A stretch of DNA of 64,000 nt from Avibacterium sp. 20-132. Lineage in GTDB: Bacteria; Pseudomonadota; Gammaproteobacteria; Enterobacterales; Pasteurellaceae. Below the pieces are notes generated by a model. That model saw nothing but the letters and a program-made list of their open reading frames with translations. It searched no databases and was not told the DNA's origin. The translations under genes and the position numbers were made by a program. Within the stretch, counting starts at the first letter, position 1; every line of letters begins with the position of its first letter. Location of the stretch: assembly GCF_023611925.1 (NCBI RefSeq), contig NZ_CP091456.1, positions 1,654,001 through 1,718,000 of the forward strand, in the 5' to 3' direction. Positions 1 through 64,000 of this stretch are shown here, one piece after another.

Positions 1-2
1 CC

Positions 3-107
3 GCACATAATGTAGAAATCGCCTTTAATCAGCTTGATGTCTTTATTAAAAATCAAGCAACGGCACAAGAAGTACAAATTATGTCAGAAAATTTAGCAAA
101 ATCATAA
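3..107 (+). CDS. C-terminal end of an unidentified protein (truncated by window start)
   Basis: An open frame runs from the window edge to a TAA at 105-107 and encodes 34 residues beginning AHNVEIAFNQLDVF and ending SENLAKS. The sequence looks helical and hydrophilic. It ends 21 bases before aroC and reads the same way, so it may belong to the aroC transcript. I do not recognise the family from this fragment. It does not resemble the C-terminus of PrmB, which precedes aroC in E. coli. Confidence 0.5.
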   Translation, partial: AHNVEIAFNQLDVFIKNQATAQEVQIMSENLAKS

Positions 108-128
108 GGAATAACAGAAGGAAAAATA

Positions 129-1211
129 ATGGCAGGAAACAGCATCGGACAACTTTTTCGAGTAACTACTTTTGGCGAATCGCACGGCATTGCTTTGGGC
201 TGTATTGTGGACGGTATCCCACCGGGGCTTGAGCTATCTGAACAGGATATCCAACCTGATTTAGATCGCCGTAAACCCGGCACCTCTCGCTATACCACCG
301 CAAGACGAGAAGATGATGAAGTGCAAATTCTTTCTGGGGTGTTTGAAGGAAAAACCACAGGTACGAGTATTGGAATGATCATCAAAAATGCCGATCAACG
401 CTCACAAGATTATGGTGAAATTAAAGATCGTTTCCGCCCGGGGCACGCTGATTATACTTATCAACAAAAATACGGTTTGCGTGATTATCGCGGAGGTGGA
501 CGTTCTTCTGCACGAGAAACCGCGATGAGAGTGGCAGCTGGGGCAATTGCGAAAAAATATTTACGTGAACATTTTGGCATTGAAGTACGTGGTTATCTCT
601 CACAAATTGGCTCAGTGAACATCGATCCCAAAACCGTAGAGGACATTACACAAATTGATTGGCAACAAGTAAACAGTAATCCCTTTTTTAGCCCAGATCC
701 AAGTGCGGTGGAAAAATTTGATGAATTAATCCGTGAACTAAAAAAAGAAGGCAATTCGATTGGTGCTAAATTAACGGTGGTGGCAGAAAATGTCCCAGTT
801 GGCTTAGGTGAACCGGTTTTTGATCGCCTTGATGCGGATTTGGCACACGCCTTAATGGGCATTAACGCAGTGAAAGCGGTAGAAATTGGTGATGGTTTTG
901 CGGTGGTGGAACAAAAAGGCACGCAGCACCGTGATGAAATGACGCCAGAAGGTTTTTGTTCTAACCACGCAGGTGGTATTTTGGGCGGGATCAGCTCTGG
1001 ACAACCCATTATTGCGACGATTGCACTAAAACCAACATCTAGCATCACCATTGCGGGACGTTCCGTCAATTTAAATAATGAAGCCGTGGAAGTTATCACC
1101 AAAGGACGCCACGATCCTTGTGTAGGGATTCGTGCCGTGCCGATTGCAGAAGCAATGATCGCCATTGTTTTACTCGATCACCTATTAAGATTTAAGGCTC
1201 AATGTAAATGA
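129..1211 (+). CDS. aroC: Chorismate synthase
   Basis: Converts 5-enolpyruvylshikimate-3-phosphate to chorismate, the last common step of aromatic amino acid, folate and quinone synthesis; a cytoplasmic enzyme needing reduced FMN. The 360-residue product has the usual family length. The GESHG signature is at residues 16-20, a conserved His at 106 in RPGHADYT, and the [11 protein letters not shown] motif at 121-131. A purine-rich ribosome site (AGAAGGAAA) precedes the ATG. The stop overlaps the start of mepA (ATGA), so the two are translationally coupled, as in E. coli where aroC and mepA are also neighbours. Confidence 0.97.
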
Positions 1212-2065
1212 AAAAGTTAATTCAATCAGTCAGTGCGGTGCTTTTTTGTGGCATTTTTTCGACTAGCAGTGTCATAGCCAGTCCAGAATATTGGCAAAAA
1301 GTAAAACGTCCAATCTCAGGTGAACCTGAGCCAGTTGGCTCATATAGTAATGGCTGTATCATTGGGGCTAAACCCTTGCCATTTAATGGGGAAGGATACC
1401 AAGTGATTCGGACAAGTAAAAACCGTTATTATGGACACCCTGATATGATTGCCTATTTACAGCGTCTAGGTAAAAAAGTGAAGCAAGCGGGGATTCCAAC
1501 AATGCTTATCGGCGATATTGCGATGCCGGGGGGCGGACGTTTTCTTACTGGACACGCCAGCCATCAAATGGGCTTGGATGCGGATATTTGGCTACGCTTA
1601 GGACGTTTATCCGATAAAGATGCACAAAACCCAGCGGGAATGGGCTTGTTAGTGGTGGATCGTAAAGCACAGCGTGTTGATGATTCTGTATGGACAGAAA
1701 ATCACGTCAATCTAATCCGTCTAGCCGCACAAGATAAGCAAGTAGCGCGTATTTTTGTCAATCCAGCGATTAAAGTGAAACTTTGTCAAACGGTACGCGG
1801 GGATCGTAGCTGGCTACAAAAAATCCGTCCTTGGTTTGGCCACGATTCGCATTTTCACGTTCGTTTAACTTGTCCGCAAGGCGCTAAATATTGTGAAAAT
1901 CAAGCCCCCATTCCTGCGGGTGAAGGCTGTGGTGAAGAATTATATTCTTGGTTTAAACCTGCCAAACCATCAACAGGCAGTGTGAAGCCCAAACCACGTC
2001 CACCTGAACCTTTTTTATGTCAGCAAGTGAGCAGCTCACCAAACCAAAGTGAATGGTTGGAATAA
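1208..2065 (+). CDS. mepA: Penicillin-insensitive murein endopeptidase MepA
   Basis: Periplasmic zinc peptidase of the LAS family that cuts D-alanyl-meso-diaminopimelyl cross-links in peptidoglycan. The first 25 residues form a signal peptide (hydrophobic core, cut near IAS-PEYW). The metal-binding motif [11 protein letters not shown] supplies His119 and Asp126 (H-x6-D spacing), and HFH at 215-217 supplies the later ligand. Several Cys residues (50, 193, 222, 229) fit the disulfide-rich pattern of MepA. The start codon overlaps the aroC stop. Length (285) is close to the E. coli enzyme. Confidence 0.95.
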
Positions 2066-2087
2066 TCCTTCGAGATAGGAACGAAAA

Positions 2088-2852
2088 ATGGAAATCAGCC
2101 TCAACCTTATTGCCTTATTATTTGTTGTCGCATTAATTGCGGGGTTTATTGACGCTATTGCAGGTGGTGGTGGCTTAATCACCATCCCCGCGTTATTGAT
2201 GACAGGCATCCCCCCAGCAATGGCATTAGGCACAAACAAATTGCAGGCTTGTGGCGGATCTTTTTCCGCAAGTTTTTATTTTTTACGTAAAAAAGCGGTA
2301 GATTTAAGCGCCATTTGGTTACTGGTGCTGATGACATTTATCGGCGCAGTGTTTGGCACGCTACTTATTCAGCTCGTTGATAGTGCATTGATTAAAAAGG
2401 TTATCCCCTTTTTAGTCCTCGCAATTGGTCTGTATTTTTTATTTACGCCAAATTTGGGCGATGAAGATCGCCATAAACGCATTTCTTACGCAACGTTTGC
2501 CTTTAGTGCGGGATTTGGGATCGGTTTTTATGACGGTTTCTTCGGACCCGGAACAGGTTCACTATTGAGTTTAGCTTTTGTAACCTTATTGGGTTTTAAT
2601 CTTGCTAAAGCGACTGCTCACGCCAAAGTATTAAATTTTACCTCAAATATTGCCGCACTTTTGTTATTTCTGATTGGCGGACAAATCTGGTGGGAAGCTG
2701 GGCTGGTAATGATGTTAGGGCAGATTATTGGCGCAAACTTAGGCGCGAAAATGGTATTAAGCAAGGGCAAACAGCTAATTCGTCCGATGGTGGTGATGAT
2801 GTCTTTCATTATGACGGCTAAAATGGCCTATGATCAAGGCTGGTTTGGGTAG
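2088..2852 (+). CDS. yfcA: TSUP-family membrane permease YfcA
   Basis: A 254-residue protein made almost wholly of hydrophobic segments (about eight), with two family repeats visible as AGFIDAIAGGGGLITIPAL near the N-terminus and GIGFYDGFFGPGTGS near residue 145. This is the TauE/SafE (TSUP) anion-transporter family, whose members move sulfonates or sulfoacetate; the substrate of YfcA-type members is not settled. It begins 22 bases after mepA and keeps the aroC-mepA-yfcA order of enterobacteria, so cotranscription is likely. Confidence 0.9.
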   Translation: MEISLNLIALLFVVALIAGFIDAIAGGGGLITIPALLMTGIPPAMALGTNKLQACGGSFSASFYFLRKKAVDLSAIWLLVLMTFIGAVFGTLLIQLVDSALIKKVIPFLVLAIGLYFLFTPNLGDEDRHKRISYATFAFSAGFGIGFYDGFFGPGTGSLLSLAFVTLLGFNLAKATAHAKVLNFTSNIAALLLFLIGGQIWWEAGLVMMLGQIIGANLGAKMVLSKGKQLIRPMVVMMSFIMTAKMAYDQGWFG

Positions 2853-2862
2853 TTGAGGATTT

Positions 2863-3816
2863 ATGACACAACAAGATGATGTACGTTTAACCGCGCGCAT
2901 AGGCTATGATCCCAAATGGCAATGGGCGTTTTTATTGCCAAAATATTGGGCTGTTTGGCTAGGTATTTTGGCTTTGGCGTTATTTGCCTTTATACCTTTT
3001 CGTTTAAGGGATAAGCTTGCGGCGAAAATTGGTTTAATTGTAGCGCAAAAAGCAAAAAAACAACGCCATAGAGCAAGCGTGAATTTACAATATTGCTTTC
3101 CTGATTGGACAGAAGAGCAACGCGAAAAGGTGATTGACGAAATGTTCATCACCGTGAGCCAAGTGATGCTTGGCATTGGGGAAATTGCATTGCGTTCCAA
3201 AAAACATTTGCAGCAACGCAGTGAATTTATTGGTTTAGACGTTATTCAACAGGCCAAAGCGGCAGGCCATAATATTATTTTAATGGTGCCACACGGTTGG
3301 GCAATTGATGCCTCGGGTATTATTTTACATACTTATGGAATGCCAATGACGTCGATGTATAATCCACATCGTAATCCTTTAGTGGATTGGCTATGGACAA
3401 TGGCACGTCAGCGTTTTGGCGGAAAAATGCACGCTCGTCAAAATGGGATCAAACCCTTTCTTAACACGGTCAAAAAAGGCGAAATAGGGTATTATTTGCC
3501 CGATGAAGATTATGGCGAAGAATTAAGTGAATATGCTGATTTTTTTGCCACTTATAAAGCCACTTTACCGGGGCTGAATAAAATGGCAAAACTTGCTAAA
3601 GCCGTGGTGATCCCAATGTTTCCTCGTTATAACGCAGAGCGGGGCAAATATGAAATGGAAATTCATCCACCAATGCCAATTAGCGAAGATCCCGCGCAAA
3701 TGGCACGGGAAATGAACAAAGAAATTGAGCAATTTGTTACCCCAACGCCAGAGCAATATGTATGGATTTTACGTTTATTAAAAACCCGAAAAGATGGTGC
3801 GGATATTTATCGTTAA
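2863..3816 (+). CDS. lpxM: Lipid A myristoyl/late acyltransferase LpxM (MsbB)
   Basis: Inner-membrane acyltransferase that adds a secondary acyl chain to Kdo-lipid A from acyl-ACP. It has an N-terminal membrane anchor (about 28-48) and the catalytic HX4D motif (His144, Asp149 in VPHGWAID). The 317-residue length fits the LpxL/LpxM family. Assignment to LpxM rather than LpxL rests on its place after aroC-mepA-yfcA, as for msbB of H. influenzae, and on a separate LpxL-like gene at 27083-28018. It starts 10 bases after yfcA, probably in the same operon. Confidence 0.88.
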   Translation: MTQQDDVRLTARIGYDPKWQWAFLLPKYWAVWLGILALALFAFIPFRLRDKLAAKIGLIVAQKAKKQRHRASVNLQYCFPDWTEEQREKVIDEMFITVSQVMLGIGEIALRSKKHLQQRSEFIGLDVIQQAKAAGHNIILMVPHGWAIDASGIILHTYGMPMTSMYNPHRNPLVDWLWTMARQRFGGKMHARQNGIKPFLNTVKKGEIGYYLPDEDYGEELSEYADFFATYKATLPGLNKMAKLAKAVVIPMFPRYNAERGKYEMEIHPPMPISEDPAQMAREMNKEIEQFVTPTPEQYVWILRLLKTRKDGADIYR

Positions 3817-3897
3817 ATTAAATAATCTGTGGTAATATGCGTGCCGCTCTTTTTTATAGAAAACGGTCGAAAATTTGACCGCACTTTAGGTAAGAAA

Positions 3898-4440
3898 ATG
3901 AACAAACAATTAGAACTGATTAAATCATCGATCAAATCTATTCCAAACTACCCGAAAGAAGGCATTATCTTTCGTGATATTACAAGCCTCGTTGAAGTCC
4001 CAGAGGCGTTCAAGGCAACCATTGATTTAATCGTGGCACAATACAAAGACAAAGGGATCAATAAAGTTATTGGCACAGAAAGCCGTGGTTTTATTTTTGG
4101 CGCACCCGTGGCATTAGCGTTAAATGTTCCTTTTGTATTAGTGCGTAAACCAGGTAAATTACCTCGTGAAACGATTGCCCAATCCTATCAATTAGAATAT
4201 GGTCAAGATACCTTAGAAATTCACACTGATTCGATTCAATCAGGCGATAACGTATTGATTATTGATGATTTATTAGCCACGGGCGGTACGGTAGAAGCTA
4301 CCGTGAAATTGGTTAAACGTTTAGGTGGGGAAGTGAAAAATGCTGCTTTTGTCATTAATTTACCTGAACTCGGTGGTGAACAACGGTTACGTGATTTAGG
4401 GGTAACGCCATTTTCCTTAGTGAATTTTGACGGACACTAA
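3898..4440 (+). CDS. apt: Adenine phosphoribosyltransferase
   Basis: Salvages adenine with PRPP to give AMP in the cytoplasm. I chose ATG 3898 (180 residues), because [22 protein letters not shown] is the usual family N-terminus; the frame is open further upstream to 3829 but that stretch contains a USS and does not look like protein. The PRPP-binding loop [13 protein letters not shown] lies about residues 118-130 and the [10 protein letters not shown] segment is near 60. It lies directly ahead of dnaX, a neighbourhood also seen in H. influenzae. Confidence 0.96.
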
Positions 4441-4461
4441 TTTATCCTAAGCGAGCAAGCA

Positions 4462-6552
4462 ATGAGTTATCAAGTATTAGCAAGAAAATGGCGACCGCAA
4501 AAGTTCTCCGATGTAGTAGGACAGAAACCTGTTCTTACTGCCCTTGCTAACGGATTGAATGAAAATCGCTTACATCACGCCTATCTTTTTTCAGGAACGC
4601 GTGGCGTGGGGAAAACTTCGATTGCTCGCCTGTTCGCAAAAGGGTTGAATTGTGTTGAAGGGGTAACAGCGAATCCTTGTGGGGTTTGTGAGCATTGCAA
4701 AGCCATTGAAGAAGGGCGTTTTATCGATCTTATTGAGATTGATGCCGCTTCACGTACTAAGGTAGAAGACACCCGTGAACTGCTTGATAATGTGCAATAT
4801 AAACCGGTGCAAGGGCGTTATAAAGTGTATTTAATTGACGAAGTGCATATGCTCTCTCGTCATTCTTTCAATGCGTTACTGAAAACCCTTGAAGAACCGC
4901 CTGAATATGTCAAATTCTTACTGGCAACCACAGATCCGCAGAAGTTACCGATTACTATTTTATCACGTTGTATTCAATTTCATCTTAAAGCACTTGATCA
5001 GCAACAAATTGCTGATCATTTAGCCTTTATTTTACAGCAAGAGAAGATCCCTTTTGAACCGCTTGCTATTGAAAAATTAGCGAGAGCCGCACAAGGCAGT
5101 ATCCGTGATAGTCTAAGCTTAACAGATCAAGCTATTGCAATGAGCAACGCGAATATTACTCTTGATGTGGTAAATACAATGCTTGGCTTACTCGATGATA
5201 GTCAGCCTATTGATATTTTGTATGCCTTACAGCAAGGTAACGGGGAAGGCTTAATGAAAGCAATTCAAGCCGTGGCGGAAAAAGGCGGTGATTGGAACGA
5301 ATTGCTAAAAGCTGTGGCAGAAAACTTGCATAAAATTGCAATGTGTCAATTGCTACCACAGGCGCAAATTAGTGATGAAAGCCATATTGGCTTTTTGGCG
5401 AAACACCTTCCTCCAGAAGATGTACAATTTTTCTATCAAATTATCTTAAACGGACAGAAAGAGCTTTCCTTTGCACCAACTCAGCGAATGGGCGTAGAAA
5501 TGATTTTACTACGTGCGTTGGCTTTTCACCCTAAACTTATCCAAGCAGCACCTGAAATGCAGCCAGTGGAACAAGTGAATTCCCCCCAGAATTCAGTGCA
5601 AAGTGCGGTACAAAATCACACAAAATTAGTGGAAATGCCCGTGGTATCGCAACAATTTAAGGCTCATCCAGAATCAAAAACAACGCAATTTGTTGCGCAA
5701 CCACAAGGACATTCAACATCAAATCGTCCATCTTCTGCGATGAGTAATGCAGCGTTAGAAGTGATGGATGCATTGGATCAACTTTCTTCCCCTGTAACGA
5801 GCGAAAAAAAAAACACTAATACCAATCAAGTGACGGATCTCCCTGTGGTAGAACGCAAATTTAGCCAGCAGAAAAACACTGGGCGATCTATCCATCAGCA
5901 GATTTCTCAGCCATCAATTCCTCAATCGCTAGAAGCAGAGATACCACCAATGGATATGCCTGTCATTCAAAGTGCGGTGCAAAATCAGCCAGATTTTTCT
6001 GCTGATCTTGATCAGGAAGATGATCTCAATTTAGCTGAAAACTACCGTTGGAACTGGAGCAATCCAGCAATGGCAGAAGAACAGGATAATGCAAGTCCGT
6101 CAGAAATTCGCAAAGCCATTTTAGAAAATACAACGCCAGAACTAAAAGAAAAAGTGCTGACGATGGCAAAAGCGCAGGATAAATGGACGGATATTATCGA
6201 ACAGTTAGCTATTTCAGGCTTGGCAAAACAAATGGCAATGAATTGCGTAATTTTAAGCCAGAGTGAAAACCAAATTCAGCTAGGCTTGCGCCGAGATAAA
6301 TTGCATCTGAATAATGAAAAACTTCGCATTCAGTTACAAACAGCCTTAAGTCAATTTTATCAGCAAGATGTGACACTTTCTGTGGAAACTAATGCAGATC
6401 TCCAACAGCTCACCCCAATGGACTACCGTAAACAAATCTACCAAGAGTTAAGCGAACAGGCGCGAGAAAATTTACAAGCAGATGAACGTTTACAGCGCTT
6501 CTGCGAAGAATTTGATGGCGTATTGGCACTTGATAGTGTTCGTCCAGTTTAA
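4462..6552 (+). CDS. dnaX: DNA polymerase III subunits gamma/tau
   Basis: Clamp-loader ATPase; full-length tau (696 aa) also joins the polymerase cores and DnaB. Walker A GTRGVGKT is at 45-52, a four-Cys zinc site uses Cys64, 73, 76 and 79, and Walker B LIDEVHML is near 124. The tau-specific C-terminal part resumes around YRWNWSNP, matching YRW in E. coli. Between them is a low-complexity Gln/Ser-rich linker. In the linker a run of ten A (5804-5813) spells Glu-Lys-Lys-Asn; adding or losing one A puts a stop codon within a few triplets, giving a gamma-sized product of about 450 residues (see findings). Two USS lie inside the gene. Confidence 0.97.
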   Translation: MSYQVLARKWRPQKFSDVVGQKPVLTALANGLNENRLHHAYLFSGTRGVGKTSIARLFAKGLNCVEGVTANPCGVCEHCKAIEEGRFIDLIEIDAASRTKVEDTRELLDNVQYKPVQGRYKVYLIDEVHMLSRHSFNALLKTLEEPPEYVKFLLATTDPQKLPITILSRCIQFHLKALDQQQIADHLAFILQQEKIPFEPLAIEKLARAAQGSIRDSLSLTDQAIAMSNANITLDVVNTMLGLLDDSQPIDILYALQQGNGEGLMKAIQAVAEKGGDWNELLKAVAENLHKIAMCQLLPQAQISDESHIGFLAKHLPPEDVQFFYQIILNGQKELSFAPTQRMGVEMILLRALAFHPKLIQAAPEMQPVEQVNSPQNSVQSAVQNHTKLVEMPVVSQQFKAHPESKTTQFVAQPQGHSTSNRPSSAMSNAALEVMDALDQLSSPVTSEKKNTNTNQVTDLPVVERKFSQQKNTGRSIHQQISQPSIPQSLEAEIPPMDMPVIQSAVQNQPDFSADLDQEDDLNLAENYRWNWSNPAMAEEQDNASPSEIRKAILENTTPELKEKVLTMAKAQDKWTDIIEQLAISGLAKQMAMNCVILSQSENQIQLGLRRDKLHLNNEKLRIQLQTALSQFYQQDVTLSVETNADLQQLTPMDYRKQIYQELSEQARENLQADERLQRFCEEFDGVLALDSVRPV
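5804..5813 (+). promoter_or_regulatory. A10 slippery tract in dnaX, probable source of the gamma subunit
   Basis: Ten consecutive A residues at codons 448-451. With one extra A the frame reads GAA AAA AAA AAA CAC TAA; with one A fewer it reads on for about seven codons to TGA. Both slipped frames stop almost at once, just past the ATPase and oligomerisation domains. E. coli dnaX makes gamma by -1 ribosomal frameshifting, and Thermus dnaX by transcriptional slippage on an A tract; which one acts here is inference. Confidence 0.55.
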
Positions 6553-6720
6553 TCATTTGAAACGCAGTTTATGGCTAAAAAATAAAGTGCGGTGATAAAT
6601 TAGGGCATTTTTTCGCTTAAAAAATCATCACTTCATTGTTATATTGACCACGAGAAATACCCATAAAGAAGTATAAGGATCGGATTGACGGATCTTTTTT
6701 ATCAATCCTTGAATAAAAAC

Positions 6721-6736
6721 TGTGCGGAAGATCACA
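6721..6736 (+). promoter_or_regulatory. Candidate CRP (cAMP receptor protein) site
   Basis: TGTGCGGAAGATCACA matches the consensus TGTGA-N6-TCACA at nine of ten positions. It lies 86 bases ahead of the CstA-family gene, in a 257-base non-coding interval that otherwise holds a USS near 6585. CstA in E. coli is CRP-activated, so the location makes sense. No experimental support. Confidence 0.6.
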
Positions 6737-6821
6737 TAAACTGCAACAATATATTTACATCAGATTTACTCTTGTTAAACTTCCGCACGAAATTTTATGT
6801 TTAATTTTTATGAGGTTCTTT

Positions 6822-8309
6822 ATGTTATGGTTTCTCTCCTGCGTAGCCTTGCTTTTATTGGGCTACTTTTTATACGGTTCTGTGGTTGAACGTGTCTTTA
6901 AGATCAATCCAAACCGTGCAACCCCAGCTCACACAATGGCTGATGGCGTGGATTATGTGCCGATGTCTAAAAAGAAAATCTGGCTTATCCAATTATTAAA
7001 TATTGCAGGGACAGGGCCAATTTTTGGTCCAATTCTTGGGGCATTATATGGACCTGTTGCAATGCTATGGATCGTTTTTGGCTGCATTTTTGCAGGTGCC
7101 GTACACGATTATTTCTGCGGAATGTTAAGTGTTCGCAATGGGGGACAATCAGTGCCTAACCTTGCGGGTAAATATTTAGGTGCGCCAGTTAAGCATTTTA
7201 TGAATGCCCTTGCCCTTGTATTGTTAATTCTTGTTGGGGTTGTATTCGTCATTTCACCAGCCAGCTTATTAACCAATCTAACAGTGGATAATGTCGGTGA
7301 AATGTTCAACCTAGAAACGAAAAGCACGTTATTAGTTTGGACAGCAATTATTTTTGGTTATTACATCATTGCTACTTTAGTGCCGGTGGACAAAATTATT
7401 GGTCGCATTTATCCATTGTTTGGTGCGTTATTGCTATTTATGTCTTTTGGAATGTTATTTGCCTTATTATTTGAAGACAAAGCCTTATTCCATACTGTTG
7501 GCGAGATGAGTTTCTCGAAATTCTTTGAAAATATGCATCCAAAAGATTTACCAATTTGGCCATTGATTTTCGTTACCATTGCTTGCGGTGCGGTTTCAGG
7601 TTTCCACGCAACACAATCTCCATTGATGGCACGTTGTATGGAAAATGAAAAAGAAGGTCGCTTTGTTTTCTATGGTGCGATGATCGGCGAAGGGGTGATT
7701 GCCTTAATTTGGTGTACAGTAGGCTTAACTTTCTACGATAGCCCAGCACTAATGAATGATGCAATCACCGCAGGCACACCATCAAAAGTGGTTTATGATT
7801 CCGCCACCCATATGCTAGGCTACTTCGGTGGTATTTTAGCGGTGCTTGGTGTGGTGGTATTACCAATCACTTCTGGCGATACCTCGTTCCGTGCTGCACG
7901 TTTGATTATCGCGGAATTTTTCAAAATCGATCAGCGTAATTTAGTTAAACGCTTAATGATCGCTATTCCATTATTCGTACTAGGTTTCATCATTTCTAAA
8001 CTCGATTTCCAAGTAATTTGGCGTTACTTCGGCTGGGCAAACCAAACGACTGCAATGGTTATGTTATGGACAGCCGCGGCTTATTTATATCGCTATCATA
8101 AATTCCACTGGATTTGTACAATTCCAGCCATCTTTATGACAATGGTTTCTGCCACTTTCCTTGCTTATGCAAAAATTGGTTTAGGTTTAAGCTATGATGT
8201 GTCTGTTTGGGTAGGCACAGGCTTAACACTATTAGCGATCATTTGCTTCTTCACCTTGTTAAAACCAATTTCCAATGGTGATCCTGATTCTGAAACAGTC
8301 AGAAGCTAA
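6822..8309 (+). CDS. CstA-family carbon starvation / pyruvate-peptide permease
   Basis: An integral inner-membrane transporter of 495 residues with many hydrophobic segments and the family motifs NIAGTGPIFGPILGA, AGAVHDYFCGMLSVRNGG and TSGDTSFRAARL. CstA-type proteins import peptides or pyruvate when carbon is scarce. It is shorter than E. coli CstA (701 aa) and belongs to the compact form without the extra C-terminal region. I prefer ATG 6822 (MLWFLSCVA) over 6810, because GAGG at 6812-6815 is well spaced for 6822. A CRP-like site precedes it and a USS-pair terminator follows. The exact substrate is unknown. Confidence 0.85.
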   Translation: MLWFLSCVALLLLGYFLYGSVVERVFKINPNRATPAHTMADGVDYVPMSKKKIWLIQLLNIAGTGPIFGPILGALYGPVAMLWIVFGCIFAGAVHDYFCGMLSVRNGGQSVPNLAGKYLGAPVKHFMNALALVLLILVGVVFVISPASLLTNLTVDNVGEMFNLETKSTLLVWTAIIFGYYIIATLVPVDKIIGRIYPLFGALLLFMSFGMLFALLFEDKALFHTVGEMSFSKFFENMHPKDLPIWPLIFVTIACGAVSGFHATQSPLMARCMENEKEGRFVFYGAMIGEGVIALIWCTVGLTFYDSPALMNDAITAGTPSKVVYDSATHMLGYFGGILAVLGVVVLPITSGDTSFRAARLIIAEFFKIDQRNLVKRLMIAIPLFVLGFIISKLDFQVIWRYFGWANQTTAMVMLWTAAAYLYRYHKFHWICTIPAIFMTMVSATFLAYAKIGLGLSYDVSVWVGTGLTLLAIICFFTLLKPISNGDPDSETVRS

Positions 8310-8329
8310 AAAAACTCCACAAAATTTAT

Positions 8330-8361
8330 CCGCACTTGAGAAACCAAGTGCGGTTTTTTTT
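8330..8361 (+). terminator. Rho-independent terminator made of two inverted USS cores
   Basis: CCGCACTT (8330-8337) pairs with AAGTGCGG (8346-8353) across an 8-base loop, followed by eight T. It ends the CstA-family transcript. USS pairs as terminators are well known in Haemophilus. Confidence 0.85.
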
Positions 8362-8426
8362 ATTCTCACGTTTAGATAAGTTATTTTCCTATCATTTGGA
8401 AAGAACGCAAATAGCTCAATGACATT

Positions 8427-8564
8427 ATGCACGGTATGCAGCCAAGTAAGGAATTTGAGAAATTACTCACAGGGGAAGCAGCAAGAGCGGCGATTGCAAC
8501 TGCTGATGCCTGTACAAAATCTCGTTATGAAAAGCGTAAAGTTGAGGTGCGAGAGGTAATGTAA
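8427..8564 (+). pseudogene. Remnant of a Gfo/Idh/MocA-type oxidoreductase C-terminus
   Basis: A 45-codon open frame (MHGMQPSKEFEKLL... ending VEVREVM) sits alone between two terminators. The stretch LLTGEAARAAIATADAC followed by TKSRYEKRKVEV resembles the last helix and strand of Gfo/Idh/MocA NAD-dependent dehydrogenases (pattern A..A...AEACxxSxxEGRxVEV). An in-frame TAG (8412-8414) lies just upstream, with nothing recognisable before it. This looks like the 3' scar of a deleted gene. An independent small protein is less likely. Family assignment is from memory of the pattern only. Confidence 0.4.
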
Positions 8565-8576
8565 TGTGAGATAAAA

Positions 8577-8602
8577 AATTCCCCCTTTAAAAAGGGGGAA
8601 TT
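8577..8602. terminator. Bidirectional terminator
   Basis: AATTCCCCC (8577-8585) pairs with GGGGGAATT (8594-8602), with A-rich sequence on the left and T-containing sequence on the right. It lies 32 bases past the stop of the leftward siderophore operon and can serve both directions. Confidence 0.75.
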
Positions 8603-8634
8603 CATAGTTTGTTGTTTGTTATAAGAAAAATGCC

Positions 8635-9549
8635 CTATTTTTCCACCGCACTTTTTACTTCATCGATCATAATCCCCATACTTTCCAAACCACCGAAAGT
8701 TAAATACCAATTTGCGGCATTTAAGTAAACAATATGATTATTTTTATACGCTTGAGTTTGGTGAATAATAGCGTTATCTAACACGGTTTGGGCATTATTG
8801 GCTTTGTCCGTAATGGCTGCGGTACGATCCACGATCAATAAATAATCTGGATTTTTTTCTAGCACATATTCAAAACCAATGCTCATTCCGTGGGTGGAGG
8901 ATTTAATATTTTTATCAATAGGGGTGAAGCCAAAACCACTATAAACGATACCATAGCGAGAGTTTTCACCAAAAGCACTCATACGGCTTTCATTGACTAA
9001 AGCAAGTAGGGCGGTTTTGCCTTTGGTTTTCTCTGCAAGGGCTTTCATTTGTTTGTCTAGCTGTGCCAGTTTTTCATCTGCCACTTGTTGTTTATCAAAA
9101 ATTTGTCCAAATGCGTGGATATTTTGTTGGAAACTTGGATAGAAATTATTGTAGTCCACTTTAACAAAAAAGACTGGCGCAATTTCTTTTAAGCGATCCA
9201 ATACTTTTTCTTGGCGACCGGTGGCGATGATAAGGTCTGGATGAAGATCATTGATTTTCTCAAACGCAGGCTCTGGTGGCACGCCAACACTCGCGTAATG
9301 TTCTTTGCTAAATTCGCTTAAATATTTAGGCACTTTGCCGGCATTGCTGATGCCAACAATGCGATCTTTTGCACCTAGCGTGCGAAGGGTATCCACAGCT
9401 GAGAAATCAAGCACCACAACACGCTTAGGATTTTGTGGCACAACTTGTTTGCCAGCTGCATTTTCTACGGTAATATCCGCTGCATTCGCACTGGCAACGC
9501 CGAGTAAGGCGCAAAGACTGAGGGCAAGGGTTGAGAAGGTTTTTTTCAT
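8635..9549 (-). CDS. Ferric siderophore ABC transporter, periplasmic binding protein (CeuE/FatB/VctP type)
   Basis: Periplasmic receptor of an iron-siderophore importer. The 304-residue product starts with a signal peptide (cut near ANA-ADI, residue 23). It carries the iron-binding-protein fold pattern PKRVVVLDFSAVDTLRTLGA and PDLIIATGRQEKV. The later half closely follows Campylobacter CeuE: His220 in STHGMSI and Tyr282 in NWYLTFGG correspond to the His and Tyr that CeuE uses to complete iron coordination with tetradentate catecholates. It is the last gene of a four-gene leftward operon, 14 bases after the ATPase gene. No siderophore synthesis gene or TonB receptor lies nearby, so use of foreign or short catecholate siderophores is an inference. 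Confidence 0.9.
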   Translation of the reverse strand: MKKTFSTLALSLCALLGVASANAADITVENAAGKQVVPQNPKRVVVLDFSAVDTLRTLGAKDRIVGISNAGKVPKYLSEFSKEHYASVGVPPEPAFEKINDLHPDLIIATGRQEKVLDRLKEIAPVFFVKVDYNNFYPSFQQNIHAFGQIFDKQQVADEKLAQLDKQMKALAEKTKGKTALLALVNESRMSAFGENSRYGIVYSGFGFTPIDKNIKSSTHGMSIGFEYVLEKNPDYLLIVDRTAAITDKANNAQTVLDNAIIHQTQAYKNNHIVYLNAANWYLTFGGLESMGIMIDEVKSAVEK

Positions 9550-9563
9550 AGCATACTCCTGTA

Positions 9564-10337
9564 TTAAGCTGATTGATGTCGAAAATACACAGCAATTTTG
9601 TGCTGATTAATTTGTTGAATTGGGATTGGCATATCGTAAATGCTCGCTAAAACGGGTTCTTGCATCATTGTGGCAACGTCCCCTTGATGAACTAATTTGC
9701 CGTCTTTCATTGCAATAATGTAATCAGAATAACAAGAGGCAAAATTAATATCGTGGATCACAATGACTACCGTTTTATTCAATTCGGTAGTGAGCTTGTG
9801 TAGCACTTGCATAATTTGGACGGAATGTTTCATATCTAAATTGTTTAGTGGTTCATCAAGCAAAATGTAATCTGTATCTTGCGCCAAGGTCATTGCGATA
9901 TAGGCACGTTGGCGCTGCCCACCGCTAAGTTGGTTGATATATTGATGACGAAACTCGCCTAGATCCATATAGGCAATCGCATTATCAATAAAAGTGCGGT
10001 CGTTTTTGGTTAAATTTCCTTGGCTATAAGGAAAGCGCCCGAAGGCAACCAATTCTTCCACCGTTAAACGCAAGTTGATGTGATTGGATTGTTTTAGAAT
10101 AGAAAGTTGTTTAGCAATGTCACTGCTTTTTTGCTGATGTAATGGCACCCCATTTAGGCTTACCGTGCCGCTATCTGCACGCAGTAAACGGCTGATAATG
10201 GCAAGCACCGTGCTTTTTCCTGCACCATTTGGGCCAATAAACGAGGTAATTTTACCTTGCGGAATGGTAACCGAAAGGTTATCTACTACTTTTTTAGTAC
10301 CATAAGATTTATTAATATTTTTAATCTCTATTGCCAT
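9564..10337 (-). CDS. Ferric siderophore ABC transporter, ATP-binding protein
   Basis: Cytoplasmic ATPase of 257 residues that powers the permeases encoded just upstream. Walker A GPNGAGKST is near residue 36, the signature LSGGQRQRAYIAM near 138, and Walker B YILLDEPLNNLD near 157, in the FecE/FepC/YclP pattern. Its start overlaps the end of the second permease gene by 10 bases, indicating translational coupling. A USS lies inside the gene near 9990. Confidence 0.93.
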   Translation of the reverse strand: MAIEIKNINKSYGTKKVVDNLSVTIPQGKITSFIGPNGAGKSTVLAIISRLLRADSGTVSLNGVPLHQQKSSDIAKQLSILKQSNHINLRLTVEELVAFGRFPYSQGNLTKNDRTFIDNAIAYMDLGEFRHQYINQLSGGQRQRAYIAMTLAQDTDYILLDEPLNNLDMKHSVQIMQVLHKLTTELNKTVVIVIHDINFASCYSDYIIAMKDGKLVHQGDVATMMQEPVLASIYDMPIPIQQINQHKIAVYFRHQSA

Positions 10338-11296
10338 TTTTTATTTGTCCTTAATAACAGATAAAGGAAATAGACGCCACCAACAAAGTTCACGATAATG
10401 CTCAAGGTGGTGTTAAAGGTGAAGACTTGGGAAACCAGTAATTGCCCGAAAACAAGGGTAATCACGGCGATCAGCATTGCGGCGGGGATTAATATTGTGT
10501 GGCGATAAGTACGAATAAATTCAAAGGTAACATTTATCACCAATAAGCCCAAGAAGGTTAAAGGCCCAACAAGTGCGGTGGAAATTGACGTTAAAATTGC
10601 CACAACAATGAGTAATCTCTTAGTGATCGCGGGATAATCCACACCTAAGTTAATTGCTTGTTCACGCCCAAGGGCAAGCACATCAAAATAACGCACATAG
10701 CGTAGGGTATAAAGTATTGTGGCGAGTAAGCCAGCTAACGCGATCCATAAAATATCAAGATTGATACGGTTAAAACTGGCAAAGCCGATGTCTTGTGCGA
10801 TCTGAAATTCATTGGGATCGATGAGTACTTCCATAAAAGAAGTTAAACTTTGGAAAAAAGTGCCAAAAATGATCCCCACTAAAAGCAAGAAAAACAGGCT
10901 TTGTTGTTCATTTTTAAACAAAAAACGATAGAGACCCAGTGCGAATAACATCATCAAACTGGTGCAAACAAAAAATAATACAATGGGGTTCATTGAGGTT
11001 AATGTGCTTGAACCAAAGAGAAAAATAATCAGGGTTTGAATGAGCAAATACAGATTATCCAAGCCTAAAATACTCGGCGTTAAAATGCGATTATTTACAA
11101 TGGTTTGGAAGATCATCGTAGCCAGTGCAATTGCCACACCTGTCATTACAATAGCAAGTACGCCAAGAGCGCGGTTATATAAGGCATATTCCCAGCGAGT
11201 AGGGAGATGATAAAACACATACAGCACTATGCTAAGTAATGCGAAAATACTCAGTAAAATTAAGGACTTTTTAGGATCGTAAACGTGCTTAACCAT
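10328..11296 (-). CDS. Ferric siderophore ABC transporter, permease (YclO/FatC type)
   Basis: A 322-residue FecCD-family inner-membrane permease with about nine hydrophobic segments. The conserved region ALGREQAINLGVDY and the segment LVGPLTFLGLLVINVTFEFIR near the C-terminal third are typical of this family. It overlaps the first permease gene by 8 bases and the ATPase gene by 10. Two different permeases in one operon imply a heterodimeric channel, as in the YclNOPQ and VctPDGC systems. Confidence 0.9.
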   Translation of the reverse strand: MVKHVYDPKKSLILLSIFALLSIVLYVFYHLPTRWEYALYNRALGVLAIVMTGVAIALATMIFQTIVNNRILTPSILGLDNLYLLIQTLIIFLFGSSTLTSMNPIVLFFVCTSLMMLFALGLYRFLFKNEQQSLFFLLLVGIIFGTFFQSLTSFMEVLIDPNEFQIAQDIGFASFNRINLDILWIALAGLLATILYTLRYVRYFDVLALGREQAINLGVDYPAITKRLLIVVAILTSISTALVGPLTFLGLLVINVTFEFIRTYRHTILIPAAMLIAVITLVFGQLLVSQVFTFNTTLSIIVNFVGGVYFLYLLLRTNKKWQ

Positions 11297-12245
11297 TTTG
11301 AACCCTTTGTTTTAACAGCATATAAAGAAAAATGGCACTGCCGAATACGCCCACAATGGCGTTAATGGAAATTTCGTAAGGATAAATCAACGCGCGCCCC
11401 AGAATATCGCAAAACAGAACAAAAACAGCACCTAAAAGTGCGGTGTGAGACAGCACTTTTTTCAAATTATCCCCCAAATAAAGGGTAACAATATTGGGAA
11501 TAATCAGTCCGAGAAAGGGGATAACGCCCACCGAGACAATGATGATCGATGATACCGTTGCAACTATGGCTAAGCCTAAATAAAGCACTTGCTGATAGTT
11601 CAAACCAAGATTGACTGCAAAATCCTGCCCCATTCCTACAATGGAAAAACGATTGGCAAAAAGATAAGCAAGCATCAATGCCGGAATGCTGAAATATAGC
11701 ATTTCATAACGCCCAGCCATTACTAAGGAAAAATCGCCTTGCAACCAACCAGAAAGGTTTTGTAACAAATCTTGTTGATAGGCAATAAATGCGGTGATAG
11801 CGCTAATAATATTGCCAAACATAATGCCGACTAACGGCACAAAAATGCTATCTTTAAATTTCAGCTTAGAAAGCAATGTCATAAACAACAATGTGCCACA
11901 AAAAGAAACCAGAATTGCAACACTTGTTTTGAGTAACATTGAAGCAGAAGGAAACAGTAACATTGCAATTAAAATGCCCAGCCTTGCGCTATCCATCGTA
12001 CCAGCTGTGGTTGGGGAAACAAACCGATTACGGCTTAACTGCTGCATAACCAATCCACAAATACTCAATGATGCCCCAGCAATCAAAATACTGACTAAAC
12101 GGGGCAAGCGGCTAATCAAAAATATTTGCCACTGCTGAGCATCAAAATTGAATAATCCTTGCAAATTAACGGTACTTACGCCTAAAAAGAGGGAAATACC
12201 CGAAAGTAACAATAATAAGATAAACAAATAACGGCGTTTAATCAT
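11289..12245 (-). CDS. Ferric siderophore ABC transporter, permease (YclN/FatD type)
   Basis: First gene of the leftward iron operon; 318 residues, FecCD family, about nine membrane segments. Family landmarks are SRLPRLVSILIAGASLSICG near the N-terminus, GMGQDFAVNLGLNYQQV, and VSVGVIPFLGLIIPNIV. Together with the overlapping partner gene it forms the membrane channel. A Fur-like box lies 20-38 bases upstream, so iron repression is likely. Confidence 0.9.
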   Translation of the reverse strand: MIKRRYLFILLLLLSGISLFLGVSTVNLQGLFNFDAQQWQIFLISRLPRLVSILIAGASLSICGLVMQQLSRNRFVSPTTAGTMDSARLGILIAMLLFPSASMLLKTSVAILVSFCGTLLFMTLLSKLKFKDSIFVPLVGIMFGNIISAITAFIAYQQDLLQNLSGWLQGDFSLVMAGRYEMLYFSIPALMLAYLFANRFSIVGMGQDFAVNLGLNYQQVLYLGLAIVATVSSIIIVSVGVIPFLGLIIPNIVTLYLGDNLKKVLSHTALLGAVFVLFCDILGRALIYPYEISINAIVGVFGSAIFLYMLLKQRVQNG

Positions 12246-12264
12246 ATTAATAGATTTTAAAAAT

Positions 12265-12283
12265 GAGAATAATTAGCATAATT
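12265..12283. promoter_or_regulatory. Candidate Fur box of the siderophore transport operon
   Basis: GAGAATAATTAGCATAATT matches the 19-base Fur consensus GATAATGATAATCATTATC at 13 positions. It lies just ahead of the first permease gene of the leftward operon, where a promoter would be. Iron control is expected for such transporters. Confidence 0.55.
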
Positions 12284-12451
12284 ATATTGAATGTTATCAC
12301 GTCAGCGTTGAAGAGCAAAGAAAAATCAAAGTGTGGTGCAAAAATCCCTCATATGTATCAAATTTTCCTCTTGTAAGGGAAAACACTATTTTTCTTATCA
12401 TTTGGCGCGTATGATAGAAAAGATTTTATAAATAAATGAATGAGGAATCGA

Positions 12452-13591
12452 ATGGAACAGCAATTTTCAGCGTTATTTCAACCGTATTTTTTGAATAACA
12501 ATGTTGAAATCAAAAATCGTTTAGTGGTTGCCCCTTTAACCCATTTTGCATCAAACCCTGATGGCACATTAGGAAGCCAAGAGGTTCAATTTTTGCAAGG
12601 GCGTGCAGAAAATATGGGAATGTTTATTACCGCAGCAACATTGGTATCAGAAAATGGTAAGGCATTTCAAGGACAGCCAGAAGCGTTAAATGAATTTCAT
12701 TTGGAAAGTTTAAGTAAAACTGCGGAGATTATTAAACAGTAAGGAGCAAAAGCCATTCTGCAACTTCATCACGGCGGGAAATTAGCACTATCCGAATTAT
12801 TGAATGGAAAAGAGAAAGTGGCGCCTTCAGCAGATCCTGACACACAAACAAGAGCGTTGACTCAAGAAGAGATTTTGCAAATTATTCAAGATTTTGCTTT
12901 CGCCACAGAGCTTGCTATTCGCTCGGGGTTTGATGGGGTAGAAATTCACGGGGCGAACGGTTATTTAATTCAGCAATTTTTCTCTAAGCAAAGTAATCAA
13001 CGTACCGATGAGTGGGGAGGGAATTTGACAAATCGTTTGCGTTTCCCACTTGCAGTGATCGATGCAGTGAATGCAATGCGTGAGAAACATCAATGCCCAG
13101 CATTCATTATTGGCTATCGTTTATCGCCAGAAGAGCCGGGTGAGAATGGATTAACAATGGCAGATACGCTTGAATTGGTGTCCGCTTTAGCTGAGAAGCC
13201 ATTACAATATTTACACGTGTCATTGTGGGATTTTTATAAAAAGGCTCGCCGTGGTGCAGATACTCATTCTGCCCGTCTTGAATTAATTCATCAACGTCTA
13301 AATGGTCGTTTACCGCTTATTGGAGTGGGAAATTTATTTAGCGCAGAACAGCTTGTTGGCGCCTTGAATACAGGATGGGTAGAGTTTGTTGGTGTGGGTA
13401 AGTCTATAATGATTAACCCAAATCTTGCGACGTTAATTGCTCAAGGAAAAACGCAAGAAATTATCACCGCACTTGATCCTGAGCAGCCAGATCATTATCG
13501 CATACCTGATTATTTATGGTCTTTATGTATAAAAGGCAGCCCTTGGTTACCACCAGTGAAAGGGCAAGATTGGCAGCCTGTGGATATTTAA
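12452..13591 (+). pseudogene. NADH:flavin oxidoreductase (old yellow enzyme family), broken by an in-frame stop
   Basis: Two pieces in one frame, 12452-12742 and 12743-13591, read as a single OYE-family flavoprotein of about 379 codons. TAA at 12740-12742 splits IIKQ and GAKAILQLHHGGK, exactly where family members read straight through, so a single point change (for example CAA to TAA) explains it. The downstream part keeps the family motifs GFDGVEIHGANGYLIQQF, QRTDEWGG and a GVGNL segment. GAGG ahead of ATG 12452 selects that start. The rest of the frame is intact, so the mutation is recent or is a sequencing error. An active enzyme would reduce activated alkenes with FMN. Confidence 0.85.
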
Positions 13592-13596
13592 AACGC

Positions 13597-13625
13597 AAAT
13601 AGCACTCGGTATGAGTGCTATTTTT
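13597..13625 (+). terminator. Rho-independent terminator
   Basis: A perfect 11-base-pair stem (AAATAGCACTC with GAGTGCTATTT) and a 5-base loop, ending in T, lies 6 bases past the stop of the OYE pseudogene. Confidence 0.85.
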
Positions 13626-13668
13626 ATATCCATTAAGTGCGGTGTACTTTTAGTCACTATTAAAAATG

Positions 13669-13718
13669 GGATCGTAACGATATTCCGTTCATAGTTACCA
13701 TTATAGTTACTACGATCC
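13669..13718. repeat. Imperfect inverted repeat of unknown role
   Basis: GGATCGTA (13669-13676) and TACGATCC (13711-13718) are perfect 8-base inverted arms, and partial pairing extends inwards. Two short direct repeats of ATAGTTAC lie in the right part. The element sits in a 240-base interval between the OYE pseudogene and tRNA-Leu with no gene in it. No T tract follows, so it is not an obvious terminator. Confidence 0.4.
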
Positions 13719-13794
13719 GCCCTTTAACTCAATTAGCTACGGTTAGTTGCGATAAGCAAAATAGGCTAACGCCTTGAAATTACAGGCATTAAAA

Positions 13795-13822
13795 AAGCCT
13801 TTCGAGTGATTACGAAAGGCTT
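13795..13822 (-). terminator. Terminator of the secG-tRNA-Leu transcript
   Basis: AAGCCTTTCG (13795-13804) pairs with CGAAAGGCTT (13813-13822) across an 8-base loop. On the minus strand the hairpin is followed by six T. It lies 12 bases past the tRNA-Leu 3' end. Confidence 0.85.
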
Positions 13823-13834
13823 AGTTAAGTGTTA

Positions 13835-13920
13835 TGGTGCTCTGAGCGAGACTTGAACTCGCACGTCCTATGGACACTACCCCCTCAAGATAGCGTGTCT
13901 ACCAATTCCACCATCAGAGC
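13835..13920 (-). tRNA. tRNA-Leu (anticodon GAG)
   Basis: An 86-base gene with encoded CCA. Acceptor strands GCTCTGA and TCAGAGC pair, the D arm contains GGTGGAATTGGTAGACAC as in bacterial tRNA-Leu, the anticodon loop CTTGAGG gives GAG, there is a long variable arm, and the T arm reads GAGTTCAAGTCTC. It follows secG closely on the same strand, the same secG-leuU arrangement as in E. coli. Confidence 0.96.
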
Positions 13921-13935
13921 AAAATTCGGTTTAGA

Positions 13936-14274
13936 TTATTGTGGGATATCTGAATTTTGTTTTTCTTCCACTTTTGGTTGCTGTTCTTGAATTTTTTCTG
14001 CAACTTGTGAAAGATTATCAAATTTGCCTTGTTTTACCTCACCGTGGTGAGAGTTAATGTTAGCAATAGCAAGGCTAGTAACAAAGAAGATAACTGCTAA
14101 GATTGCGGTTGTACGGGATAAAAAATTCCCTGCACCACTTGCACCAAATACTGTACCTGATGCACCGCCTCCAAATGAAGCACCTGCGTTTGCACCTTTA
14201 CCTTGTTGGATTAAAATGAAACCAATAAGGATAACAGATACAACTAAGTAGATAATTAACAGTGCTTGATACAT
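13936..14274 (-). CDS. secG: Preprotein translocase subunit SecG
   Basis: Small inner-membrane subunit of the SecYEG channel that helps SecA cycling. The 112-residue product has two hydrophobic segments (about 3-22 and 54-74) joined by a Gly/Ala-rich loop containing GASFGGGASGTVFG and SGAGNFLSRTT, which are family hallmarks, and an acidic, Gln-rich tail. tRNA-Leu follows 15 bases downstream on the same strand. Confidence 0.96.
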   Translation of the reverse strand: MYQALLIIYLVVSVILIGFILIQQGKGANAGASFGGGASGTVFGASGAGNFLSRTTAILAVIFFVTSLAIANINSHHGEVKQGKFDNLSQVAEKIQEQQPKVEEKQNSDIPQ

Positions 14275-14407
14275 TATTTCTTCTCTTGTTATTGGATACC
14301 AAAAATTAACGGGCGAATATTAGCGAATATTAAAACAGCGCGCAAGCGATTTTCTTTAAAAAATTGTCGATTGTTTTAATTGTAAGCAATTTAACTTGCC
14401 GTAAAAC

Positions 14408-16336
14408 TTATGATTTTTCCACCGCACTTTTCTTTTTTGTTGTGCTTGCATTTTTTGTCGTCATTTGTTGTCGAGATAATGCACTAAGCTGCCGTAACGC
14501 ATCGAAATTGGTATAACTGAGCAGGGCAGGTAGGGATTGTATCAATTCGTGCATAAATTGGTGATAATTCAATTCTTTTTGGCTAATACTGTTGAGCTGG
14601 GCTTCCCAATGTGCAGTCATATCGGGCAGCGTGGCAATATCAGGTAACGCTTGGATTAAAATTCTCCCTGTTTTGCTACTGTGAATATGACGCCCTTTTT
14701 TATAGATAAAACCACGTTTAAATAGCAACTCAATGATGCCTGCGCGAGTGGCTTCTGTGCCTAAGCCATCTGTTTCGCGTAGGATTTTTTTTAAGGCTTT
14801 GTCTTGTACAAAACGTGCGATCCCTGTCATTGCTGAAAGTAGGGTCGCATCAGAAAATGGTTTCGGTGGCTGGGTTTTCTTGCTGAGAATTTCCCCTTTT
14901 TCACAGAATAATTTTTGCCCTTTTTTTACTTCAGGAAGCAAGGGGTCGGCGTTATTTTGCTCGTCATTTTCTTTACCCCAAAGTTCTTTCCAGCCAGCCA
15001 CTTGTAGATTACTGGCTTGGGCGATAAATTTTCCCCCTGCTATATTTAAGGTGATTTTGCAGCGACGATATTCCGCATCAATACAGAATTGGGCTAAATA
15101 TTGACGAGCGATAAGCTGATAAATATTTCGTTCTGTTTGTGTGAGATTAACGGGGGTATTTTTTGCCGTTGGGATAATGGCGTGGTGTGCTTCCACTTTT
15201 TTATCATTCCAGCAACGATTTCTCTGTTCAGGATTAATGATACTGGGTAATGATTGATAATCGGGGGCTTGTGCGGAAATCGCATTCATCACCTTGTGAC
15301 GATCAGCAAAATGCTCTGTGGGTAAATAACGGCAATCTGAACGTGGATAGGTGATCAAGCGGTGCGTTTCATATAAACGTTGGCAGGTATCCAACACCTC
15401 TTGGGCGGAAAGTCCATAGCGTTTTGCGGCATCAATTTGCAAGGCAGAAAGGGAATAAGGCAAGGGAGCGGCTTCCTTTTCGCGTTTGTCTTGATAATCC
15501 GTCACCATTGCAGGTTGTCCTGTGATACGTTTCACGACATTTTCTGCTAAGGCTCGTGAGAGTACGCGTCCGTCTTCATCTTGATAATCTTCACAGGCTT
15601 TGCTTGGTTGCCAAAGTGCGGTGAATTTTTGCGCGATTTCTTCCGTTGTTTGCACGAAAGCCTGCACTTCAAAATAATCTTTTGGTTGGAAGTTTTCAAT
15701 TTCCAGATCACGGCGAACGATCAAACCCAATACTGGGGTTTGCACGCGACCCACAGAAAGCACACCGCGATAGCCCATATTTTGCCCACGTTTCGTGTAG
15801 GAACGCGTCATATTAATGCCATAAAGCCAATCGGCTCTAGCGCGGGCGAGAGCTGATGTCGCAAGGGGAATAAAGTGTTGATTAGATTGTAATTTTTTTA
15901 CTGCTTTTTGCACCGCACTTGGGTTTAAATCACTAATTAAGCAACGTTGGATTTGAGCTTTTTTTTCGGCAGAAAGATTGGCATAGCTAAACACTTCATC
16001 GACTAAAAGCTGCCCTTCACGATCAGGGTCGCCGGCATTGATCAGTTCATCAGCTTGATGAATGAGCTTGATTACGGTATCCAATTGTTTTTTCACCGCT
16101 TTGCGTGGAATAAGCAACCATTTTTGCGGCACGATGGGTAAATCTTCCAAGCGCCACATTTTGAATTTGGGATCGTAAGCCTCCGGTTCAGCTTGCTCTA
16201 ATAAATGGCCAACGCACCAAGTTACGCAATCATTTTCGCCACAACGAATAAAACCATCACCACGCTGATGGGGTTTGGGCAACACATCGGCAATGGCGCG
16301 TGCAAGGCTAGGTTTTTCGGCTATAAATAATCGCAT
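14408..16336 (-). CDS. topB: DNA topoisomerase III
   Basis: Type IA topoisomerase that relaxes and decatenates single-strand-containing DNA. A Toprim domain is at the N-terminus with Glu7 and the AGDPDREG motif (101-108). The active-site Tyr is Tyr330 in [24 protein letters not shown] at 194-205 is the family signature. The 642 residues match E. coli TopB (653). The Lys/Thr-rich tail (after 620) carries a USS in the DNA. It diverges from ybaB-recR, with only 117 bases between. Confidence 0.96.
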
Positions 16337-16453
16337 AGGGACAACATCAATTAGCTAAAACAAAGCTCTGCATTCTAACACAGATTTCATTATTCCCAAT
16401 TTATTAATTTTTCGTTAGAATGTTGCGACTTATTAACACTGAGGATAAAAATT

Positions 16454-16783
16454 ATGTTTGGAAAAGGTGGCTTAGGCAACTTAATGAAACAAGCCCAACA
16501 AATGCAAGATCGTATGCAAAAAATGCAAGAAGAAATTGCACAGTTGGAAGTAACGGGTGAATCTGGCGCAGGCTTGGTAAAAATTACGGTAAATGGTGCG
16601 CATAACTGTCGCCGTATTGAAATCGATCCTTCTTTAATGGAAGACGATAAAGAAATGCTCGAAGATCTGATTGCAGCCGCGTTTAATGATGCTGTTCGCC
16701 GTGCAGAAGAATTGCAAAAAGAAAAAATGGCATCAGTTACCGCAGGAATGTCATTACCGCCCGGCTTTAAGATGCCGTTCTAA
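16454..16783 (+). CDS. ybaB: Nucleoid-associated protein YbaB/EbfC
   Basis: A 109-residue DNA-binding dimer that coats the nucleoid. The N-terminus has the repeated [18 protein letters not shown] helix followed by the small beta sheet with [20 protein letters not shown], diagnostic for the family. GAGGA lies ahead of the ATG. recR follows, as in most gamma-Proteobacteria; the dnaX neighbour of E. coli is elsewhere here (4462). Confidence 0.96.
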
Positions 16784-16796
16784 ATTCCCCTAATTT

Positions 16797-16852
16797 TGCA
16801 CTGCACTTCATTTTTTCTTAAAAATCAAAGTGCGGTGTGTTTTTTTATTTAT
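16797..16852 (+). terminator. Possible attenuator hairpin from paired USS-like arms between ybaB and recR
   Basis: CACTGCACTT near 16799 can pair with AAGTGCGGTG near 16828, with one G-T wobble and a long loop, followed by seven T. It lies between two genes expected to be cotranscribed, so it may only reduce read-through into recR. Confidence 0.4.
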
Positions 16853-16865
16853 TTTAGGCAAAACA

Positions 16866-17471
16866 ATGCAAACAAGCCCATTATTAGAAAATCTTATTGA
16901 TGCACTGCGCTGTTTACCCGGAGTGGGACCGAAATCGGCACAACGTATGGCATATCATTTACTGCAACGGGATCGCAACGGTGGAATGGAGCTAGCGCGT
17001 GCTTTAACCGCCGCAATGTCGCAAATTGGGCATTGCGAGCAATGCAGAACCTTTACTGAAGAAGACGTGTGTACTATTTGCCATAATCCACGTCGTCAAA
17101 ACACTGGTTTGCTTTGTGTGGTGGAGCAACCTTCAGATATTCAAGCCATTGAACAAACGGGGCAATTCTCAGGGCGTTATTTCGTCTTAATGGGGCATCT
17201 TTCTCCTTTAGACGGTATCGGGCCAAAAGAAATCGGTTTAGACTTGCTTAATAGACGGTTGCAAAATGAAACCTTTAATGAAGTGATTCTCGCCACCAAT
17301 CCAACGGTGGAAGGTGAGGCAACCGCCAATTATATTGCAGAACTTTGTATGCAATACAATATCAAAGTCACTCGTATTGCGCACGGTATCCCAGTGGGCG
17401 GAGAGCTAGAAACGGTGGATAGTAACACGCTTGGACATTCTTTTTCTGGGCGCAGAGAAATTGAGTATTAA
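16866..17471 (+). CDS. recR: Recombination mediator protein RecR
   Basis: With RecF and RecO loads RecA onto SSB-coated gapped DNA. From ATG 16866 the product has 201 residues, exactly the E. coli length; an upstream in-frame ATG (16830) falls inside the T-rich hairpin region and was not chosen. A helix-hairpin-helix is near residues 15-30, the zinc finger uses Cys57, 60, 69 and 72, and the Toprim domain begins at [15 protein letters not shown]. The C-terminal Walker-like region has the [16 protein letters not shown] motif. Confidence 0.96.
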
Positions 17472-17503
17472 ATAAGAGAAAATTTAGGGGGAATTAGAAG
17501 AAA

Positions 17504-17580
17504 TGGTGCGACTAGCTGGACTCGAACCAGTGACCCCCACCATGTCAAGGTGGTGCTCTAACCAACTGAGCTATAGTCGC
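17504..17580 (-). tRNA. tRNA-Val (anticodon GAC)
   Basis: A 77-base gene with encoded CCA. Acceptor strands GCGACTA and TAGTCGC pair, the D loop is AGCTCAGTTGGTTAGAGC, the anticodon stem-loop CCACC-TTGACAT-GGTGG gives GAC, and the T arm is CTGGTTCGAGTCCAG. It stands alone between recR and pykA on the opposite strand. Confidence 0.96.
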
Positions 17581-17784
17581 ACTGAAATTTGGTGCGTATC
17601 TTAGCGACTTTTGCCGTGTAACACAAGGGCATTTTTCATATTGTATGATTAATTGCCATAAATTTAATCAATGGCTTAGCGTTTTTTGCTGTTTTTCGCG
17701 TAGGCGATCTCGATCTTGCTGGGTTTTAGGCGTATAATAGCCCGCAATTTTTAGTTTGTATTTTGAAGAACAATGGAGTAAGTA

Positions 17785-19224
17785 ATGTCTAGAAGACTAA
17801 GAAGAACCAAAATTGTATGTACTATGGGGCCTTCTACAGACCGTGGTAATAATTTAGAAAAAATTATTGCAGCGGGTGCTAATGTAGTGAGAATGAACTT
17901 TTCTCACGGTACGCCTGAAGATCACATTGGGCGTGCGCAACGTGTGCGTGAAATTGCACAAAAATTAGGTAAAACTGTGGCGATTTTAGGGGATTTACAA
18001 GGGCCTAAAATTCGTGTTTCTACTTTTAAAGATGGCAAAATTTTCTTAAATGTGGGTGATAAATTTGTTTTAGACGCAGAATTACCAAAAGGTGAAGGGG
18101 ATCAAGAAGCCGTTGGTTTAGATTATAAAACCTTACCACAAGACGTTGTTCCGGGTGATATTTTATTATTAGATGATGGTCGTGTTCAGTTAAAAGTATT
18201 ATCAACTGAAGGCGCAAAAGTCTTCACTGAAGTGACTGTCGGCGGGCCTCTTTCAAATAATAAAGGGATCAATAAATTAGGCGGTGGGTTATCTGCCGAT
18301 GCCTTAACGGAAAAAGACAAAGCAGATATTATTACTGCAGCGCGTATTGGGGTGGATTACTTAGCCGTGTCTTTCCCTCGTTCAAGTGCTGATTTGAACT
18401 ATGCACGTCAATTAGCGGAAGAAGCCGGTCTTAAAGCGAAAATTGTGGCAAAAGTAGAACGTGCGGAAACCGTAATGAGTGATGAAGCGATGGACGATAT
18501 TATTCTTGCTTCTGATGTGATTATGGTTGCCCGTGGTGACTTAGGCGTTGAAATTGGCGATCCTGAATTAGTGGGCGTACAGAAAAAATTAATCCGTCGT
18601 TCTCGTCAATTAAATCGCGTGGTGATTACCGCAACGCAAATGATGGAATCAATGATCAGCAACCCAATGCCAACCCGTGCGGAAGTAATGGACGTAGCCA
18701 ATGCGGTATTGGACGGTACAGACGCAGTAATGCTTTCTGCTGAAACCGCTGCGGGGCAATATCCTGCTGAAACCGTGGCAGCAATGGCGAAAGTGTGTTT
18801 AGGGGCAGAAAAAATGCCTAGCGTAAACGTTTCACGCCACCGTGTTGATCGCACTTTTGATACGATTGAAGAAGCGGTTGCGATGTCAGCAATGTTTGCT
18901 GCGAACCATATGAAAGGGGTTGCCGCAATTATTGCAATGACAAACAGCGGACATACAGCGAAATTAATGTCTCGCATTAGCTCTGGTTTACCAATTTTTG
19001 CCTTATCTCGTAACCAAGAAACATTAAATCTTTGTGCATTATATCGTGGTGTTGTACCTGTTCATTTCGATCAAGAAAGCCGTACTATTGAAGGATTGAA
19101 AGCGGCGATGCAATTGTTGAAAGATAAAGGTTATTTAGTAACGGGTGATCTTGTGTTATTAACTCAAGGTGATCTTCTAACCTCTGGTGGAACAAACACT
19201 TGTCGCACATTAGTGGTTGAATAA
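17785..19224 (+). CDS. pykA: Pyruvate kinase (type II, PykA-like)
   Basis: Catalyses the last glycolytic step, phosphoenolpyruvate plus ADP to pyruvate plus ATP. The 479 residues match PykA of E. coli (480). Motifs are MNFSHG near 36, [10 protein letters not shown], the metal-binding [13 protein letters not shown] and [11 protein letters not shown] or sugar-phosphate control is known for the family but cannot be read here. ATGGAGTAAGT just upstream supplies the ribosome site. The gene stands alone and ends at a strong terminator. It contains no USS. Confidence 0.96.
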
Positions 19225-19257
19225 TCTGATTTTTTAAACAGAACTTAAACCTAGATT

Positions 19258-19292
19258 AAAAAGTTACCTAACAAAAATAGGTAACTTTTTTT
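19258..19292 (+). terminator. Rho-independent terminator of pykA
   Basis: AGTTACCTA (19262-19270) pairs with TAGGTAACT (19278-19286), flanked by A on the left and seven T on the right, 34 bases after the pykA stop. Confidence 0.9.
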
Positions 19293-19388
19293 ATTTGATG
19301 TCTATCAACTTTAATTGTCATAGCATTTCCTGAATTTTTACTGTGCTTGCTATAATGATGGCATTTAACCTTATCGGGAGAAAGTATA

Positions 19389-20051
19389 ATGAGTGTAATC
19401 AGTAAAGAACAAGTATTAGAAAGATTTCGTTTTCGTGCCGCAACACGTTATTACGATCCAAATAAAAAAGTGAGCCGTGAGGATTTTGATTATATTTTAG
19501 AGCTTGCTCGTTTATCACCAAGTTCAGTGGGATCAGAGCCTTGGCATTTCGTCGTGATTCAAAATCCAGAATTACGTGAAAAGCTTAAACCGGTCAGCTG
19601 GGGAATGGTAACTCAGCTTGATGAAGCGAGTTATGTGGTGGCGATTTTAGCAAAGAAAAATGCACGTTACGATTCAGATTATTTGCATAATGCCTTAATT
19701 AAGCGTGGATTAACGCCAGAACAAATGGAAAAAGCGAAAGAAAAATACCACACTTTTCAACAAAATGATATGAACGTGCTGGAAAGTGAACGGGCATTAT
19801 TCGATTGGACAAGTAAACAAACTTATATCGCATTAGCAAATATGATGACAGGCGCGGCATTTATTGGTGTGGATAGCTGTCCAATAGAAGGCTTTAACTA
19901 TGAAGCGGTGAATCAAATTTTAGCCCAGTCAGGTGCGTTTGATCCAGTGGAATGGGGCGTTTCTGTGATCGTTACCTTTGGTTATCGGGCGAAAGAGATT
20001 AAAGCGAAATCAAGAAAACCGATGGAAGAATTGGTCACTTGGCTGGAATAA
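19389..20051 (+). CDS. NAD(P)H-dependent nitroreductase family protein
   Basis: An FMN-binding oxidoreductase of 220 residues in the NfsB-like family. The N-terminal FRFRAATRYYDP supplies the FMN phosphate contact, and the segment LSPSSVGSEPWHFVVIQN is the typical second motif. The C-terminal half has the dimer helix with ANMMTGAAFIGVDSCPIEGF. Members reduce nitroaromatics and quinones; the physiological substrate is unknown. A GGGAG ribosome site precedes the ATG. It is a single-gene unit. Confidence 0.9.
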   Translation: MSVISKEQVLERFRFRAATRYYDPNKKVSREDFDYILELARLSPSSVGSEPWHFVVIQNPELREKLKPVSWGMVTQLDEASYVVAILAKKNARYDSDYLHNALIKRGLTPEQMEKAKEKYHTFQQNDMNVLESERALFDWTSKQTYIALANMMTGAAFIGVDSCPIEGFNYEAVNQILAQSGAFDPVEWGVSVIVTFGYRAKEIKAKSRKPMEELVTWLE

Positions 20052-20358
20052 ATTGTTAAAAAACACCGCACTTTATTTTTTTCTTCGATGAATATTTAGG
20101 GCAAACCTTATTGGGTATGTGAATAATGTAATGGTCTAAAATTCCCAAACCCTGCAAAACTTTGTGAAATAGTTTGAGAATATCCCAGTTCTCTGCATAA
20201 TTTACCTAATTTTGCTAGCGATTTTGTCTCTTTTTAGTCGCATTATTCAAATAGAGATCCCCCTAGAAGCTAATGGCATAGATAAACTAAAGTGTGGTGG
20301 TTTTTTTATGATTTTTTATATGATGAACGCAATGAATATTCGCTTCTATCTTGCTTTA
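20052..20358. other. Non-coding interval with USS copies
   Basis: A 307-base interval between the nitroreductase and the DinI-like gene. It contains a USS near 20063 and a one-mismatch USS (AAGTGTGGT) near 20290 followed by seven T. The 63-codon frame found here (from 20212) has no ribosome site and no recognisable protein, so I see no gene. Confidence 0.5.
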
Positions 20359-20616
20359 TCAATCCAGTTCAACCAACGAACTGTCGTTCCAGAGTTCTTC
20401 TAAATATTCCATTAAACGTTCCTTTTCGTCTTTATTTTTGATACCTGTTATTTCCACACCTGCCGCACTGGAAAAACGGATACGAACGTGAATATCTTCA
20501 AATTTCTCCGCGATCTTTCGAGGCAGTACATCTTGCAGCTTAGCAATGATTTTTAATTGGTATTCTTGGCGTTTTGTGTCGCTTTCTTTCATAAAACGAA
20601 TGTCTAACTGCTTCAT
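20359..20616 (-). CDS. DinI-like family protein
   Basis: An 85-residue protein with the DinI layout: an N-terminal strand MKQLDIRFMK, a basic amphipathic helix, then HVRIRFSSAAGVEITG and an acidic C-terminal helix KDEKERLMEYLEELWND. DinI binds and stabilises RecA filaments and tempers cleavage of LexA and UmuD. It follows the UmuD-like gene on the same strand (74 bases apart, with a USS between) and probably shares its SOS promoter at 21154-21222. Confidence 0.85.
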   Translation of the reverse strand: MKQLDIRFMKESDTKRQEYQLKIIAKLQDVLPRKIAEKFEDIHVRIRFSSAAGVEITGIKNKDEKERLMEYLEELWNDSSLVELD

Positions 20617-20690
20617 TATATGCTTCCTATTTTATTTGTCCTAAACAGTAAAAATGAAAAAATTTGCACCGCACTTTTCGTTTCAATGAG

Positions 20691-21125
20691 TTAAGCGGCA
20701 AATCGCATTTGTTTTTTAGGTTTTATTTGATGAATGGTATTTGTAATTACGCCAATAATGGGTAAGGCAGACCATTTTTCACATTTTATGCTTTTCATTT
20801 TGGCATCCAGTGGTAGAAAAATGAATGCTTTATCTTCATAAGCAACAAACTCATATATGCAGAATTGATGATTTTGTTCCATTACCACTAAATCCCCAAT
20901 GCCAAGATGATCATTTTGTTCCACCACGAGCATATCGCCCATTTCAATTCCCCACGCCAGCATATTTGGGTTTGTTACCTGAATAAAGCAGGTTTTTTGG
21001 GGGTGTTTAATGCAATAAAGATTTAAATCAAGTTTTCTATTAAAGGTGGAATTGAAAGATTTACTATCAGTTAAAAATGGCATTGGCTGATAGGAGAACG
21101 GGGTTTGTTGGTTGAGGTAATTCAT
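20691..21125 (-). CDS. UmuD-like S24-fold protein lacking the Ser-Lys dyad
   Basis: A 144-residue protein that aligns with UmuD: DLNLYCIKHPQKTCFIQV matches the start of the UmuD core, GIEMGDMLVVEQ matches GISDGDLLIVDS, and IGDLVVMEQNHQF matches HGDIVIAAVDGEF. The catalytic Ser of GDSM is Asn54 (TNPNM) and the catalytic Lys of FTVKKL is Tyr91 (FCIYEF). No Cys-Gly cleavage site is visible in the N-terminal 30 residues. It should therefore be unable to cleave itself. No umuC lies beside it; a DinI-like gene follows instead. LexA-like boxes upstream indicate SOS induction. It could be a UmuD'-like partner for a distant polymerase, or a regulator. Confidence 0.8.
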   Translation of the reverse strand: MNYLNQQTPFSYQPMPFLTDSKSFNSTFNRKLDLNLYCIKHPQKTCFIQVTNPNMLAWGIEMGDMLVVEQNDHLGIGDLVVMEQNHQFCIYEFVAYEDKAFIFLPLDAKMKSIKCEKWSALPIIGVITNTIHQIKPKKQMRFAA

Positions 21126-21153
21126 CTTGATGCTCCGCTTATCATTAAACTTA

Positions 21154-21222
21154 CTGGGTTTTTATACAGTGAAAATGATACTGTTGTTTTATACAGCTCG
21201 TCAATACTGTATAAAAATTTTT
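21154..21222. promoter_or_regulatory. Cluster of LexA (SOS) boxes
   Basis: CTGTTGTTTTATACAG at 21181-21196 is a perfect CTGT-N8-ACAG box. CTGGGTTTTTATACAG at 21154-21169 has one mismatch. A half box ACTGTATA begins at 21206. They lie 29-97 bases ahead of the leftward UmuD-like gene. Clustered boxes usually mean tight, cooperative LexA repression. Confidence 0.75.
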
Positions 21223-21391
21223 TTCACATTTTTGTGTTACTGCACAAGATTTAGGGCAAAAAGGAGAAAATAATGAATTTTATTTAATTTAGAAGGAAAT
21301 ATTTCTATCTTTATGTAAATAATATGCGTTAATTTACGATTTTATATTTTCTTTAGTAAAAAATTAGGCTATCTTTACAAGGGCTATGGGG

Positions 21392-21407
21392 GATCTAATT
21401 TTAGATC
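21392..21407. promoter_or_regulatory. Palindrome in the sstT upstream region
   Basis: GATCTAATTTTAGATC is an inverted repeat of 7-base arms with a 2-base centre, 65 bases ahead of sstT. A second weak inverted repeat (GCTGA...TCAGC, 21423-21447) follows. They may be an operator or leader structure; the binding factor is unknown. Confidence 0.35.
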
Positions 21408-21471
21408 TGAATTTTAACTCGTTGCTGACCCATTTATTTGGTTCAGCTTAAACACAACATCGTAAATTATT

Positions 21472-22716
21472 ATGAATACATCTCGTTTATATTCTTTGTT
21501 TTTTCACGGAAGTTTAGTGAAAAGAATTTCTATCGGTTTAGTGCTAGGCTTACTTTTGGCGATTATTGCACCAAGCTTACAATCAATGCTCGGCTTTAAT
21601 CTTGCTGAAAAAGCGGGTTTTTTAGGTAAAGTATTTGTGCGCTCATTGCGTGCGGTTGCACCAATTCTTGTCTTTTTATTGGTTATTTCAGCTATTGCGA
21701 ATAAAAAAATTGGTACGCAAAGCAATATGAAAGCCGTGGTGATTTTATATTTGTTAGGCACCTTCCTTGCGGCATTAACTGCGGTGTTATTTAGCTTTGC
21801 TTTTCCAACAGAAATTGCATTGCAAACACAAGAAAATTCTTTATCACCACCAAGCGAAGTTTCTCAAGTGTTAGGAACCTTAGTGTTAAATGTGGTGGAT
21901 AATCCAATCAATGCGCTGTTTAATGCAAACTTTATTGGGATTCTTTCTTGGGCGATTGGTTTAGGTTTAGTGTTACGCCACGCATCAGACACCACTAAAA
22001 ATGTGATGAATGATCTGTCTGAAGGGGTATCAAAAATCGTTCACTTCATCATTAGTTTTGCCCCAATTGGGGTGTTCGGGTTAGTGGCTGAAACCCTTGC
22101 GGATAAAGGCTTAGGCGCATTATTTGATTATGTGCGTTTATTATGCGTATTAATTGGTGCAATGCTATTTACTGCTTTCGTCGTAAACCCAATTTTAGTG
22201 TATTGGAAAACTCGCCATAATCCATATCCATTGATCTGGACTTGTGTGCGTGAAAGTGGTTTAACTGCGTTCTTCACGCGTAGCTCAGCGGCAAATATTC
22301 CTGTAAATATGGAGTTAGCAAAACGCTTAAACTTAAATGAAGATACTTATTCTGTTTCTATTCCACTAGGGGCAAGTATCAATATGGCAGGTGCGGCAAT
22401 CACAATTACGGTATTAACCTTAGCTGCTGTGCATACCTTAGGTGTGGAAGTATCTTTCCCTACCGCATTATTATTAAGTGTGGTATCAAGCGTGTGTGCT
22501 TGTGGTGCATCGGGCGTTGCGGGTGGTTCATTATTATTAATTCCATTAGCTTGTAGCTTGTTTGGTATCTCAAATGACATTGCTGCGCAGGTTATCGGCG
22601 TAGGCTTTATCATTGGTGTGTTACAAGATTCCGCAGAGACCGCGTTGAATTCATCTACTGACGTAGTATTTACGGCGGCGGTGTGTATCTCTGAAGAGGA
22701 AGCACAAAAAGGTTAA
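21472..22716 (+). CDS. sstT: Serine/threonine:Na+ symporter SstT
   Basis: Inner-membrane carrier of the dicarboxylate/amino acid:cation symporter family that imports serine and threonine with sodium. The 414 residues match E. coli SstT. Visible motifs are the Ser-rich [15 protein letters not shown] loop, [16 protein letters not shown], and the re-entrant segment [36 protein letters not shown] lies near the C-terminus. A structured leader with a palindrome precedes the gene and a terminator follows. Confidence 0.95.
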
Positions 22717-22750
22717 TCTTTTTGTTAAAGATGAAAAGATGTTAAATAAG

Positions 22751-22779
22751 AAAGAGCGGATTAAATTTCCGCTTTTTTT
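22751..22779 (+). terminator. Rho-independent terminator of sstT
   Basis: AGCGGA (22755-22760) pairs with TCCGCT (22768-22773), extended by A/T pairs, with seven T at the end. It lies 35 bases after the sstT stop and directly ahead of the next gene. Confidence 0.75.
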
Positions 22780-22792
22780 ATAGGTGGCTAGT

Positions 22793-24238
22793 ATGATTAC
22801 GATTCAAAATGCAAGATTTCAACTTGCTCATCATCAACGCTTAAAAATAGATGAATTATCCATTCAGCCCAATGCCTATTGGAGCGTCGTGGGCAGCAAT
22901 GGCAGTGGTAAAAGCGCACTTGCATTGGCGTTAGAAGGCAAACTGCCTTTGCTTGAGGGGAAAATGGAAAATCGGTTTCAAACTGTTTGTTCCCTCTCTT
23001 TTGAAAAACAGCAAAAAATTGTCAGTGAAACCTTTAAAGATCGCAATAATGATGGCGTAAGCCCTGATGATTTTGGCAAAACTGCCAAACAAACCATTTT
23101 GGCAGAAAACGCGGATCTTGCTTTATTTGAAGAATATAGTTCGCTGTTAAAAATTACCGCACTTTTAGATCGCCCATTTATTCAACTTTCTACTGGAGAA
23201 AGTCGTAAAGTGTTGCTATGCCAAGCCTTAGTACAACAGCCTGATTTGCTCATTTTAGATGAACCTTTTGAAGGATTGGATCAACAATCGGTTAAAGAAT
23301 GGAAAGTGTTGCTCGCACAGTTACAAGCAAAAATCGCGATTTTGCTGATATTAAATCGCTTTGATGATATTCCTGATGAAGCCGATCATCTTGCCTTGTT
23401 AGAACATCAAGAAGTGATTTTGCAGGGGGAACGCAATACCATTGAGCAACAAAGCCTTTATCAACAACTTCGCTATGCGGATTCTGCGCAACATATTCCT
23501 TTACCTGAACGTGCGATGCCAGCGATAAAACTTGACGAAAATCAACCGCTCTTTGAATTAGAGCAGGTAACCATTCAATATGGTGAGAAAAAAATTCTGG
23601 ATAAGCTCAATTGGCAAGTAAGGCGGGGGGAAAACTGGTGGATAAAAGGTCCAAATGGCGCAGGAAAATCGACCTTGCTTTCCGTGATTAGTGGCGATCA
23701 TCCACAATCTTATGCTAATAAAGTGCGTTTATTTGGCAATCAACGTGGTTCTGGTGAAACCATTTGGCAGATCAAACAAAAAATGGGGTATGTCAGTAGC
23801 CAATTGCATATGGACTATCGGGTGAATTGCTCAGCGCGTGATGTGATCCTTTCTGGATTTTTTGACAGTATTGGTGTTTATCAAAAAGTGCCAGATGCTT
23901 TGCACATTAAAGCAATGGAATGGCTTGCCCGATTGAATTTAACTGCACAAGCAAATCAGCCGTTTAAATCTTTATCTTGGGGACAGCAGCGTTTATTACT
24001 GATTACAAGAGCAATGGTAAAACATCCACCTGTATTGATTTTAGATGAACCCTTGCAAGGGTTAGATGGGGTAAATCGTAAACTGGTAAAACACTTTATT
24101 GATCAGCTGGTAATGAATAGCGAAACGCAATTATTGTTTGTTTCACATCAAGAGCAAGATGTGCCAAGTTGTATCACTCATTTATTTGAGTTTGTTAATA
24201 AAAATGGCGGATACGACTATATACAAAAGCCAGTGTAA
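22793..24238 (+). CDS. modF: Double-ATPase ABC protein, ModF/PhrA type
   Basis: A soluble protein of 481 residues with two ABC ATPase modules: Walker A GSNGSGKS (34-41) and GPNGAGKS (286-293), Walker B LLILDEPFEGLD and VLILDEPLQGLD, and signature loops LSTGESRK and LSWGQQRL. This is the ModF layout, a molybdate-linked ATPase of unclear function also annotated as photorepair protein PhrA. No molybdate permease genes are adjacent. TAGGTGG just upstream suits ATG 22793; a GTG nine bases earlier is in frame but overlaps the ribosome site. Confidence 0.85.
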   Translation: MITIQNARFQLAHHQRLKIDELSIQPNAYWSVVGSNGSGKSALALALEGKLPLLEGKMENRFQTVCSLSFEKQQKIVSETFKDRNNDGVSPDDFGKTAKQTILAENADLALFEEYSSLLKITALLDRPFIQLSTGESRKVLLCQALVQQPDLLILDEPFEGLDQQSVKEWKVLLAQLQAKIAILLILNRFDDIPDEADHLALLEHQEVILQGERNTIEQQSLYQQLRYADSAQHIPLPERAMPAIKLDENQPLFELEQVTIQYGEKKILDKLNWQVRRGENWWIKGPNGAGKSTLLSVISGDHPQSYANKVRLFGNQRGSGETIWQIKQKMGYVSSQLHMDYRVNCSARDVILSGFFDSIGVYQKVPDALHIKAMEWLARLNLTAQANQPFKSLSWGQQRLLLITRAMVKHPPVLILDEPLQGLDGVNRKLVKHFIDQLVMNSETQLLFVSHQEQDVPSCITHLFEFVNKNGGYDYIQKPV

Positions 24239-24285
24239 TTGTTAGACTTCGGCATAACTATTTATCATTATAGTAGGAGAAAGAG

Positions 24286-25206
24286 ATGGAATTATTAGAG
24301 GGGTTGCCAACGGCCGCTATTATTTTTTTAATCTTAGTCGGCGTAGTTTTATTTTCTACGCTTAAAACTGTGCCACAAGGCTATCATTGGACGATCGAAC
24401 GTTTTGGTCGCTATACTCGTACACTTACCCCTGGGTTAAATTTTGTTGTTCCCTTTGTTGATCGTGTTGGTCGTAAAATTAATATGATGGAACAAGTGTT
24501 AGATATTCCTTCGCAAGAAGTGATCTCGAAAGACAATGCCAATGTTTCCATTGATGCGGTGTGCTTTGTGCAAGTGATCGATGCTCGCCGTGCGGCTTAT
24601 GAGGTGAACCATTTAGAGCAAGCGATCATCAATTTAACGATGACGAATATTCGTACCGTGCTAGGCTCAATGGAATTGGATGAAATGCTTTCACAGCGTG
24701 ATAATATCAACGGACGTTTGTTATCCATTGTGGATGAAGCAACGAATCCTTGGGGAATTAAAGTAACGCGTATTGAGATCCGTGATGTACGTCCGCCGCA
24801 CGAATTAATCGCAGCAATGAATGCGCAAATGAAAGCGGAACGTAATAAGCGTGCTGAAATTTTAGAAGCCGAAGGGATTCGACAAGCTGAAATCTTACGT
24901 GCGGAAGGGGAGAAACAATCACGTATTCTCAAAGCCGAAGGGGAGAGGGCAGAAGCCTTTTTACAAGCCGAAGCGCGTGAACGTGCGGCGGAAGCAGAAG
25001 CCAAAGCCACACAGATGGTTTCTGAGGCGATTGCGGGTGGAAACACCAAAGCGATTAATTACTTTATTGCCCAAAAATATACCGAAGCGTTAAAAGAAAT
25101 CGGCGGCGCGAATAATAGTAAAGTGGTATTAATGCCACTTGAAGCAGGTAATTTAATTGGCTCTGTGGCAGGTATTGCTGAGTTGTTAAAAGGTGAAAAG
25201 CAGTAA
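24286..25206 (+). CDS. qmcA: SPFH/Band-7 membrane protein QmcA
   Basis: A 306-residue stomatin-like protein: one N-terminal membrane segment (about 10-28), an SPFH domain containing [21 protein letters not shown], then an Ala/Glu/Arg-rich coiled coil (about 185-250) with the repeated [13 protein letters not shown] pattern. Such proteins form large oligomers at the inner membrane and act with NfeD partners in protein quality control and membrane organisation. The nfeD-like gene follows 61 bases downstream. Confidence 0.92.
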
Positions 25207-25223
25207 ATCTGCCAATCATTATC

Positions 25224-25243
25224 AGGGGCATTTGCCCCTTTTC
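25224..25243 (+). terminator. Weak hairpin between qmcA and the NfeD gene
   Basis: AGGGGC (25224-25229) pairs with GCCCCT (25234-25239) over a 4-base loop, followed by TTT. It may only attenuate read-through into the downstream partner gene. Confidence 0.4.
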
Positions 25244-25267
25244 AATACATAAAATAAGGGGATAAGT

Positions 25268-25720
25268 ATGGAATGGCTCGCAACTTGGTCAGTGTGGCAT
25301 TGGCTTATTTTAGGTTTCGGTTTATTGATTGCCGAAATTCTTATTCCGGGCGTGTTTTTACTCTGGTGGGGCTTAGCCGCGATTATTATCGCTGGTGTGA
25401 TGGCACTATTTGCAACCTTATCCTTAACTTTTTTAGTGATTGGCTATGCCATTTTAGCCATTATTTTAAGTTTTTCTTGGTGGAAATACCAACACGGTAA
25501 AGATCTGCAAGATCAATCACATTCCTCATTAAATCAACGAGATCACGCAATGCTTGGGACAAAAGGGATCGTGCAAGAAATCAATGAAAACGGCATTGGT
25601 CGAGGCTATTTTGGCGATACGACTTGGCGAATTCAAGGTAAGCATTTACGAGTGAATGATGTGATTGAAGTGTATAACGTGGAAGGGATCACCTTATTTG
25701 TTAAGAAAGTAGAAGAATAA
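25268..25720 (+). CDS. NfeD-family membrane protein (YbbJ-like)
   Basis: A 150-residue protein with two or three hydrophobic segments in the first 75 residues (WHWLILGFGLLIAEILIPGV and a long second stretch), then a soluble OB-fold domain beginning near MLGTKGIVQEINENG. This is the short NfeD form that pairs with SPFH proteins, and it lies directly after qmcA as in E. coli (qmcA-ybbJ). An AAGGGG ribosome site precedes the ATG. Confidence 0.9.
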   Translation: MEWLATWSVWHWLILGFGLLIAEILIPGVFLLWWGLAAIIIAGVMALFATLSLTFLVIGYAILAIILSFSWWKYQHGKDLQDQSHSSLNQRDHAMLGTKGIVQEINENGIGRGYFGDTTWRIQGKHLRVNDVIEVYNVEGITLFVKKVEE

Positions 25721-26353
25721 ATGAAACATTTAATTATTTTTGCCCATCCAAATGGGCAGGGCAGTTTTAATCGTAGCATTTTAGACCGCGTAAAGTCCAC
25801 AAGCGAAAAGCGAGCGGTAGAAACGCAAGTACGTGATTTATATCAGCTTAACTTTAACCCTGTGATTTCGTGGAATGAATTACAAGGTGCGAATCAAGGG
25901 ATTACGCCAGAAGAAATTCGTTATGAACATCAGTTAATTCGCGAGGCAGATTTAATCACGCTCATTTATCCCCTATGGTGGATGGGGTTTCCAGCAATTT
26001 TGAAAGGCTATTTAGATCGCGTGTTAAGCCACGGTTTCGCTTACAAGACAGAAAACGGGCAATCCGTGGGCTTATTACAAGGTAAAAAAATGCAACAATT
26101 TATTACCATCGGCAGTAATGTTGAAAAATATCAACAGTTTGGCATTGATAAATCCTTGCGTGATTGCTTGGTAGATGGGTTGTTTAATTTCTGTGGAATT
26201 AAAGATATTCAGCATAAATTTTTTGGTGATATTCATATTATTGATGATAATGCTCGCCAAAAAATGCTTGAAGAAGTGGAACAAATAACTTCACAAAATT
26301 TAACCGCACTTTTATCCACTCAAGAAATCTTAAACAGCAAGGAAAGCGCATAA
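25721..26353 (+). CDS. Flavodoxin-fold NAD(P)H:quinone oxidoreductase family protein
   Basis: A 210-residue protein of the NQO1/KefF/MdaB family: an N-terminal nucleotide-fold strand MKHLIIFAHPN followed by GSFNRSILDRV, and the conserved TLIYPLWWMGFPAILKGYLDRV segment around residues 80-100, which lines the FMN site. It begins at the base after the NfeD stop and overlaps the next gene by one base, so all three are likely cotranscribed. The substrate, a quinone or other two-electron acceptor, cannot be named. Confidence 0.88.
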   Translation: MKHLIIFAHPNGQGSFNRSILDRVKSTSEKRAVETQVRDLYQLNFNPVISWNELQGANQGITPEEIRYEHQLIREADLITLIYPLWWMGFPAILKGYLDRVLSHGFAYKTENGQSVGLLQGKKMQQFITIGSNVEKYQQFGIDKSLRDCLVDGLFNFCGIKDIQHKFFGDIHIIDDNARQKMLEEVEQITSQNLTALLSTQEILNSKESA

Positions 26354-26922
26354 TGAACAACGAAAACAGCCTTAACCATTTTTCGTTAATTAGCCGATTA
26401 TTTGGCAATCTCTTTTATCGTTCCCCACAAGATGCCATGTTGCAAAATGTCTTTGCGTGGTTGCAACAAAAACCTCTCAATGAACTGTGGCCGTTAGAAA
26501 CAGATAAACAAAGCGAACAAGCCCTTGAGGCATTGCAAATGAAGATTGATTTAGCCTTATTAGATCAAGAATATCAGCGTTTATTCTGCGGAAAAAATGC
26601 TCTTGTGCCAATGAATATTGAGGCTTATGATCTTAAATCGGCTGATTTCATCGCTTTTCGTCAAGAACGGGGAATGCCAGAACTGGAACAAAGTGCGGTG
26701 AATTTTCCGCTAATTTTTCTCACCGCGTCTTGGATTGAAGATAACCTTGATTCTCTTGAGGCTCAACAAACCTTGTTTGCTGAATTTTTATTACCTTGCG
26801 CGACTAAATTCTTAAATTTAGTAGAAAACCAAGCAAATTTACCTTTTTATCGCTCACTTTCCTTTCTCTCACGGGAAATTCTCTCTGCGATGGCTGATGA
26901 ATTGGAAGAACAGCAATCTTAA
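26353..26922 (+). CDS. TorD/DmsD-family redox-enzyme maturation chaperone
   Basis: A 189-residue, mostly helical protein. The segment DQEYQRLFCGKNALVPMNIEAY corresponds to the TorD-family signature Y.rLF.gp....P..S. Such chaperones bind twin-arginine signal peptides of molybdoenzymes or, for YcdY, assist other metalloproteins. No molybdoenzyme gene is adjacent, so the client is unknown. Its ATG overlaps the stop of the preceding oxidoreductase gene. A USS lies inside near 26690. Confidence 0.8.
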   Translation: MNNENSLNHFSLISRLFGNLFYRSPQDAMLQNVFAWLQQKPLNELWPLETDKQSEQALEALQMKIDLALLDQEYQRLFCGKNALVPMNIEAYDLKSADFIAFRQERGMPELEQSAVNFPLIFLTASWIEDNLDSLEAQQTLFAEFLLPCATKFLNLVENQANLPFYRSLSFLSREILSAMADELEEQQS

Positions 26923-27048
26923 CGGTTTTATGAAAAACTAGGTGATGTCGTGTAGCCTTATTTAGCCTGAATATTTCATTCCAACCTTTAGAGTAAGAAA
27001 AATTTGTGAAAATTTTACCGCACTTTAGATTTGGTACTATTTATGACA

Positions 27049-27076
27049 AAGGGTGAAAGCGTATTGCTTCACCCTT
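27049..27076. terminator. Hairpin terminator after lpxL
   Basis: AAGGGTGAA (27049-27057) pairs with TTCACCCTT (27068-27076). It lies just past the stop of the leftward lpxL gene and is flanked by T-rich sequence. It could also stop rightward transcription from the TorD-family gene. Confidence 0.65.
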
Positions 27077-27082
27077 CATTTT

Positions 27083-28018
27083 CTAATCATATAAACTCGC
27101 ATCACTTTCTTGTGGACGGGTTTTAAATCGGCGGTGTAGCCACATATATTGTTCCACACCTTGCAAAATTTCTTGTTCAACCACTTGATTCATTCGAGTG
27201 GCAATTTCTATTTCAGTGCTGAGGTTTGAGAAATCCGCAGGGGCAGAAACTTTGACGGTATAGCCTGAGCCGTCCTTATTGCGTAATGGGGCAAAAGGAA
27301 TGACTTTGCTTTGCGGTGAGGATTTTAATAAGTAATAACTGCCCGTGGTGGTGGCCGCCTCTTTCACTGCAAAGAAAGGGACGAAAACGGCATTTTTTCT
27401 GCCGTAATCGTGATCTGGCGCATACCAAATAATTTCACCACGGCGTAATGCTTTGATCATATTACGTAAATCTTTGCGATCGAGCATATCTTTATTAGAA
27501 CGTAGCCGACCCCAAGTTTGTAGCCAATCCATTAGTGGATTATCATTTGGGCGATAAACGCCAATACCCGGTGTGTAAAGCCCCAGAATTCTCGCTCCCA
27601 ACTCAAGGGTAAGAAAATGCACACCGGTCAAAATGACGCCATCTTTTTGGTGGGTTTTTAGGTAGTCAATCCCTTCCACTTTTGACCATTTTTTGATGCG
27701 CTTATCCGACCAAAACCACGCCATTCCTGTTTCAATAATGGCCATTCCCGTAGCTTTCACATTCGCTTGTGCAATTTCATTAATTTGCTGTTCACTATAA
27801 TTAGGAAAGCAAAGGGTGAGATTGCGTTTGGCAATTTTCATTCTTCGTTTGCCAACAGATAATTTAGAAAATAGCCAGCCAAGCCCATTGCCAATTTTGT
27901 CTAAAATAGGGTAGGGAAGAAAAAGAATGAGGCGCCAAATGGCTAAACCAATCCAAAATGCCCAGTATTTTGGAGCAAGAAATGCGAGTTGAAATTTTGG
28001 AAGTGATGAATTTGCCAT
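27083..28018 (-). CDS. lpxL: Lipid A lauroyl/late acyltransferase LpxL (HtrB)
   Basis: Inner-membrane enzyme adding a secondary acyl chain to Kdo2-lipid IV-A. The 311-residue product has an N-terminal anchor (about 20-38) and the catalytic HX4E motif, His134 and Glu139 in GVHFLTLELGAR. A second acyltransferase, LpxM-like, is at 2863. The gene diverges from hldE with 132 bases between, the same pairing as htrB and rfaE in H. influenzae, so both strands of this interval serve LPS synthesis. Confidence 0.92.
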   Translation of the reverse strand: MANSSLPKFQLAFLAPKYWAFWIGLAIWRLILFLPYPILDKIGNGLGWLFSKLSVGKRRMKIAKRNLTLCFPNYSEQQINEIAQANVKATGMAIIETGMAWFWSDKRIKKWSKVEGIDYLKTHQKDGVILTGVHFLTLELGARILGLYTPGIGVYRPNDNPLMDWLQTWGRLRSNKDMLDRKDLRNMIKALRRGEIIWYAPDHDYGRKNAVFVPFFAVKEAATTTGSYYLLKSSPQSKVIPFAPLRNKDGSGYTVKVSAPADFSNLSTEIEIATRMNQVVEQEILQGVEQYMWLHRRFKTRPQESDASLYD

Positions 28019-28150
28019 AATTAAAAAAGAGCTATTTGTTAAAATTGGTTTAATTAAAGGGCTAGTTTAGCGGAAATTTTAGTAAATAGCATTTATCCTA
28101 TGGTAAAATCTGCAAAAATTTGTCATTTAATGAAAAAGAATGAGGTCAAA

Positions 28151-29578
28151 ATGGCGCAATATTCTACTCAATTTCAACAAGCAAAAGTGCTTGTGCTTGG
28201 CGATGTGATGTTAGATCGCTATTGGTTTGGTGCAACGCATCGTATTTCTCCTGAAGCCCCTGTGCCAGTGGTGCGAGTGCAAGAAAATGAAGAGCGTGCT
28301 GGTGGCGCAGCCAATGTGGCGATGAATATTGCCTCCTTGAATGTTCCTGTTCAGTTAGTTGGTTTAACAGGGCAAGATGAGGCAGGTATCGCACTCTCAA
28401 CAATGTTAGAAAAGCAGGGCATTGATTGTAATTTTGTGCAATTAGCGAGCCATCCAACGATTACTAAACTCCGTGTACTTTCGCGTCATCAACAATTATT
28501 ACGCCTTGATTTTGAAGAAGATTTCCACAATGTAAAAAGCGATTTATTGTTGGATAAATTACAAAGTGCGGTGCAAAATTTTGGCGCTTTGATCCTTTCT
28601 GATTATGGCAAAGGTACACTTAATGAAGTGCAAAAAATGATTCAAATTGCCCGTCAAGCTAAGGTGCCAGTGTTAATTGATCCTAAAGGCACGAATTTTG
28701 AACGCTATCGTGGTGCAACTTTATTAACGCCAAATATGTCAGAATTTGAAGCGGTTGTCGGTCAATGCCATAGCGAAGATGAGATTGTGGAAAAAGGCTT
28801 AAAATTAATCCAAGATATTGAATTAAGTGCTTTGTTGGTTACCCGTTCAGAAAAAGGAATGACCTTACTCCGCCCTGAACAACCACCATTCCATTTGCCA
28901 ACAGAAGCGAAGGAAGTGTTTGATGTGACTGGGGCGGGCGATACCGTAATCAGTGTTTTAGCAACGGCATTAGCTGATGGGCGTAGCTTTGAGGAGGCGT
29001 GTTATTTGGCTAATGTCGCGGCGGGTATTGTGGTTGGAAAATTGGGAACCTCTACGGTGTCTAACGTGGAATTAGAAAACGCCATTCACGGCCGTACCAC
29101 CACAGGCTTTGGGGTAATGAATGAGCAACAGTTAAAAGAAGTGGTTTCTCAAGCTAAACAGCGCGGCGAAAAAATCGTGATGACTAATGGTGTGTTTGAC
29201 ATTATTCACCCCGGCCATATTTCTTATTTAGATAATGCCCGTAAGCTTGGTGATCGTTTGATTGTGGCAGTAAATAGCGATGCTTCAGTAAAACGCTTAA
29301 AGGGGGAAAGTCGCCCAATCAATCCATTAGAAGCCAGAATGGCTGTTCTCGCAGGACTTGCAGCGGTAGACTGGGTTGTTGAGTTCACTGAAGACACACC
29401 GCAACGTTTAATCAGTGAAGTGCTACCTGATCTATTAGTCAAAGGCGGTGATTACAAACCAGAAGAGATTGCGGGTGGCAAAGAAGTCATCGCCAACGGC
29501 GGTGAAGTAAAAGTGTTAAATTTTGAAAATGGTTTTTCTAGTAGTAATGTGATTAATAAAATTCGATCATTAAAGTAA
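28151..29578 (+). CDS. hldE: Bifunctional heptose kinase/adenylyltransferase HldE
   Basis: Makes ADP-heptose for LPS inner core: an N-terminal ribokinase-like domain phosphorylates D-glycero-D-manno-heptose-7-P at C1, and a C-terminal nucleotidyltransferase adds AMP. From ATG 28151 the product has 475 residues (E. coli 477). The kinase landmarks are [11 protein letters not shown] and the anion-hole motif [11 protein letters not shown]; the transferase has [16 protein letters not shown] with the HxGH motif and later [16 protein letters not shown] ahead of 28151 supports this start over the upstream in-frame ATG at 28100. Confidence 0.96.
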
Positions 29579-29718
29579 GGCAATTGGATAAAATGGGAGA
29601 GGTACAGGGTAAAAAATGATGATTTTTTAATTTGATAACCCTAGGCTCTTGTTGGCGTATTAAATTTAACTTTCTTTCAATAACCTAATGGGTTGAATTA
29701 AGGTTTCTAATAAACGCA

Positions 29719-29746
29719 TTGAAAAAACAGAAAAAAAGCTTATGAT
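29719..29746 (+). promoter_or_regulatory. Sigma-70-type promoter of the YegP gene
   Basis: TTGAAA (29719-29724) and TATGAT (29741-29746) are spaced by 16 bases, with an A-rich spacer, 44 bases ahead of the start codon. The gene is otherwise isolated. Confidence 0.55.
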
Positions 29747-29789
29747 GAACGCGTGGAATATCCCACGACTTATTAAGAAGGAAAATATT

Positions 29790-30128
29790 ATGGCATTAGG
29801 TTGGTATGAACTAAAACAAGCAAACGATGGTCAATTTATGTTTAATTTATATGCGGCAAATTCACAAATTATCTTGACCAGTGAATTGTACAAAACTAAA
29901 GCATCAGCATTAAATGGGATTGCTTCAGTACAGAAAAATGGTGCTGATGAAGCTAACTTTGAAATGAGAGTTGCTAAAAATGATAAGCCTTACTTTATAT
30001 TAAAGGCAAAAAATCACCAAGAAATTGGGCGTAGCCAATATTATGCCTCTCAAGAAGGGGCAAAAAATGGTGTAAAATCAGTGATGAACAACGCACCAAC
30101 TACCCAAATTAAAGATTTAACTGCCTAA
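29790..30128 (+). CDS. YegP-family DUF1508 protein
   Basis: A 112-residue protein with two DUF1508 repeats, one at about 5-55 (WYELKQANDGQFMFNLYAAN) and one at about 56-105 (NFEMRVAKNDKPYFILKAKN followed by IGRSQYY), each ending in a KxxAxxGxxSV helix. YegP-type proteins are small, abundant and of unknown function. I chose ATG 29790, because AAGAAGGAAA precedes it; an upstream in-frame ATG lies close to the predicted transcription start. A terminator follows. Confidence 0.85.
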   Translation: MALGWYELKQANDGQFMFNLYAANSQIILTSELYKTKASALNGIASVQKNGADEANFEMRVAKNDKPYFILKAKNHQEIGRSQYYASQEGAKNGVKSVMNNAPTTQIKDLTA

Positions 30129-30137
30129 TTTAAAAGA

Positions 30138-30165
30138 TAAAAGCGAGAGTTTCTCGCTTTTATTT
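30138..30165 (+). terminator. Rho-independent terminator after the YegP gene
   Basis: TAAAAGCGAGA (30138-30148) pairs with TCTCGCTTTTA (30152-30162) across a short 3-base loop, ending in T-rich sequence. Confidence 0.8.
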
Positions 30166-30267
30166 TATTCCCATTATGGATGATTAAATCCCTTCAATTT
30201 CTTCTTGAAAATCCCTTCTAACCTTGTAGGATTTGAGAGAGATGATCAACATAAAAGGAGCAATAAA

Positions 30268-31098
30268 ATGACAAAAAACGTTATCGGCCTTGGTGTCGCA
30301 GGCAATTTTGCGGGACATTTAGAGCAAGCGGGTGAGGCGAAGGATTTTGAGCAAGTAGAAACAGCAGAAAGGCATCAGCCGAAAGCGATTTTTCCTTTTT
30401 ATGTACCTGCAGAGAATCTGGGGGAATATGACTTTTTGGCGGTAAATCCGTTAAGTGCCACGCATATTCGTTTTCCGCAAGCAGGCGCAGATAATTTGCA
30501 GATTGAGCCTGAAATTGCATTATTGTGCGATATTCAATATTCTAACGAAAAAGTAACCGCACTTTTACCTTACGCCTTTGCCGCTTATAACGATTGTTCT
30601 ATCCGCCGTCCTAATGCCAATAAAATTTGTGAAAAGAAAAACTGGGGTGAGGAAACCAAAGGCTTAGCAGAAAAAACGATTCCGCTCACTTCTTTTACAT
30701 TAGGTAGTGAAATTGATGATTACCGTATTGCTTGCTTTCATAAACGTCGTGGTGAGATGAATACTTATGGCGTGGATAGTCCAGCCTTGGGGTACAGTTA
30801 TTTTCATCAGAGATTGCTAGATTGGATTGTGGAGCAAATGAATCATCAGCCTGATTTTGGACCAATGAATGATATTACAGAATTCTTAAAGAAAGCGAAT
30901 TATCCAACCAAAGCCATTGTCAGTATTGGCGCGACCCGCTATACAGAATTTGGCACAAGTCATTTTTTGCAGCCTGATGATGTGAGTATTGTGGTGGTGT
31001 ATAACGGTAAGAAATATACATCGCAACAAATTGAACAAATGGCGGCGCAAGAACGTTTTGCGGAAGATATTTCAGCGCTAGTGCAAAGGGTAGTTTAA
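30268..31098 (+). CDS. Conserved hypothetical protein with FAH-like core (DUF5718-like)
   Basis: A 276-residue cytoplasmic protein. IEPEIALLCDIQYS followed by YAFAAYNDCSIRRPN resembles the metal-site region of fumarylacetoacetate hydrolase-fold enzymes (E-x-E ... NDxSxR). VVVYNGKKYTSQQ near the C-terminus is not typical of FAH enzymes. I believe it matches the DUF5718 family, but this is from memory. AAGGAG ahead of ATG 30268 fixes the start. It stands alone between two terminators. The reaction is unknown. Confidence 0.65.
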   Translation: MTKNVIGLGVAGNFAGHLEQAGEAKDFEQVETAERHQPKAIFPFYVPAENLGEYDFLAVNPLSATHIRFPQAGADNLQIEPEIALLCDIQYSNEKVTALLPYAFAAYNDCSIRRPNANKICEKKNWGEETKGLAEKTIPLTSFTLGSEIDDYRIACFHKRRGEMNTYGVDSPALGYSYFHQRLLDWIVEQMNHQPDFGPMNDITEFLKKANYPTKAIVSIGATRYTEFGTSHFLQPDDVSIVVVYNGKKYTSQQIEQMAAQERFAEDISALVQRVV

Positions 31099-31109
31099 TA
31101 AATTGACGC

Positions 31110-31136
31110 AATAAAGGGGAACGCTTCCCCTTATTT
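31110..31136. terminator. Bidirectional terminator between DUF5718-like gene and birA
   Basis: AAGGGGAA (31114-31121) pairs with TTCCCCTT (31125-31132) over a 3-base loop, with A on the left and T on the right, so it can serve both converging transcripts. Confidence 0.8.
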
Positions 31137-31150
31137 GTTGCTTTCTATAT

Positions 31151-32083
31151 TTATACTTTTCGGCGTAATGACACTTCACCGCCATTAAACCGCACTATGC
31201 CTTGTTTGGTTTCTAATAAAAGATAACCTTCGCTGTCTATGCCTCGTTCAATACCGTGCTGGCTGCCATTTTCGCTGATCATACTTACCGGCAGGTTAAG
31301 AAAAGCGTCCCACTCTGCCCAGCGTGAATGGAAGAATGTCATTCCTTCTTGTTCAAACAGGTCAAGATAGTGGTAAAGTCGTTGTACCAAAGCAATGATG
31401 ATTTCATCACGATCAAAGTGCGGTAGAATTTCCCTTAATTCTGCCCAAGGTTGATTAATGCTTGCCTGTTTTGGTAAGGCAAGATTAATGCCAATACCAA
31501 TAACCAAATTCAGCAAACCATTTTTACGATTGGCGATTTCAACAAGCACACCAGCCAGTTTACGCCCTTGTAGTAACACATCATTTGGCCATTTTAACCC
31601 TATGCTTTGCGCGCCAAAGGTTTGTAAGGTTTCCGCAATGGCGATACCGATAACTAAACTTAGCCCATTAAGGGAAATATTCGGTGGAAATGTCCAATAG
31701 GCACTGAGAATGATCTGCCCGGCAAAGGGGGAAAGCCAATCTCGCCCCCTTCTGCCTCGCCCTGCATATTGATATTCTGCCAAGCAAAGCTGCCCTTTTT
31801 TTAACTGTTCAATCTGTTCTAGCAAGAATTGATTTGTGGAATGAATCACGGGTTTAACCACCACAGGATAAGGGGCAAGACGCTGCTTAATATGCTCGGC
31901 TGAAAGCAACGGCAATTCGGGTTTGAGCTGGATTTCATCACCATTCAATTCAAAGTGAATGCCCTGTTCACTTAACGCTTGAATATGCGTATTCATTTCG
32001 CGTTCATCGCAATGTAAAAGTGCGGTCAAATTTTGGCGAGAATTTTTCTTGCCATCGGCTAACAACGTTAAAAGCTTAAACAT
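31151..32083 (-). CDS. birA: Biotin--[acetyl-CoA-carboxylase] ligase / biotin repressor
   Basis: Activates biotin to biotinyl-AMP and transfers it to AccB; with its N-terminal winged helix (about 1-55) it can also repress biotin genes. The 310-residue protein has the biotinyl-AMP motif YAGRGRRGRDWLSP around 107-120 and KWPNDVLLQGRKLAGVLVE near 173-191. Length and layout match the bifunctional E. coli form. It diverges from guaB, with 133 bases between. USS copies are at 31415 and 32026. Confidence 0.94.
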   Translation of the reverse strand: MFKLLTLLADGKKNSRQNLTALLHCDEREMNTHIQALSEQGIHFELNGDEIQLKPELPLLSAEHIKQRLAPYPVVVKPVIHSTNQFLLEQIEQLKKGQLCLAEYQYAGRGRRGRDWLSPFAGQIILSAYWTFPPNISLNGLSLVIGIAIAETLQTFGAQSIGLKWPNDVLLQGRKLAGVLVEIANRKNGLLNLVIGIGINLALPKQASINQPWAELREILPHFDRDEIIIALVQRLYHYLDLFEQEGMTFFHSRWAEWDAFLNLPVSMISENGSQHGIERGIDSEGYLLLETKQGIVRFNGGEVSLRRKV

Positions 32084-32216
32084 TTTCTTCCCTTATATCG
32101 AATTTTTTTAATTAAAAAAATATTTACAATTTGCCATTCCCAAATCAGCATAAACTCTGTATAATCTCGTCGCAATATTTTTTAACATTAACCTCATAAA
32201 AAGAGAGAATATTGCT

Positions 32217-33680
32217 ATGCTACGCGTACTAAAAGAAGCCCTTACTTTTGATGATGTGCTACTTGTTCCTGCACATTCTACCGTATTACCAAATACTGCC
32301 GATCTATCCACTCAATTAACTAAAACCATTCGTTTAAATATACCTATGCTTTCAGCAGCAATGGATACCGTTACTGAAGCAAAACTTGCCATTTCTCTTG
32401 CGCAAGAAGGTGGTATTGGTTTTATTCATAAAAATATGAGCATTGAACGTCAAGCTGATCGTGTACGTAAAGTGAAAAAATTTGAAAGTGGCATTGTTTC
32501 TGAACCCGTTACGGTTTCACCAGATCTCACTTTAGCAGAATTGGCTGAATTAGTGAAAAAAAATGGCTTTGCGGGTTACCCTGTTGTGGATAGCAAAGGG
32601 AATTTAGTAGGAATTATTACTGGACGCGACACACGTTTTGTTAATGATCTTAGCCAAACAGTAGAAAAAATGATGACGCCAAAAGAGCGTCTTGTTACGG
32701 TAAAAGAAGGTACAGCTCGTACAGAAATTTTAGCATTAATGCACAACCATCGCGTAGAAAAAGTGCTTGTGGTGGATGATAGCTTTAAACTGAAAGGAAT
32801 GATTACAGTCAAAGATTTCCAAAAAGCAGAACAAAAACCAAATGCTTGTAAAGATGAATTTGGTCGTTTGCGTGTAGGTGCGGCTGTTGGTGCCGGAGCG
32901 GGCAATGAAGAACGTATCGAAGCGCTTGTGCAAGCGGGGGTGGATGTATTATTAATTGATTCTTCTCACGGACATTCTGAAGGCGTGTTACAACGTGTAC
33001 GTGAGACTCGTGCAAAATACCCAAATTTACCAATTATTGCGGGTAATGTTGCCACTGCAGAAGGTGCGATTGCCCTTGCGGATGCGGGGGCCAGTGCGGT
33101 TAAAATTGGTATTGGTCCGGGGTCAATTTGTACCACACGTATTGTTACTGGCGTGGGTGTGCCACAAATTACCGCCATTGCTGATGCGGCGGAAGCCCTG
33201 AAAGATCGTGGTATTCCGGTGATTGCCGATGGCGGTATTCGTTATTCTGGTGATATTGCCAAAGCGATTGCCGCTGGCGCAAGCTGTGTGATGGTTGGCT
33301 CAATGTTTGCGGGGACAGAAGAAGCACCGGGAGAAATTGAACTTTACCAAGGACGTGCATTTAAATCTTATCGTGGAATGGGGTCCTTAGGTGCGATGAG
33401 CAAAGGCTCATCAGATCGTTATTTCCAAAGTGATAATGCTGCAGATAAACTCGTACCAGAAGGCATTGAAGGGCGTATCCCATACAAAGGCTACCTAAAA
33501 GAAATTATCCACCAACAGATGGGCGGTTTACGTTCTTGTATGGGCTTAACAGGCTGTGCCACTATTGAAGATCTTCGCACCAAAGCCCAATTTGTACGAA
33601 TCAGCGGTGCGGGCATCAAAGAAAGCCACGTGCATGATGTCACCATCACCAAAGAAGCACCGAATTATAGAATGGGATAA
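32217..33680 (+). CDS. guaB: Inosine-5'-monophosphate dehydrogenase
   Basis: Oxidises IMP to XMP with NAD, the committed step to GMP. The 487 residues match the family. A CBS-domain pair lies at about 93-205, and the catalytic loop with the active Cys is [15 protein letters not shown] near 302. The flap is SDRYFQ. AAGAGAG precedes the ATG. guaA follows but is separated from guaB by a DMT-family permease gene (33793-34683), unlike E. coli guaBA. Confidence 0.97.
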
Positions 33681-33792
33681 AATGATTTGATTTTTATCTG
33701 TTTAAAATAGCGTAAAAAAGCGATGTTAATAATGGTAAATTATAGAGTTATCACCTTGATATTTAATCAATTAATGATTAAGAGGGAAAATA

Positions 33793-34683
33793 ATGCTAAA
33801 TAACCGTTATTTCATCGCTTTTATCTATGTGCTTGCCATTGGTTTAGCATTCCCCGTTATCCGCTATGTGAGTTTGTCTTTTCATATTCTAAATAATAAT
33901 GCGGTTAGGCTACTTTCAGCGGGTGTGATATTTGTTGCAATCGTACTATGGAAATATCGCCAACAATTGGTACTCATTGCTCAGCAGCCGAAGTTAGTTG
34001 GCTATTTAATCTTAATTGCTGTGATTATGGTGCTTAATATTTATCTTTCTACGGAAGGAATAAAGTACACGACAGCACTTACGGGAAGTATCTTTGGTAT
34101 CATTATGATGCCTGTGGCAACAATAATGGCAGCAATATTCTATCAAGATGAGCGTAATCATTTAGCTTCACGGACTTTTTACATCGGTTCAATTATCGCA
34201 CTTATTGGCTCATTTGCTTTCGTACTATTGGGGCAACATCAAGGCGAAAGCAGTAATTTAACGACAGGAATTATACTTCTCACAGGTTGGATTATTGTAC
34301 AACCATTACAAAATCTTGTTGTAAAAAAAGCCGCACTTGTGCTTCACCCGATTGTTATTAGTGCCTCAACAGCAATACTATCAGGCATTATTTATCTTTG
34401 TTTAGCAATAGATGATGGCGTCATTATTCAATTAGCAGAAACCTCAGCCACGATGTTAATTATCTTAATCCTTGCCGGGATTTATTGCTTAATGGCAGGA
34501 ATGTTTTTAGCGTTCTATATTGTACAACAACAAGGATTAGTCTTTTTTAATATTCTGCAACTCTTAGTACCGATTTCAACAGCGATTATCAGTTTTATTT
34601 TACTTGGTGAAACCGTTAATATGACTCAAGTTATTGCAATGTTACTTGTGATGTTAGGCTGTTTTATCGCATTGAGAAAATAA
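33793..34683 (+). CDS. DMT-superfamily (EamA) permease
   Basis: A 296-residue inner-membrane protein with about ten hydrophobic segments and two EamA-like halves; TTALTGSIFGIIMMPVATIM and LLVPISTAIISFILLGETV mark equivalent positions in the two halves. DMT permeases export metabolites such as amino acids or purine compounds. It lies between guaB and guaA on the same strand, with 112 and 45 bases to either side, so it may handle a purine or simply be an insertion. The substrate is unknown. Confidence 0.8.
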   Translation: MLNNRYFIAFIYVLAIGLAFPVIRYVSLSFHILNNNAVRLLSAGVIFVAIVLWKYRQQLVLIAQQPKLVGYLILIAVIMVLNIYLSTEGIKYTTALTGSIFGIIMMPVATIMAAIFYQDERNHLASRTFYIGSIIALIGSFAFVLLGQHQGESSNLTTGIILLTGWIIVQPLQNLVVKKAALVLHPIVISASTAILSGIIYLCLAIDDGVIIQLAETSATMLIILILAGIYCLMAGMFLAFYIVQQQGLVFFNILQLLVPISTAIISFILLGETVNMTQVIAMLLVMLGCFIALRK

Positions 34684-34728
34684 TTTTTTATTTACCCTAA
34701 CAAGGGTGTAACACATTAAAGGTAAACA

Positions 34729-36288
34729 ATGAACAACATTCACAACCATAAAATTTTAATCTTGGACTTTGGTTCACAATATACCCAGCTTATTGCACGC
34801 CGTGTACGAGAAATTGGCGTATATTGTGAACTTTGGGCGTGGGACGTAACGGAAGAACAAATCCGTGAATTTAACCCAACAGGTATTATTCTTTCAGGTG
34901 GACCTGAAAGCACAACGGAAGAAAACAGTCCGCGTGCCCCTGAATATGTGTTTAATGCGGGCGTGCCAGTATTGGGGATTTGCTACGGAATGCAAACAAT
35001 GGCAATGCAGCTAGGTGGTTTAACCGAAACCTCTGACCACCGTGAATTTGGTTATGCCTCTGTTTCTTTGCAAAATCCAACCGCACTTTTCGCCGGTTTA
35101 GATGACGGTGATCATAAATTAGATGTTTGGATGAGTCACGGCGATAAAGTTACCCAATTACCAGCGCACTTTCAAATTGTGGGTGTTACGCCAACTTGTC
35201 CTATTGCCGCAATGTCCGATGAAAATCGCCACTTCTATGGTGTGCAATTCCACCCTGAAGTTACCCACACAAAAAGCGGCTTAGCCCTTTTAACTAATTT
35301 TGTGGTGAATATTTGTGGTTGTGAACGTAACTGGACACCAGAAAATATCATTGAAGATGCGATCGCTCGTATCAAAGCGCAAGTTGGTAATGATGAAGTC
35401 ATTTTAGGTTTGTCAGGCGGTGTGGATTCTTCCGTTACGGCTTTATTATTACACCGTGCTATCGGTAAAAACTTACATTGTGTCTTTGTAGATAATGGTT
35501 TGCTACGCCTTAATGAAGCAGAGCAAGTAATGGCAATGTTTGGTGATAAATTTGGCTTAAATATCATTCATGTGAATGCGGAAGATCGCTTTTTAAATGC
35601 ATTAAAAGGCATTGATGATCCAGAAGCGAAACGCAAAATGATCGGTAAAGTGTTCGTTGATGTGTTTGATGATGAATCGAAAAAACTCAGCAGCGTAAAA
35701 TGGCTAGCACAAGGCACGATTTACCCTGATGTGATTGAATCTGCCGCAAGTAAAACAGGCAAAGCACACGTGATTAAATCGCATCACAACGTAGGCGGAT
35801 TGCCGGATTATATGAAACTTGGTTTGGTAGAGCCATTACGCGAATTATTCAAAGATGAAGTGCGAAAAATCGGATTAGCTCTCGGGCTACCAGCTGAAAT
35901 GCTCAACCGCCATCCATTCCCCGGTCCGGGCTTAGGCGTACGCGTGCTTGGTGAAGTGAAAAAAGAATACTGTGATTTACTCCGTCGTGCCGATGCTATC
36001 TTTATTGAGGAACTTTACAACTCAGGTTGGTATTATAAAGTTAGCCAAGCGTTCACGGTATTCTTACCGGTAAAATCTGTCGGTGTAATGGGCGATGGAC
36101 GTAAATATGACTGGGTTGTCTCTCTTCGTGCCGTAGAAACCATTGATTTTATGACCGCACATTGGGCGCATTTGCCTTACGACCTACTCGGCAAAATTTC
36201 CAATCGTATCATTAATGAAGTTGATGGCATTTCCCGCGTAGTCTATGACGTCAGCGGAAAACCACCTGCGACGATTGAGTGGGAGTAG
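34729..36288 (+). CDS. guaA: GMP synthase (glutamine-hydrolysing)
   Basis: Aminates XMP to GMP using ATP and glutamine. The N-terminal class I glutaminase has the nucleophile in GICYGMQTM (about residue 84) and the FHPE His/Glu pair near 175. The synthetase domain starts with the PP-loop [11 protein letters not shown] around 225, and the C-terminal dimer domain ends in IEWE, the usual terminus. The 519 residues fit the family (525 in E. coli). AAAGG lies ahead of the ATG. A USS is inside near 35081. Confidence 0.97.
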
Positions 36289-36304
36289 CAAGTTTTTAAG
36301 CTCG

Positions 36305-36328
36305 AAAGTAGGTATTGATCCTACTTTT
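36305..36328 (+). terminator. Probable terminator of guaA
   Basis: AAAGTAGG (36305-36312) pairs with CCTACTTT (36320-36327) over a 7-base loop, with a short T run, 17 bases after the stop. Confidence 0.55.
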
Positions 36329-36541
36329 GAGGGCTAAAATTTAAATATATTTTTTCAAAGCTGGCATTGTAGTAAATTAGCGTAATTATTTGGATGTCTC
36401 TTGTAGAGTTTTCACAGAAAAGTAGACAGACTGACGTATTAAACTGGTTGCTACATATTTGAGTTGGAAATTGGCGTGGTATCTACGATTTTCAAATTTT
36501 TCCATTGATTCAGGGCGTTGATTTTATATACCGTTTATAAC

Positions 36542-36571
36542 AAAAAGGCGAAATCATCATTTCGCCTTTTT
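36542..36571. terminator. Bidirectional terminator
   Basis: AAAAAGGCGAAA (36542-36553) pairs with TTTCGCCTTTTT (36560-36571), giving A and T flanks for both strands. It ends the leftward ettA transcript, and the stretch from 36329 to here holds no gene that I can see. Confidence 0.85.
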
Positions 36572-36579
36572 TAATGCCA

Positions 36580-38250
36580 TTATTTTGCTATACGTTTGTA
36601 TTTAATACGATGCGGTTGTAGTGCATCAGCACCGAATGTTTTCTTTTTCCATTCTTCATAGTCTGAGAAGTTACCTTCATAGAAAGTAACTTTGCCTTCA
36701 TCGCCGTAATCCAGAATATGGGTTGCGATACGGTCTAAGAACCAGCGGTCGTGGGAAATTACCATTGCACAGCCCGGGAATTCTAAGATCGCATTTTCTA
36801 AGGCGCGTAGGGTTTCCACGTCAAGATCGTTGGTTGGTTCGTCTAATAACAGCACGTTTCCCCCAGCTTGTAATAACTTGGCTAAATGTAAACGCCCACG
36901 TTCCCCACCAGACAATTCACCAACACGTTTTTGTTGATCGACGCCTTTAAAATTAAAACGTCCAACATAAGCACGACTTGGGATTTCAAAGTTACCAATA
37001 CGCAGAATATCTTGTCCGTGCGAGACTTCTTCCCATACTGTTTTACTATCGTCCATTTCATCACGGAATTGATCCACAGAAGAAAGCACCACGGTTTCAC
37101 CAAGCGTAATATTTCCACTATCAGGTTGTTCTTGCCCAGAAAGCATACGGAAAAGGGTCGATTTTCCTGCACCGTTCGCCCCGATAATCCCAACAATCGC
37201 ACCTTTTGGAATACTGAAAGATAAATCATCAATTAATGTTCGATCACCATAAGCTTTAGTTAAATTGCTCACTTCGATGACTTTATCCCCTAAACGTGGA
37301 CCCGGTGGAATAAATAATTCGTTGGTTTCGTTGCGTTTTTGATATTCACCGCTATTTAATTCTTCAAAGCGCGCCATACGGGCTTTGCTTTTTGCTTGAC
37401 GGCCTTTTGGATTTTGGCGAACCCATTCTAACTCTTTTTCAATGGATTTTTGACGAGCAGATTCTGCCGCCGCTTCTTGGGCAAGGCGTTTTTCTTTTTG
37501 CTCTAACCACGAAGAATAGTTGCCTTCCCAAGGAATGCCTTCACCGCGGTCAAGCTCTAAGATCCAACCTGCGACATTGTCTAGGAAGTAACGGTCGTGG
37601 GTAATGGCAACCACAGTCCCTTCGTAATCGTGTAAAAAACGCTCTAACCAAGCGACTGACTCTGCATCTAAATGGTTGGTTGGCTCATCTAATAACAGCA
37701 TATCTGGTTTTTCAAGCAATAAGCGGCAAAGTGCTACGCGACGGCGTTCTCCCCCTGAAAGATGCTCGATTTTGGCATCCCAATCCGGTAAACGTAACGC
37801 ATCAGCGGCACGTTCAAGTTGGTTTTCTAGATTATGCCCATCGTGCGCTTGAATAATAGCTTCTAATTGTGCTTGCTCGGCGGCAAGTTTATCGAAGTCA
37901 GCATCAGGATCGGCATAAAGCGCATAAACTTCATCTAAACGTGTTAAGGCATTTTTTACATCGGCAACGGCTTCTTCCACGGCCTCGCGTACGGTTTGTT
38001 GTGGTTCTAGCTTAGGTTCTTGTGGGAGATAACCAATTTTAATTCCGGGTTGTGGACGCGCTTCCCCTTCAAATTCTTTATCCACGCCAGCCATAATGCG
38101 AAGCAGGGTGGATTTCCCTGCACCATTTAACCCTAGCACACCAATTTTGGCACCCGGGAAAAAACTTAAGGAAATATCTTTTAAAATATGACGTTTCGGC
38201 GGCACAACCTTACCGACACGATGCATAGTATAAACAAATTGTGATGACAT
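36580..38250 (-). CDS. ettA: Energy-dependent translational throttle protein EttA (ABC-F)
   Basis: A ribosome-binding ABC-F ATPase that gates the first elongation step according to the ATP/ADP ratio. The 556 residues carry two ABC modules: Walker A GLNGAGKST near 40 and GANGAGKST near 355, signatures LSGGERRRVALCRLL and LSGGERGRLHLAKLL, and the arm domain after DEPTNHLDAESV. The ending LQPHRIKYKRIAK is typical of EttA. No membrane segments. A USS (38272) and a strong minus-strand terminator (38322-38346) lie just upstream. Confidence 0.95.
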   Translation of the reverse strand: MSSQFVYTMHRVGKVVPPKRHILKDISLSFFPGAKIGVLGLNGAGKSTLLRIMAGVDKEFEGEARPQPGIKIGYLPQEPKLEPQQTVREAVEEAVADVKNALTRLDEVYALYADPDADFDKLAAEQAQLEAIIQAHDGHNLENQLERAADALRLPDWDAKIEHLSGGERRRVALCRLLLEKPDMLLLDEPTNHLDAESVAWLERFLHDYEGTVVAITHDRYFLDNVAGWILELDRGEGIPWEGNYSSWLEQKEKRLAQEAAAESARQKSIEKELEWVRQNPKGRQAKSKARMARFEELNSGEYQKRNETNELFIPPGPRLGDKVIEVSNLTKAYGDRTLIDDLSFSIPKGAIVGIIGANGAGKSTLFRMLSGQEQPDSGNITLGETVVLSSVDQFRDEMDDSKTVWEEVSHGQDILRIGNFEIPSRAYVGRFNFKGVDQQKRVGELSGGERGRLHLAKLLQAGGNVLLLDEPTNDLDVETLRALENAILEFPGCAMVISHDRWFLDRIATHILDYGDEGKVTFYEGNFSDYEEWKKKTFGADALQPHRIKYKRIAK

Positions 38251-38321
38251 AAATTGTTCTCTTAGCTGTAAAAAGTGCGGTTATTTTACTTGATGTTTTT
38301 GTTTTTGGCGAATTGAAAGCG

Positions 38322-38346
38322 AAAAAAAACCTCCCAAACGGGAGGT
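38322..38346 (-). terminator. Intrinsic terminator on the minus strand upstream of ettA
   Basis: ACCTCCC (38329-38335) pairs with GGGAGGT (38340-38346) over a 4-base loop, and on the minus strand eight T follow. No protein-coding gene reads into it, so it ends either a small RNA or a leader ahead of ettA. Confidence 0.8.
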
Positions 38347-38436
38347 AGGAAAGTAGTTTAGCTATTTATTTTGATTATTTTATTTAGGAACTTTATGAAT
38401 ATCAAGCTGTCACTTGACGGTGTATATACTACAAAG
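38322..38436 (-). ncRNA. Candidate FNR/CRP-activated small RNA (about 115 nt)
   Basis: On the minus strand a FNR/CRP-like palindrome (38472-38487) is followed by a TATACA -10 box (38448-38443), giving a start near 38436. The palindrome is then centred at about -43, the place of a class II activator. Transcription would end at the strong hairpin at 38322-38346. No frame of useful length exists inside. E. coli has an FNR-activated sRNA (FnrS) of similar size and design; I cannot show sequence homology. The alternative is an attenuated leader of ettA. Confidence 0.4.
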
Positions 38437-38471
38437 AAATTGTGTATAAAGAAATGATCAACTTACATTTT

Positions 38472-38487
38472 TTTGATGTAAATCACA
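38472..38487. promoter_or_regulatory. FNR or CRP binding site in a divergent promoter region
   Basis: TTTGATGTAAATCACA contains TTGAT-N4-ATCAC, one mismatch from the FNR consensus TTGAT-N4-ATCAA, and read on the other strand TGTGA-N6-TCAAA, close to the CRP consensus. -10-like boxes lie on both sides: TATACA at 38443-38448 (leftward) and TATACT at 38503-38508 (rightward, towards the DUF1007 and NicO genes). Confidence 0.6.
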
Positions 38488-38602
38488 TAAATACTGTTTT
38501 TTTATACTATTTAAGCAAGTGAATTTCCAGCGAGCATTTTGTTTCAAATGGGGTTTAGTGATAGGATTCGTTTTTTGAGAATAATTTTTATTAAGGTCAG
38601 TT

Positions 38603-39235
38603 ATGTTAAGAAAGTGCTTAAGTGTGTTGGTGTTATTGCCTTTATCTTGTTTTGCCCATCCTCACGCTTTTATTGATATGCACAACAAAGTATTGGTAGA
38701 AGACGGAAGATTAGTGGGCTTTTCAATGCAGTGGGTGTTGGATGAAGCAAGTTCCGCCAGTATTATTTATGATTTAGCGCAATCCACTCAGCCGAGTGAT
38801 AAGCAAAAGTTGATTGATGAGGCAATGAAAAATATTGTGAATGAGCATTATTTTAGCTATCTCTTTGATAAAAATAAGAACAAGATCAAATATAAAGCAC
38901 AGGCACAGCATTATGGAATGAAATCAAATGGCACACAAGTGATGTACTATTTTGATTTTTTGTTGTCTAACCCCCAACTGCTAAAGGGAAATCAGTTTGA
39001 ATTAGCAACATACGATCCCACTTATTTTGTGGCAATGACGTATCCAACACTTAATAACAAACAAAGTGCGGTGGATTTTTCACAACTTCCTGCGCAATGT
39101 TCGGGCAAAGTAGTTGAACCGAATGTGGATCAGAAGGTGCGCGAATATGCAGCTTCTTTAGATCGCAGTCAGCGTAATGAGGACAGTTCCCTTGGCGAAG
39201 TGTTTAGCCAAAAAGTGGAGATTGTATGCAATTAA
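38603..39235 (+). CDS. DUF1007-family periplasmic protein
   Basis: A 210-residue exported protein: signal peptide at 1-18 (cut near CFA-HPH), leaving an N-terminus that begins HPHAFIDMHNKV, a His-rich start typical of DUF1007 and probably metal-binding. It overlaps the following NicO-family gene by 10 bases, so the pair is coupled. In related bacteria this pair is linked to nickel or cobalt traffic; this is an inference from context. Expression may depend on the FNR/CRP-like site at 38472. Confidence 0.8.
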   Translation: MLRKCLSVLVLLPLSCFAHPHAFIDMHNKVLVEDGRLVGFSMQWVLDEASSASIIYDLAQSTQPSDKQKLIDEAMKNIVNEHYFSYLFDKNKNKIKYKAQAQHYGMKSNGTQVMYYFDFLLSNPQLLKGNQFELATYDPTYFVAMTYPTLNNKQSAVDFSQLPAQCSGKVVEPNVDQKVREYAASLDRSQRNEDSSLGEVFSQKVEIVCN

Positions 39236-40254
39236 AAAAGCACACAAAAAGAGGGATTAAGTACCTCGCAATATTGCTGTTACTGGTGGTGCTGGGGTTT
39301 TATGTCTTACCTTATTTGTTTGGTCAAACGATGAGTTGGCAGAAGGCGTTTAACCAAAGTATTTCTGGATATTTACATCAAATCAATCACTATCCCGTGC
39401 AAGCGGGGTTAAGCTTAATGCTGATAAGTTTTTTGTATGGGGTGCTACACGCCCTTGGCCCCGGACACGGTAAATTTGTGATTGCCAGTTATTTATCTAC
39501 CCATCAATCTCAATTAAAAACCAGTGTTCAGCTCACCTTATTGTCTTCTTTAATGCAGGGCTTGGTGGCAGTGGTGGCAACATCTATTCTCGTGGCGGGG
39601 TTGCAATTGTCTTCCCATTATTTCAAATTGAGCCAGCTTTGGCTTGAACGTTCTGCGTTTATTTTGATGTTCTTATTGGGCATCTATTGGATTTATCAAA
39701 GTGCGGTGAAATTTTTGCACAAATTTCGTCAGAGTAAACGCACTGCTTCACTGGGGAAAATTCATTCTATTAAGCCTACCTCGGCAAAAAATAGATTGGA
39801 GAACCCCATTCAGGTTGCACAAATCCATTGTGATCACGAAAAAGGTTGCTGCTGTGGGCATCAACATTTACCCAGTTCACAGCAATTAGATCACGCCACA
39901 AATTTTAAATCCCGCTTGCTTGTGATTTTAACGATTGGTATGCGACCTTGCTCAGGGGCGATTTTTATTCTTTTTCTTTCCTATATGCTCAATCTTTATA
40001 AGTGGGGAATCGCAGCCGCGATGGCAATGGCGGTTGGCACAGGAATGACACTCTCTTTATTTGCGTTGATTGTGCAATACGCAAGGCAAACCGCAGTGAA
40101 GTTGGGGCGTTGGTATTTTAGCTCGGAAAATTCGCCTTATGCTGAGATTGTCGTGAAATTGATCGCAGGCGGCGTGGTGATTTTCTTTGCTACGGCACTT
40201 TTTTATGGCACAACCTTGCCTATGCGTGGTGGCGCGGTGCTATTTGGAGGATAA
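39226..40254 (+). CDS. NicO/RcnA-family nickel-cobalt transporter
   Basis: A 342-residue inner-membrane protein with about seven hydrophobic segments. The motif LHALGPGHGKFVIASYL near residue 75 (HALGPGHGK) and TIGMRPCSGAIFILFL near 243 are hallmarks of the NicO family. A cytoplasmic or periplasmic loop around 200-225 is rich in His and Cys (HCDHEKGCCCGHQHLP), likely metal-sensing or metal-relaying. It is translationally coupled to the DUF1007 gene. Import versus export cannot be decided from sequence. Confidence 0.85.
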   Translation: MQLKKHTKRGIKYLAILLLLVVLGFYVLPYLFGQTMSWQKAFNQSISGYLHQINHYPVQAGLSLMLISFLYGVLHALGPGHGKFVIASYLSTHQSQLKTSVQLTLLSSLMQGLVAVVATSILVAGLQLSSHYFKLSQLWLERSAFILMFLLGIYWIYQSAVKFLHKFRQSKRTASLGKIHSIKPTSAKNRLENPIQVAQIHCDHEKGCCCGHQHLPSSQQLDHATNFKSRLLVILTIGMRPCSGAIFILFLSYMLNLYKWGIAAAMAMAVGTGMTLSLFALIVQYARQTAVKLGRWYFSSENSPYAEIVVKLIAGGVVIFFATALFYGTTLPMRGGAVLFGG

Positions 40255-40320
40255 TCTTTCCGGTGAAAAATAGGGGTGAAAGATCACCCCTTTTTTCTTT
40301 TGATTGTCTTATTATTCAAA

Positions 40321-41292
40321 TCAAAGTGCGGTGTAAATAAGCAAAGAATTATACGCCACATAAGCGAGAAATAACATTAGCCCTTCAAGGCGGTTAATCT
40401 GCCCTGTTCGTCCTTTGAACCCATAACCAAATAAAAACAGTAAGCCCGTCAAGGCGATCATAACGAGCATATCTCGACTAAACACTTCGGACGTTGCTTG
40501 AATTGGGGTAATAGCACCTGCAATCCCTACTACCGCAAGTGTGTTAAACAAGTTAGAACCAATAATATTGCCCACAGCGAGATCTAATTCATTTTTTCTC
40601 GCTGCCATAATAGAAGCTGCTAATTCAGGTAATGACGTACCGATGGCAACAATGGTTAAGCCGATAATTAAATCACTCACACCTAAATAAGTGGCGATAT
40701 TTACTGCCCCCCACACTAATAATTGCGAACTGCCCATTAATAATACCAATCCAATGACTAACCATAATAAGGCGGTTTTTAACGGCATTCGTGATTTTTC
40801 TTTGAGTTCATCGGTAATGTCTTGCCCAAGGCTATCGCTTGAATGTTTTGTGCCTTGCCAAATTGTCCAGCCCATATAGAGTGTGAAGACTGCCAATAAA
40901 ATCACGGCATCAAGACGAGAAATGGTGGCATCATAAATTAAACAAGCAGAAAGTAGGGTAACAAACATTAACACGGGCAATTCTTTTTTTAGCACTTGTG
41001 AATTGACGATAATTGGCTTAATAATGGCGGTGACACCTAAAATTAACGCAATATTGGTGATGTTTGAGCCATAAGCATTGCCCAGTGCAATCCCCGGGCT
41101 GTGGTTGAGGGCTGAAAGGGCAGAAACAATGATTTCAGGCGCAGAGGTGCCAAACCCAATAATAACAATACCAATTAATAAGGGCGACATCCCTAAATAG
41201 CTGGCGAGAGAAGCGGCACCATCAATAAAACGATCTGCACTCCAGACTAAAATCACTAATCCGATAAGTATAGCGAGAAAAGATAAAAACAT
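40321..41292 (-). CDS. Calcium/sodium:proton antiporter, CaCA family (YrbG-like)
   Basis: A 323-residue inner-membrane exchanger with ten hydrophobic segments and the two inverted alpha repeats: GFGTSAPEIIVSALSA with GNAYGSNITNIALILG in the first half, and AIGTSLPELAASIMAA with GNIIGSNLFNTLAVVG in the second. These acidic and Asn positions bind the cation. Paired with YrbG of E. coli, which here is away from the LPS-transport cluster. A USS overlaps the stop region. Confidence 0.92.
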   Translation of the reverse strand: MFLSFLAILIGLVILVWSADRFIDGAASLASYLGMSPLLIGIVIIGFGTSAPEIIVSALSALNHSPGIALGNAYGSNITNIALILGVTAIIKPIIVNSQVLKKELPVLMFVTLLSACLIYDATISRLDAVILLAVFTLYMGWTIWQGTKHSSDSLGQDITDELKEKSRMPLKTALLWLVIGLVLLMGSSQLLVWGAVNIATYLGVSDLIIGLTIVAIGTSLPELAASIMAARKNELDLAVGNIIGSNLFNTLAVVGIAGAITPIQATSEVFSRDMLVMIALTGLLFLFGYGFKGRTGQINRLEGLMLFLAYVAYNSLLIYTAL

Positions 41293-41362
41293 TTGTTTGT
41301 CCTATAAATGATGAAAAGTAACGGATATTATCATTCTTATGAAAGGTTAATTAGAAAAAATA

Positions 41363-41389
41363 AAAGCCCATAAGGAGGATATGGGCTTT
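41363..41389 (-). terminator. Terminator of tRNA-Asn
   Basis: AAAGCCCATA (41363-41372) pairs with TATGGGCTTT (41380-41389) over a 7-base loop, with T-rich sequence following on the minus strand, 66 bases past the tRNA 3' end. Confidence 0.8.
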
Positions 41390-41454
41390 AAGCTCTTTTG
41401 GAATTAAATAGCTTTTATAAAAGGAGACAAATAAAAACTGCCAAAAGAGAAAAT

Positions 41455-41530
41455 TGGCTCCTCCTGCTGGACTTGAACCAGCGACATACGGATTAACAGT
41501 CCGCCGTTCTACCGACTGAACTAAGGAGGA
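41455..41530 (-). tRNA. tRNA-Asn (anticodon GTT)
   Basis: A 76-base gene with encoded CCA. The acceptor is TCCTCCT pairing with AGGAGGA (extended by G), the D arm is AGTTCAGTCGGTAGAACG, the anticodon region GGACTGTTAATCC gives GTT, and the T arm is CTGGTTCAAGTCCAG. The sequence follows E. coli tRNA-Asn closely. Confidence 0.96.
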
Positions 41531-41633
41531 ATAATTCTGTATCACAAGGAATTGGTCGCAGATGATAATGATCTGTCTTTCCTTTGTCAACAGTGAAATT
41601 AAAAAAATGTTGAAAAATTATATTCTTTTTTTA

Positions 41634-41655
41634 TATCCACAGTGCCTGTGGATAA
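41634..41655. promoter_or_regulatory. Converging DnaA boxes upstream of uvrB
   Basis: Nine-base perfect inverted arms TATCCACAG and CTGTGGATA are separated by TGC. The right arm with the next base is TGTGGATAA, a perfect DnaA box on the minus strand (TTATCCACA); the left box (ATATCCACA, 41633-41641) has one mismatch. The following 200 bases are extremely AT-rich. Confidence 0.6.
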
Positions 41656-41920
41656 GTCTGTGGGTTCTTATTTGAAAAAATCGCTGATCCCTTGAAAAAA
41701 CTAGGTATTTACTGATTAGCAATAAAATTGATTGTAAAATAACATTTTCTTATTTATCAATTGGTTAATAAAAATCTAGAAATTTTTTTAAAATTTTTTT
41801 TGATTTTGTGAGATTTCAATCTTGACAAATATAACTCTGTGTAAAACTTAATGTTTTGTTCAAGCCGAAAGGAAAAAATTATGCTAAAATTGACCGCACT
41901 TTTCTAATAGGGCGTTTTTT
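41656..41920. other. AT-rich uvrB upstream region
   Basis: This interval has no gene. It is strongly AT-rich with T and A runs between 41740 and 41815. TTGACA at 41822 followed after 15-17 bases by TAAAAC may be the uvrB promoter. A USS (41885-41894) lies 30 bases ahead of the gene. I found no CTGT-N8-ACAG LexA box here. Confidence 0.4.
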
Positions 41921-43954
41921 ATGAGTAACAAAATTCACAGCAAACCGTTTATTCTGCATTCCGATTTTTCTCCCTCGGGCGATCAACCTCAGGCGATAGA
42001 AAAGCTGAGCGAAAATCTTAATGATGGTTTGGCTCATCAAACGCTACTTGGCGTAACGGGATCGGGTAAAACCTTTACCATTGCCAATGTCATTGCCAAA
42101 CTTAATCGCCCCGCAATGTTGTTGGCACCGAACAAAACCCTTGCAGCTCAGCTTTATGCTGAAATGAAGACGTTTTTCCCTGAAAATGCGGTGGAATATT
42201 TTGTTTCTTATTACGATTATTATCAGCCAGAAGCCTATGTCCCAAGTAGTGATACGTTTATTGAAAAAGATGCGTCTATTAATGACCAAATTGAACAAAT
42301 GCGTCTGTCTGCAACAAAATCCTTTTTAGAACGGCGTGATACCATTGTGGTTGCCTCCGTTTCTGCTATTTATGGTTTGGGTGATCCCGATAGCTATTTG
42401 AAGATGATGTTACATTTACAAACGGGTGCGATTATTAACCAGCGACAAATTTTAGCGAAATTAGCGGAGTTGCAATATACCCGCAATGATCAGGCATTTC
42501 AGCGCGGGACATTCAGAGTGCGGGGAGAAATTATTGATATTTTCCCAGCGGAATCTGATGATCAAGCGGTTCGTATTGAATTATTTGATGATGAAATTGA
42601 ACGTTTAAGTTTATTTGATCCGCTCACTGGCGCCAATTTCGGTGCCGTGCCACGTTACACCATTTATCCGAAAACCCACTATGTTACCCCGCGTGAACGG
42701 ATTTTAGATGCCATTGAGCAAATCAAAGCGGAGCTGGCGCAGCGCCGAGAGTATTTCATCAAAGAAAATAAATTGCTAGAGGAACAACGCATTACCCAAC
42801 GCACTCAGTTTGATATTGAAATGATGAACGAATTGGGTTATTGCTCAGGCATTGAAAATTATTCTCGCTATTTATCTGGGCGTAAAGAAGGTGAGCCACC
42901 TCCGACGTTATTTGACTATATTCCCGCCGATGGCTTATTAATTATTGATGAATCTCACGTTACTGTGCCACAAATTGGCGGAATGTATCGTGGCGACCGT
43001 TCACGTAAAGAAACCTTGGTAGAATATGGCTTTCGATTGCCTTCCGCGTTGGATAATCGCCCATTACGTTTTGAAGAATTTGAACGCCTTGCTCCGCAAA
43101 CCATTTATGTTTCAGCGACGCCCGGCCCTTACGAATTAGAAAAATCAGGTAGTGAGATTATCGATCAAGTCGTACGCCCAACGGGGTTACTCGATCCTGA
43201 AATTGAAATCCGCCCCGTAGCGATTCAAGTGGATGACTTACTTTCCGAGGCTCGCCAAAGAGCGGATAAAAATGAACGCGTTTTAGTTACTACACTCACT
43301 AAACGAATGGCAGAAGATCTGACCGATTATTTAGAAGAACACGGTGTGCGCGTGCGTTATTTGCATTCTGATATTGATACCGTAGAACGGGTAGAAATCA
43401 TTCGAGATTTACGTTTAGGGGAATTTGACGTATTGGTCGGAATCAACTTATTACGTGAGGGCTTAGACATTCCCGAAGTGTCTTTAGTTGCAATTTTAGA
43501 TGCCGATAAAGAAGGCTTTTTGCGTTCCGAACGATCATTGATCCAAACTATTGGACGTGCGGCACGAAATTTAAATGGTAAAGCCATTTTGTATGCTGAT
43601 AGTATTACCAAATCAATGGACAAAGCTATTAACGAAACCAACCGCCGCCGTGAAAAACAAATGAAATACAATGAAGAACACGGCATTGTGCCACAAGCGT
43701 TGAATAAAAAAGTCGGCGAATTGCTTGATATTGGACAAAGTGCAACCAATAACAAAGCAAAAAGCAAGCAAAAACAAAAATCAGTGGCAGAACCTACCGC
43801 ACTTTATCAACCAACCAGTACAAAAGAACTTCAGCAACAAATCAAAAAACTGGAACAACAAATGTACAAACACGCCCAAAACTTGGAATTTGAAAAAGCC
43901 GCTGCGGTACGTGATCAGTTGCATCAGTTAAGGGAAAGGTTTTTGGAGAACTAA
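41921..43954 (+). CDS. uvrB: Excinuclease ABC subunit UvrB
   Basis: Damage-verifying helicase-like subunit of nucleotide excision repair. The 677 residues match the family. Walker A GVTGSGKT is at 44-51, the damage-contact beta-hairpin [12 protein letters not shown] around 93-104, the helicase motifs [14 protein letters not shown] and QTIGRAARN follow, and the C-terminal UVR domain (about 638-672, [19 protein letters not shown]) binds UvrC. It is a single-gene unit between the DnaA-box region and a strong terminator. Confidence 0.97.
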
Positions 43955-44034
43955 ATCTTATGTTTACAAGAATACATTAATCCGATTTCTCCACAGCAGT
44001 TTTCTGAAGACTGGTTTAAATAATTGAAAGTGAG

Positions 44035-44068
44035 AGCCTTATTTTCTATGAAAATAAGGCTTTTTTTA
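44035..44068 (+). terminator. Rho-independent terminator of uvrB
   Basis: AGCCTTATTTT (44035-44045) pairs with AAAATAAGGCT (44051-44061) over a 5-base loop, followed by T. It also lies at the end of the leftward OsmC-like gene. Confidence 0.9.
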
Positions 44069-44072
44069 TATG

Positions 44073-44480
44073 TTATTCGTAATGAAAACGAAATTCTTGT
44101 ACTAAATCTGCACTGAGGCTTTTGGCGACAGGGCAGGTGTGAGCCGCGGCTTCGAGCGTGGCACGCGTGCGTTCATCAAGCGCTTTGTTAAGATAGAAAT
44201 CTAATACAATACGTGCGACTCGGCGTGGGGTGAGCGCCATTTCTTTTTCTACTTCAATGCGTGTGCCTTGTAAATCCACGCCAAGATTTCTTGCTCGAAT
44301 TCCCATAATTGTCATTGCACAGGCGGCAAGTGAAGCAGCAAGTAAATCTGTTGGTGAAAAGGCTTCACCTTTACCATTATTGTCCACAGGGGCATCAGTG
44401 GAAATTTTGTTTCCACTCTGTAAATGGATTAAATCGTTGTGCAAATTGCCAGTGTAATGAATCGTTGAAATGTGTGCCAT
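44073..44480 (-). CDS. OsmC-family peroxiredoxin-like protein
   Basis: A 135-residue cytoplasmic protein of the OsmC/Ohr fold. The two redox Cys are Cys54 (LAACAMTIMG) and Cys116 (AHTCPVAKSL), and FSPTDLLAASLAAC is the family helix. The class reduces organic hydroperoxides; this sequence is closer to the general OsmC-like group than to Ohr. AAGGAGTTCC-type ribosome site precedes the start. Single gene. Confidence 0.9.
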   Translation of the reverse strand: MAHISTIHYTGNLHNDLIHLQSGNKISTDAPVDNNGKGEAFSPTDLLAASLAACAMTIMGIRARNLGVDLQGTRIEVEKEMALTPRRVARIVLDFYLNKALDERTRATLEAAAHTCPVAKSLSADLVQEFRFHYE

Positions 44481-44753
44481 AGGAACTCCTTATTAGACTA
44501 ATTTGTAGCTCAATTAGAGTAAAAGGAAAACTGGGGAAGTGCAAGATATATTATTTTTTTATTTAGAAAAATAATGAGGGAAATTAAAGTGGAATAGGAT
44601 GAGTTTGATTATTTTGATTTATGGAGAGATTAATAGGATTTTATAAGAATTATCTCTAAGTAACAAAAGAACCTAGAAAAAATAAAATGATACAAAATGC
44701 TGTTTAAATCAGATAAACAGCATTTTTATAAGTGCGGTGCTTTTTTCGTAAAT
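44481..44753. other. Non-coding interval
   Basis: 273 bases between the OsmC-like and AEC genes. Apart from the hairpin at 44695-44725 and a USS near 44732 I see nothing in it; the sequence is AT-rich with stops in all frames. Confidence 0.5.
44695..44728. terminator. Bidirectional terminator after the AEC permease gene
   Basis: AAATGCTGTTTA (44695-44706) pairs with TAAACAGCATTT (44714-44725) over a 7-base loop with T on both reading directions. It ends the leftward AEC gene. Confidence 0.8.
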
Positions 44754-45713
44754 TTAGTTTAAAAGCCCAAGTAAACCATCAATCAGTGGCACAATAGGAA
44801 TAAATAATAAGGTGCTTGTGGTAACAATATTGGTAGCAAAAGACACGTCACCTTTGGCTTCATTGGCAAGAATAGGCAATATGGCAAGAGCAGAAACGGA
44901 GGATTGTAGAATCAGCGTTTGTGCCTCAATCGTTGGCAATGGTAGCACGGTTTTACCTATAAAAATGAGAAATACCATAATCGCTGGGGCGATAGCAAAT
45001 TTGCCGATGAGTGCGGTAATGGTGTCTTTATCAAATTTGAGGCTTTTTAATCCCGCATCATAAAGCGTGATGCCAATATAAATGAGTGAAAGTGGCGTAA
45101 CCATTGCCCCTATATAGCTTAATGCGCTGTGAATAAAATTTGGTACAGGAATATTGATGAGTAAAAAAATGAGGGCAACAAGAAACCCGAGTAACGGTGG
45201 AGGTAAAAGTTTTTTCCAGTTAAATAAGCGATGTGGTGATGATTGTGATTGGCTACTATCTCGTGCAATCAGCCAAGCGCCGAAAGTCCAAGTGGAAATG
45301 GTATTTAGTACATAATAGACCAAAAAATAAGGCATACTATTTTCACCAAATAATGCAATATTTAAGGGTAAGCCGATAAATATGGTATTAGCGTTTACTA
45401 TCGTATTAATAAAAACGCCTTTCCGCCCTGCACGAATATTGAAGGCTTTTGTCATTAACCACGCAATAATATAACCTAAGAATATTGCAGCAGTACCATA
45501 AATTAATCCATCTGATAGCGAAAATAATGTTTCACGAGTAAGGTAACTTAGCACAGAAATAAAAATAGAAGCAGGGAGGGCAATATTCATAATGAGTTTA
45601 GAAATATTGCCAGCAAAGCTGTCTGCAAAATAGCCTTTATGGCGTAAATAAAAACCTAATACAATAATCAGAACGATAGATAAGACACTTTCAAGTGCGG
45701 TGAGAAAAAGCAT
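44754..45713 (-). CDS. AEC-family (auxin efflux carrier-like) permease
   Basis: A 319-residue inner-membrane transporter with about ten hydrophobic segments. NIALPASIFISVLSYL in the first quarter and VNANTIFIGLPLNIALFG near residue 105 are typical of the AEC family, which includes malonate and malate carriers such as MdcF. It is directly downstream of the malic enzyme gene on the same strand, though a terminator intervenes, so a role in malate or related acid transport is a reasonable guess. A USS lies in its first codons. Confidence 0.82.
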   Translation of the reverse strand: MLFLTALESVLSIVLIIVLGFYLRHKGYFADSFAGNISKLIMNIALPASIFISVLSYLTRETLFSLSDGLIYGTAAIFLGYIIAWLMTKAFNIRAGRKGVFINTIVNANTIFIGLPLNIALFGENSMPYFLVYYVLNTISTWTFGAWLIARDSSQSQSSPHRLFNWKKLLPPPLLGFLVALIFLLINIPVPNFIHSALSYIGAMVTPLSLIYIGITLYDAGLKSLKFDKDTITALIGKFAIAPAIMVFLIFIGKTVLPLPTIEAQTLILQSSVSALAILPILANEAKGDVSFATNIVTTSTLLFIPIVPLIDGLLGLLN

Positions 45714-45807
45714 TATATTTTCCTCTGTTGGAATAATTTCTTTTTTAGGATTATTTAGAAAGCGCTTTGTGAGATTAATTAATAAAAGCGCCGTCTTTTT
45801 TATAAAA

Positions 45808-45832
45808 ATGCCGCCTGATTTTCAGACGGCAT
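45808..45832 (-). terminator. Terminator of the malic enzyme gene containing a neisserial DUS
   Basis: On the minus strand ATGCCGTCTGAA (45832-45821) forms a hairpin with ATCAGGCGGCAT (45819-45808) and is followed by TTTTTAT. The left arm is the exact 12-base DNA uptake sequence of Neisseria, and the right arm is its complement with two changes. Paired DUS terminators are common in Neisseria but foreign to Pasteurellaceae. Confidence 0.85.
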
Positions 45833-45840
45833 AGGCGTAT

Positions 45841-47478
45841 TTAGCGATAAACGGCTTGCCACATTGCGTTTTGCACGCTTTGTACCCAGTTATCACTCTG
45901 TTTGGTTGCAACACCATCTTTTATTGCTTGTTTGGCGACAGCGACAGCCACCGTTGCTGACGAAGCGCGTAAATTATCTACTGGGGGAAGTAACGCCGCC
46001 CCTAAATCTTGTGGATTGACTTGGCTTGCAACAGCTTCAGCGGCAGCGAGCAACATTCCGTCAGTGACTTGGCTTGCCCCTGATACAATGACACCTAATC
46101 CTAAGCCGGGATAAAGCAGCGCATTGTTACCTTGTCCAATATAGAAAGCCGTTCCGTTATATTGCACAGGAGATACTGGAATACCCGTTGCGATTAAGGC
46201 TTTACCTTTTGACCAAGGGATTGCATCTTGTGGCATCACTTCAATACGTTCTGTTGGGTTAGAGAGCGGTAATAAAATTGGACGTTCTACGCCTTCACAA
46301 AGTGCTTTGATGACTTCTTCAGTGAATGCACCGTGATCTGTGGAGGTGCCAATTAAAATGGTTGGTTTGACTTGTTTTACAACTTCTAACAAACCAATTT
46401 TACCCTCTGAACGTTGCCAATTTGCCACTTCAGCCGCAGAGCGCGCATATTCTTGCTGGTAATTCGGTAGATTTGGCATATCATCTGTGACTAAGCCATT
46501 AATATCAATGAGCCATACGCGTTTTTGGGCTTCTTCGCGCGAAAGTCCATTACGTTCCATTGCAGCACTAATTTGATCTGCCATTCCTGTTCCCGCAGTT
46601 CCCGCCCCATAGACGACAAGGCGTTGTTCAGCGAATGTTTGTTTCGTAACTTTTAAACCTGAAATGACTGCTGCCATAACAATTGCGCCAGTGCCTTGCA
46701 TATCATCATTGAAAATACGGTATTTTTCACGATTTTCAACTAAGATGCGACGTGCGTTGGAAGGGCCAAAATCTTCAAAGTGCAAGAGGGCATTTGGGAA
46801 CATTTCACTTGCTATTTTTAAATATTCATTAATTAAGTGATCATAGCGTTCACCACGCACACGAGCGTGTCGATTACCAAGATAAGTTGGGTCATTTAGC
46901 AATGCTTCGTTATCGGTACCAACATCTAAATTCACCGCAATGACACGGCTTGGATCGATGCCCGCAGCGGCAGTGTAGACGGCAAGTTTACCAACAGAAA
47001 TATCCGTTCCGTTCACGCCCCAATCGCCAATACCAAGGATTTCTTCTGCATCAGAACAGACTATGAGATCAACATCCTCTGCGCCAAGCCCTAATGTTTC
47101 AAAAGAAGCACGAATATCTTCTGGACGGTTCACATTTAAATAAACAGCACGAGAACGGCGATAATCACGACTCCATTGTTTTATTGCATCACCTACGGTT
47201 GGGTCATAAACAATAGGTAACATTTCGGCGAGATGATCGGTAAGAAGACGATAATAAAGCACTTCATTACGATTATGTAGTTGATCGAGGAAAATGTATT
47301 TTTCCATTGGTTTTTCATAACGAGAAAGCTGCTCATAAGCACGTTTGGCTTGTTCATCAAGGGTTTCCACAGCAGCAGGTAATCGCCCGGTTAAACCTAA
47401 CTTATTACGTTCTTCAAGCGTAAAAGCCGTGCCTTTATTGGTTAGGGGATTAGTTAGAATATCAGGGGTATGACTCAT
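45841..47478 (-). CDS. maeA: NAD-dependent malic enzyme
   Basis: Decarboxylates malate to pyruvate with NAD. From ATG 47478, preceded by AAGGAG, the product has 545 residues, as for MaeA/SfcA enzymes; a longer frame exists upstream but crosses the promoter. Motifs are YDPTVGDAIKQWS, the catalytic Tyr/Lys region, GIGDWGVNG, the metal site HFEDFGPSNARRIL with NDDMQGTGAIVMAA, and the NAD fold VVYGAGTAGTGMA. No USS lies inside its 1.6 kb, and its terminator holds a neisserial DUS, so transfer from Neisseria is possible. It would feed pyruvate to central metabolism alongside pykA. Confidence 0.95.
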   Translation of the reverse strand: MSHTPDILTNPLTNKGTAFTLEERNKLGLTGRLPAAVETLDEQAKRAYEQLSRYEKPMEKYIFLDQLHNRNEVLYYRLLTDHLAEMLPIVYDPTVGDAIKQWSRDYRRSRAVYLNVNRPEDIRASFETLGLGAEDVDLIVCSDAEEILGIGDWGVNGTDISVGKLAVYTAAAGIDPSRVIAVNLDVGTDNEALLNDPTYLGNRHARVRGERYDHLINEYLKIASEMFPNALLHFEDFGPSNARRILVENREKYRIFNDDMQGTGAIVMAAVISGLKVTKQTFAEQRLVVYGAGTAGTGMADQISAAMERNGLSREEAQKRVWLIDINGLVTDDMPNLPNYQQEYARSAAEVANWQRSEGKIGLLEVVKQVKPTILIGTSTDHGAFTEEVIKALCEGVERPILLPLSNPTERIEVMPQDAIPWSKGKALIATGIPVSPVQYNGTAFYIGQGNNALLYPGLGLGVIVSGASQVTDGMLLAAAEAVASQVNPQDLGAALLPPVDNLRASSATVAVAVAKQAIKDGVATKQSDNWVQSVQNAMWQAVYR

Positions 47479-47540
47479 TATTAACTCCTTATTTATGAAA
47501 TAGATTATTTGTCGAGATGTAAAATAGCTATTTGCTACTG

Positions 47541-47568
47541 AGTATAGACGCATAAATAACAATTTCAA
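47541..47568 (-). promoter_or_regulatory. Promoter of the malic enzyme gene
   Basis: On the minus strand TTGAAA (47568-47563) and TATACT (47546-47541) are separated by 16 bases, 63 bases ahead of the start codon. The run of 27 T at 47584-47610 lies 15 bases beyond the -35 box. Confidence 0.6.
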
Positions 47569-47583
47569 GTGGAGTGAATGTTA

Positions 47584-47610
47584 TTTTTTTTTTTTTTTTT
47601 TTTTTTTTTT
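47584..47610. repeat. Homopolymer tract of 27 T
   Basis: An uninterrupted run of 27 T, by far the longest homopolymer in the window. On the minus strand it is a poly-A tract just upstream of the malic enzyme -35 box, where an UP element would lie. On the plus strand it directly precedes a TTGATT...TATAAT pair (47619-47646) reading towards the transposase remnant and autotransporter. Such tracts change length by slippage. Confidence 0.9.
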
Positions 47611-47734
47611 GCAATATATTGATTTTGAAAGGGTTTTTGTATAATTCGGGTTTTTGTTTATTTTGTTTTGTTATTTTTAGTAATGTAATTATTTTCATAT
47701 GTATTGAAAAAGTAAATGCTCGTTATTTTGCGCA

Positions 47735-48050
47735 TTTATTGTAACTTGGGTGAATTATTGCGTGATAAAAATATTTTGGGATGACCTAAAATAGTTTACA
47801 GCTAGAAATATTTGATGATGAGATTAACGCAGATGAAAGTTATTTTGGTTGTACGCTTAAAAGTAAGTAAGCGCACGAAGTTGTGAGTAAATTCGCTATA
47901 ATCTGGCTTCTCAAGTAGAACGGCAAGGCTTATACTATCTTGTACTGAATATGCAATTAGCTAGCTTTATTTCTATTACGATTAAAATTCTGACATAAAG
48001 AGATACACTATTAGAGCAATTTGGAGTAAACTTTCATTCTAAGACGTATC
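47735..48050 (+). pseudogene. Remnant of an IS1016-like (IS1595 family) transposase
   Basis: Read from 47790, the frame gives NSLQLEIFDDEINADESYFG, then KSK, a stop, and a stretch with WLLK, NGKAYTILY, closely following the IS1016 transposase (PHLEMFDGEVEADESYFGG ... LLKRNGKVYTV). ADESYFG is the catalytic-core motif of the IS1595 family. At least seven in-frame stops and a missing C-terminal half show that it is long dead. Upstream, CNLGELLRDKN in another frame may be the earlier helix-turn-helix part. I could not find terminal inverted repeats. It abuts the autotransporter gene. Confidence 0.75.
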
Positions 48051-48094
48051 AATCTTCTTTTTACATCAAAAAATAATTAAAGGATATCCATATA

Positions 48095-51000
48095 ATGAAC
48101 TCACCTCGTCTTTTCTCGCTTTCACCATTGGCGATGGCGATTACGCTCGCACTTTTTCCTTACTTAGCACAAGGAAACCAAAATGATGCAGAAAACCGCC
48201 AAGACGCCGTGGCTAAATTAGCACATTTACCCGAAGCACAGGCTCAACCACATCAATGGCAAGATACAGATCATAATCATATTAATCAGGATAAACTGAC
48301 GACTTTACGCGCGATGTTAGTGGATACGGGAGTGGATCTTCATACCTTTGAAAAAGACGAAATTTACCCTGAAAGCATTGTTGCTCACGGTTTCTCTTTC
48401 TATGATAGTGTTAGTCATCACATTAGTACTCAACTTAGCCCAGATATGATAGACGATGGTCCAGAAATGCACGGAACAAAAATGGCGCGTGTATTATTAA
48501 ACACTGCTGGCGGTGGTTCAATTTATCCAGTACAAGGCTTAGTAAGAAAAAGAGGTGAGCCAGTTCCCCATTGGCGAAACCGATTATTAGCAATGGGGGT
48601 GGCGAATGAAAGAAGCATTGCACAAACAGGGCGAGCGGCTCCTGTTGTAGCCAATATTTGGGTAGAAGGCATCTCAGAATATGCACAACCTGAATATATT
48701 GAAAAACTTGCTCATATTGCAAAACAAGGTTCTTTGTTACTCTTTGCAAATGGCAATGAACCACTTGATCCTGCGATTCCTAATGAACCTTATTCCTCTG
48801 TCTCAAGAATGCTTGCCCCGAACTCTGAACAACTTGATGAACGTTTAAAAGATAACGTCATCGCCATTACAGCGATTACGAAGGGTAAGCAAAAATATCA
48901 GCCTTGTGGAAAAGCGAAAAATTTTTGTTTGGCGGCAAATGCAGATACACCAATCAACTATTTTGATCCGATTCTAAAGCAATGGATTTATGCGGATATT
49001 CCTAATGGCACTTCTAGTGCAACCGCTTATGCGAGTGGCGTTGCGCTTGCTATTGCACAAAAATACGATTGGTTTAAAGCAAAAGATATTCGTAACACTC
49101 TCTTTACCACGGCAAATGATAAAGGTGAGACCGGTATAGATGTCGTTTATGGTGTAGGTGAAATCAATAAACAAAAAGCGTTAAATGGCTATGGACGTTT
49201 TGATGCCCAAAATAATAATGTGCTTGATGTAAATGGTATCGCAGAACGCTATTATTTTGACAATGATATTGGGGGCGATGGCGGCTTCACAAAACGCGGT
49301 GATAAAGAACTTGTTCTTAATGGTAATAATCGTTTTCAGGGAAAAGGGGTAATAGAACAAGGAAAACTCACCATTAACGGAACAAATACTGCGCAATTTG
49401 AAATTAAACAAGGTGCAACACTCGCAACGGGAACAAGCCCAAATAAAATCTCTACGGGAAGCCTTTATAACAGCGGGCGTCTTGAAGTTATCAATCCTTC
49501 ACCATTATATATTGAGGGGGATTTTACCAATACGGAAACAGGTGAGATCAATACGGCAATAGGCTCAAGCATCAATGTGAGTGGGCAGGCAATTTTAAAT
49601 GGCGTAATGCGAGTCAGCCAAATTACTCAGGGCTATGTTCCACAATCGGGGCGGAGAGAAGTGCTGTTGCGAGCAAATGAATTGGTCGATAATGGCATTC
49701 GTTTACACTTAGATTCTGCATTAGTTAATATCGCGGATACCATTGCCTTTGATCAAAATAAAAAACAAATCTATGTTGGATTACAACGTAAAAATATTAG
49801 CGAGGCACTTGATGATTTAACCCATACGATCACTCCACCATCTCCGCCGACGGATACAGTTATAACAAATAAAGAAAAAACGGATACAACAGTTTCCGCT
49901 CATTCAGAAAGTGCGGTAATAAATTTAGCAGATTTACCTGAAGCAGAAAAAAACTATTTTCCGAATTGGACAGATACAGATCGTTATCCAACAACCTCAT
50001 CCTCTCATAAACCAGCTATCGCAATGTTAGTTGATACAGGAGTGGATCCTCGTACCTTCAAAGAAGGGGAACTTTATCCTGAAAGCGTTGCGGCTAAACC
50101 AAATCAAACACCGAGTTTTGAAGTACAACATTACTTTAAGCCAGATGTGAATGATCATAGCTTCCATGGTTCAAAAATGGGACGTATTTTGCTTAATACC
50201 GCAGGAATGGGTCAATTATATATCACTCAGGGAGTACGGGCTCCTAATAGTTCTTGGCGTTCAATCTTATCTGCTAGTTATGCTGCAAACCAACGTTTAC
50301 AACAACAAACTCAAAAGGCTGCTCCCGTTATTGGAAATATTTGGAAAGATTTTATAGAAATACAAAATTATCAAGAGTACGTCAATCAAGTACAAAATAT
50401 AAAAGAACAAGGTTCTTTACAGCTTTTCGCAACAGGTAACGAAAGCAGTGAATATCACAGTGAAGCCGGTACTCAACCAGGGCGTACAATCATCGCGCTT
50501 ATTGATAATAATACTGGAGATTTGCTGACCTCACTTAAAGATACAATTATTGCGGTAACAGGTGTGAAGAGCAATGGACAAAAAGTATTTCGTCCTTGTG
50601 GAAAAGCTAAAAACTTCTGTATAACATCTAATGTGGATACGCAAATTAGTTATTTTAATCCTGATAAAGGATATCGTGAAATTAGTCGTCCCGGTGGTAC
50701 TTCTAGTGCTACGGCATATGCCAGTGGAGTAGCCCTTGCAGTAAAACAAAAATATGATTGGTTTGAAGCTAAAGATATACGCAACACACTGTTTACAACA
50801 GCTATTGATAAAGGTACCCCAGGTATTGATGAAACTTGGGGTGTTGGCGTAATTAATAAATCTCAAGCATTAATGGGATATGGGCGCTTTGATTCCCAAA
50901 ATGATAACCGACTTACTGTCAATGGTATTGCAGAACGTTATTATTTTAATAATGATATTGAGGGTGATGGCGGTTTTACGAAATTAGGTGAAAAAGAACT

Positions 51001-53263
51001 CGTTTTCAATGGTAATAATAGCTTTAAGGGTGATGGGATCATTGAACAGGGTAAACTAACTCTAAACGGCTCGAATCAAGCCAATTTTATCGTAAAACAA
51101 GGAGGAACACTCGCATCTGGAACATTAGTTAAGCTTTCATCAAAAGATCAAAAAGCTCAACCGATAACATCTGGTAGTGTAAACAATTTTGGAATAATAG
51201 AATCACTTAATCAAACAGATTGGAATATCAATGGTAATTTAATTAATAACGCGACTGGCGTAATTAATAAAGCAATTGGTTCAACCATTAATGTGAGCGG
51301 TATAGCAAACCTTGGAGGCATAATGAATGTCGATCAAATTGCTCCATACTATGTGCCACAAAACGGCCGACGTGAAGTATTATTGCGTGCCAATGGGTTA
51401 GTTAATAATGGTATTCAACTTAATTTAAATCCTGCTTTAATTGATGTGGCAAACACAATTGTTTTCGATGAGAATAAAAAAGAGATTTATGTAGGATTAC
51501 AGCGTAAAAGCGTTCAGCAAGCCTTAGAAGATCAAGATACTTCAAATGGGCATTCACCAGAAACACCTGTAATTAACGATAAAGTCACGCCTCCAACGGA
51601 AGAAACAGCTTCTACTGTTGAAACAGATAATACAACTGAATCCGCATCAAATGGTCATTCAGAGGAAACACCGACAACTGAAGAAATAACCGTTCCACCA
51701 ACCACTGAAACAGCTTCTACTGTTGAAACTGACAATACAACTGAATCTGTATCAACTGAACATTCAGAGGAAGCATCAACAACCGAAGAAACAACTGTTC
51801 CAGCAACCACTGAAACAGCTTCTACTGTTGAAACGGGCAATGCAACTGAATCTGAATCAACTGAACATTCAGAGGAAACATCGACAACCGAAGAAACAAC
51901 TGTTCCAGCAACGACCGAAACAGCTTCTACTGTTGAAACGGGCAATGCAACTGAGTCCGAATCAAATGGTCATTCAGAGGAAACATCAACAACCGAAGAA
52001 ACAACTGTTCCAGCAACCACTGAAACAGCTTCTACTGTTGAAACAGATAATACAACTGAATCCGCATCAACTGGACATTCAGAGGAAACATCAACAACCG
52101 AAGAAACAACTGTTCCAGCAACCACTGAAACAGCTTCTACTGTTGAAACAGATAATACAACTGAATCCGCATCAACTGGTCATTCAGAGGAAGCGTCCTC
52201 GATAAATAAAAAGAATAAAGCGCAGAGAGCTTATTTAGGTGCAATGGAAGATGCAAGATTACTCGATCGCGTTTTAGAAAAACTCGATCAAGGCTATGCT
52301 TCACAGCAATTAAATACACAGCAAAAACAATGGGCAAACCGTTTATTCAATACAGATAGAACACATTTTACTGAATATTTATTCAGTCAAGGGATTCAAT
52401 CATTAATACATCAGCAGCAAAGCTGGGTTAACCACGAGGCCTTTCAGCGTTTAAATTGGATTGCATCATTTTCACAAAAAAATCATACCGCACTTTGGAT
52501 TAGTGGTGAAAATCGTTCTGCCTCGCCTGATGTTAGCCATATTAATACGACTGATCACTTTAATAGTGTGGCAATTAATGGTCTTCTTGTGGAAGGCAAA
52601 CACCGATTCAGTTTCAGCATTAGTGAGCAGCGGCAGAAATATGAAGAGCATTACAAAGAGGTTGAAAAATCGTTTAATGAACGTGATGTTGCATTCCGTC
52701 TAGGCTATGGATATGAATTTATACCAAACTGGACGCTCTTAACAAGTTTTAACTACGGTGTAGGAAAATTAAAATATCAACAACAATTTAATACACAGAA
52801 CACCCATTCACAAGGCAATACTCAATCTTATGCTTCAACCCTTGGCATTCATTGGTCACAACCTATTAATGCCCAATGGATATGGCATAATATCGCCAAT
52901 ATTGATTACACACATAAACAATTAACACATTTAATGTTAAATGATGATGTGAAAATTAATCGCTTAGTCACAGAGCAGACAAATATTGGTGTTATTTCAG
53001 AGCTAGAATACAAACTGAAAAACCTTACTTTATTCGGTCGCTTAGCTTTACAAAAAACCTTACATAATAAAAATCGTGGTCGCGTAAGCTATGCGACAAC
53101 CTCAGTGGATATTGAGCAGTCTTATCGTCTCTATCCTGATTGGAAACCACTATTTGGCATTGGGATGGGCTATCAATATCATAATTGGCGTTTTTCTTTA
53201 TCTGGAGATATGGCTAAAGATCATTATCATCGAGTTAATGTTTCTGTCGGTTATTCTTTTTAG
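48095..53263 (+). CDS. Autotransporter with two tandem subtilisin-like (S8) protease domains
   Basis: A 1722-residue type Va secreted protein. A signal peptide (about 1-27) is followed by two full S8 passenger units. Unit 1 has Asp77 (LVDTGVD), His126 (MHGTKMA) and Ser307 (GTSSATAYASG); unit 2 has Asp647, His691 and Ser870 in nearly the same motifs. Each unit has a conserved Cys pair (PCGKAKNFC) and ends in a beta-helix segment with ERYYFxNDIxGDGGFTK. A Thr/Glu-rich stalk of 35-residue repeats covers about 1170-1367, and the C-terminal ~270 residues form a beta-barrel ending YSF. Related to AasP, Ssa1 and NalP, which have one protease domain. AAGGATATC precedes the ATG. No obvious partner genes. 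Confidence 0.93.
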   Translation: MNSPRLFSLSPLAMAITLALFPYLAQGNQNDAENRQDAVAKLAHLPEAQAQPHQWQDTDHNHINQDKLTTLRAMLVDTGVDLHTFEKDEIYPESIVAHGFSFYDSVSHHISTQLSPDMIDDGPEMHGTKMARVLLNTAGGGSIYPVQGLVRKRGEPVPHWRNRLLAMGVANERSIAQTGRAAPVVANIWVEGISEYAQPEYIEKLAHIAKQGSLLLFANGNEPLDPAIPNEPYSSVSRMLAPNSEQLDERLKDNVIAITAITKGKQKYQPCGKAKNFCLAANADTPINYFDPILKQWIYADIPNGTSSATAYASGVALAIAQKYDWFKAKDIRNTLFTTANDKGETGIDVVYGVGEINKQKALNGYGRFDAQNNNVLDVNGIAERYYFDNDIGGDGGFTKRGDKELVLNGNNRFQGKGVIEQGKLTINGTNTAQFEIKQGATLATGTSPNKISTGSLYNSGRLEVINPSPLYIEGDFTNTETGEINTAIGSSINVSGQAILNGVMRVSQITQGYVPQSGRREVLLRANELVDNGIRLHLDSALVNIADTIAFDQNKKQIYVGLQRKNISEALDDLTHTITPPSPPTDTVITNKEKTDTTVSAHSESAVINLADLPEAEKNYFPNWTDTDRYPTTSSSHKPAIAMLVDTGVDPRTFKEGELYPESVAAKPNQTPSFEVQHYFKPDVNDHSFHGSKMGRILLNTAGMGQLYITQGVRAPNSSWRSILSASYAANQRLQQQTQKAAPVIGNIWKDFIEIQNYQEYVNQVQNIKEQGSLQLFATGNESSEYHSEAGTQPGRTIIALIDNNTGDLLTSLKDTIIAVTGVKSNGQKVFRPCGKAKNFCITSNVDTQISYFNPDKGYREISRPGGTSSATAYASGVALAVKQKYDWFEAKDIRNTLFTTAIDKGTPGIDETWGVGVINKSQALMGYGRFDSQNDNRLTVNGIAERYYFNNDIEGDGGFTKLGEKELVFNGNNSFKGDGIIEQGKLTLNGSNQANFIVKQGGTLASGTLVKLSSKDQKAQPITSGSVNNFGIIESLNQTDWNINGNLINNATGVINKAIGSTINVSGIANLGGIMNVDQIAPYYVPQNGRREVLLRANGLVNNGIQLNLNPALIDVANTIVFDENKKEIYVGLQRKSVQQALEDQDTSNGHSPETPVINDKVTPPTEETASTVETDNTTESASNGHSEETPTTEEITVPPTTETASTVETDNTTESVSTEHSEEASTTEETTVPATTETASTVETGNATESESTEHSEETSTTEETTVPATTETASTVETGNATESESNGHSEETSTTEETTVPATTETASTVETDNTTESASTGHSEETSTTEETTVPATTETASTVETDNTTESASTGHSEEASSINKKNKAQRAYLGAMEDARLLDRVLEKLDQGYASQQLNTQQKQWANRLFNTDRTHFTEYLFSQGIQSLIHQQQSWVNHEAFQRLNWIASFSQKNHTALWISGENRSASPDVSHINTTDHFNSVAINGLLVEGKHRFSFSISEQRQKYEEHYKEVEKSFNERDVAFRLGYGYEFIPNWTLLTSFNYGVGKLKYQQQFNTQNTHSQGNTQSYASTLGIHWSQPINAQWIWHNIANIDYTHKQLTHLMLNDDVKINRLVTEQTNIGVISELEYKLKNLTLFGRLALQKTLHNKNRGRVSYATTSVDIEQSYRLYPDWKPLFGIGMGYQYHNWRFSLSGDMAKDHYHRVNVSVGYSF
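51602..52196 (+). repeat. 105-bp in-frame tandem repeats in the autotransporter stalk
   Basis: Units begin at 51602, 51707, 51812, 51917, 52022 and 52127, five full and one partial, each encoding 35 residues (ETASTVETDNTTESAS plus a GHSEET... and TVPATT end). The later copies are almost identical at the DNA level, so they expanded recently; the first has more changes. Because 105 is a multiple of three, copy-number change alters stalk length and not the frame. Confidence 0.95.
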
Positions 53264-53276
53264 ATAGCATATTTGC

Positions 53277-53309
53277 ATAAAGCACGGTTTATCGTGCTTT
53301 ATACTTTTT
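53277..53309 (+). terminator. Rho-independent terminator of the autotransporter gene
   Basis: ATAAAGCACG (53277-53286) pairs with CGTGCTTTAT (53293-53302), followed by a T run, 13 bases after the stop. Confidence 0.85.
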
Positions 53310-53442
53310 TCCGTTTACTCCGCTTCTCATTATAAAACGCACTTTTTAAGAATACGTTTGCAACATAAGGATTATTGTATTCGCTATATTTTGAGTACAT
53401 TAAGTGCGGTAAGATTTTGATAAATTTTTTACTAGAAGACAA

Positions 53443-53474
53443 AAATAAACCTCGCATTTAGCGAGGTTTATTTG
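53443..53474. terminator. Bidirectional terminator after potD
   Basis: AAATAAACCTCGC and GCGAGGTTTATTT form a long stem with a 5-base ATTTA loop directly past the stop of the leftward potD gene. A USS lies at 53402 in the same interval. Confidence 0.85.
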
Positions 53475-53484
53475 TCGCGAGAAA

Positions 53485-54561
53485 TTATTTCGCGGCTTTT
53501 AATTTTTGGTAATATTCTTCATAGTACTGAACCGCATCACCAACATCATCTTGCCAGTAGCTGTTTTGTAATACTTCAGCGGTTGGGTAGATTGCAGGGT
53601 CTTTAGTAATTTCATCAGGAAGTAATTTTAATGCTTCAACATTTGATGTTGGATAGCCAATTTCTTCCGTTAATTTTGCCGCAGTTTTAGCACCTAACAT
53701 ATAGTTAATTAGTTTGTGTGCGCCATCAGGGTTTTTAGAGGTCGCTGGAATGGCAAGGGTATCAACCCAAAGAACAGGCCCTTCTTTTGGGAATACCATA
53801 TCTAAAGGTGCTTGTTCTTTTTTCGCAATACGCACAGAACCGTTCCATAATTGACCAACTGTTACTTCACCAGAGATGAATGAGTTAGCTGGGTTGTCAG
53901 AGTTGAAAGAAAGTACGTTTGGACGTAATTTGAGTAACTCTTCATAAGCCTGTTTGATAATAGCAGGATCTTGGGTATTTGGATCTTGACCTAATTTTAA
54001 TAACGCAATGTTAAAGACTTCGCGTGCATCATCAAGTAATTGTACTTTTCCCGCAAATTCAGGTTTCCATAAATCACCCCAAGAAGTGAAATCAGATCCT
54101 TTGTAATCATTGGTGTTATAGGCAATACCCGGTGCGCCTAATAATTGTGGTAAAGAATATTTGTTACCTTTATCATAAGGTTTATCTAACCAGTCTGGGT
54201 TTAGCTCTTTAATAACAGGTAATTTGCTGTGATCTAATGGCATTAACATACCTTCACGCGCCATTTTTGACACAAAGTAGTTTGATGGGGCGATCACATC
54301 GTAACCACCGGATTCACCTTGTGTTTTTAATTTAGCGTACATTGTTTCATTAGATTCTAGACTTGAAACAATGACTTTGATTCCAGTTTCTTTAGTAAAT
54401 TCATCTAATAGGCCATCTGGCACATATTCTGTCCAAGTATAAAGATATACGGTATCGTTAGCGGGTGCTTTGGTTTCCGCATTCTTTGTTTCTTTATCAT
54501 TACAAGCTGTTAAAGTCACTGCGATCATTCCGGCTGTGAAAAGACCTGCAAATTTTTTCAT
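53485..54561 (-). CDS. potD: Spermidine/putrescine ABC transporter, substrate-binding protein
   Basis: Periplasmic polyamine receptor of 358 residues from ATG 54561. Its N-terminus MKKFAGLFTAGMIAVTLTAC is a lipoprotein-type signal with lipobox LTAC (Cys20), so it may be membrane-tethered, unlike E. coli PotD. Then TVYLYTWTEYVPDGLLDEF starts the mature fold and DVIAPSNYFVSKM and GELW-type segments (EVTVGQLWNGS) contribute to the polyamine site. I reject the upstream in-frame starts, because AGGAG lies between them and 54561. It follows potC but a terminator-like hairpin separates them. Confidence 0.94.
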   Translation of the reverse strand: MKKFAGLFTAGMIAVTLTACNDKETKNAETKAPANDTVYLYTWTEYVPDGLLDEFTKETGIKVIVSSLESNETMYAKLKTQGESGGYDVIAPSNYFVSKMAREGMLMPLDHSKLPVIKELNPDWLDKPYDKGNKYSLPQLLGAPGIAYNTNDYKGSDFTSWGDLWKPEFAGKVQLLDDAREVFNIALLKLGQDPNTQDPAIIKQAYEELLKLRPNVLSFNSDNPANSFISGEVTVGQLWNGSVRIAKKEQAPLDMVFPKEGPVLWVDTLAIPATSKNPDGAHKLINYMLGAKTAAKLTEEIGYPTSNVEALKLLPDEITKDPAIYPTAEVLQNSYWQDDVGDAVQYYEEYYQKLKAAK

Positions 54562-54620
54562 TTCTATCATTCTCCTGTTAAGAGGGTTAGAGATATATTT
54601 TGTATAACAAAATACGAATA

Positions 54621-54647
54621 AAAAACGCCTTGAGGGCGTCAAGGCGT
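54621..54647 (-). terminator. Intergenic hairpin between potC and potD
   Basis: ACGCCTTGA (54625-54633) pairs with TCAAGGCGT (54639-54647) over a 5-base loop, and on the minus strand a T run follows. It lies within the potABCD operon, ahead of potD, and should reduce or modulate read-through into potD. Confidence 0.75.
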
Positions 54648-54696
54648 ATTCTATTTTGTCTATACTTATTTGTGAAGTATTATTTTCCTTTTCGGG

Positions 54697-55464
54697 CTAT
54701 TTATCTTTTTTCGCCACAAGCTGACTTAATATGACTAAAGTTAGCGAGAAAATAATCATTATGGTTGCTAGTGCATTCACTTCAGGTGTTACCCCTGTTT
54801 TTACCAATGAGAAAATTTTCAGTGGTAAAATTTCGTAGCTGACACCACTTACGAAAGAGGAAACCACAACATCGTCAAGTGAAATGGTAAAGCTGAGTAA
54901 CCAGCCTGAGACAATGGCAGGCAAGGCTAAAGGCAGAATAATTTTTCGCAGAATGGTAATTTCACTCGCACCTAAATCTTTTGCCGCTTCAAGCATTTTG
55001 GCATCAAATCCTTTTAAGCGAGAAAAGACTGTCACCACCACATAAGGCAAGCAGAAGGTAATATGTGCCAGTAATAATGACCAAAAACCTAATGAAATGC
55101 CGACAATCATAAATAGGGCAAGTAGGGATACGGCCATAACGATATCAGGCGACATCATAACGATAAATAACATTCCGCTCACTGCTTGTTTACCGCGGAA
55201 ACGATAGCGATATAAGGCTATGGCGGTTAATCCCCCCACAATGGTGGCAAGGGTTGCCGCAAAAAAGGCAATGGTAACCGAGTGCAATGCAGCTTGGATC
55301 AGGGTATCGTTATTAAATAAACGCTCATACCAATTCCAGCTAAACCCTTTCCAACTCAATCCATAACGATCAGCATTAAAAGAATTGGTGACCAAAATGA
55401 TAATTGGGATATACAAATAAGCGTACACCACCAACATAAAAATATTACGCAGTAAACGACTCAT
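54697..55464 (-). CDS. potC: Spermidine/putrescine ABC transporter permease PotC
   Basis: A 255-residue inner-membrane permease with six hydrophobic segments. The ABC permease loop [26 protein letters not shown] near residues 160-185 has the EAA motif. It overlaps potB by one base. With PotB it forms the polyamine channel powered by PotA. Confidence 0.94.
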   Translation of the reverse strand: MSRLLRNIFMLVVYAYLYIPIIILVTNSFNADRYGLSWKGFSWNWYERLFNNDTLIQAALHSVTIAFFAATLATIVGGLTAIALYRYRFRGKQAVSGMLFIVMMSPDIVMAVSLLALFMIVGISLGFWSLLLAHITFCLPYVVVTVFSRLKGFDAKMLEAAKDLGASEITILRKIILPLALPAIVSGWLLSFTISLDDVVVSSFVSGVSYEILPLKIFSLVKTGVTPEVNALATIMIIFSLTLVILSQLVAKKDK

Positions 55465-56324
55465 TATTCCAACTCCATTTTCTTATTCATTAATTTACTT
55501 GCTTTGTAATAAACAAAAATGAGGAACGCCATTAAAATGGTTAAGCCAATACTAATTGCTGAACCAAATGGCCAGTTACGTGAAATTAAGAACTCGCTCT
55601 TAATTACGTTACCCACCAGTAACACTTTCGCACCGCCAAGTAAATCAGCCACATAGAACATTCCCATAGCAGGTAATAGCACTAATAAGCAACCTGCGAT
55701 AATGCCTGGCATCGTGAGTGGAATAATCACTTTGACAAAGCGTTGGAAACTGTTTGCTCCTAAGTCTTTAGCCGCTTCTAATAAACGGTGATCTAATTTT
55801 TCAATAGCGGCATACAATGGCAAAATCATAAATGGTAATAATAAATAGACTAAACCAATAATTACCGCCACTTCGGTATTTAGAATACGAATTGGTTCGT
55901 TAATTATGCCTAAGGTCAGTAATGTGCTATTTAACACCCCTTTTACGCCAAGGAAAATTTTCATTCCATAAATACGAATGAGTGAGTTTGTCCAAAATGG
56001 TAAAACCACTAAAAAAAGCAAAATTGGGCGATATTTTTCCTTAATTTTGCTAATCATAAAGGCAAAAGGGTAACCAATAATTAAACAAATAATGGTGGCA
56101 ATACCCGACATATAAAGTGAATTCCACACCACTTGGGCATAAAGCGGTTCAAATAGGCGTGTGTAATTCTCAAAGGTAAATGGCAATGCATAAAAATCAC
56201 TGCCATCACGGGTTAAGAAACTGACTGTTAGCACCAATAGGTTAGGCGCTAATACAAACAAAATTAACCAAGCAAAGATGGTTGTAATGGTAATTTTTTG
56301 AAATCCCGTATTAGCTGTCTTCAT
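55464..56324 (-). CDS. potB: Spermidine/putrescine ABC transporter permease PotB
   Basis: A 286-residue permease with six hydrophobic segments; the EAA loop [25 protein letters not shown] lies near residues 180-205. It overlaps potA by 14 bases upstream and potC by one base downstream, so potABC are tightly coupled. Confidence 0.94.
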
Positions 56325-57450
56325 CGTCTAACACAACCTCCCAACCTTCGTGCCAAGTGAGGGCGACCTTTTGTCCTACTGAGTGATCAATATGCGGATC
56401 ATCTTCATTGAAGAATTCACTCACTAACACTTTCATATCATTATGATCAAGAATAATGCTGGATTCCAATGTCATTCCTTTATAGTTACGATCAGAAACG
56501 TGTCCGATAATCGCTTTAGATTGCTCATTTTCATCTAATTCTTCAATCACAATATCTTCAGGGCGTAAAAGCACTTTCAAGTGTTGATCTGGTTGAACCG
56601 GTAAATCCGTATAGATTTCACAAATACGTCCTTCAACATTGGCTTTTACGGTTTTTTCGCTTACACGCTCAATCACTTTGGCATCAAAAACGTTGATCTC
56701 ACCAATAAAGCGTGCAACAAATAAATTCTTCGGCTCTTCGTAAATTTCACGAGGCGTACCGTCTTGTTCAATATTCCCTTTGTTCATTACGATAATACGA
56801 TCAGACATCGTCAAGGCTTCTTCTTGATCGTGAGTAACGAAAATAAAGGTAATCCCTAATTGACGTTGCAATGCTTTCAGTTCATTTTGCATTTCTTTAC
56901 GCAATTTATAATCCAATGCAGAAAGAGATTCGTCTAGTAATAATACTTTTGGCTTATTGACTACCGCTCTTGCAATGGCAATACGCTGTTGCTGACCGCC
57001 AGAAAGCTGAGTGGGTTTACGTTCAGCCATTTCTTCTAAACGAACCATACGTAAGGCTTCCATTACACGCGGCTTAATTTCTGCGTTTGGCACTTTTTGC
57101 ATACGTAAACCAAAAGCCACATTCTCAAAAATCGTCATATGTGGGAAAAGAGCATAACTTTGGAATACGGTATTCACAAAGCGACGTTCTGCCGGCACGT
57201 CAGTAATATCCTGACCGTCAAGAATAATCTTACCGCCGTTAGGATCTTCTAATCCTGCGATTAAACGTAAAACAGTGGTTTTACCACAGCCTGAAGGCCC
57301 TAAAATCGTCAAAAATTCGCCATTGTTAATGGTAAGATTTAAACCATCAATAATCGTTTTGTCGCCATAAGACTTAGTTAAAGAACGAAGCTCAATAATC
57401 GGTTTGGTTTGAACTGAATTTTCCACTAGCTTTGGTTTTCTCCCTAACAA
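56311..57450 (-). CDS. potA: Spermidine/putrescine ABC transporter ATP-binding protein PotA
   Basis: Cytoplasmic ATPase of 379 residues. Walker [11 protein letters not shown] is near residue 54, the signature [14 protein letters not shown] near 155, Walker [13 protein letters not shown] near 175; a Ser replaces the usual Pro in DEPL. The C-terminal third is the regulatory TOBE-like domain with [12 protein letters not shown]. First gene of the leftward potABCD unit, divergent from pepT. The 177-base interval upstream contains the promoter but I cannot assign an operator. Confidence 0.94.
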
Positions 57451-57627
57451 GTTGGTTGAACAATCAATAGATAAAAATAAGTGCTAATGATATAGCGAAC
57501 GCCCCACAATGAAAAGCAATTAATCACATTTTGCCTAAAAAAATTAGGTTGAATTTTGTTATATATCAATACCTCAAGCCAACAGCCTCGTTAGAATAAA
57601 ATGCAACAATTTTTGTAAAGCGATAAA

Positions 57628-58884
57628 ATGATTATGGAAAATAGCACGCAATATCAAGAAGGATTACTGGAACGTTTTTTAAACTATGTGAGTTTTGATA
57701 CACAAGCAAAGTTTAATGCCAAACCCATTCCCAGCTCCATAGGGCAAGCAAAGTTAGCCAAATTTCTGCAACAAGAGCTTTTCGCACTGGGCTTGCAACA
57801 AATTGAATTAAGTAAACAAGGTATTCTGACCGCATTTTTGCCTTCCAATATTAGCCCCCAAATGCCAACAATTGGGTTTATTAGTCATCTTGATACGTCA
57901 CCGCAATGTAGTAGCAAACATACCTTACCTGAAGTGATTGAAAATTATCGCGGAGGTGATATTTCTCTTGGCGTTGGTGAGGAATTTATTAGCCCTGTAT
58001 ATCATCCGTTTTTGCAAAAACTGATTAACAAAACCTTGGTGGTGAGTGATGGAAAAACCTTGTTAGGGGCAGATAATAAAGCAGGAATTGCAGAAATTCT
58101 GACCGCACTTTATATTTTGCAACAAAATCATCTTTCTCATTGCAATATTCGCCTCGCCTTTGTGCCAGATAAAGAAACAGGGCAAGGAATGAAACATTTT
58201 CCTTTTGATAAATTTACTTGTGATTGGGCATATTGTCTTGCAGGGGAAGGGGTTGGCAGTTTGGGCTATGAAAATGTGAATGTTGCTACCGCCACCGTAA
58301 CGCTTTATGGACGCAATATTCAAGCTGGCGTAGGCAAAGATAAAATGCGTAACGCATTGACATTAGCGTGTGAATTTCAAAAAGGCTTGCCTGCTCAAGA
58401 AGTGCCAGAAAAAACAGAACGAAAACAAGGTTTTTTTCATTTAGAAAGTCTAGCGGGCGATATTGAAAAAGTGGAAATGCGCTATTTAATTTGTGATTTT
58501 GATCGGGTGAGCTTTGAGCAACGTAAGGCATTTTTGGCGATGATGATTGTGGATTTTAATCGCAAAAAACGTTTAAGAAAGAAAGCACAGCTAAGTATTG
58601 AAGATCAATATAGCAATATGGCTGAGATCATTAAACAACAGCCAAAATCGCTCCAACTTGCTGATTTAGCTATGAAGCAATGTGGTATTGAACCTATTCT
58701 CACGCCGATTCGTTCAGGCTATCTTGGTGCAAAATTGGCGGAAAAGCAAATTCCTTGCCCAATGTTATTTACGGGCGGATACAATTTTCATAGCAAGCAA
58801 GAACTGACCACCCTTGAAGGAATGTGGGACGCAACAAGGGTGATTGTAAAAATGGCCCAGTTAGCCAATAAACTCTGTGGCTAA
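57628..58884 (+). CDS. pepT: Peptidase T homologue with altered active site
   Basis: Homologous along its 418 residues to tripeptidase PepT (M20 family, two zinc ions). His87 and Asp89 (SHLDTSP), Asp149 (GADNKAG), Glu183 and His388 (FTGGYNFH) are present. The catalytic Glu of PDEEVG is Lys182 (PDKETG), the metal ligand Asp of VDGGGVG is Ala205 (LAGEGVG), the His of NNVHPGT is Gln232, and GGTDGA is SGYLGA (363-368). It is therefore probably inactive as a peptidase. The frame is full length and ends without stops, so it may have another role. It overlaps glnE tail-to-tail by 4 bases and sits next to pot genes as in H. influenzae. Confidence 0.85.
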
Positions 58885-61841
58885 TCAAATAACGTTTGCC
58901 AAATTTGGCGAATAAACTGCCGTTCAGATTGATATTCTGCTTGCTTTACCACCGCAGGCAAGCCAAGTAAATTTAAATGATGAATACGGTTGCGTAGGCG
59001 AGTGTAGGCATTTTTCAAATGTTCAGAAATATCAACATTTATCACCGCACTTTTGTTTTCGCTATTTTGGAGTTCTGCCATTGACTCAAAAATCCGCACA
59101 TTATCTGACCAAATGGTTAAATTAGGGTATTGCGGCGCGTAAGCCAATACCAAATATTGGGCGATAAACTCAATATCCGTAATGCCGCCTTGATCGGTTT
59201 TAATGTTAAATTCATCAGGATTGGTATGGGCAAGATGTTGATACATTTTCTCACGCATTGCTTTTACGTCTTCCTTAAGTTTGACAAGATCCCGTGGCGC
59301 AGAAAGTACCTTACGGCGAATTTGTTCAAAGCGTTGGCGTAAGGCAACATCGCCATAAACGGCTCGGCTTCGTACAAGCGCTTGTTTTTCCCACGTCCAA
59401 GCGTCATTAAGCTGATAATTCTCAAAGGCACTTAGCGAGCAGCCAAGTAAACCCGCATCACCAGACGGGCGTAGGCGAATATCGATATCATAAAGCACTC
59501 CCGCACTCGTATTCATACTAAAAATACTGATGATTTTTTGCGTCAGTTTGAGATAAAACTGATTGCTGTCGATCACTTTTTTGCCGCCTTGCGTTTGACC
59601 TGTTTTGCTACCGTCAAACAGAAAGACCAAATCCAAATCAGATTTGTAGCCCAGTTCAATGCCACCTAATTTGCCATAGCCAATGACTAAGAAACCTTTC
59701 TCATTAGGCGGAAGATATTCAGGAATACCAAAGCGCGCAGTAACTTGTTGCCAAGCAAGCTCTACAACGGCAGCAATAATCGCTTCTGCCAAATAGGTCA
59801 AATGATCGCTTACTTTCATTACGGGCAATGCGCCGAGAATATCTGCGGCTGCCACACGTAACAAGGTGCTTTGCTTAAATTGACGCAGGGCATCAATAAA
59901 CTGTTCTTCGTCATCTTGCGGTAAACGGAGTAGATATTGCTTTAATTCGCTGGCATATTCGCTGAAATCGGTCGGGTTTAATAATGCGTTGCGATCTAAT
60001 AATTCATCAAGCAAAATGGGGTGTCGCGCCACTTGTTGAGCAATAAGCTGTGAGTGTGAACATAGCTCAATGAGCTGATTGAGTACTTGCGGATTTTCCA
60101 CTAATAATTCCAAATAGGCGGTGCGAGTGAGAATTTTATCCACAATATCCAACATTCGGGGGAGCAAGCTTTCATAGGCTTGATGTTGAAACACTTGAGT
60201 AAGTAGCATCGGCATTAACTGCCTTAATACGCCACGCCCTCTGCTTCCAATCGGACGGCGAGCCAGTTCGTTGCGAAACTGAGTAAGGCGTTGTAGGAGC
60301 GGTGCATTTTCTGCCAATGTTATGCCATTTTGTTGCAGAATGAGCAGAAGATCTTCCTCATTGAAATCCGTTTCTAAAAAATCGTTCCATTGGCTATTTT
60401 CTTGTGGTGAGGGATCATTTTCTGCACCAATTAATTGTGAAAAAACCGACCGCACTTTATTTTGGTACGATTGTAATAAGGCATCAAAATCCGCCCAGCT
60501 TGTTATGCTATTTTCCACGAGGACAGGCTGTTTTTGCGTATTCCATTGGGTATAACGTTGCAGAGCAACAATCAGGCGCTGGCGATCCAGCTCTTTTTCT
60601 GGCAAAAGCTGAGTTTGTTTGTCGTCAATGGCTTGCAACACATTTTCTACACGGCGTAAAAAAAGGTAAGCATTTTTTAAATCAGTGACTTCTTGAGAGC
60701 TAAGTAAAGCGAGTTGTTCCAATTCAGGTAATATGTGAAGCAATCCGTGTTGTTGCAATTTAATTTCACGTCCACCACGAATAAGTTGGAAAACCTGTAC
60801 AATAAATTCAATTTCACGAATGCCTCCCGCGCCCAGTTTGATATTATCCGATAACCCACGGCGTCGCACTTCCCGTTCAATTTTATGTTTCATTTCGCGT
60901 AAAGATTGGATAACGCTAAAATCAATATAACGGCGGTAAATAAAAGGGCGGAGTAAATTTTGTAAGTTTTTGACATTGGGATCTTGCGGATCAGCGCCTA
61001 AGATACGCCCTTTGATCATTGCATAACGTTCCCAATCTCGTCCTTGTTCTTGGTAATATTGTTCCATTGCGGTAAAACTTAGGGCTAATGCCCCCGCTTC
61101 ACCAAAGGGGCGCAGACGCATATCTGTGCGATACACAAAGCCATCAGGGGTATATTGATCTAAGGCATTAATCAAACGTTGTCCTAAGCGAGTGAAGAAG
61201 ACACTATTTTCAATAGAACGCCTTGCGCCTTGCGTTTCGCCGTTAGCAGGGTAGGTAAAAATGAGATCAATATCTGAGGAAAAGTTCAGCTCAAAACCGC
61301 CTAGTTTCCCCATTCCTAAAATATAAAGTTGTTGCGGTTTGCCGTGGCTATCCATCGGTATACCCATTTCAGCACAGGCACGCTGATAAAGCCAATCCCG
61401 AGCGGCAATAATAATGGTTTCTGCCAATTGTGAAAGGGCAATGAAAATTTCTTCGACCGTCGCTAAGTTTAAACTTTGACATAAACTTAACTTCGCCATT
61501 TCGCGATGACGAAAAAGACGTAATTGGCGATAAAGTTGGGTGTCATCAGTAACTTCTTGAAGTAAGGAATGCAAGGCTTGTTGGTAATAGGCTGTATTTT
61601 CTAAATGGGGGAATTGTTGCCAACATTGGTGTAAAAAGTGCGGTTGTTTTTTTAACGTTTCTGCAACAAAATCAGACATTGCAATGCCTTGTGCCAGTTT
61701 ACCTATTAGGCTAGTCGGATCATTTTTCTGCTGTGCAAGTTGCGTGTAAAGCCCTTCATTATAATGTTCAGGGTAATGCTGAATTAAACAATCTGCCAGT
61801 GTTTTCAACGTATCGTCAAGGTGAGGAACAGAAAATGCCAT
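58881..61841 (-). CDS. glnE: Bifunctional glutamine synthetase adenylyltransferase/adenylyl-removing enzyme
   Basis: Adds and removes AMP on glutamine synthetase in answer to nitrogen status. The 986-residue product has two nucleotidyltransferase domains: the N-terminal with [20 protein letters not shown] near 170-190 and the C-terminal with [20 protein letters not shown] near 700-720, matching the two-domain E. coli enzyme (946 aa). Helical regions lie between. It is a single gene; its 3' end overlaps the pepT stop. Three USS lie inside. Confidence 0.96.
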
Positions 61842-61959
61842 AGGTTATCCTTATCAATCATTAACTGATTGCTAACTATAAAGAAATTTTAAGAATTTTT
61901 AAATACATAGATTGCATTGGTAAAGGAAAATTACTACACTGAACGCGAGCTAGAGGCTC

Positions 61960-62037
61960 AAATTAGTCGGGGTGCTTGATAGCTGAGATCATACCCGTGA
62001 ACCTGATACAGTTAATACTGACGTAGGAAACTAATTT
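61960..62037 (+). ncRNA. TPP (thiamine pyrophosphate) riboswitch
   Basis: The conserved THI-box is readable: CGGGGTGC, then GCTGAGAT, ACCCGTGAACCTGAT and CAGTTAATACTGACGTAGG, closed by P1 AAATTAG (61960-61966) with CTAATTT (62031-62037). It precedes thiB by 53 bases and controls thiamine uptake genes. A segment of the aptamer, 62014-62024, can instead pair with 62049-62059, a possible switch structure. Confidence 0.95.
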
Positions 62038-62089
62038 TTTTGCTGTTCACGTCAATATTGCTGGTCGTTTTTTATTGGAAGGAAACACT

Positions 62090-63097
62090 ATGCAATTCAA
62101 AAAATCTTTTTCTCTTACTTTTCTTACCGCACTTTTGGGCACTAGTCTGATGGCGACACCAAGCTCCGCGCAAGAGGTGCAAGTTTATACTTATGATAGT
62201 TTTAGTGCTGATTGGGGCGCCGGTCCAAAAGTGAAAGCGCTGTTTGAGCAAACTCACCCCCAATGTCAGGTGAATTATGTGCCTTTTGATAGCACTGGGG
62301 TAATGTTTAATCGGATTCGCCTTGAAGGGAAAAAGAGCAAAGCCGATATTGTGCTAGGCTTAGATCAAACAATGCTTGAAGAAGCGAAAAAGACCTCATT
62401 ATTTGCAGAACATCAGGTGCCAATGGCGCAACTTTCTTTACCTGAGAAGTGGGAAGATAAGGTGTTCTTACCTTATGATTTTGGTGCTTATGCCTTCGTG
62501 TATCATAAAGAAAAATTATCAAACCCACCGAAAAGCCTAAAAGAATTGGTTGATAATCAACAACTTCGCATCATTTATCAAGATCCGCGTACCAGTGGCG
62601 TAGGGCGTGGATTAGTGATCTTAATGAATGAAGTTTATGGCGATGATGTAGAGGCGGCGTGGAAGAAATTGGCTCGCCATACCGTTACCGTAGGGAAAGG
62701 TTGGTCAGAAACTTACGGCGCATTTTTAAAAGGCGAATCAGATTTGGTGTTTAGTTATAACACTTCACCACTTTATCATCTCTTAAATGACAAGGATGCC
62801 AATTATGCCGCGACAGATTTTGCTGAAGGGCAAGTGCTACAAATTGAAACCGCAGCGCGAATGGCAAATCACCCTAACGCTTGTGCTGATGCCTTTATGC
62901 AATTTTTGATTACTCCAGAAGCGCAACGCCAAATTTCACAAAAAAATATTATGTTTGCCGTTATTGATGAAAAAATTGAACCGCACTTTGATGCGTTGAA
63001 ACAAGCACAGCAAAGCAAAACCACGTTGGGAAGTGGCGTCAATACAGAACAATTAAAACAATGGACGAACACTTGGCAAGCCAGCTTAACACAATAA
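62090..63097 (+). CDS. thiB: Thiamine/TPP ABC transporter, periplasmic binding protein
   Basis: A 335-residue exported receptor for thiamine and its phosphates. A signal peptide covers 1-27 (cut near SSA-QEV). The mature protein opens with VQVYTYDSFSADWGAGP, and the segments YVPFDSTGVMFNRIRLEG and LGLDQTMLEEAKKT are typical of ThiB. GGAAGGAAA precedes ATG 62090. The upstream TPP riboswitch supports the function; thiP follows with overlap. A USS lies at 62125. Confidence 0.95.
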   Translation: MQFKKSFSLTFLTALLGTSLMATPSSAQEVQVYTYDSFSADWGAGPKVKALFEQTHPQCQVNYVPFDSTGVMFNRIRLEGKKSKADIVLGLDQTMLEEAKKTSLFAEHQVPMAQLSLPEKWEDKVFLPYDFGAYAFVYHKEKLSNPPKSLKELVDNQQLRIIYQDPRTSGVGRGLVILMNEVYGDDVEAAWKKLARHTVTVGKGWSETYGAFLKGESDLVFSYNTSPLYHLLNDKDANYAATDFAEGQVLQIETAARMANHPNACADAFMQFLITPEAQRQISQKNIMFAVIDEKIEPHFDALKQAQQSKTTLGSGVNTEQLKQWTNTWQASLTQ

Positions 63098-64000
63098 TAC
63101 GCCGTTACGTGCAAAAATTCCCCCTTTCTTCAATGCTTGGGGGAATGGGCGTGATATTGCTATTGGCGACATTTTATGGCTTTACCTTAAGTGCGGTGTT
63201 AAATCTTGGCAATCATCAGCAATGGACAGCGCTTTGGAAAGATGACTACATTCGCCACGTTATCGCCTTTAGTTTTGGGCAGGCATTTCTTTCGGCATTC
63301 TTATCGGTGAGTATCGGATTATTATTTGCCCGTGCGTTTTTTTACCAAGATTTCCGTGGTAAATCGCTTATTTTGAAATTATTTTCCCTCACTTTTGTGT
63401 TACCAGCTTTGGTGGCTGTACTAGGACTATTAGGGATTTACGGACATTCAGGTTGGGTGGCAAGGTTATTTTCCGCCCTTGAGATTGACTGGAAACCCAA
63501 TATTTATGGCTTAAGTGGCATTTTAATCGCACATTTATTTTTTAATATTCCTTTAGCAAGCCGTCTATTTTTGCAAGCCCTATCAAGCATTCCTAATCAG
63601 CAACGTCAGCTTAGTTCACAGCTTAATATTCGCGGTTGGCAATTTATTCGTTTAATCGAATTACCTTATTTACGCCAACAATTTTTGCCTGCCTTTGCGT
63701 TAATTTTTATGCTTTGCTTTACTAGCTTTGCCATTGTACTCACACTTGGTGGTGGGCCAGCGTATACCACCTTAGAAGTGGCGATTTACCAAGCCATTTT
63801 ATTTGAATTTGATTTACCTAAAGCGGCAATGTTAGCGTTGTTGCAATGCGGTTTTTGTGTCCTATTGCTTATGATGAGCAGCTTCTTTCATCGCAAAGAT
63901 CCTAGCCAGCTCGATTTACGCCAGTTCTGGCGAGAAAAGCAGACAAGTGCGGTACAAATTTGGCAAGTTTTTTGTGTGGGCAGTGTGCTGATTTTTATTT
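63061..64000 (+). CDS. thiP: Thiamine ABC transporter permease ThiP (truncated by window end)
   Basis: An open frame that continues past the window encodes at least 313 residues of a membrane permease: MDEHLASQLNTIIRRYV, then hydrophobic segments, LPALVAVLGLLGIYG, the EAA-type loop QLNIRGWQFIRLIELPYLRQQF, and LGGGPAYTTLEVAIYQAI, all typical of ThiP. ATG 63061 overlaps the thiB 3' end by 37 bases; starts at 63135 or 63147 are possible. ThiP normally has two fused permease domains; only the first is seen. USS lie at 63190 and 63945. Confidence 0.9.
   Translation, partial: MDEHLASQLNTIIRRYVQKFPLSSMLGGMGVILLLATFYGFTLSAVLNLGNHQQWTALWKDDYIRHVIAFSFGQAFLSAFLSVSIGLLFARAFFYQDFRGKSLILKLFSLTFVLPALVAVLGLLGIYGHSGWVARLFSALEIDWKPNIYGLSGILIAHLFFNIPLASRLFLQALSSIPNQQRQLSSQLNIRGWQFIRLIELPYLRQQFLPAFALIFMLCFTSFAIVLTLGGGPAYTTLEVAIYQAILFEFDLPKAAMLALLQCGFCVLLLMMSSFFHRKDPSQLDLRQFWREKQTSAVQIWQVFCVGSVLIFI

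What the first reader, a model, noticed from the sequence alone, without database searches (positions are those of the whole stretch)
48095..53263. One autotransporter with two complete subtilisin-like protease domains in tandem
Both passenger halves keep the full Asp-His-Ser set (77/126/307 and 647/691/870), the Cys pair and the following beta-helix segment. Described relatives (AasP, Ssa1, NalP) have a single S8 domain from what I know. The two units share protein motifs such as GTSSATAYASGVAL, but in that 14-codon stretch 8 third positions differ, so the duplication is old and both triads have been kept by selection. This suggests two protease activities on one stalk, for example self-release and a host substrate, or different specificities.
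Basis: partly seen in the sequence, partly recalled or inferred. Interest (0 to 1): 0.8.

Follow-up and report, generated by a model that had tools for sequence, protein, structure and literature searches.

The report
Autotransporter carrying two subtilisin-like units
A bacterium of the genus Avibacterium encodes one surface protein that carries two different subtilisin-like protease units on a repeat-rich stalk, a layout seen so far only in that genus, and both units share an unusual change beside the active site that leaves open whether they cut ordinary substrates.

Summary
ORF 48095-53263 (1722 aa) encodes signal peptide, S8 unit 1 + beta-helix, S8 unit 2 + beta-helix, an in-frame 35-aa repeat linker and an autotransporter barrel. 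Both units keep Asp/His/oxyanion Asn/Ser (77/126/221/307; 647/691/782/870) and fold confidently as Ssp-like subtilases. Three further Avibacterium assemblies carry the double; among the other relatives examined no double-S8 autotransporter appeared.
(1) The units are 51-55% identical and about as far from each other as from the single-unit A. paragallinarum protein. U2 groups with that protein, U1 with the single of Avibacterium sp. 21-599, and U2 starts on a DNA-uptake signal in the codons where the A. paragallinarum gene carries one just after its signal peptide. The double was probably made by in-frame joining of two diverged genes rather than duplication in place. (2) The Avibacterium units read here lack the subtilase Asn-x-Ser tripeptide that contacts catalytic His and Ser (Ser to Ile, Ile or Ala). 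Two protease activities are therefore not shown. (3) The gene sits at different sites, or is decayed or absent, across the genus.
Verdict: a new variant of subtilisin-like autotransporters, function inferred only.

The parts
48095..53263 (+). whole gene: 1722-aa autotransporter with two S8 + beta-helix units
   Evidence: ORF; Pfam S8 with two stretches
48095..48172 (+). signal peptide, residues 1-26 (boundary read by eye; no Cys, so no lipobox)
   Evidence: sequence; no signal-peptide predictor was run
48203..49204 (+). unit 1 S8 domain, residues 37-370 (D77, H126, N221, S307; Cys 271/278)
48650..48658 (+). unit 1 tripeptide Ala186-Asn187-Ile188 in place of the usual Asn-x-Ser
   Evidence: role of the tripeptide from PMC11593635. 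An automatic profile alignment places unit 1 otherwise here, see full report
49205..49792 (+). unit 1 beta-helix, residues 371-566, with an autotransporter beta-strand repeat
49793..49912 (+). linker between the units, residues 567-606
49909..49917 (+). uptake signal AAGTGCGGT at the start of unit 2, same codons (Ser-Ala-Val) as in three congeneric genes or gene pieces
49913..50893 (+). unit 2 S8 domain, residues 607-933 (D647, H691, N782, S870; Cys 835/842)
   Evidence: model pLDDT 85.2, pTM 0.88; Foldseek best hits Ssp 8e7f and fusolisin 8axg
50333..50341 (+). unit 2 tripeptide Gly747-Asn748-Ile749 in place of the usual Asn-x-Ser
50894..51508 (+). unit 2 beta-helix, residues 934-1138
51509..52195 (+). 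Thr/Glu/Ser-rich linker with 105-bp (35-aa) tandem repeats (array 51602-52192, 5.6 copies); 229 aa here, 370-614 aa in the three other doubles
52196..53263 (+). C-terminal translocator barrel, residues 1368-1722 and stop, ends ...VGYSF
   Evidence: hhalign 99.6%, E 4.9e-25 against 14 S8 autotransporters, several with PF03797; PF03797 itself gives no match on the window tail
47802..47961 (+). decayed IS1595-type transposase remnant just upstream
   Evidence: limits read by eye; relative next to potD in A. paragallinarum gives PF12762 E 1.9e-32
47702..53400 (.). segment absent from the maeA-potD site of a congener (G028, 81 bases there instead); its right edge abuts the uptake signal at 53402-53410

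Best explanation
It is a type Va (classical) subtilisin-like autotransporter whose passenger carries two S8 + beta-helix units in series. Shown by sequence and models: S8-1, beta-helix 1, S8-2, beta-helix 2, a repeat linker of variable length, and a tail homologous to autotransporter barrels; a signal peptide is read by eye. Inferred mechanism: Sec export and barrel insertion, then threading of the passenger so that beta-helix 2 and S8-2 fold first and S8-1 ends at the tip. The 35-aa repeats set the reach of the heads. The double probably arose when a U2-type gene was joined in frame behind a U1-type passenger by recombination of taken-up DNA, because U2 begins where a separate gene's mature protein begins, on its uptake signal. 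I think both units are selected as working modules with different surfaces, but with a catalytic neighbourhood unlike standard subtilases, so their activity is more likely narrow (self-processing or a few partners) than general.
Against: The Asn-x-Ser tripeptide is replaced in both units, so catalysis is uncertain. The tree carries long-branch warnings, the A. paragallinarum row among the long ones. The inter-unit linker does not resemble the post-U2 linker clearly beyond chance (194 of 2000 and 65 of 2000 shuffles reach the score), so no direct scar of the joining was found. The 21-599 single has U1 followed by a U2-type tail, which deletion of U2 from a double would also give. No expression or activity data exist here.
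Confidence: 0.6

Rival explanations
1. Ancient tandem duplication inside one gene in an ancestor of the genus, followed by loss of U1 in A. paragallinarum and of U2 in Avibacterium sp. 21-599.
For: The two units are contiguous and co-linear, and the 21-599 single has exactly U1 plus a tail like the one that follows U2 in the doubles. The tree alone allows it.
Against: Needs separate losses with in-frame ends. No double was seen in the 6 other congeneric genomes held. The uptake signal sits at the U2 start but not at the U1 start.
Confidence: 0.3
2. One or both S8 units are not general proteases: they self-process once or act as binding heads, as may hold for other subtilase-fold proteins that lack the Asn-x-Ser tripeptide.
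For: 33 of 33 chosen outside relatives have the Ser and 32 of 33 the Asn; the four Avibacterium rows lack both. In the structural survey PMC11593635 the Asn and Ser/Thr groups (33 and 14 structures) all have the Ser, with two exceptions, PCSK9 and a thiazoline oxidase/subtilisin-like protease.
Against: Triad and oxyanion Asn are fully kept in both units and in the A. paragallinarum single. Branch lengths show no obvious acceleration of either unit (not formally tested).
Confidence: 0.3
3. Two units of the same specificity, kept only for dose or reach.
For: Same fold, same motif set, same tripeptide change.
Against: The S8 domains are more diverged (49% identity) than the beta-helices (64%). 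Among the four doubles U1 varies at 26 of 530 sites and U2 at 6 of 532 (Fisher p 0.0003), so they do not evolve alike.
Confidence: 0.2
4. Assembly or annotation artefact.
For: None found.
Against: Single-contig genome, three other assemblies with the double, 51-55% identity between copies.
Confidence: 0.01

Closest known systems
Single-unit S8 autotransporter of Avibacterium paragallinarum NCTC11296 (L033:5980-9225)
   Same: Same unit (54.5% to U2, 51.5% to U1), same tripeptide loss, acidic linker, homologous barrel
   Different: One S8 unit; different chromosomal site (between nlpC- and ttcA-like genes)
S8 family serine peptidase of Avibacterium sp. 21-599 (P0005, 1046 aa)
   Same: U1 95% identical, barrel 3 differences in 355, same kind of repeat linker
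   Different: No U2
Ssp of Serratia marcescens (PDB 8e7f; PMC9977779, passages seen)
   Same: S8 + beta-helix passenger, D/H/S triad, Cys pair spaced by 7 (288/295 there), autotransporter; best Foldseek hit of U2
   Different: One S8 unit; has the Asn-x-Ser tripeptide (VINNSW); His-to-Ser stretch 229 residues against 181 and 179 here
NalP / SphB1 / AasP (Group 15 of PMC9289746, passages seen)
   Same: Subtilisin-like autotransporters
   Different: Group described as one protease domain of about 400 aa plus about 200 aa beta-helix; NalP and SphB1 are described as lipidated, this protein has no lipobox
Fusolisin (PDB 8axg)
   Same: S8 autotransporter passenger; best NCBIfam model by E-value for both units, far under its cut-off
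   Different: One S8 unit matched

Membership tests
Subtilisin-like type Va autotransporters (Group 15) | S8 domain with Asp, His, Ser and oxyanion Asn | tested here: met
   Both units, invariant columns
Subtilisin-like type Va autotransporters (Group 15) | beta-helix after the protease | tested here: met
   Both models; TIGR02601 beta-strand repeat over its cut-off in both units; PF12951 just under its cut-off in the whole protein
Subtilisin-like type Va autotransporters (Group 15) | C-terminal autotransporter barrel | tested here: met
   hhalign 99.6%, E 4.9e-25; Pfam PF03797 has no match on the window tail and a weak one on the A. paragallinarum tail (0.0042). The barrel itself was not modelled
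[quoted passage not shown]
   Two of each; description from PMC9289746. I therefore file it as a variant
Subtilisin-like type Va autotransporters (Group 15) | N-terminal Sec signal peptide | tested here: inconclusive
   Read by eye in residues 1-26; no predictor run
NalP/SphB1-type lipidated subset | lipobox Cys after the signal peptide | tested here: not met
   No Cys in residues 1-60
Canonical subtilase catalytic core | Asn/Ser/Thr-x-Ser tripeptide (savinase 123-125) | tested here: not met
   A-N-I (U1), G-N-I (U2), S-N-A (A. paragallinarum); definition from PMC11593635
Autotransporter with two protease units | proteolytic activity of each unit | not testable with these tools
   Needs protein

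The most novel reading that the evidence does not exclude
A genus-specific branch of subtilase autotransporters has left the canonical subtilase catalytic core (loss of the Asn-x-Ser tripeptide), so that its heads are self-limited proteases, ligases or binders rather than general proteases; and heads are shuffled between genes by natural transformation through a coding uptake signal placed just behind the signal peptide, producing two-headed forms.
Probability: 0.2. Interest if true: 0.75.

Novelty: new variant of a known kind. Interest (0 to 1): 0.55.

Why it matters
As far as my searches reach, it is the only S8 autotransporter type with two heads, a natural test of how vectorial folding copes with two enzyme domains in series. 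The shared loss of the Asn-x-Ser tripeptide in several diverged heads with intact triads gives a direct way to ask what that tripeptide does. An uptake signal inside the coding sequence at the head boundary suggests how surface enzymes could be recombined in naturally transformable Pasteurellaceae.

Tried and rejected
Linker scar: resemblance of the U1-U2 linker to the repeat after U2 was not clearly beyond chance (194 and 65 of 2000 shuffles).

Other double-S8 autotransporters: 7 proteins; 156 proteins, 120 listed, the other 36 not seen; 15 proteins; 140 genomes of the family, 41 with a match; for most genomes only 3 candidates scored; 369 and 398 genomes, partly the same; 2 candidates scored per genome, lists cut; 80 of 108 loci kept. 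My S8 model on the fetched proteins and loci printed, besides the four Avibacterium doubles, four proteins with at least two S8 stretches and two Ser motifs (P0058, P0050, P0089, P0093), none with an autotransporter domain listed, so tandem S8 in one chain is not new in itself. A long frame in G700 held one S8. Four loci with matches of 3.6-4.4 kb (L053, L060, L062, L085) gave no single frame with two S8; I take them as neighbouring genes, not checked further.

Named-genome scan with the window protein alone found no relative; the second scan with alignment A1 worked.

Combined model of both units: given up because the single-unit rows aligned to U1; each unit was modelled alone. Foldseek for the U1 model was not run; its fold check rests on VIA-align.

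Wider count of the tripeptide Ser: my first tally (180 Ser of 188) was wrong as a control, because the unit 1 rows of the Avibacterium proteins were misaligned there and counted as Ser. Recounted: 174 of 177 distinct non-Avibacterium rows have Ser and 3 (alignment doubtful) Glu; Avibacterium rows read 4 Ile and 1 Ala where aligned as in A4, and 6 unit 1 rows put a Ser (in RSIAQ, about residue 174) in the column. I trust A4 for unit 1 because the pairwise U1-U2 alignment pairs VVANIW with VIGNIW, and the models place both on the same strand while RSIAQ lies in a helix.

Rows dropped: P0008 (904 aa, lacks the N-terminal part with Asp and His) was left out of A4/A5 and the counts. The 33 outside relatives are a selection.

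Strain-level dN/dS of U1 and U2 was not possible: only proteins of the other strains are held here.

Full report
Observation. The ORF at 48095-53263 + is open for 1722 codons. Pfam finds peptidase S8 with two stretches and PATR repeats just under their cut-off. Unit 1 (about residues 37-566) and unit 2 (607-1138) align at 51% identity over 581 columns by BLASTP, 54.7% over 519 in a multiple alignment. Each holds Asp, His, oxyanion Asn and Ser in invariant columns of a 37-row alignment, and a Cys pair spaced by seven, as in Ssp, where Cys288-Cys295 is described as a disulfide (PMC9977779, passages seen). In the own genome (2,585,160 bases, one contig) the S8 model matches only this gene (2 places).

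Taxon. Three database proteins 97-98% identical over the first 1190 residues are named Avibacterium sp. 21-595, 21-594 and 20-129. One congeneric genome, G026, has a contig of the same length (1,867,593) as NZ_UGHK01000002.1, Avibacterium paragallinarum NCTC11296, with the same gene on it. The window is therefore from an Avibacterium, species not named.

Not degenerate in the triad, but altered beside it. Of 28 passenger positions at least 90% conserved among 33 chosen non-Avibacterium relatives, unit 1 keeps 24 and unit 2 keeps 22. The catalytic residues are all kept. The striking loss is a pair on one strand: Asn (32 of 33) becomes Ala186 / Gly747, and Ser (33 of 33) becomes Ile188 / Ile749; A. 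paragallinarum has Ser and Ala there, and a decayed piece in G023 also reads Ile in place of the Ser. In a wider automatic alignment 174 of 177 distinct non-Avibacterium rows have the Ser; that alignment places unit 2 and A. paragallinarum as above but misplaces unit 1, putting a Ser of the RSIAQ stretch in the column. I keep the A4 reading for unit 1, because VVANIW pairs with VIGNIW in the direct alignment of the units and both lie on the same strand of the models (184-188 and 745-748), while RSIAQ falls in a helix. A structural survey calls this the CHO tripeptide (savinase Asn123-Ser125): the carbonyl of Ser125 contacts the catalytic His, its side chain the Ser221 carbonyl; 33 structures have Asn first, 14 Ser or Thr, all with Ser third, and the two exceptions are PCSK9 and a thiazoline oxidase/subtilisin-like protease (PMC11593635, passages and section 11 seen). 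That PCSK9 cleaves only itself, and that the other is a PatG-type macrocyclase, is recalled, not read.

Origin. Nei-Gojobori gives dN 0.39 and dS 2.0 (near saturation) between the units, ratio 0.19; dS is 1.9 for U1 to A. paragallinarum and 2.3 for U2 to A. paragallinarum, so the three lineages are about equally distant. The S8 part is 49% and the beta-helix 64% identical between the units. In the tree the 21-599 single groups with U1 (99/96) and the A. paragallinarum single with U2 (98/96), with long-branch warnings. The window holds 46 copies of AAGTGCGGT against 0.36 expected (that this is the Haemophilus-type uptake signal is recalled). One copy, 49909-49917, encodes Ser-Ala-Val at the very start of U2. 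In A. paragallinarum, G023 and G024 the same nine bases encode Ser-Ala-Val just behind the signal peptide; G028 lacks the exact nine bases; U1, and the U1-type 21-599 protein, read Asp-Ala-Val there and so cannot have it. Thus U2 begins where a separate gene's mature protein began. I read the double as an in-frame joining of two diverged genes, with natural transformation the likely route; duplication in place with later losses stays open (0.3). The 21-599 single has U1 up to YVGLQRK and then a tail like the one that follows U2 in the doubles, and its beta-helix differs from those of P0003 and P0004 at 3 and 4 sites but from the window's at 10, so singles and doubles have exchanged DNA or one came from the other.

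Mobility. PotD is 92-97% identical (lowest value a contig-end piece) and TtcA 95-97% across the genus, but the gene sits between maeA and potD here, between nlpC- and ttcA-like genes in A. paragallinarum, and as fragments beside the same permease-like gene (named by eye) in G023 and G028; no autotransporter match lies between ttcA and nlpC in the six other genomes. In G028 the maeA-potD site has 81 bases where the window has 47702-53400; the right edge abuts the uptake signal at 53402. Just upstream of the gene lies a decayed IS1595-type transposase piece. Two congeneric genomes, G025 and G027, have no match at E 0.1.

Different pace of the units. Among four doubles U1 varies at 26 of 530 sites, U2 at 6 of 532 (Fisher p 0.0003) and the barrel at 7 of 352. 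U1, the head at the tip, may be under diversifying pressure, or U2 may have spread recently; only proteins are held for the other strains, so this is not decided.

Print. Searches of the held library (Avibacterium with autotransporter) returned no paper whose title or abstract start describes an autotransporter with two subtilase domains; of their listings I opened PMC9289746, PMC3419190, PMC2605481, PMC9977779 and PMC6000758 by passages only. PMC9289746 describes subtilisin-like autotransporters as about 400 aa of protease then about 200 aa of beta-helix. The 2008 survey PMC2605481 lists Subt-Autotransporter as a layout; the passages shown name none with two subtilisin domains. PMC6000758's 'tandem S8' are neighbouring genes. 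Subscription papers are not held, so prior description cannot be excluded.

Function. Export, stalk display and folding order follow from the known biology of type Va autotransporters (established knowledge). Ssp is said to cleave itself to release its passenger (PMC9977779), which makes self-release plausible here. Host substrate, specificity and even general proteolysis are inference.

Noticed in passing
48650-48658 and 50333-50341: Both units, and the A. paragallinarum single, lack the Asn-x-Ser tripeptide; 33 of 33 chosen outside relatives keep its Ser (wider count 174 of 177). Clade-wide replacement with intact triad.
   Followed up: partly
window, 46 places incl. 49909, 52487, 53402: AAGTGCGGT occurs 46 times in 64 kb (0.36 expected); ACAAGCGGT never.
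   Followed up: partly
47802-47961: Decayed IS1595-type transposase piece upstream of the gene; a longer relative lies next to potD in A. paragallinarum.
   Followed up: partly
P0008 (A. paragallinarum, 904 aa, cluster of 21 sequences): The record starts inside the S8 domain and lacks the part with Asp and His, while NCTC11296 has a full 1081-aa gene; the gene may be decayed in some A. paragallinarum strains.
   Followed up: no
L165:3172-4640, L005:779-2594, L166:3840-4556: Remnants of the same gene in three congeneric genomes, two of them beside the same permease-like gene.
   Followed up: partly
51723-52205 +: A 160-aa ORF in a second frame of the 105-bp repeats; probably a by-product of the repeat.
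   Followed up: no
48095-51508 in four doubles: U1 varies at 26 of 530 sites, U2 at 6 of 532 among strains.
   Followed up: partly
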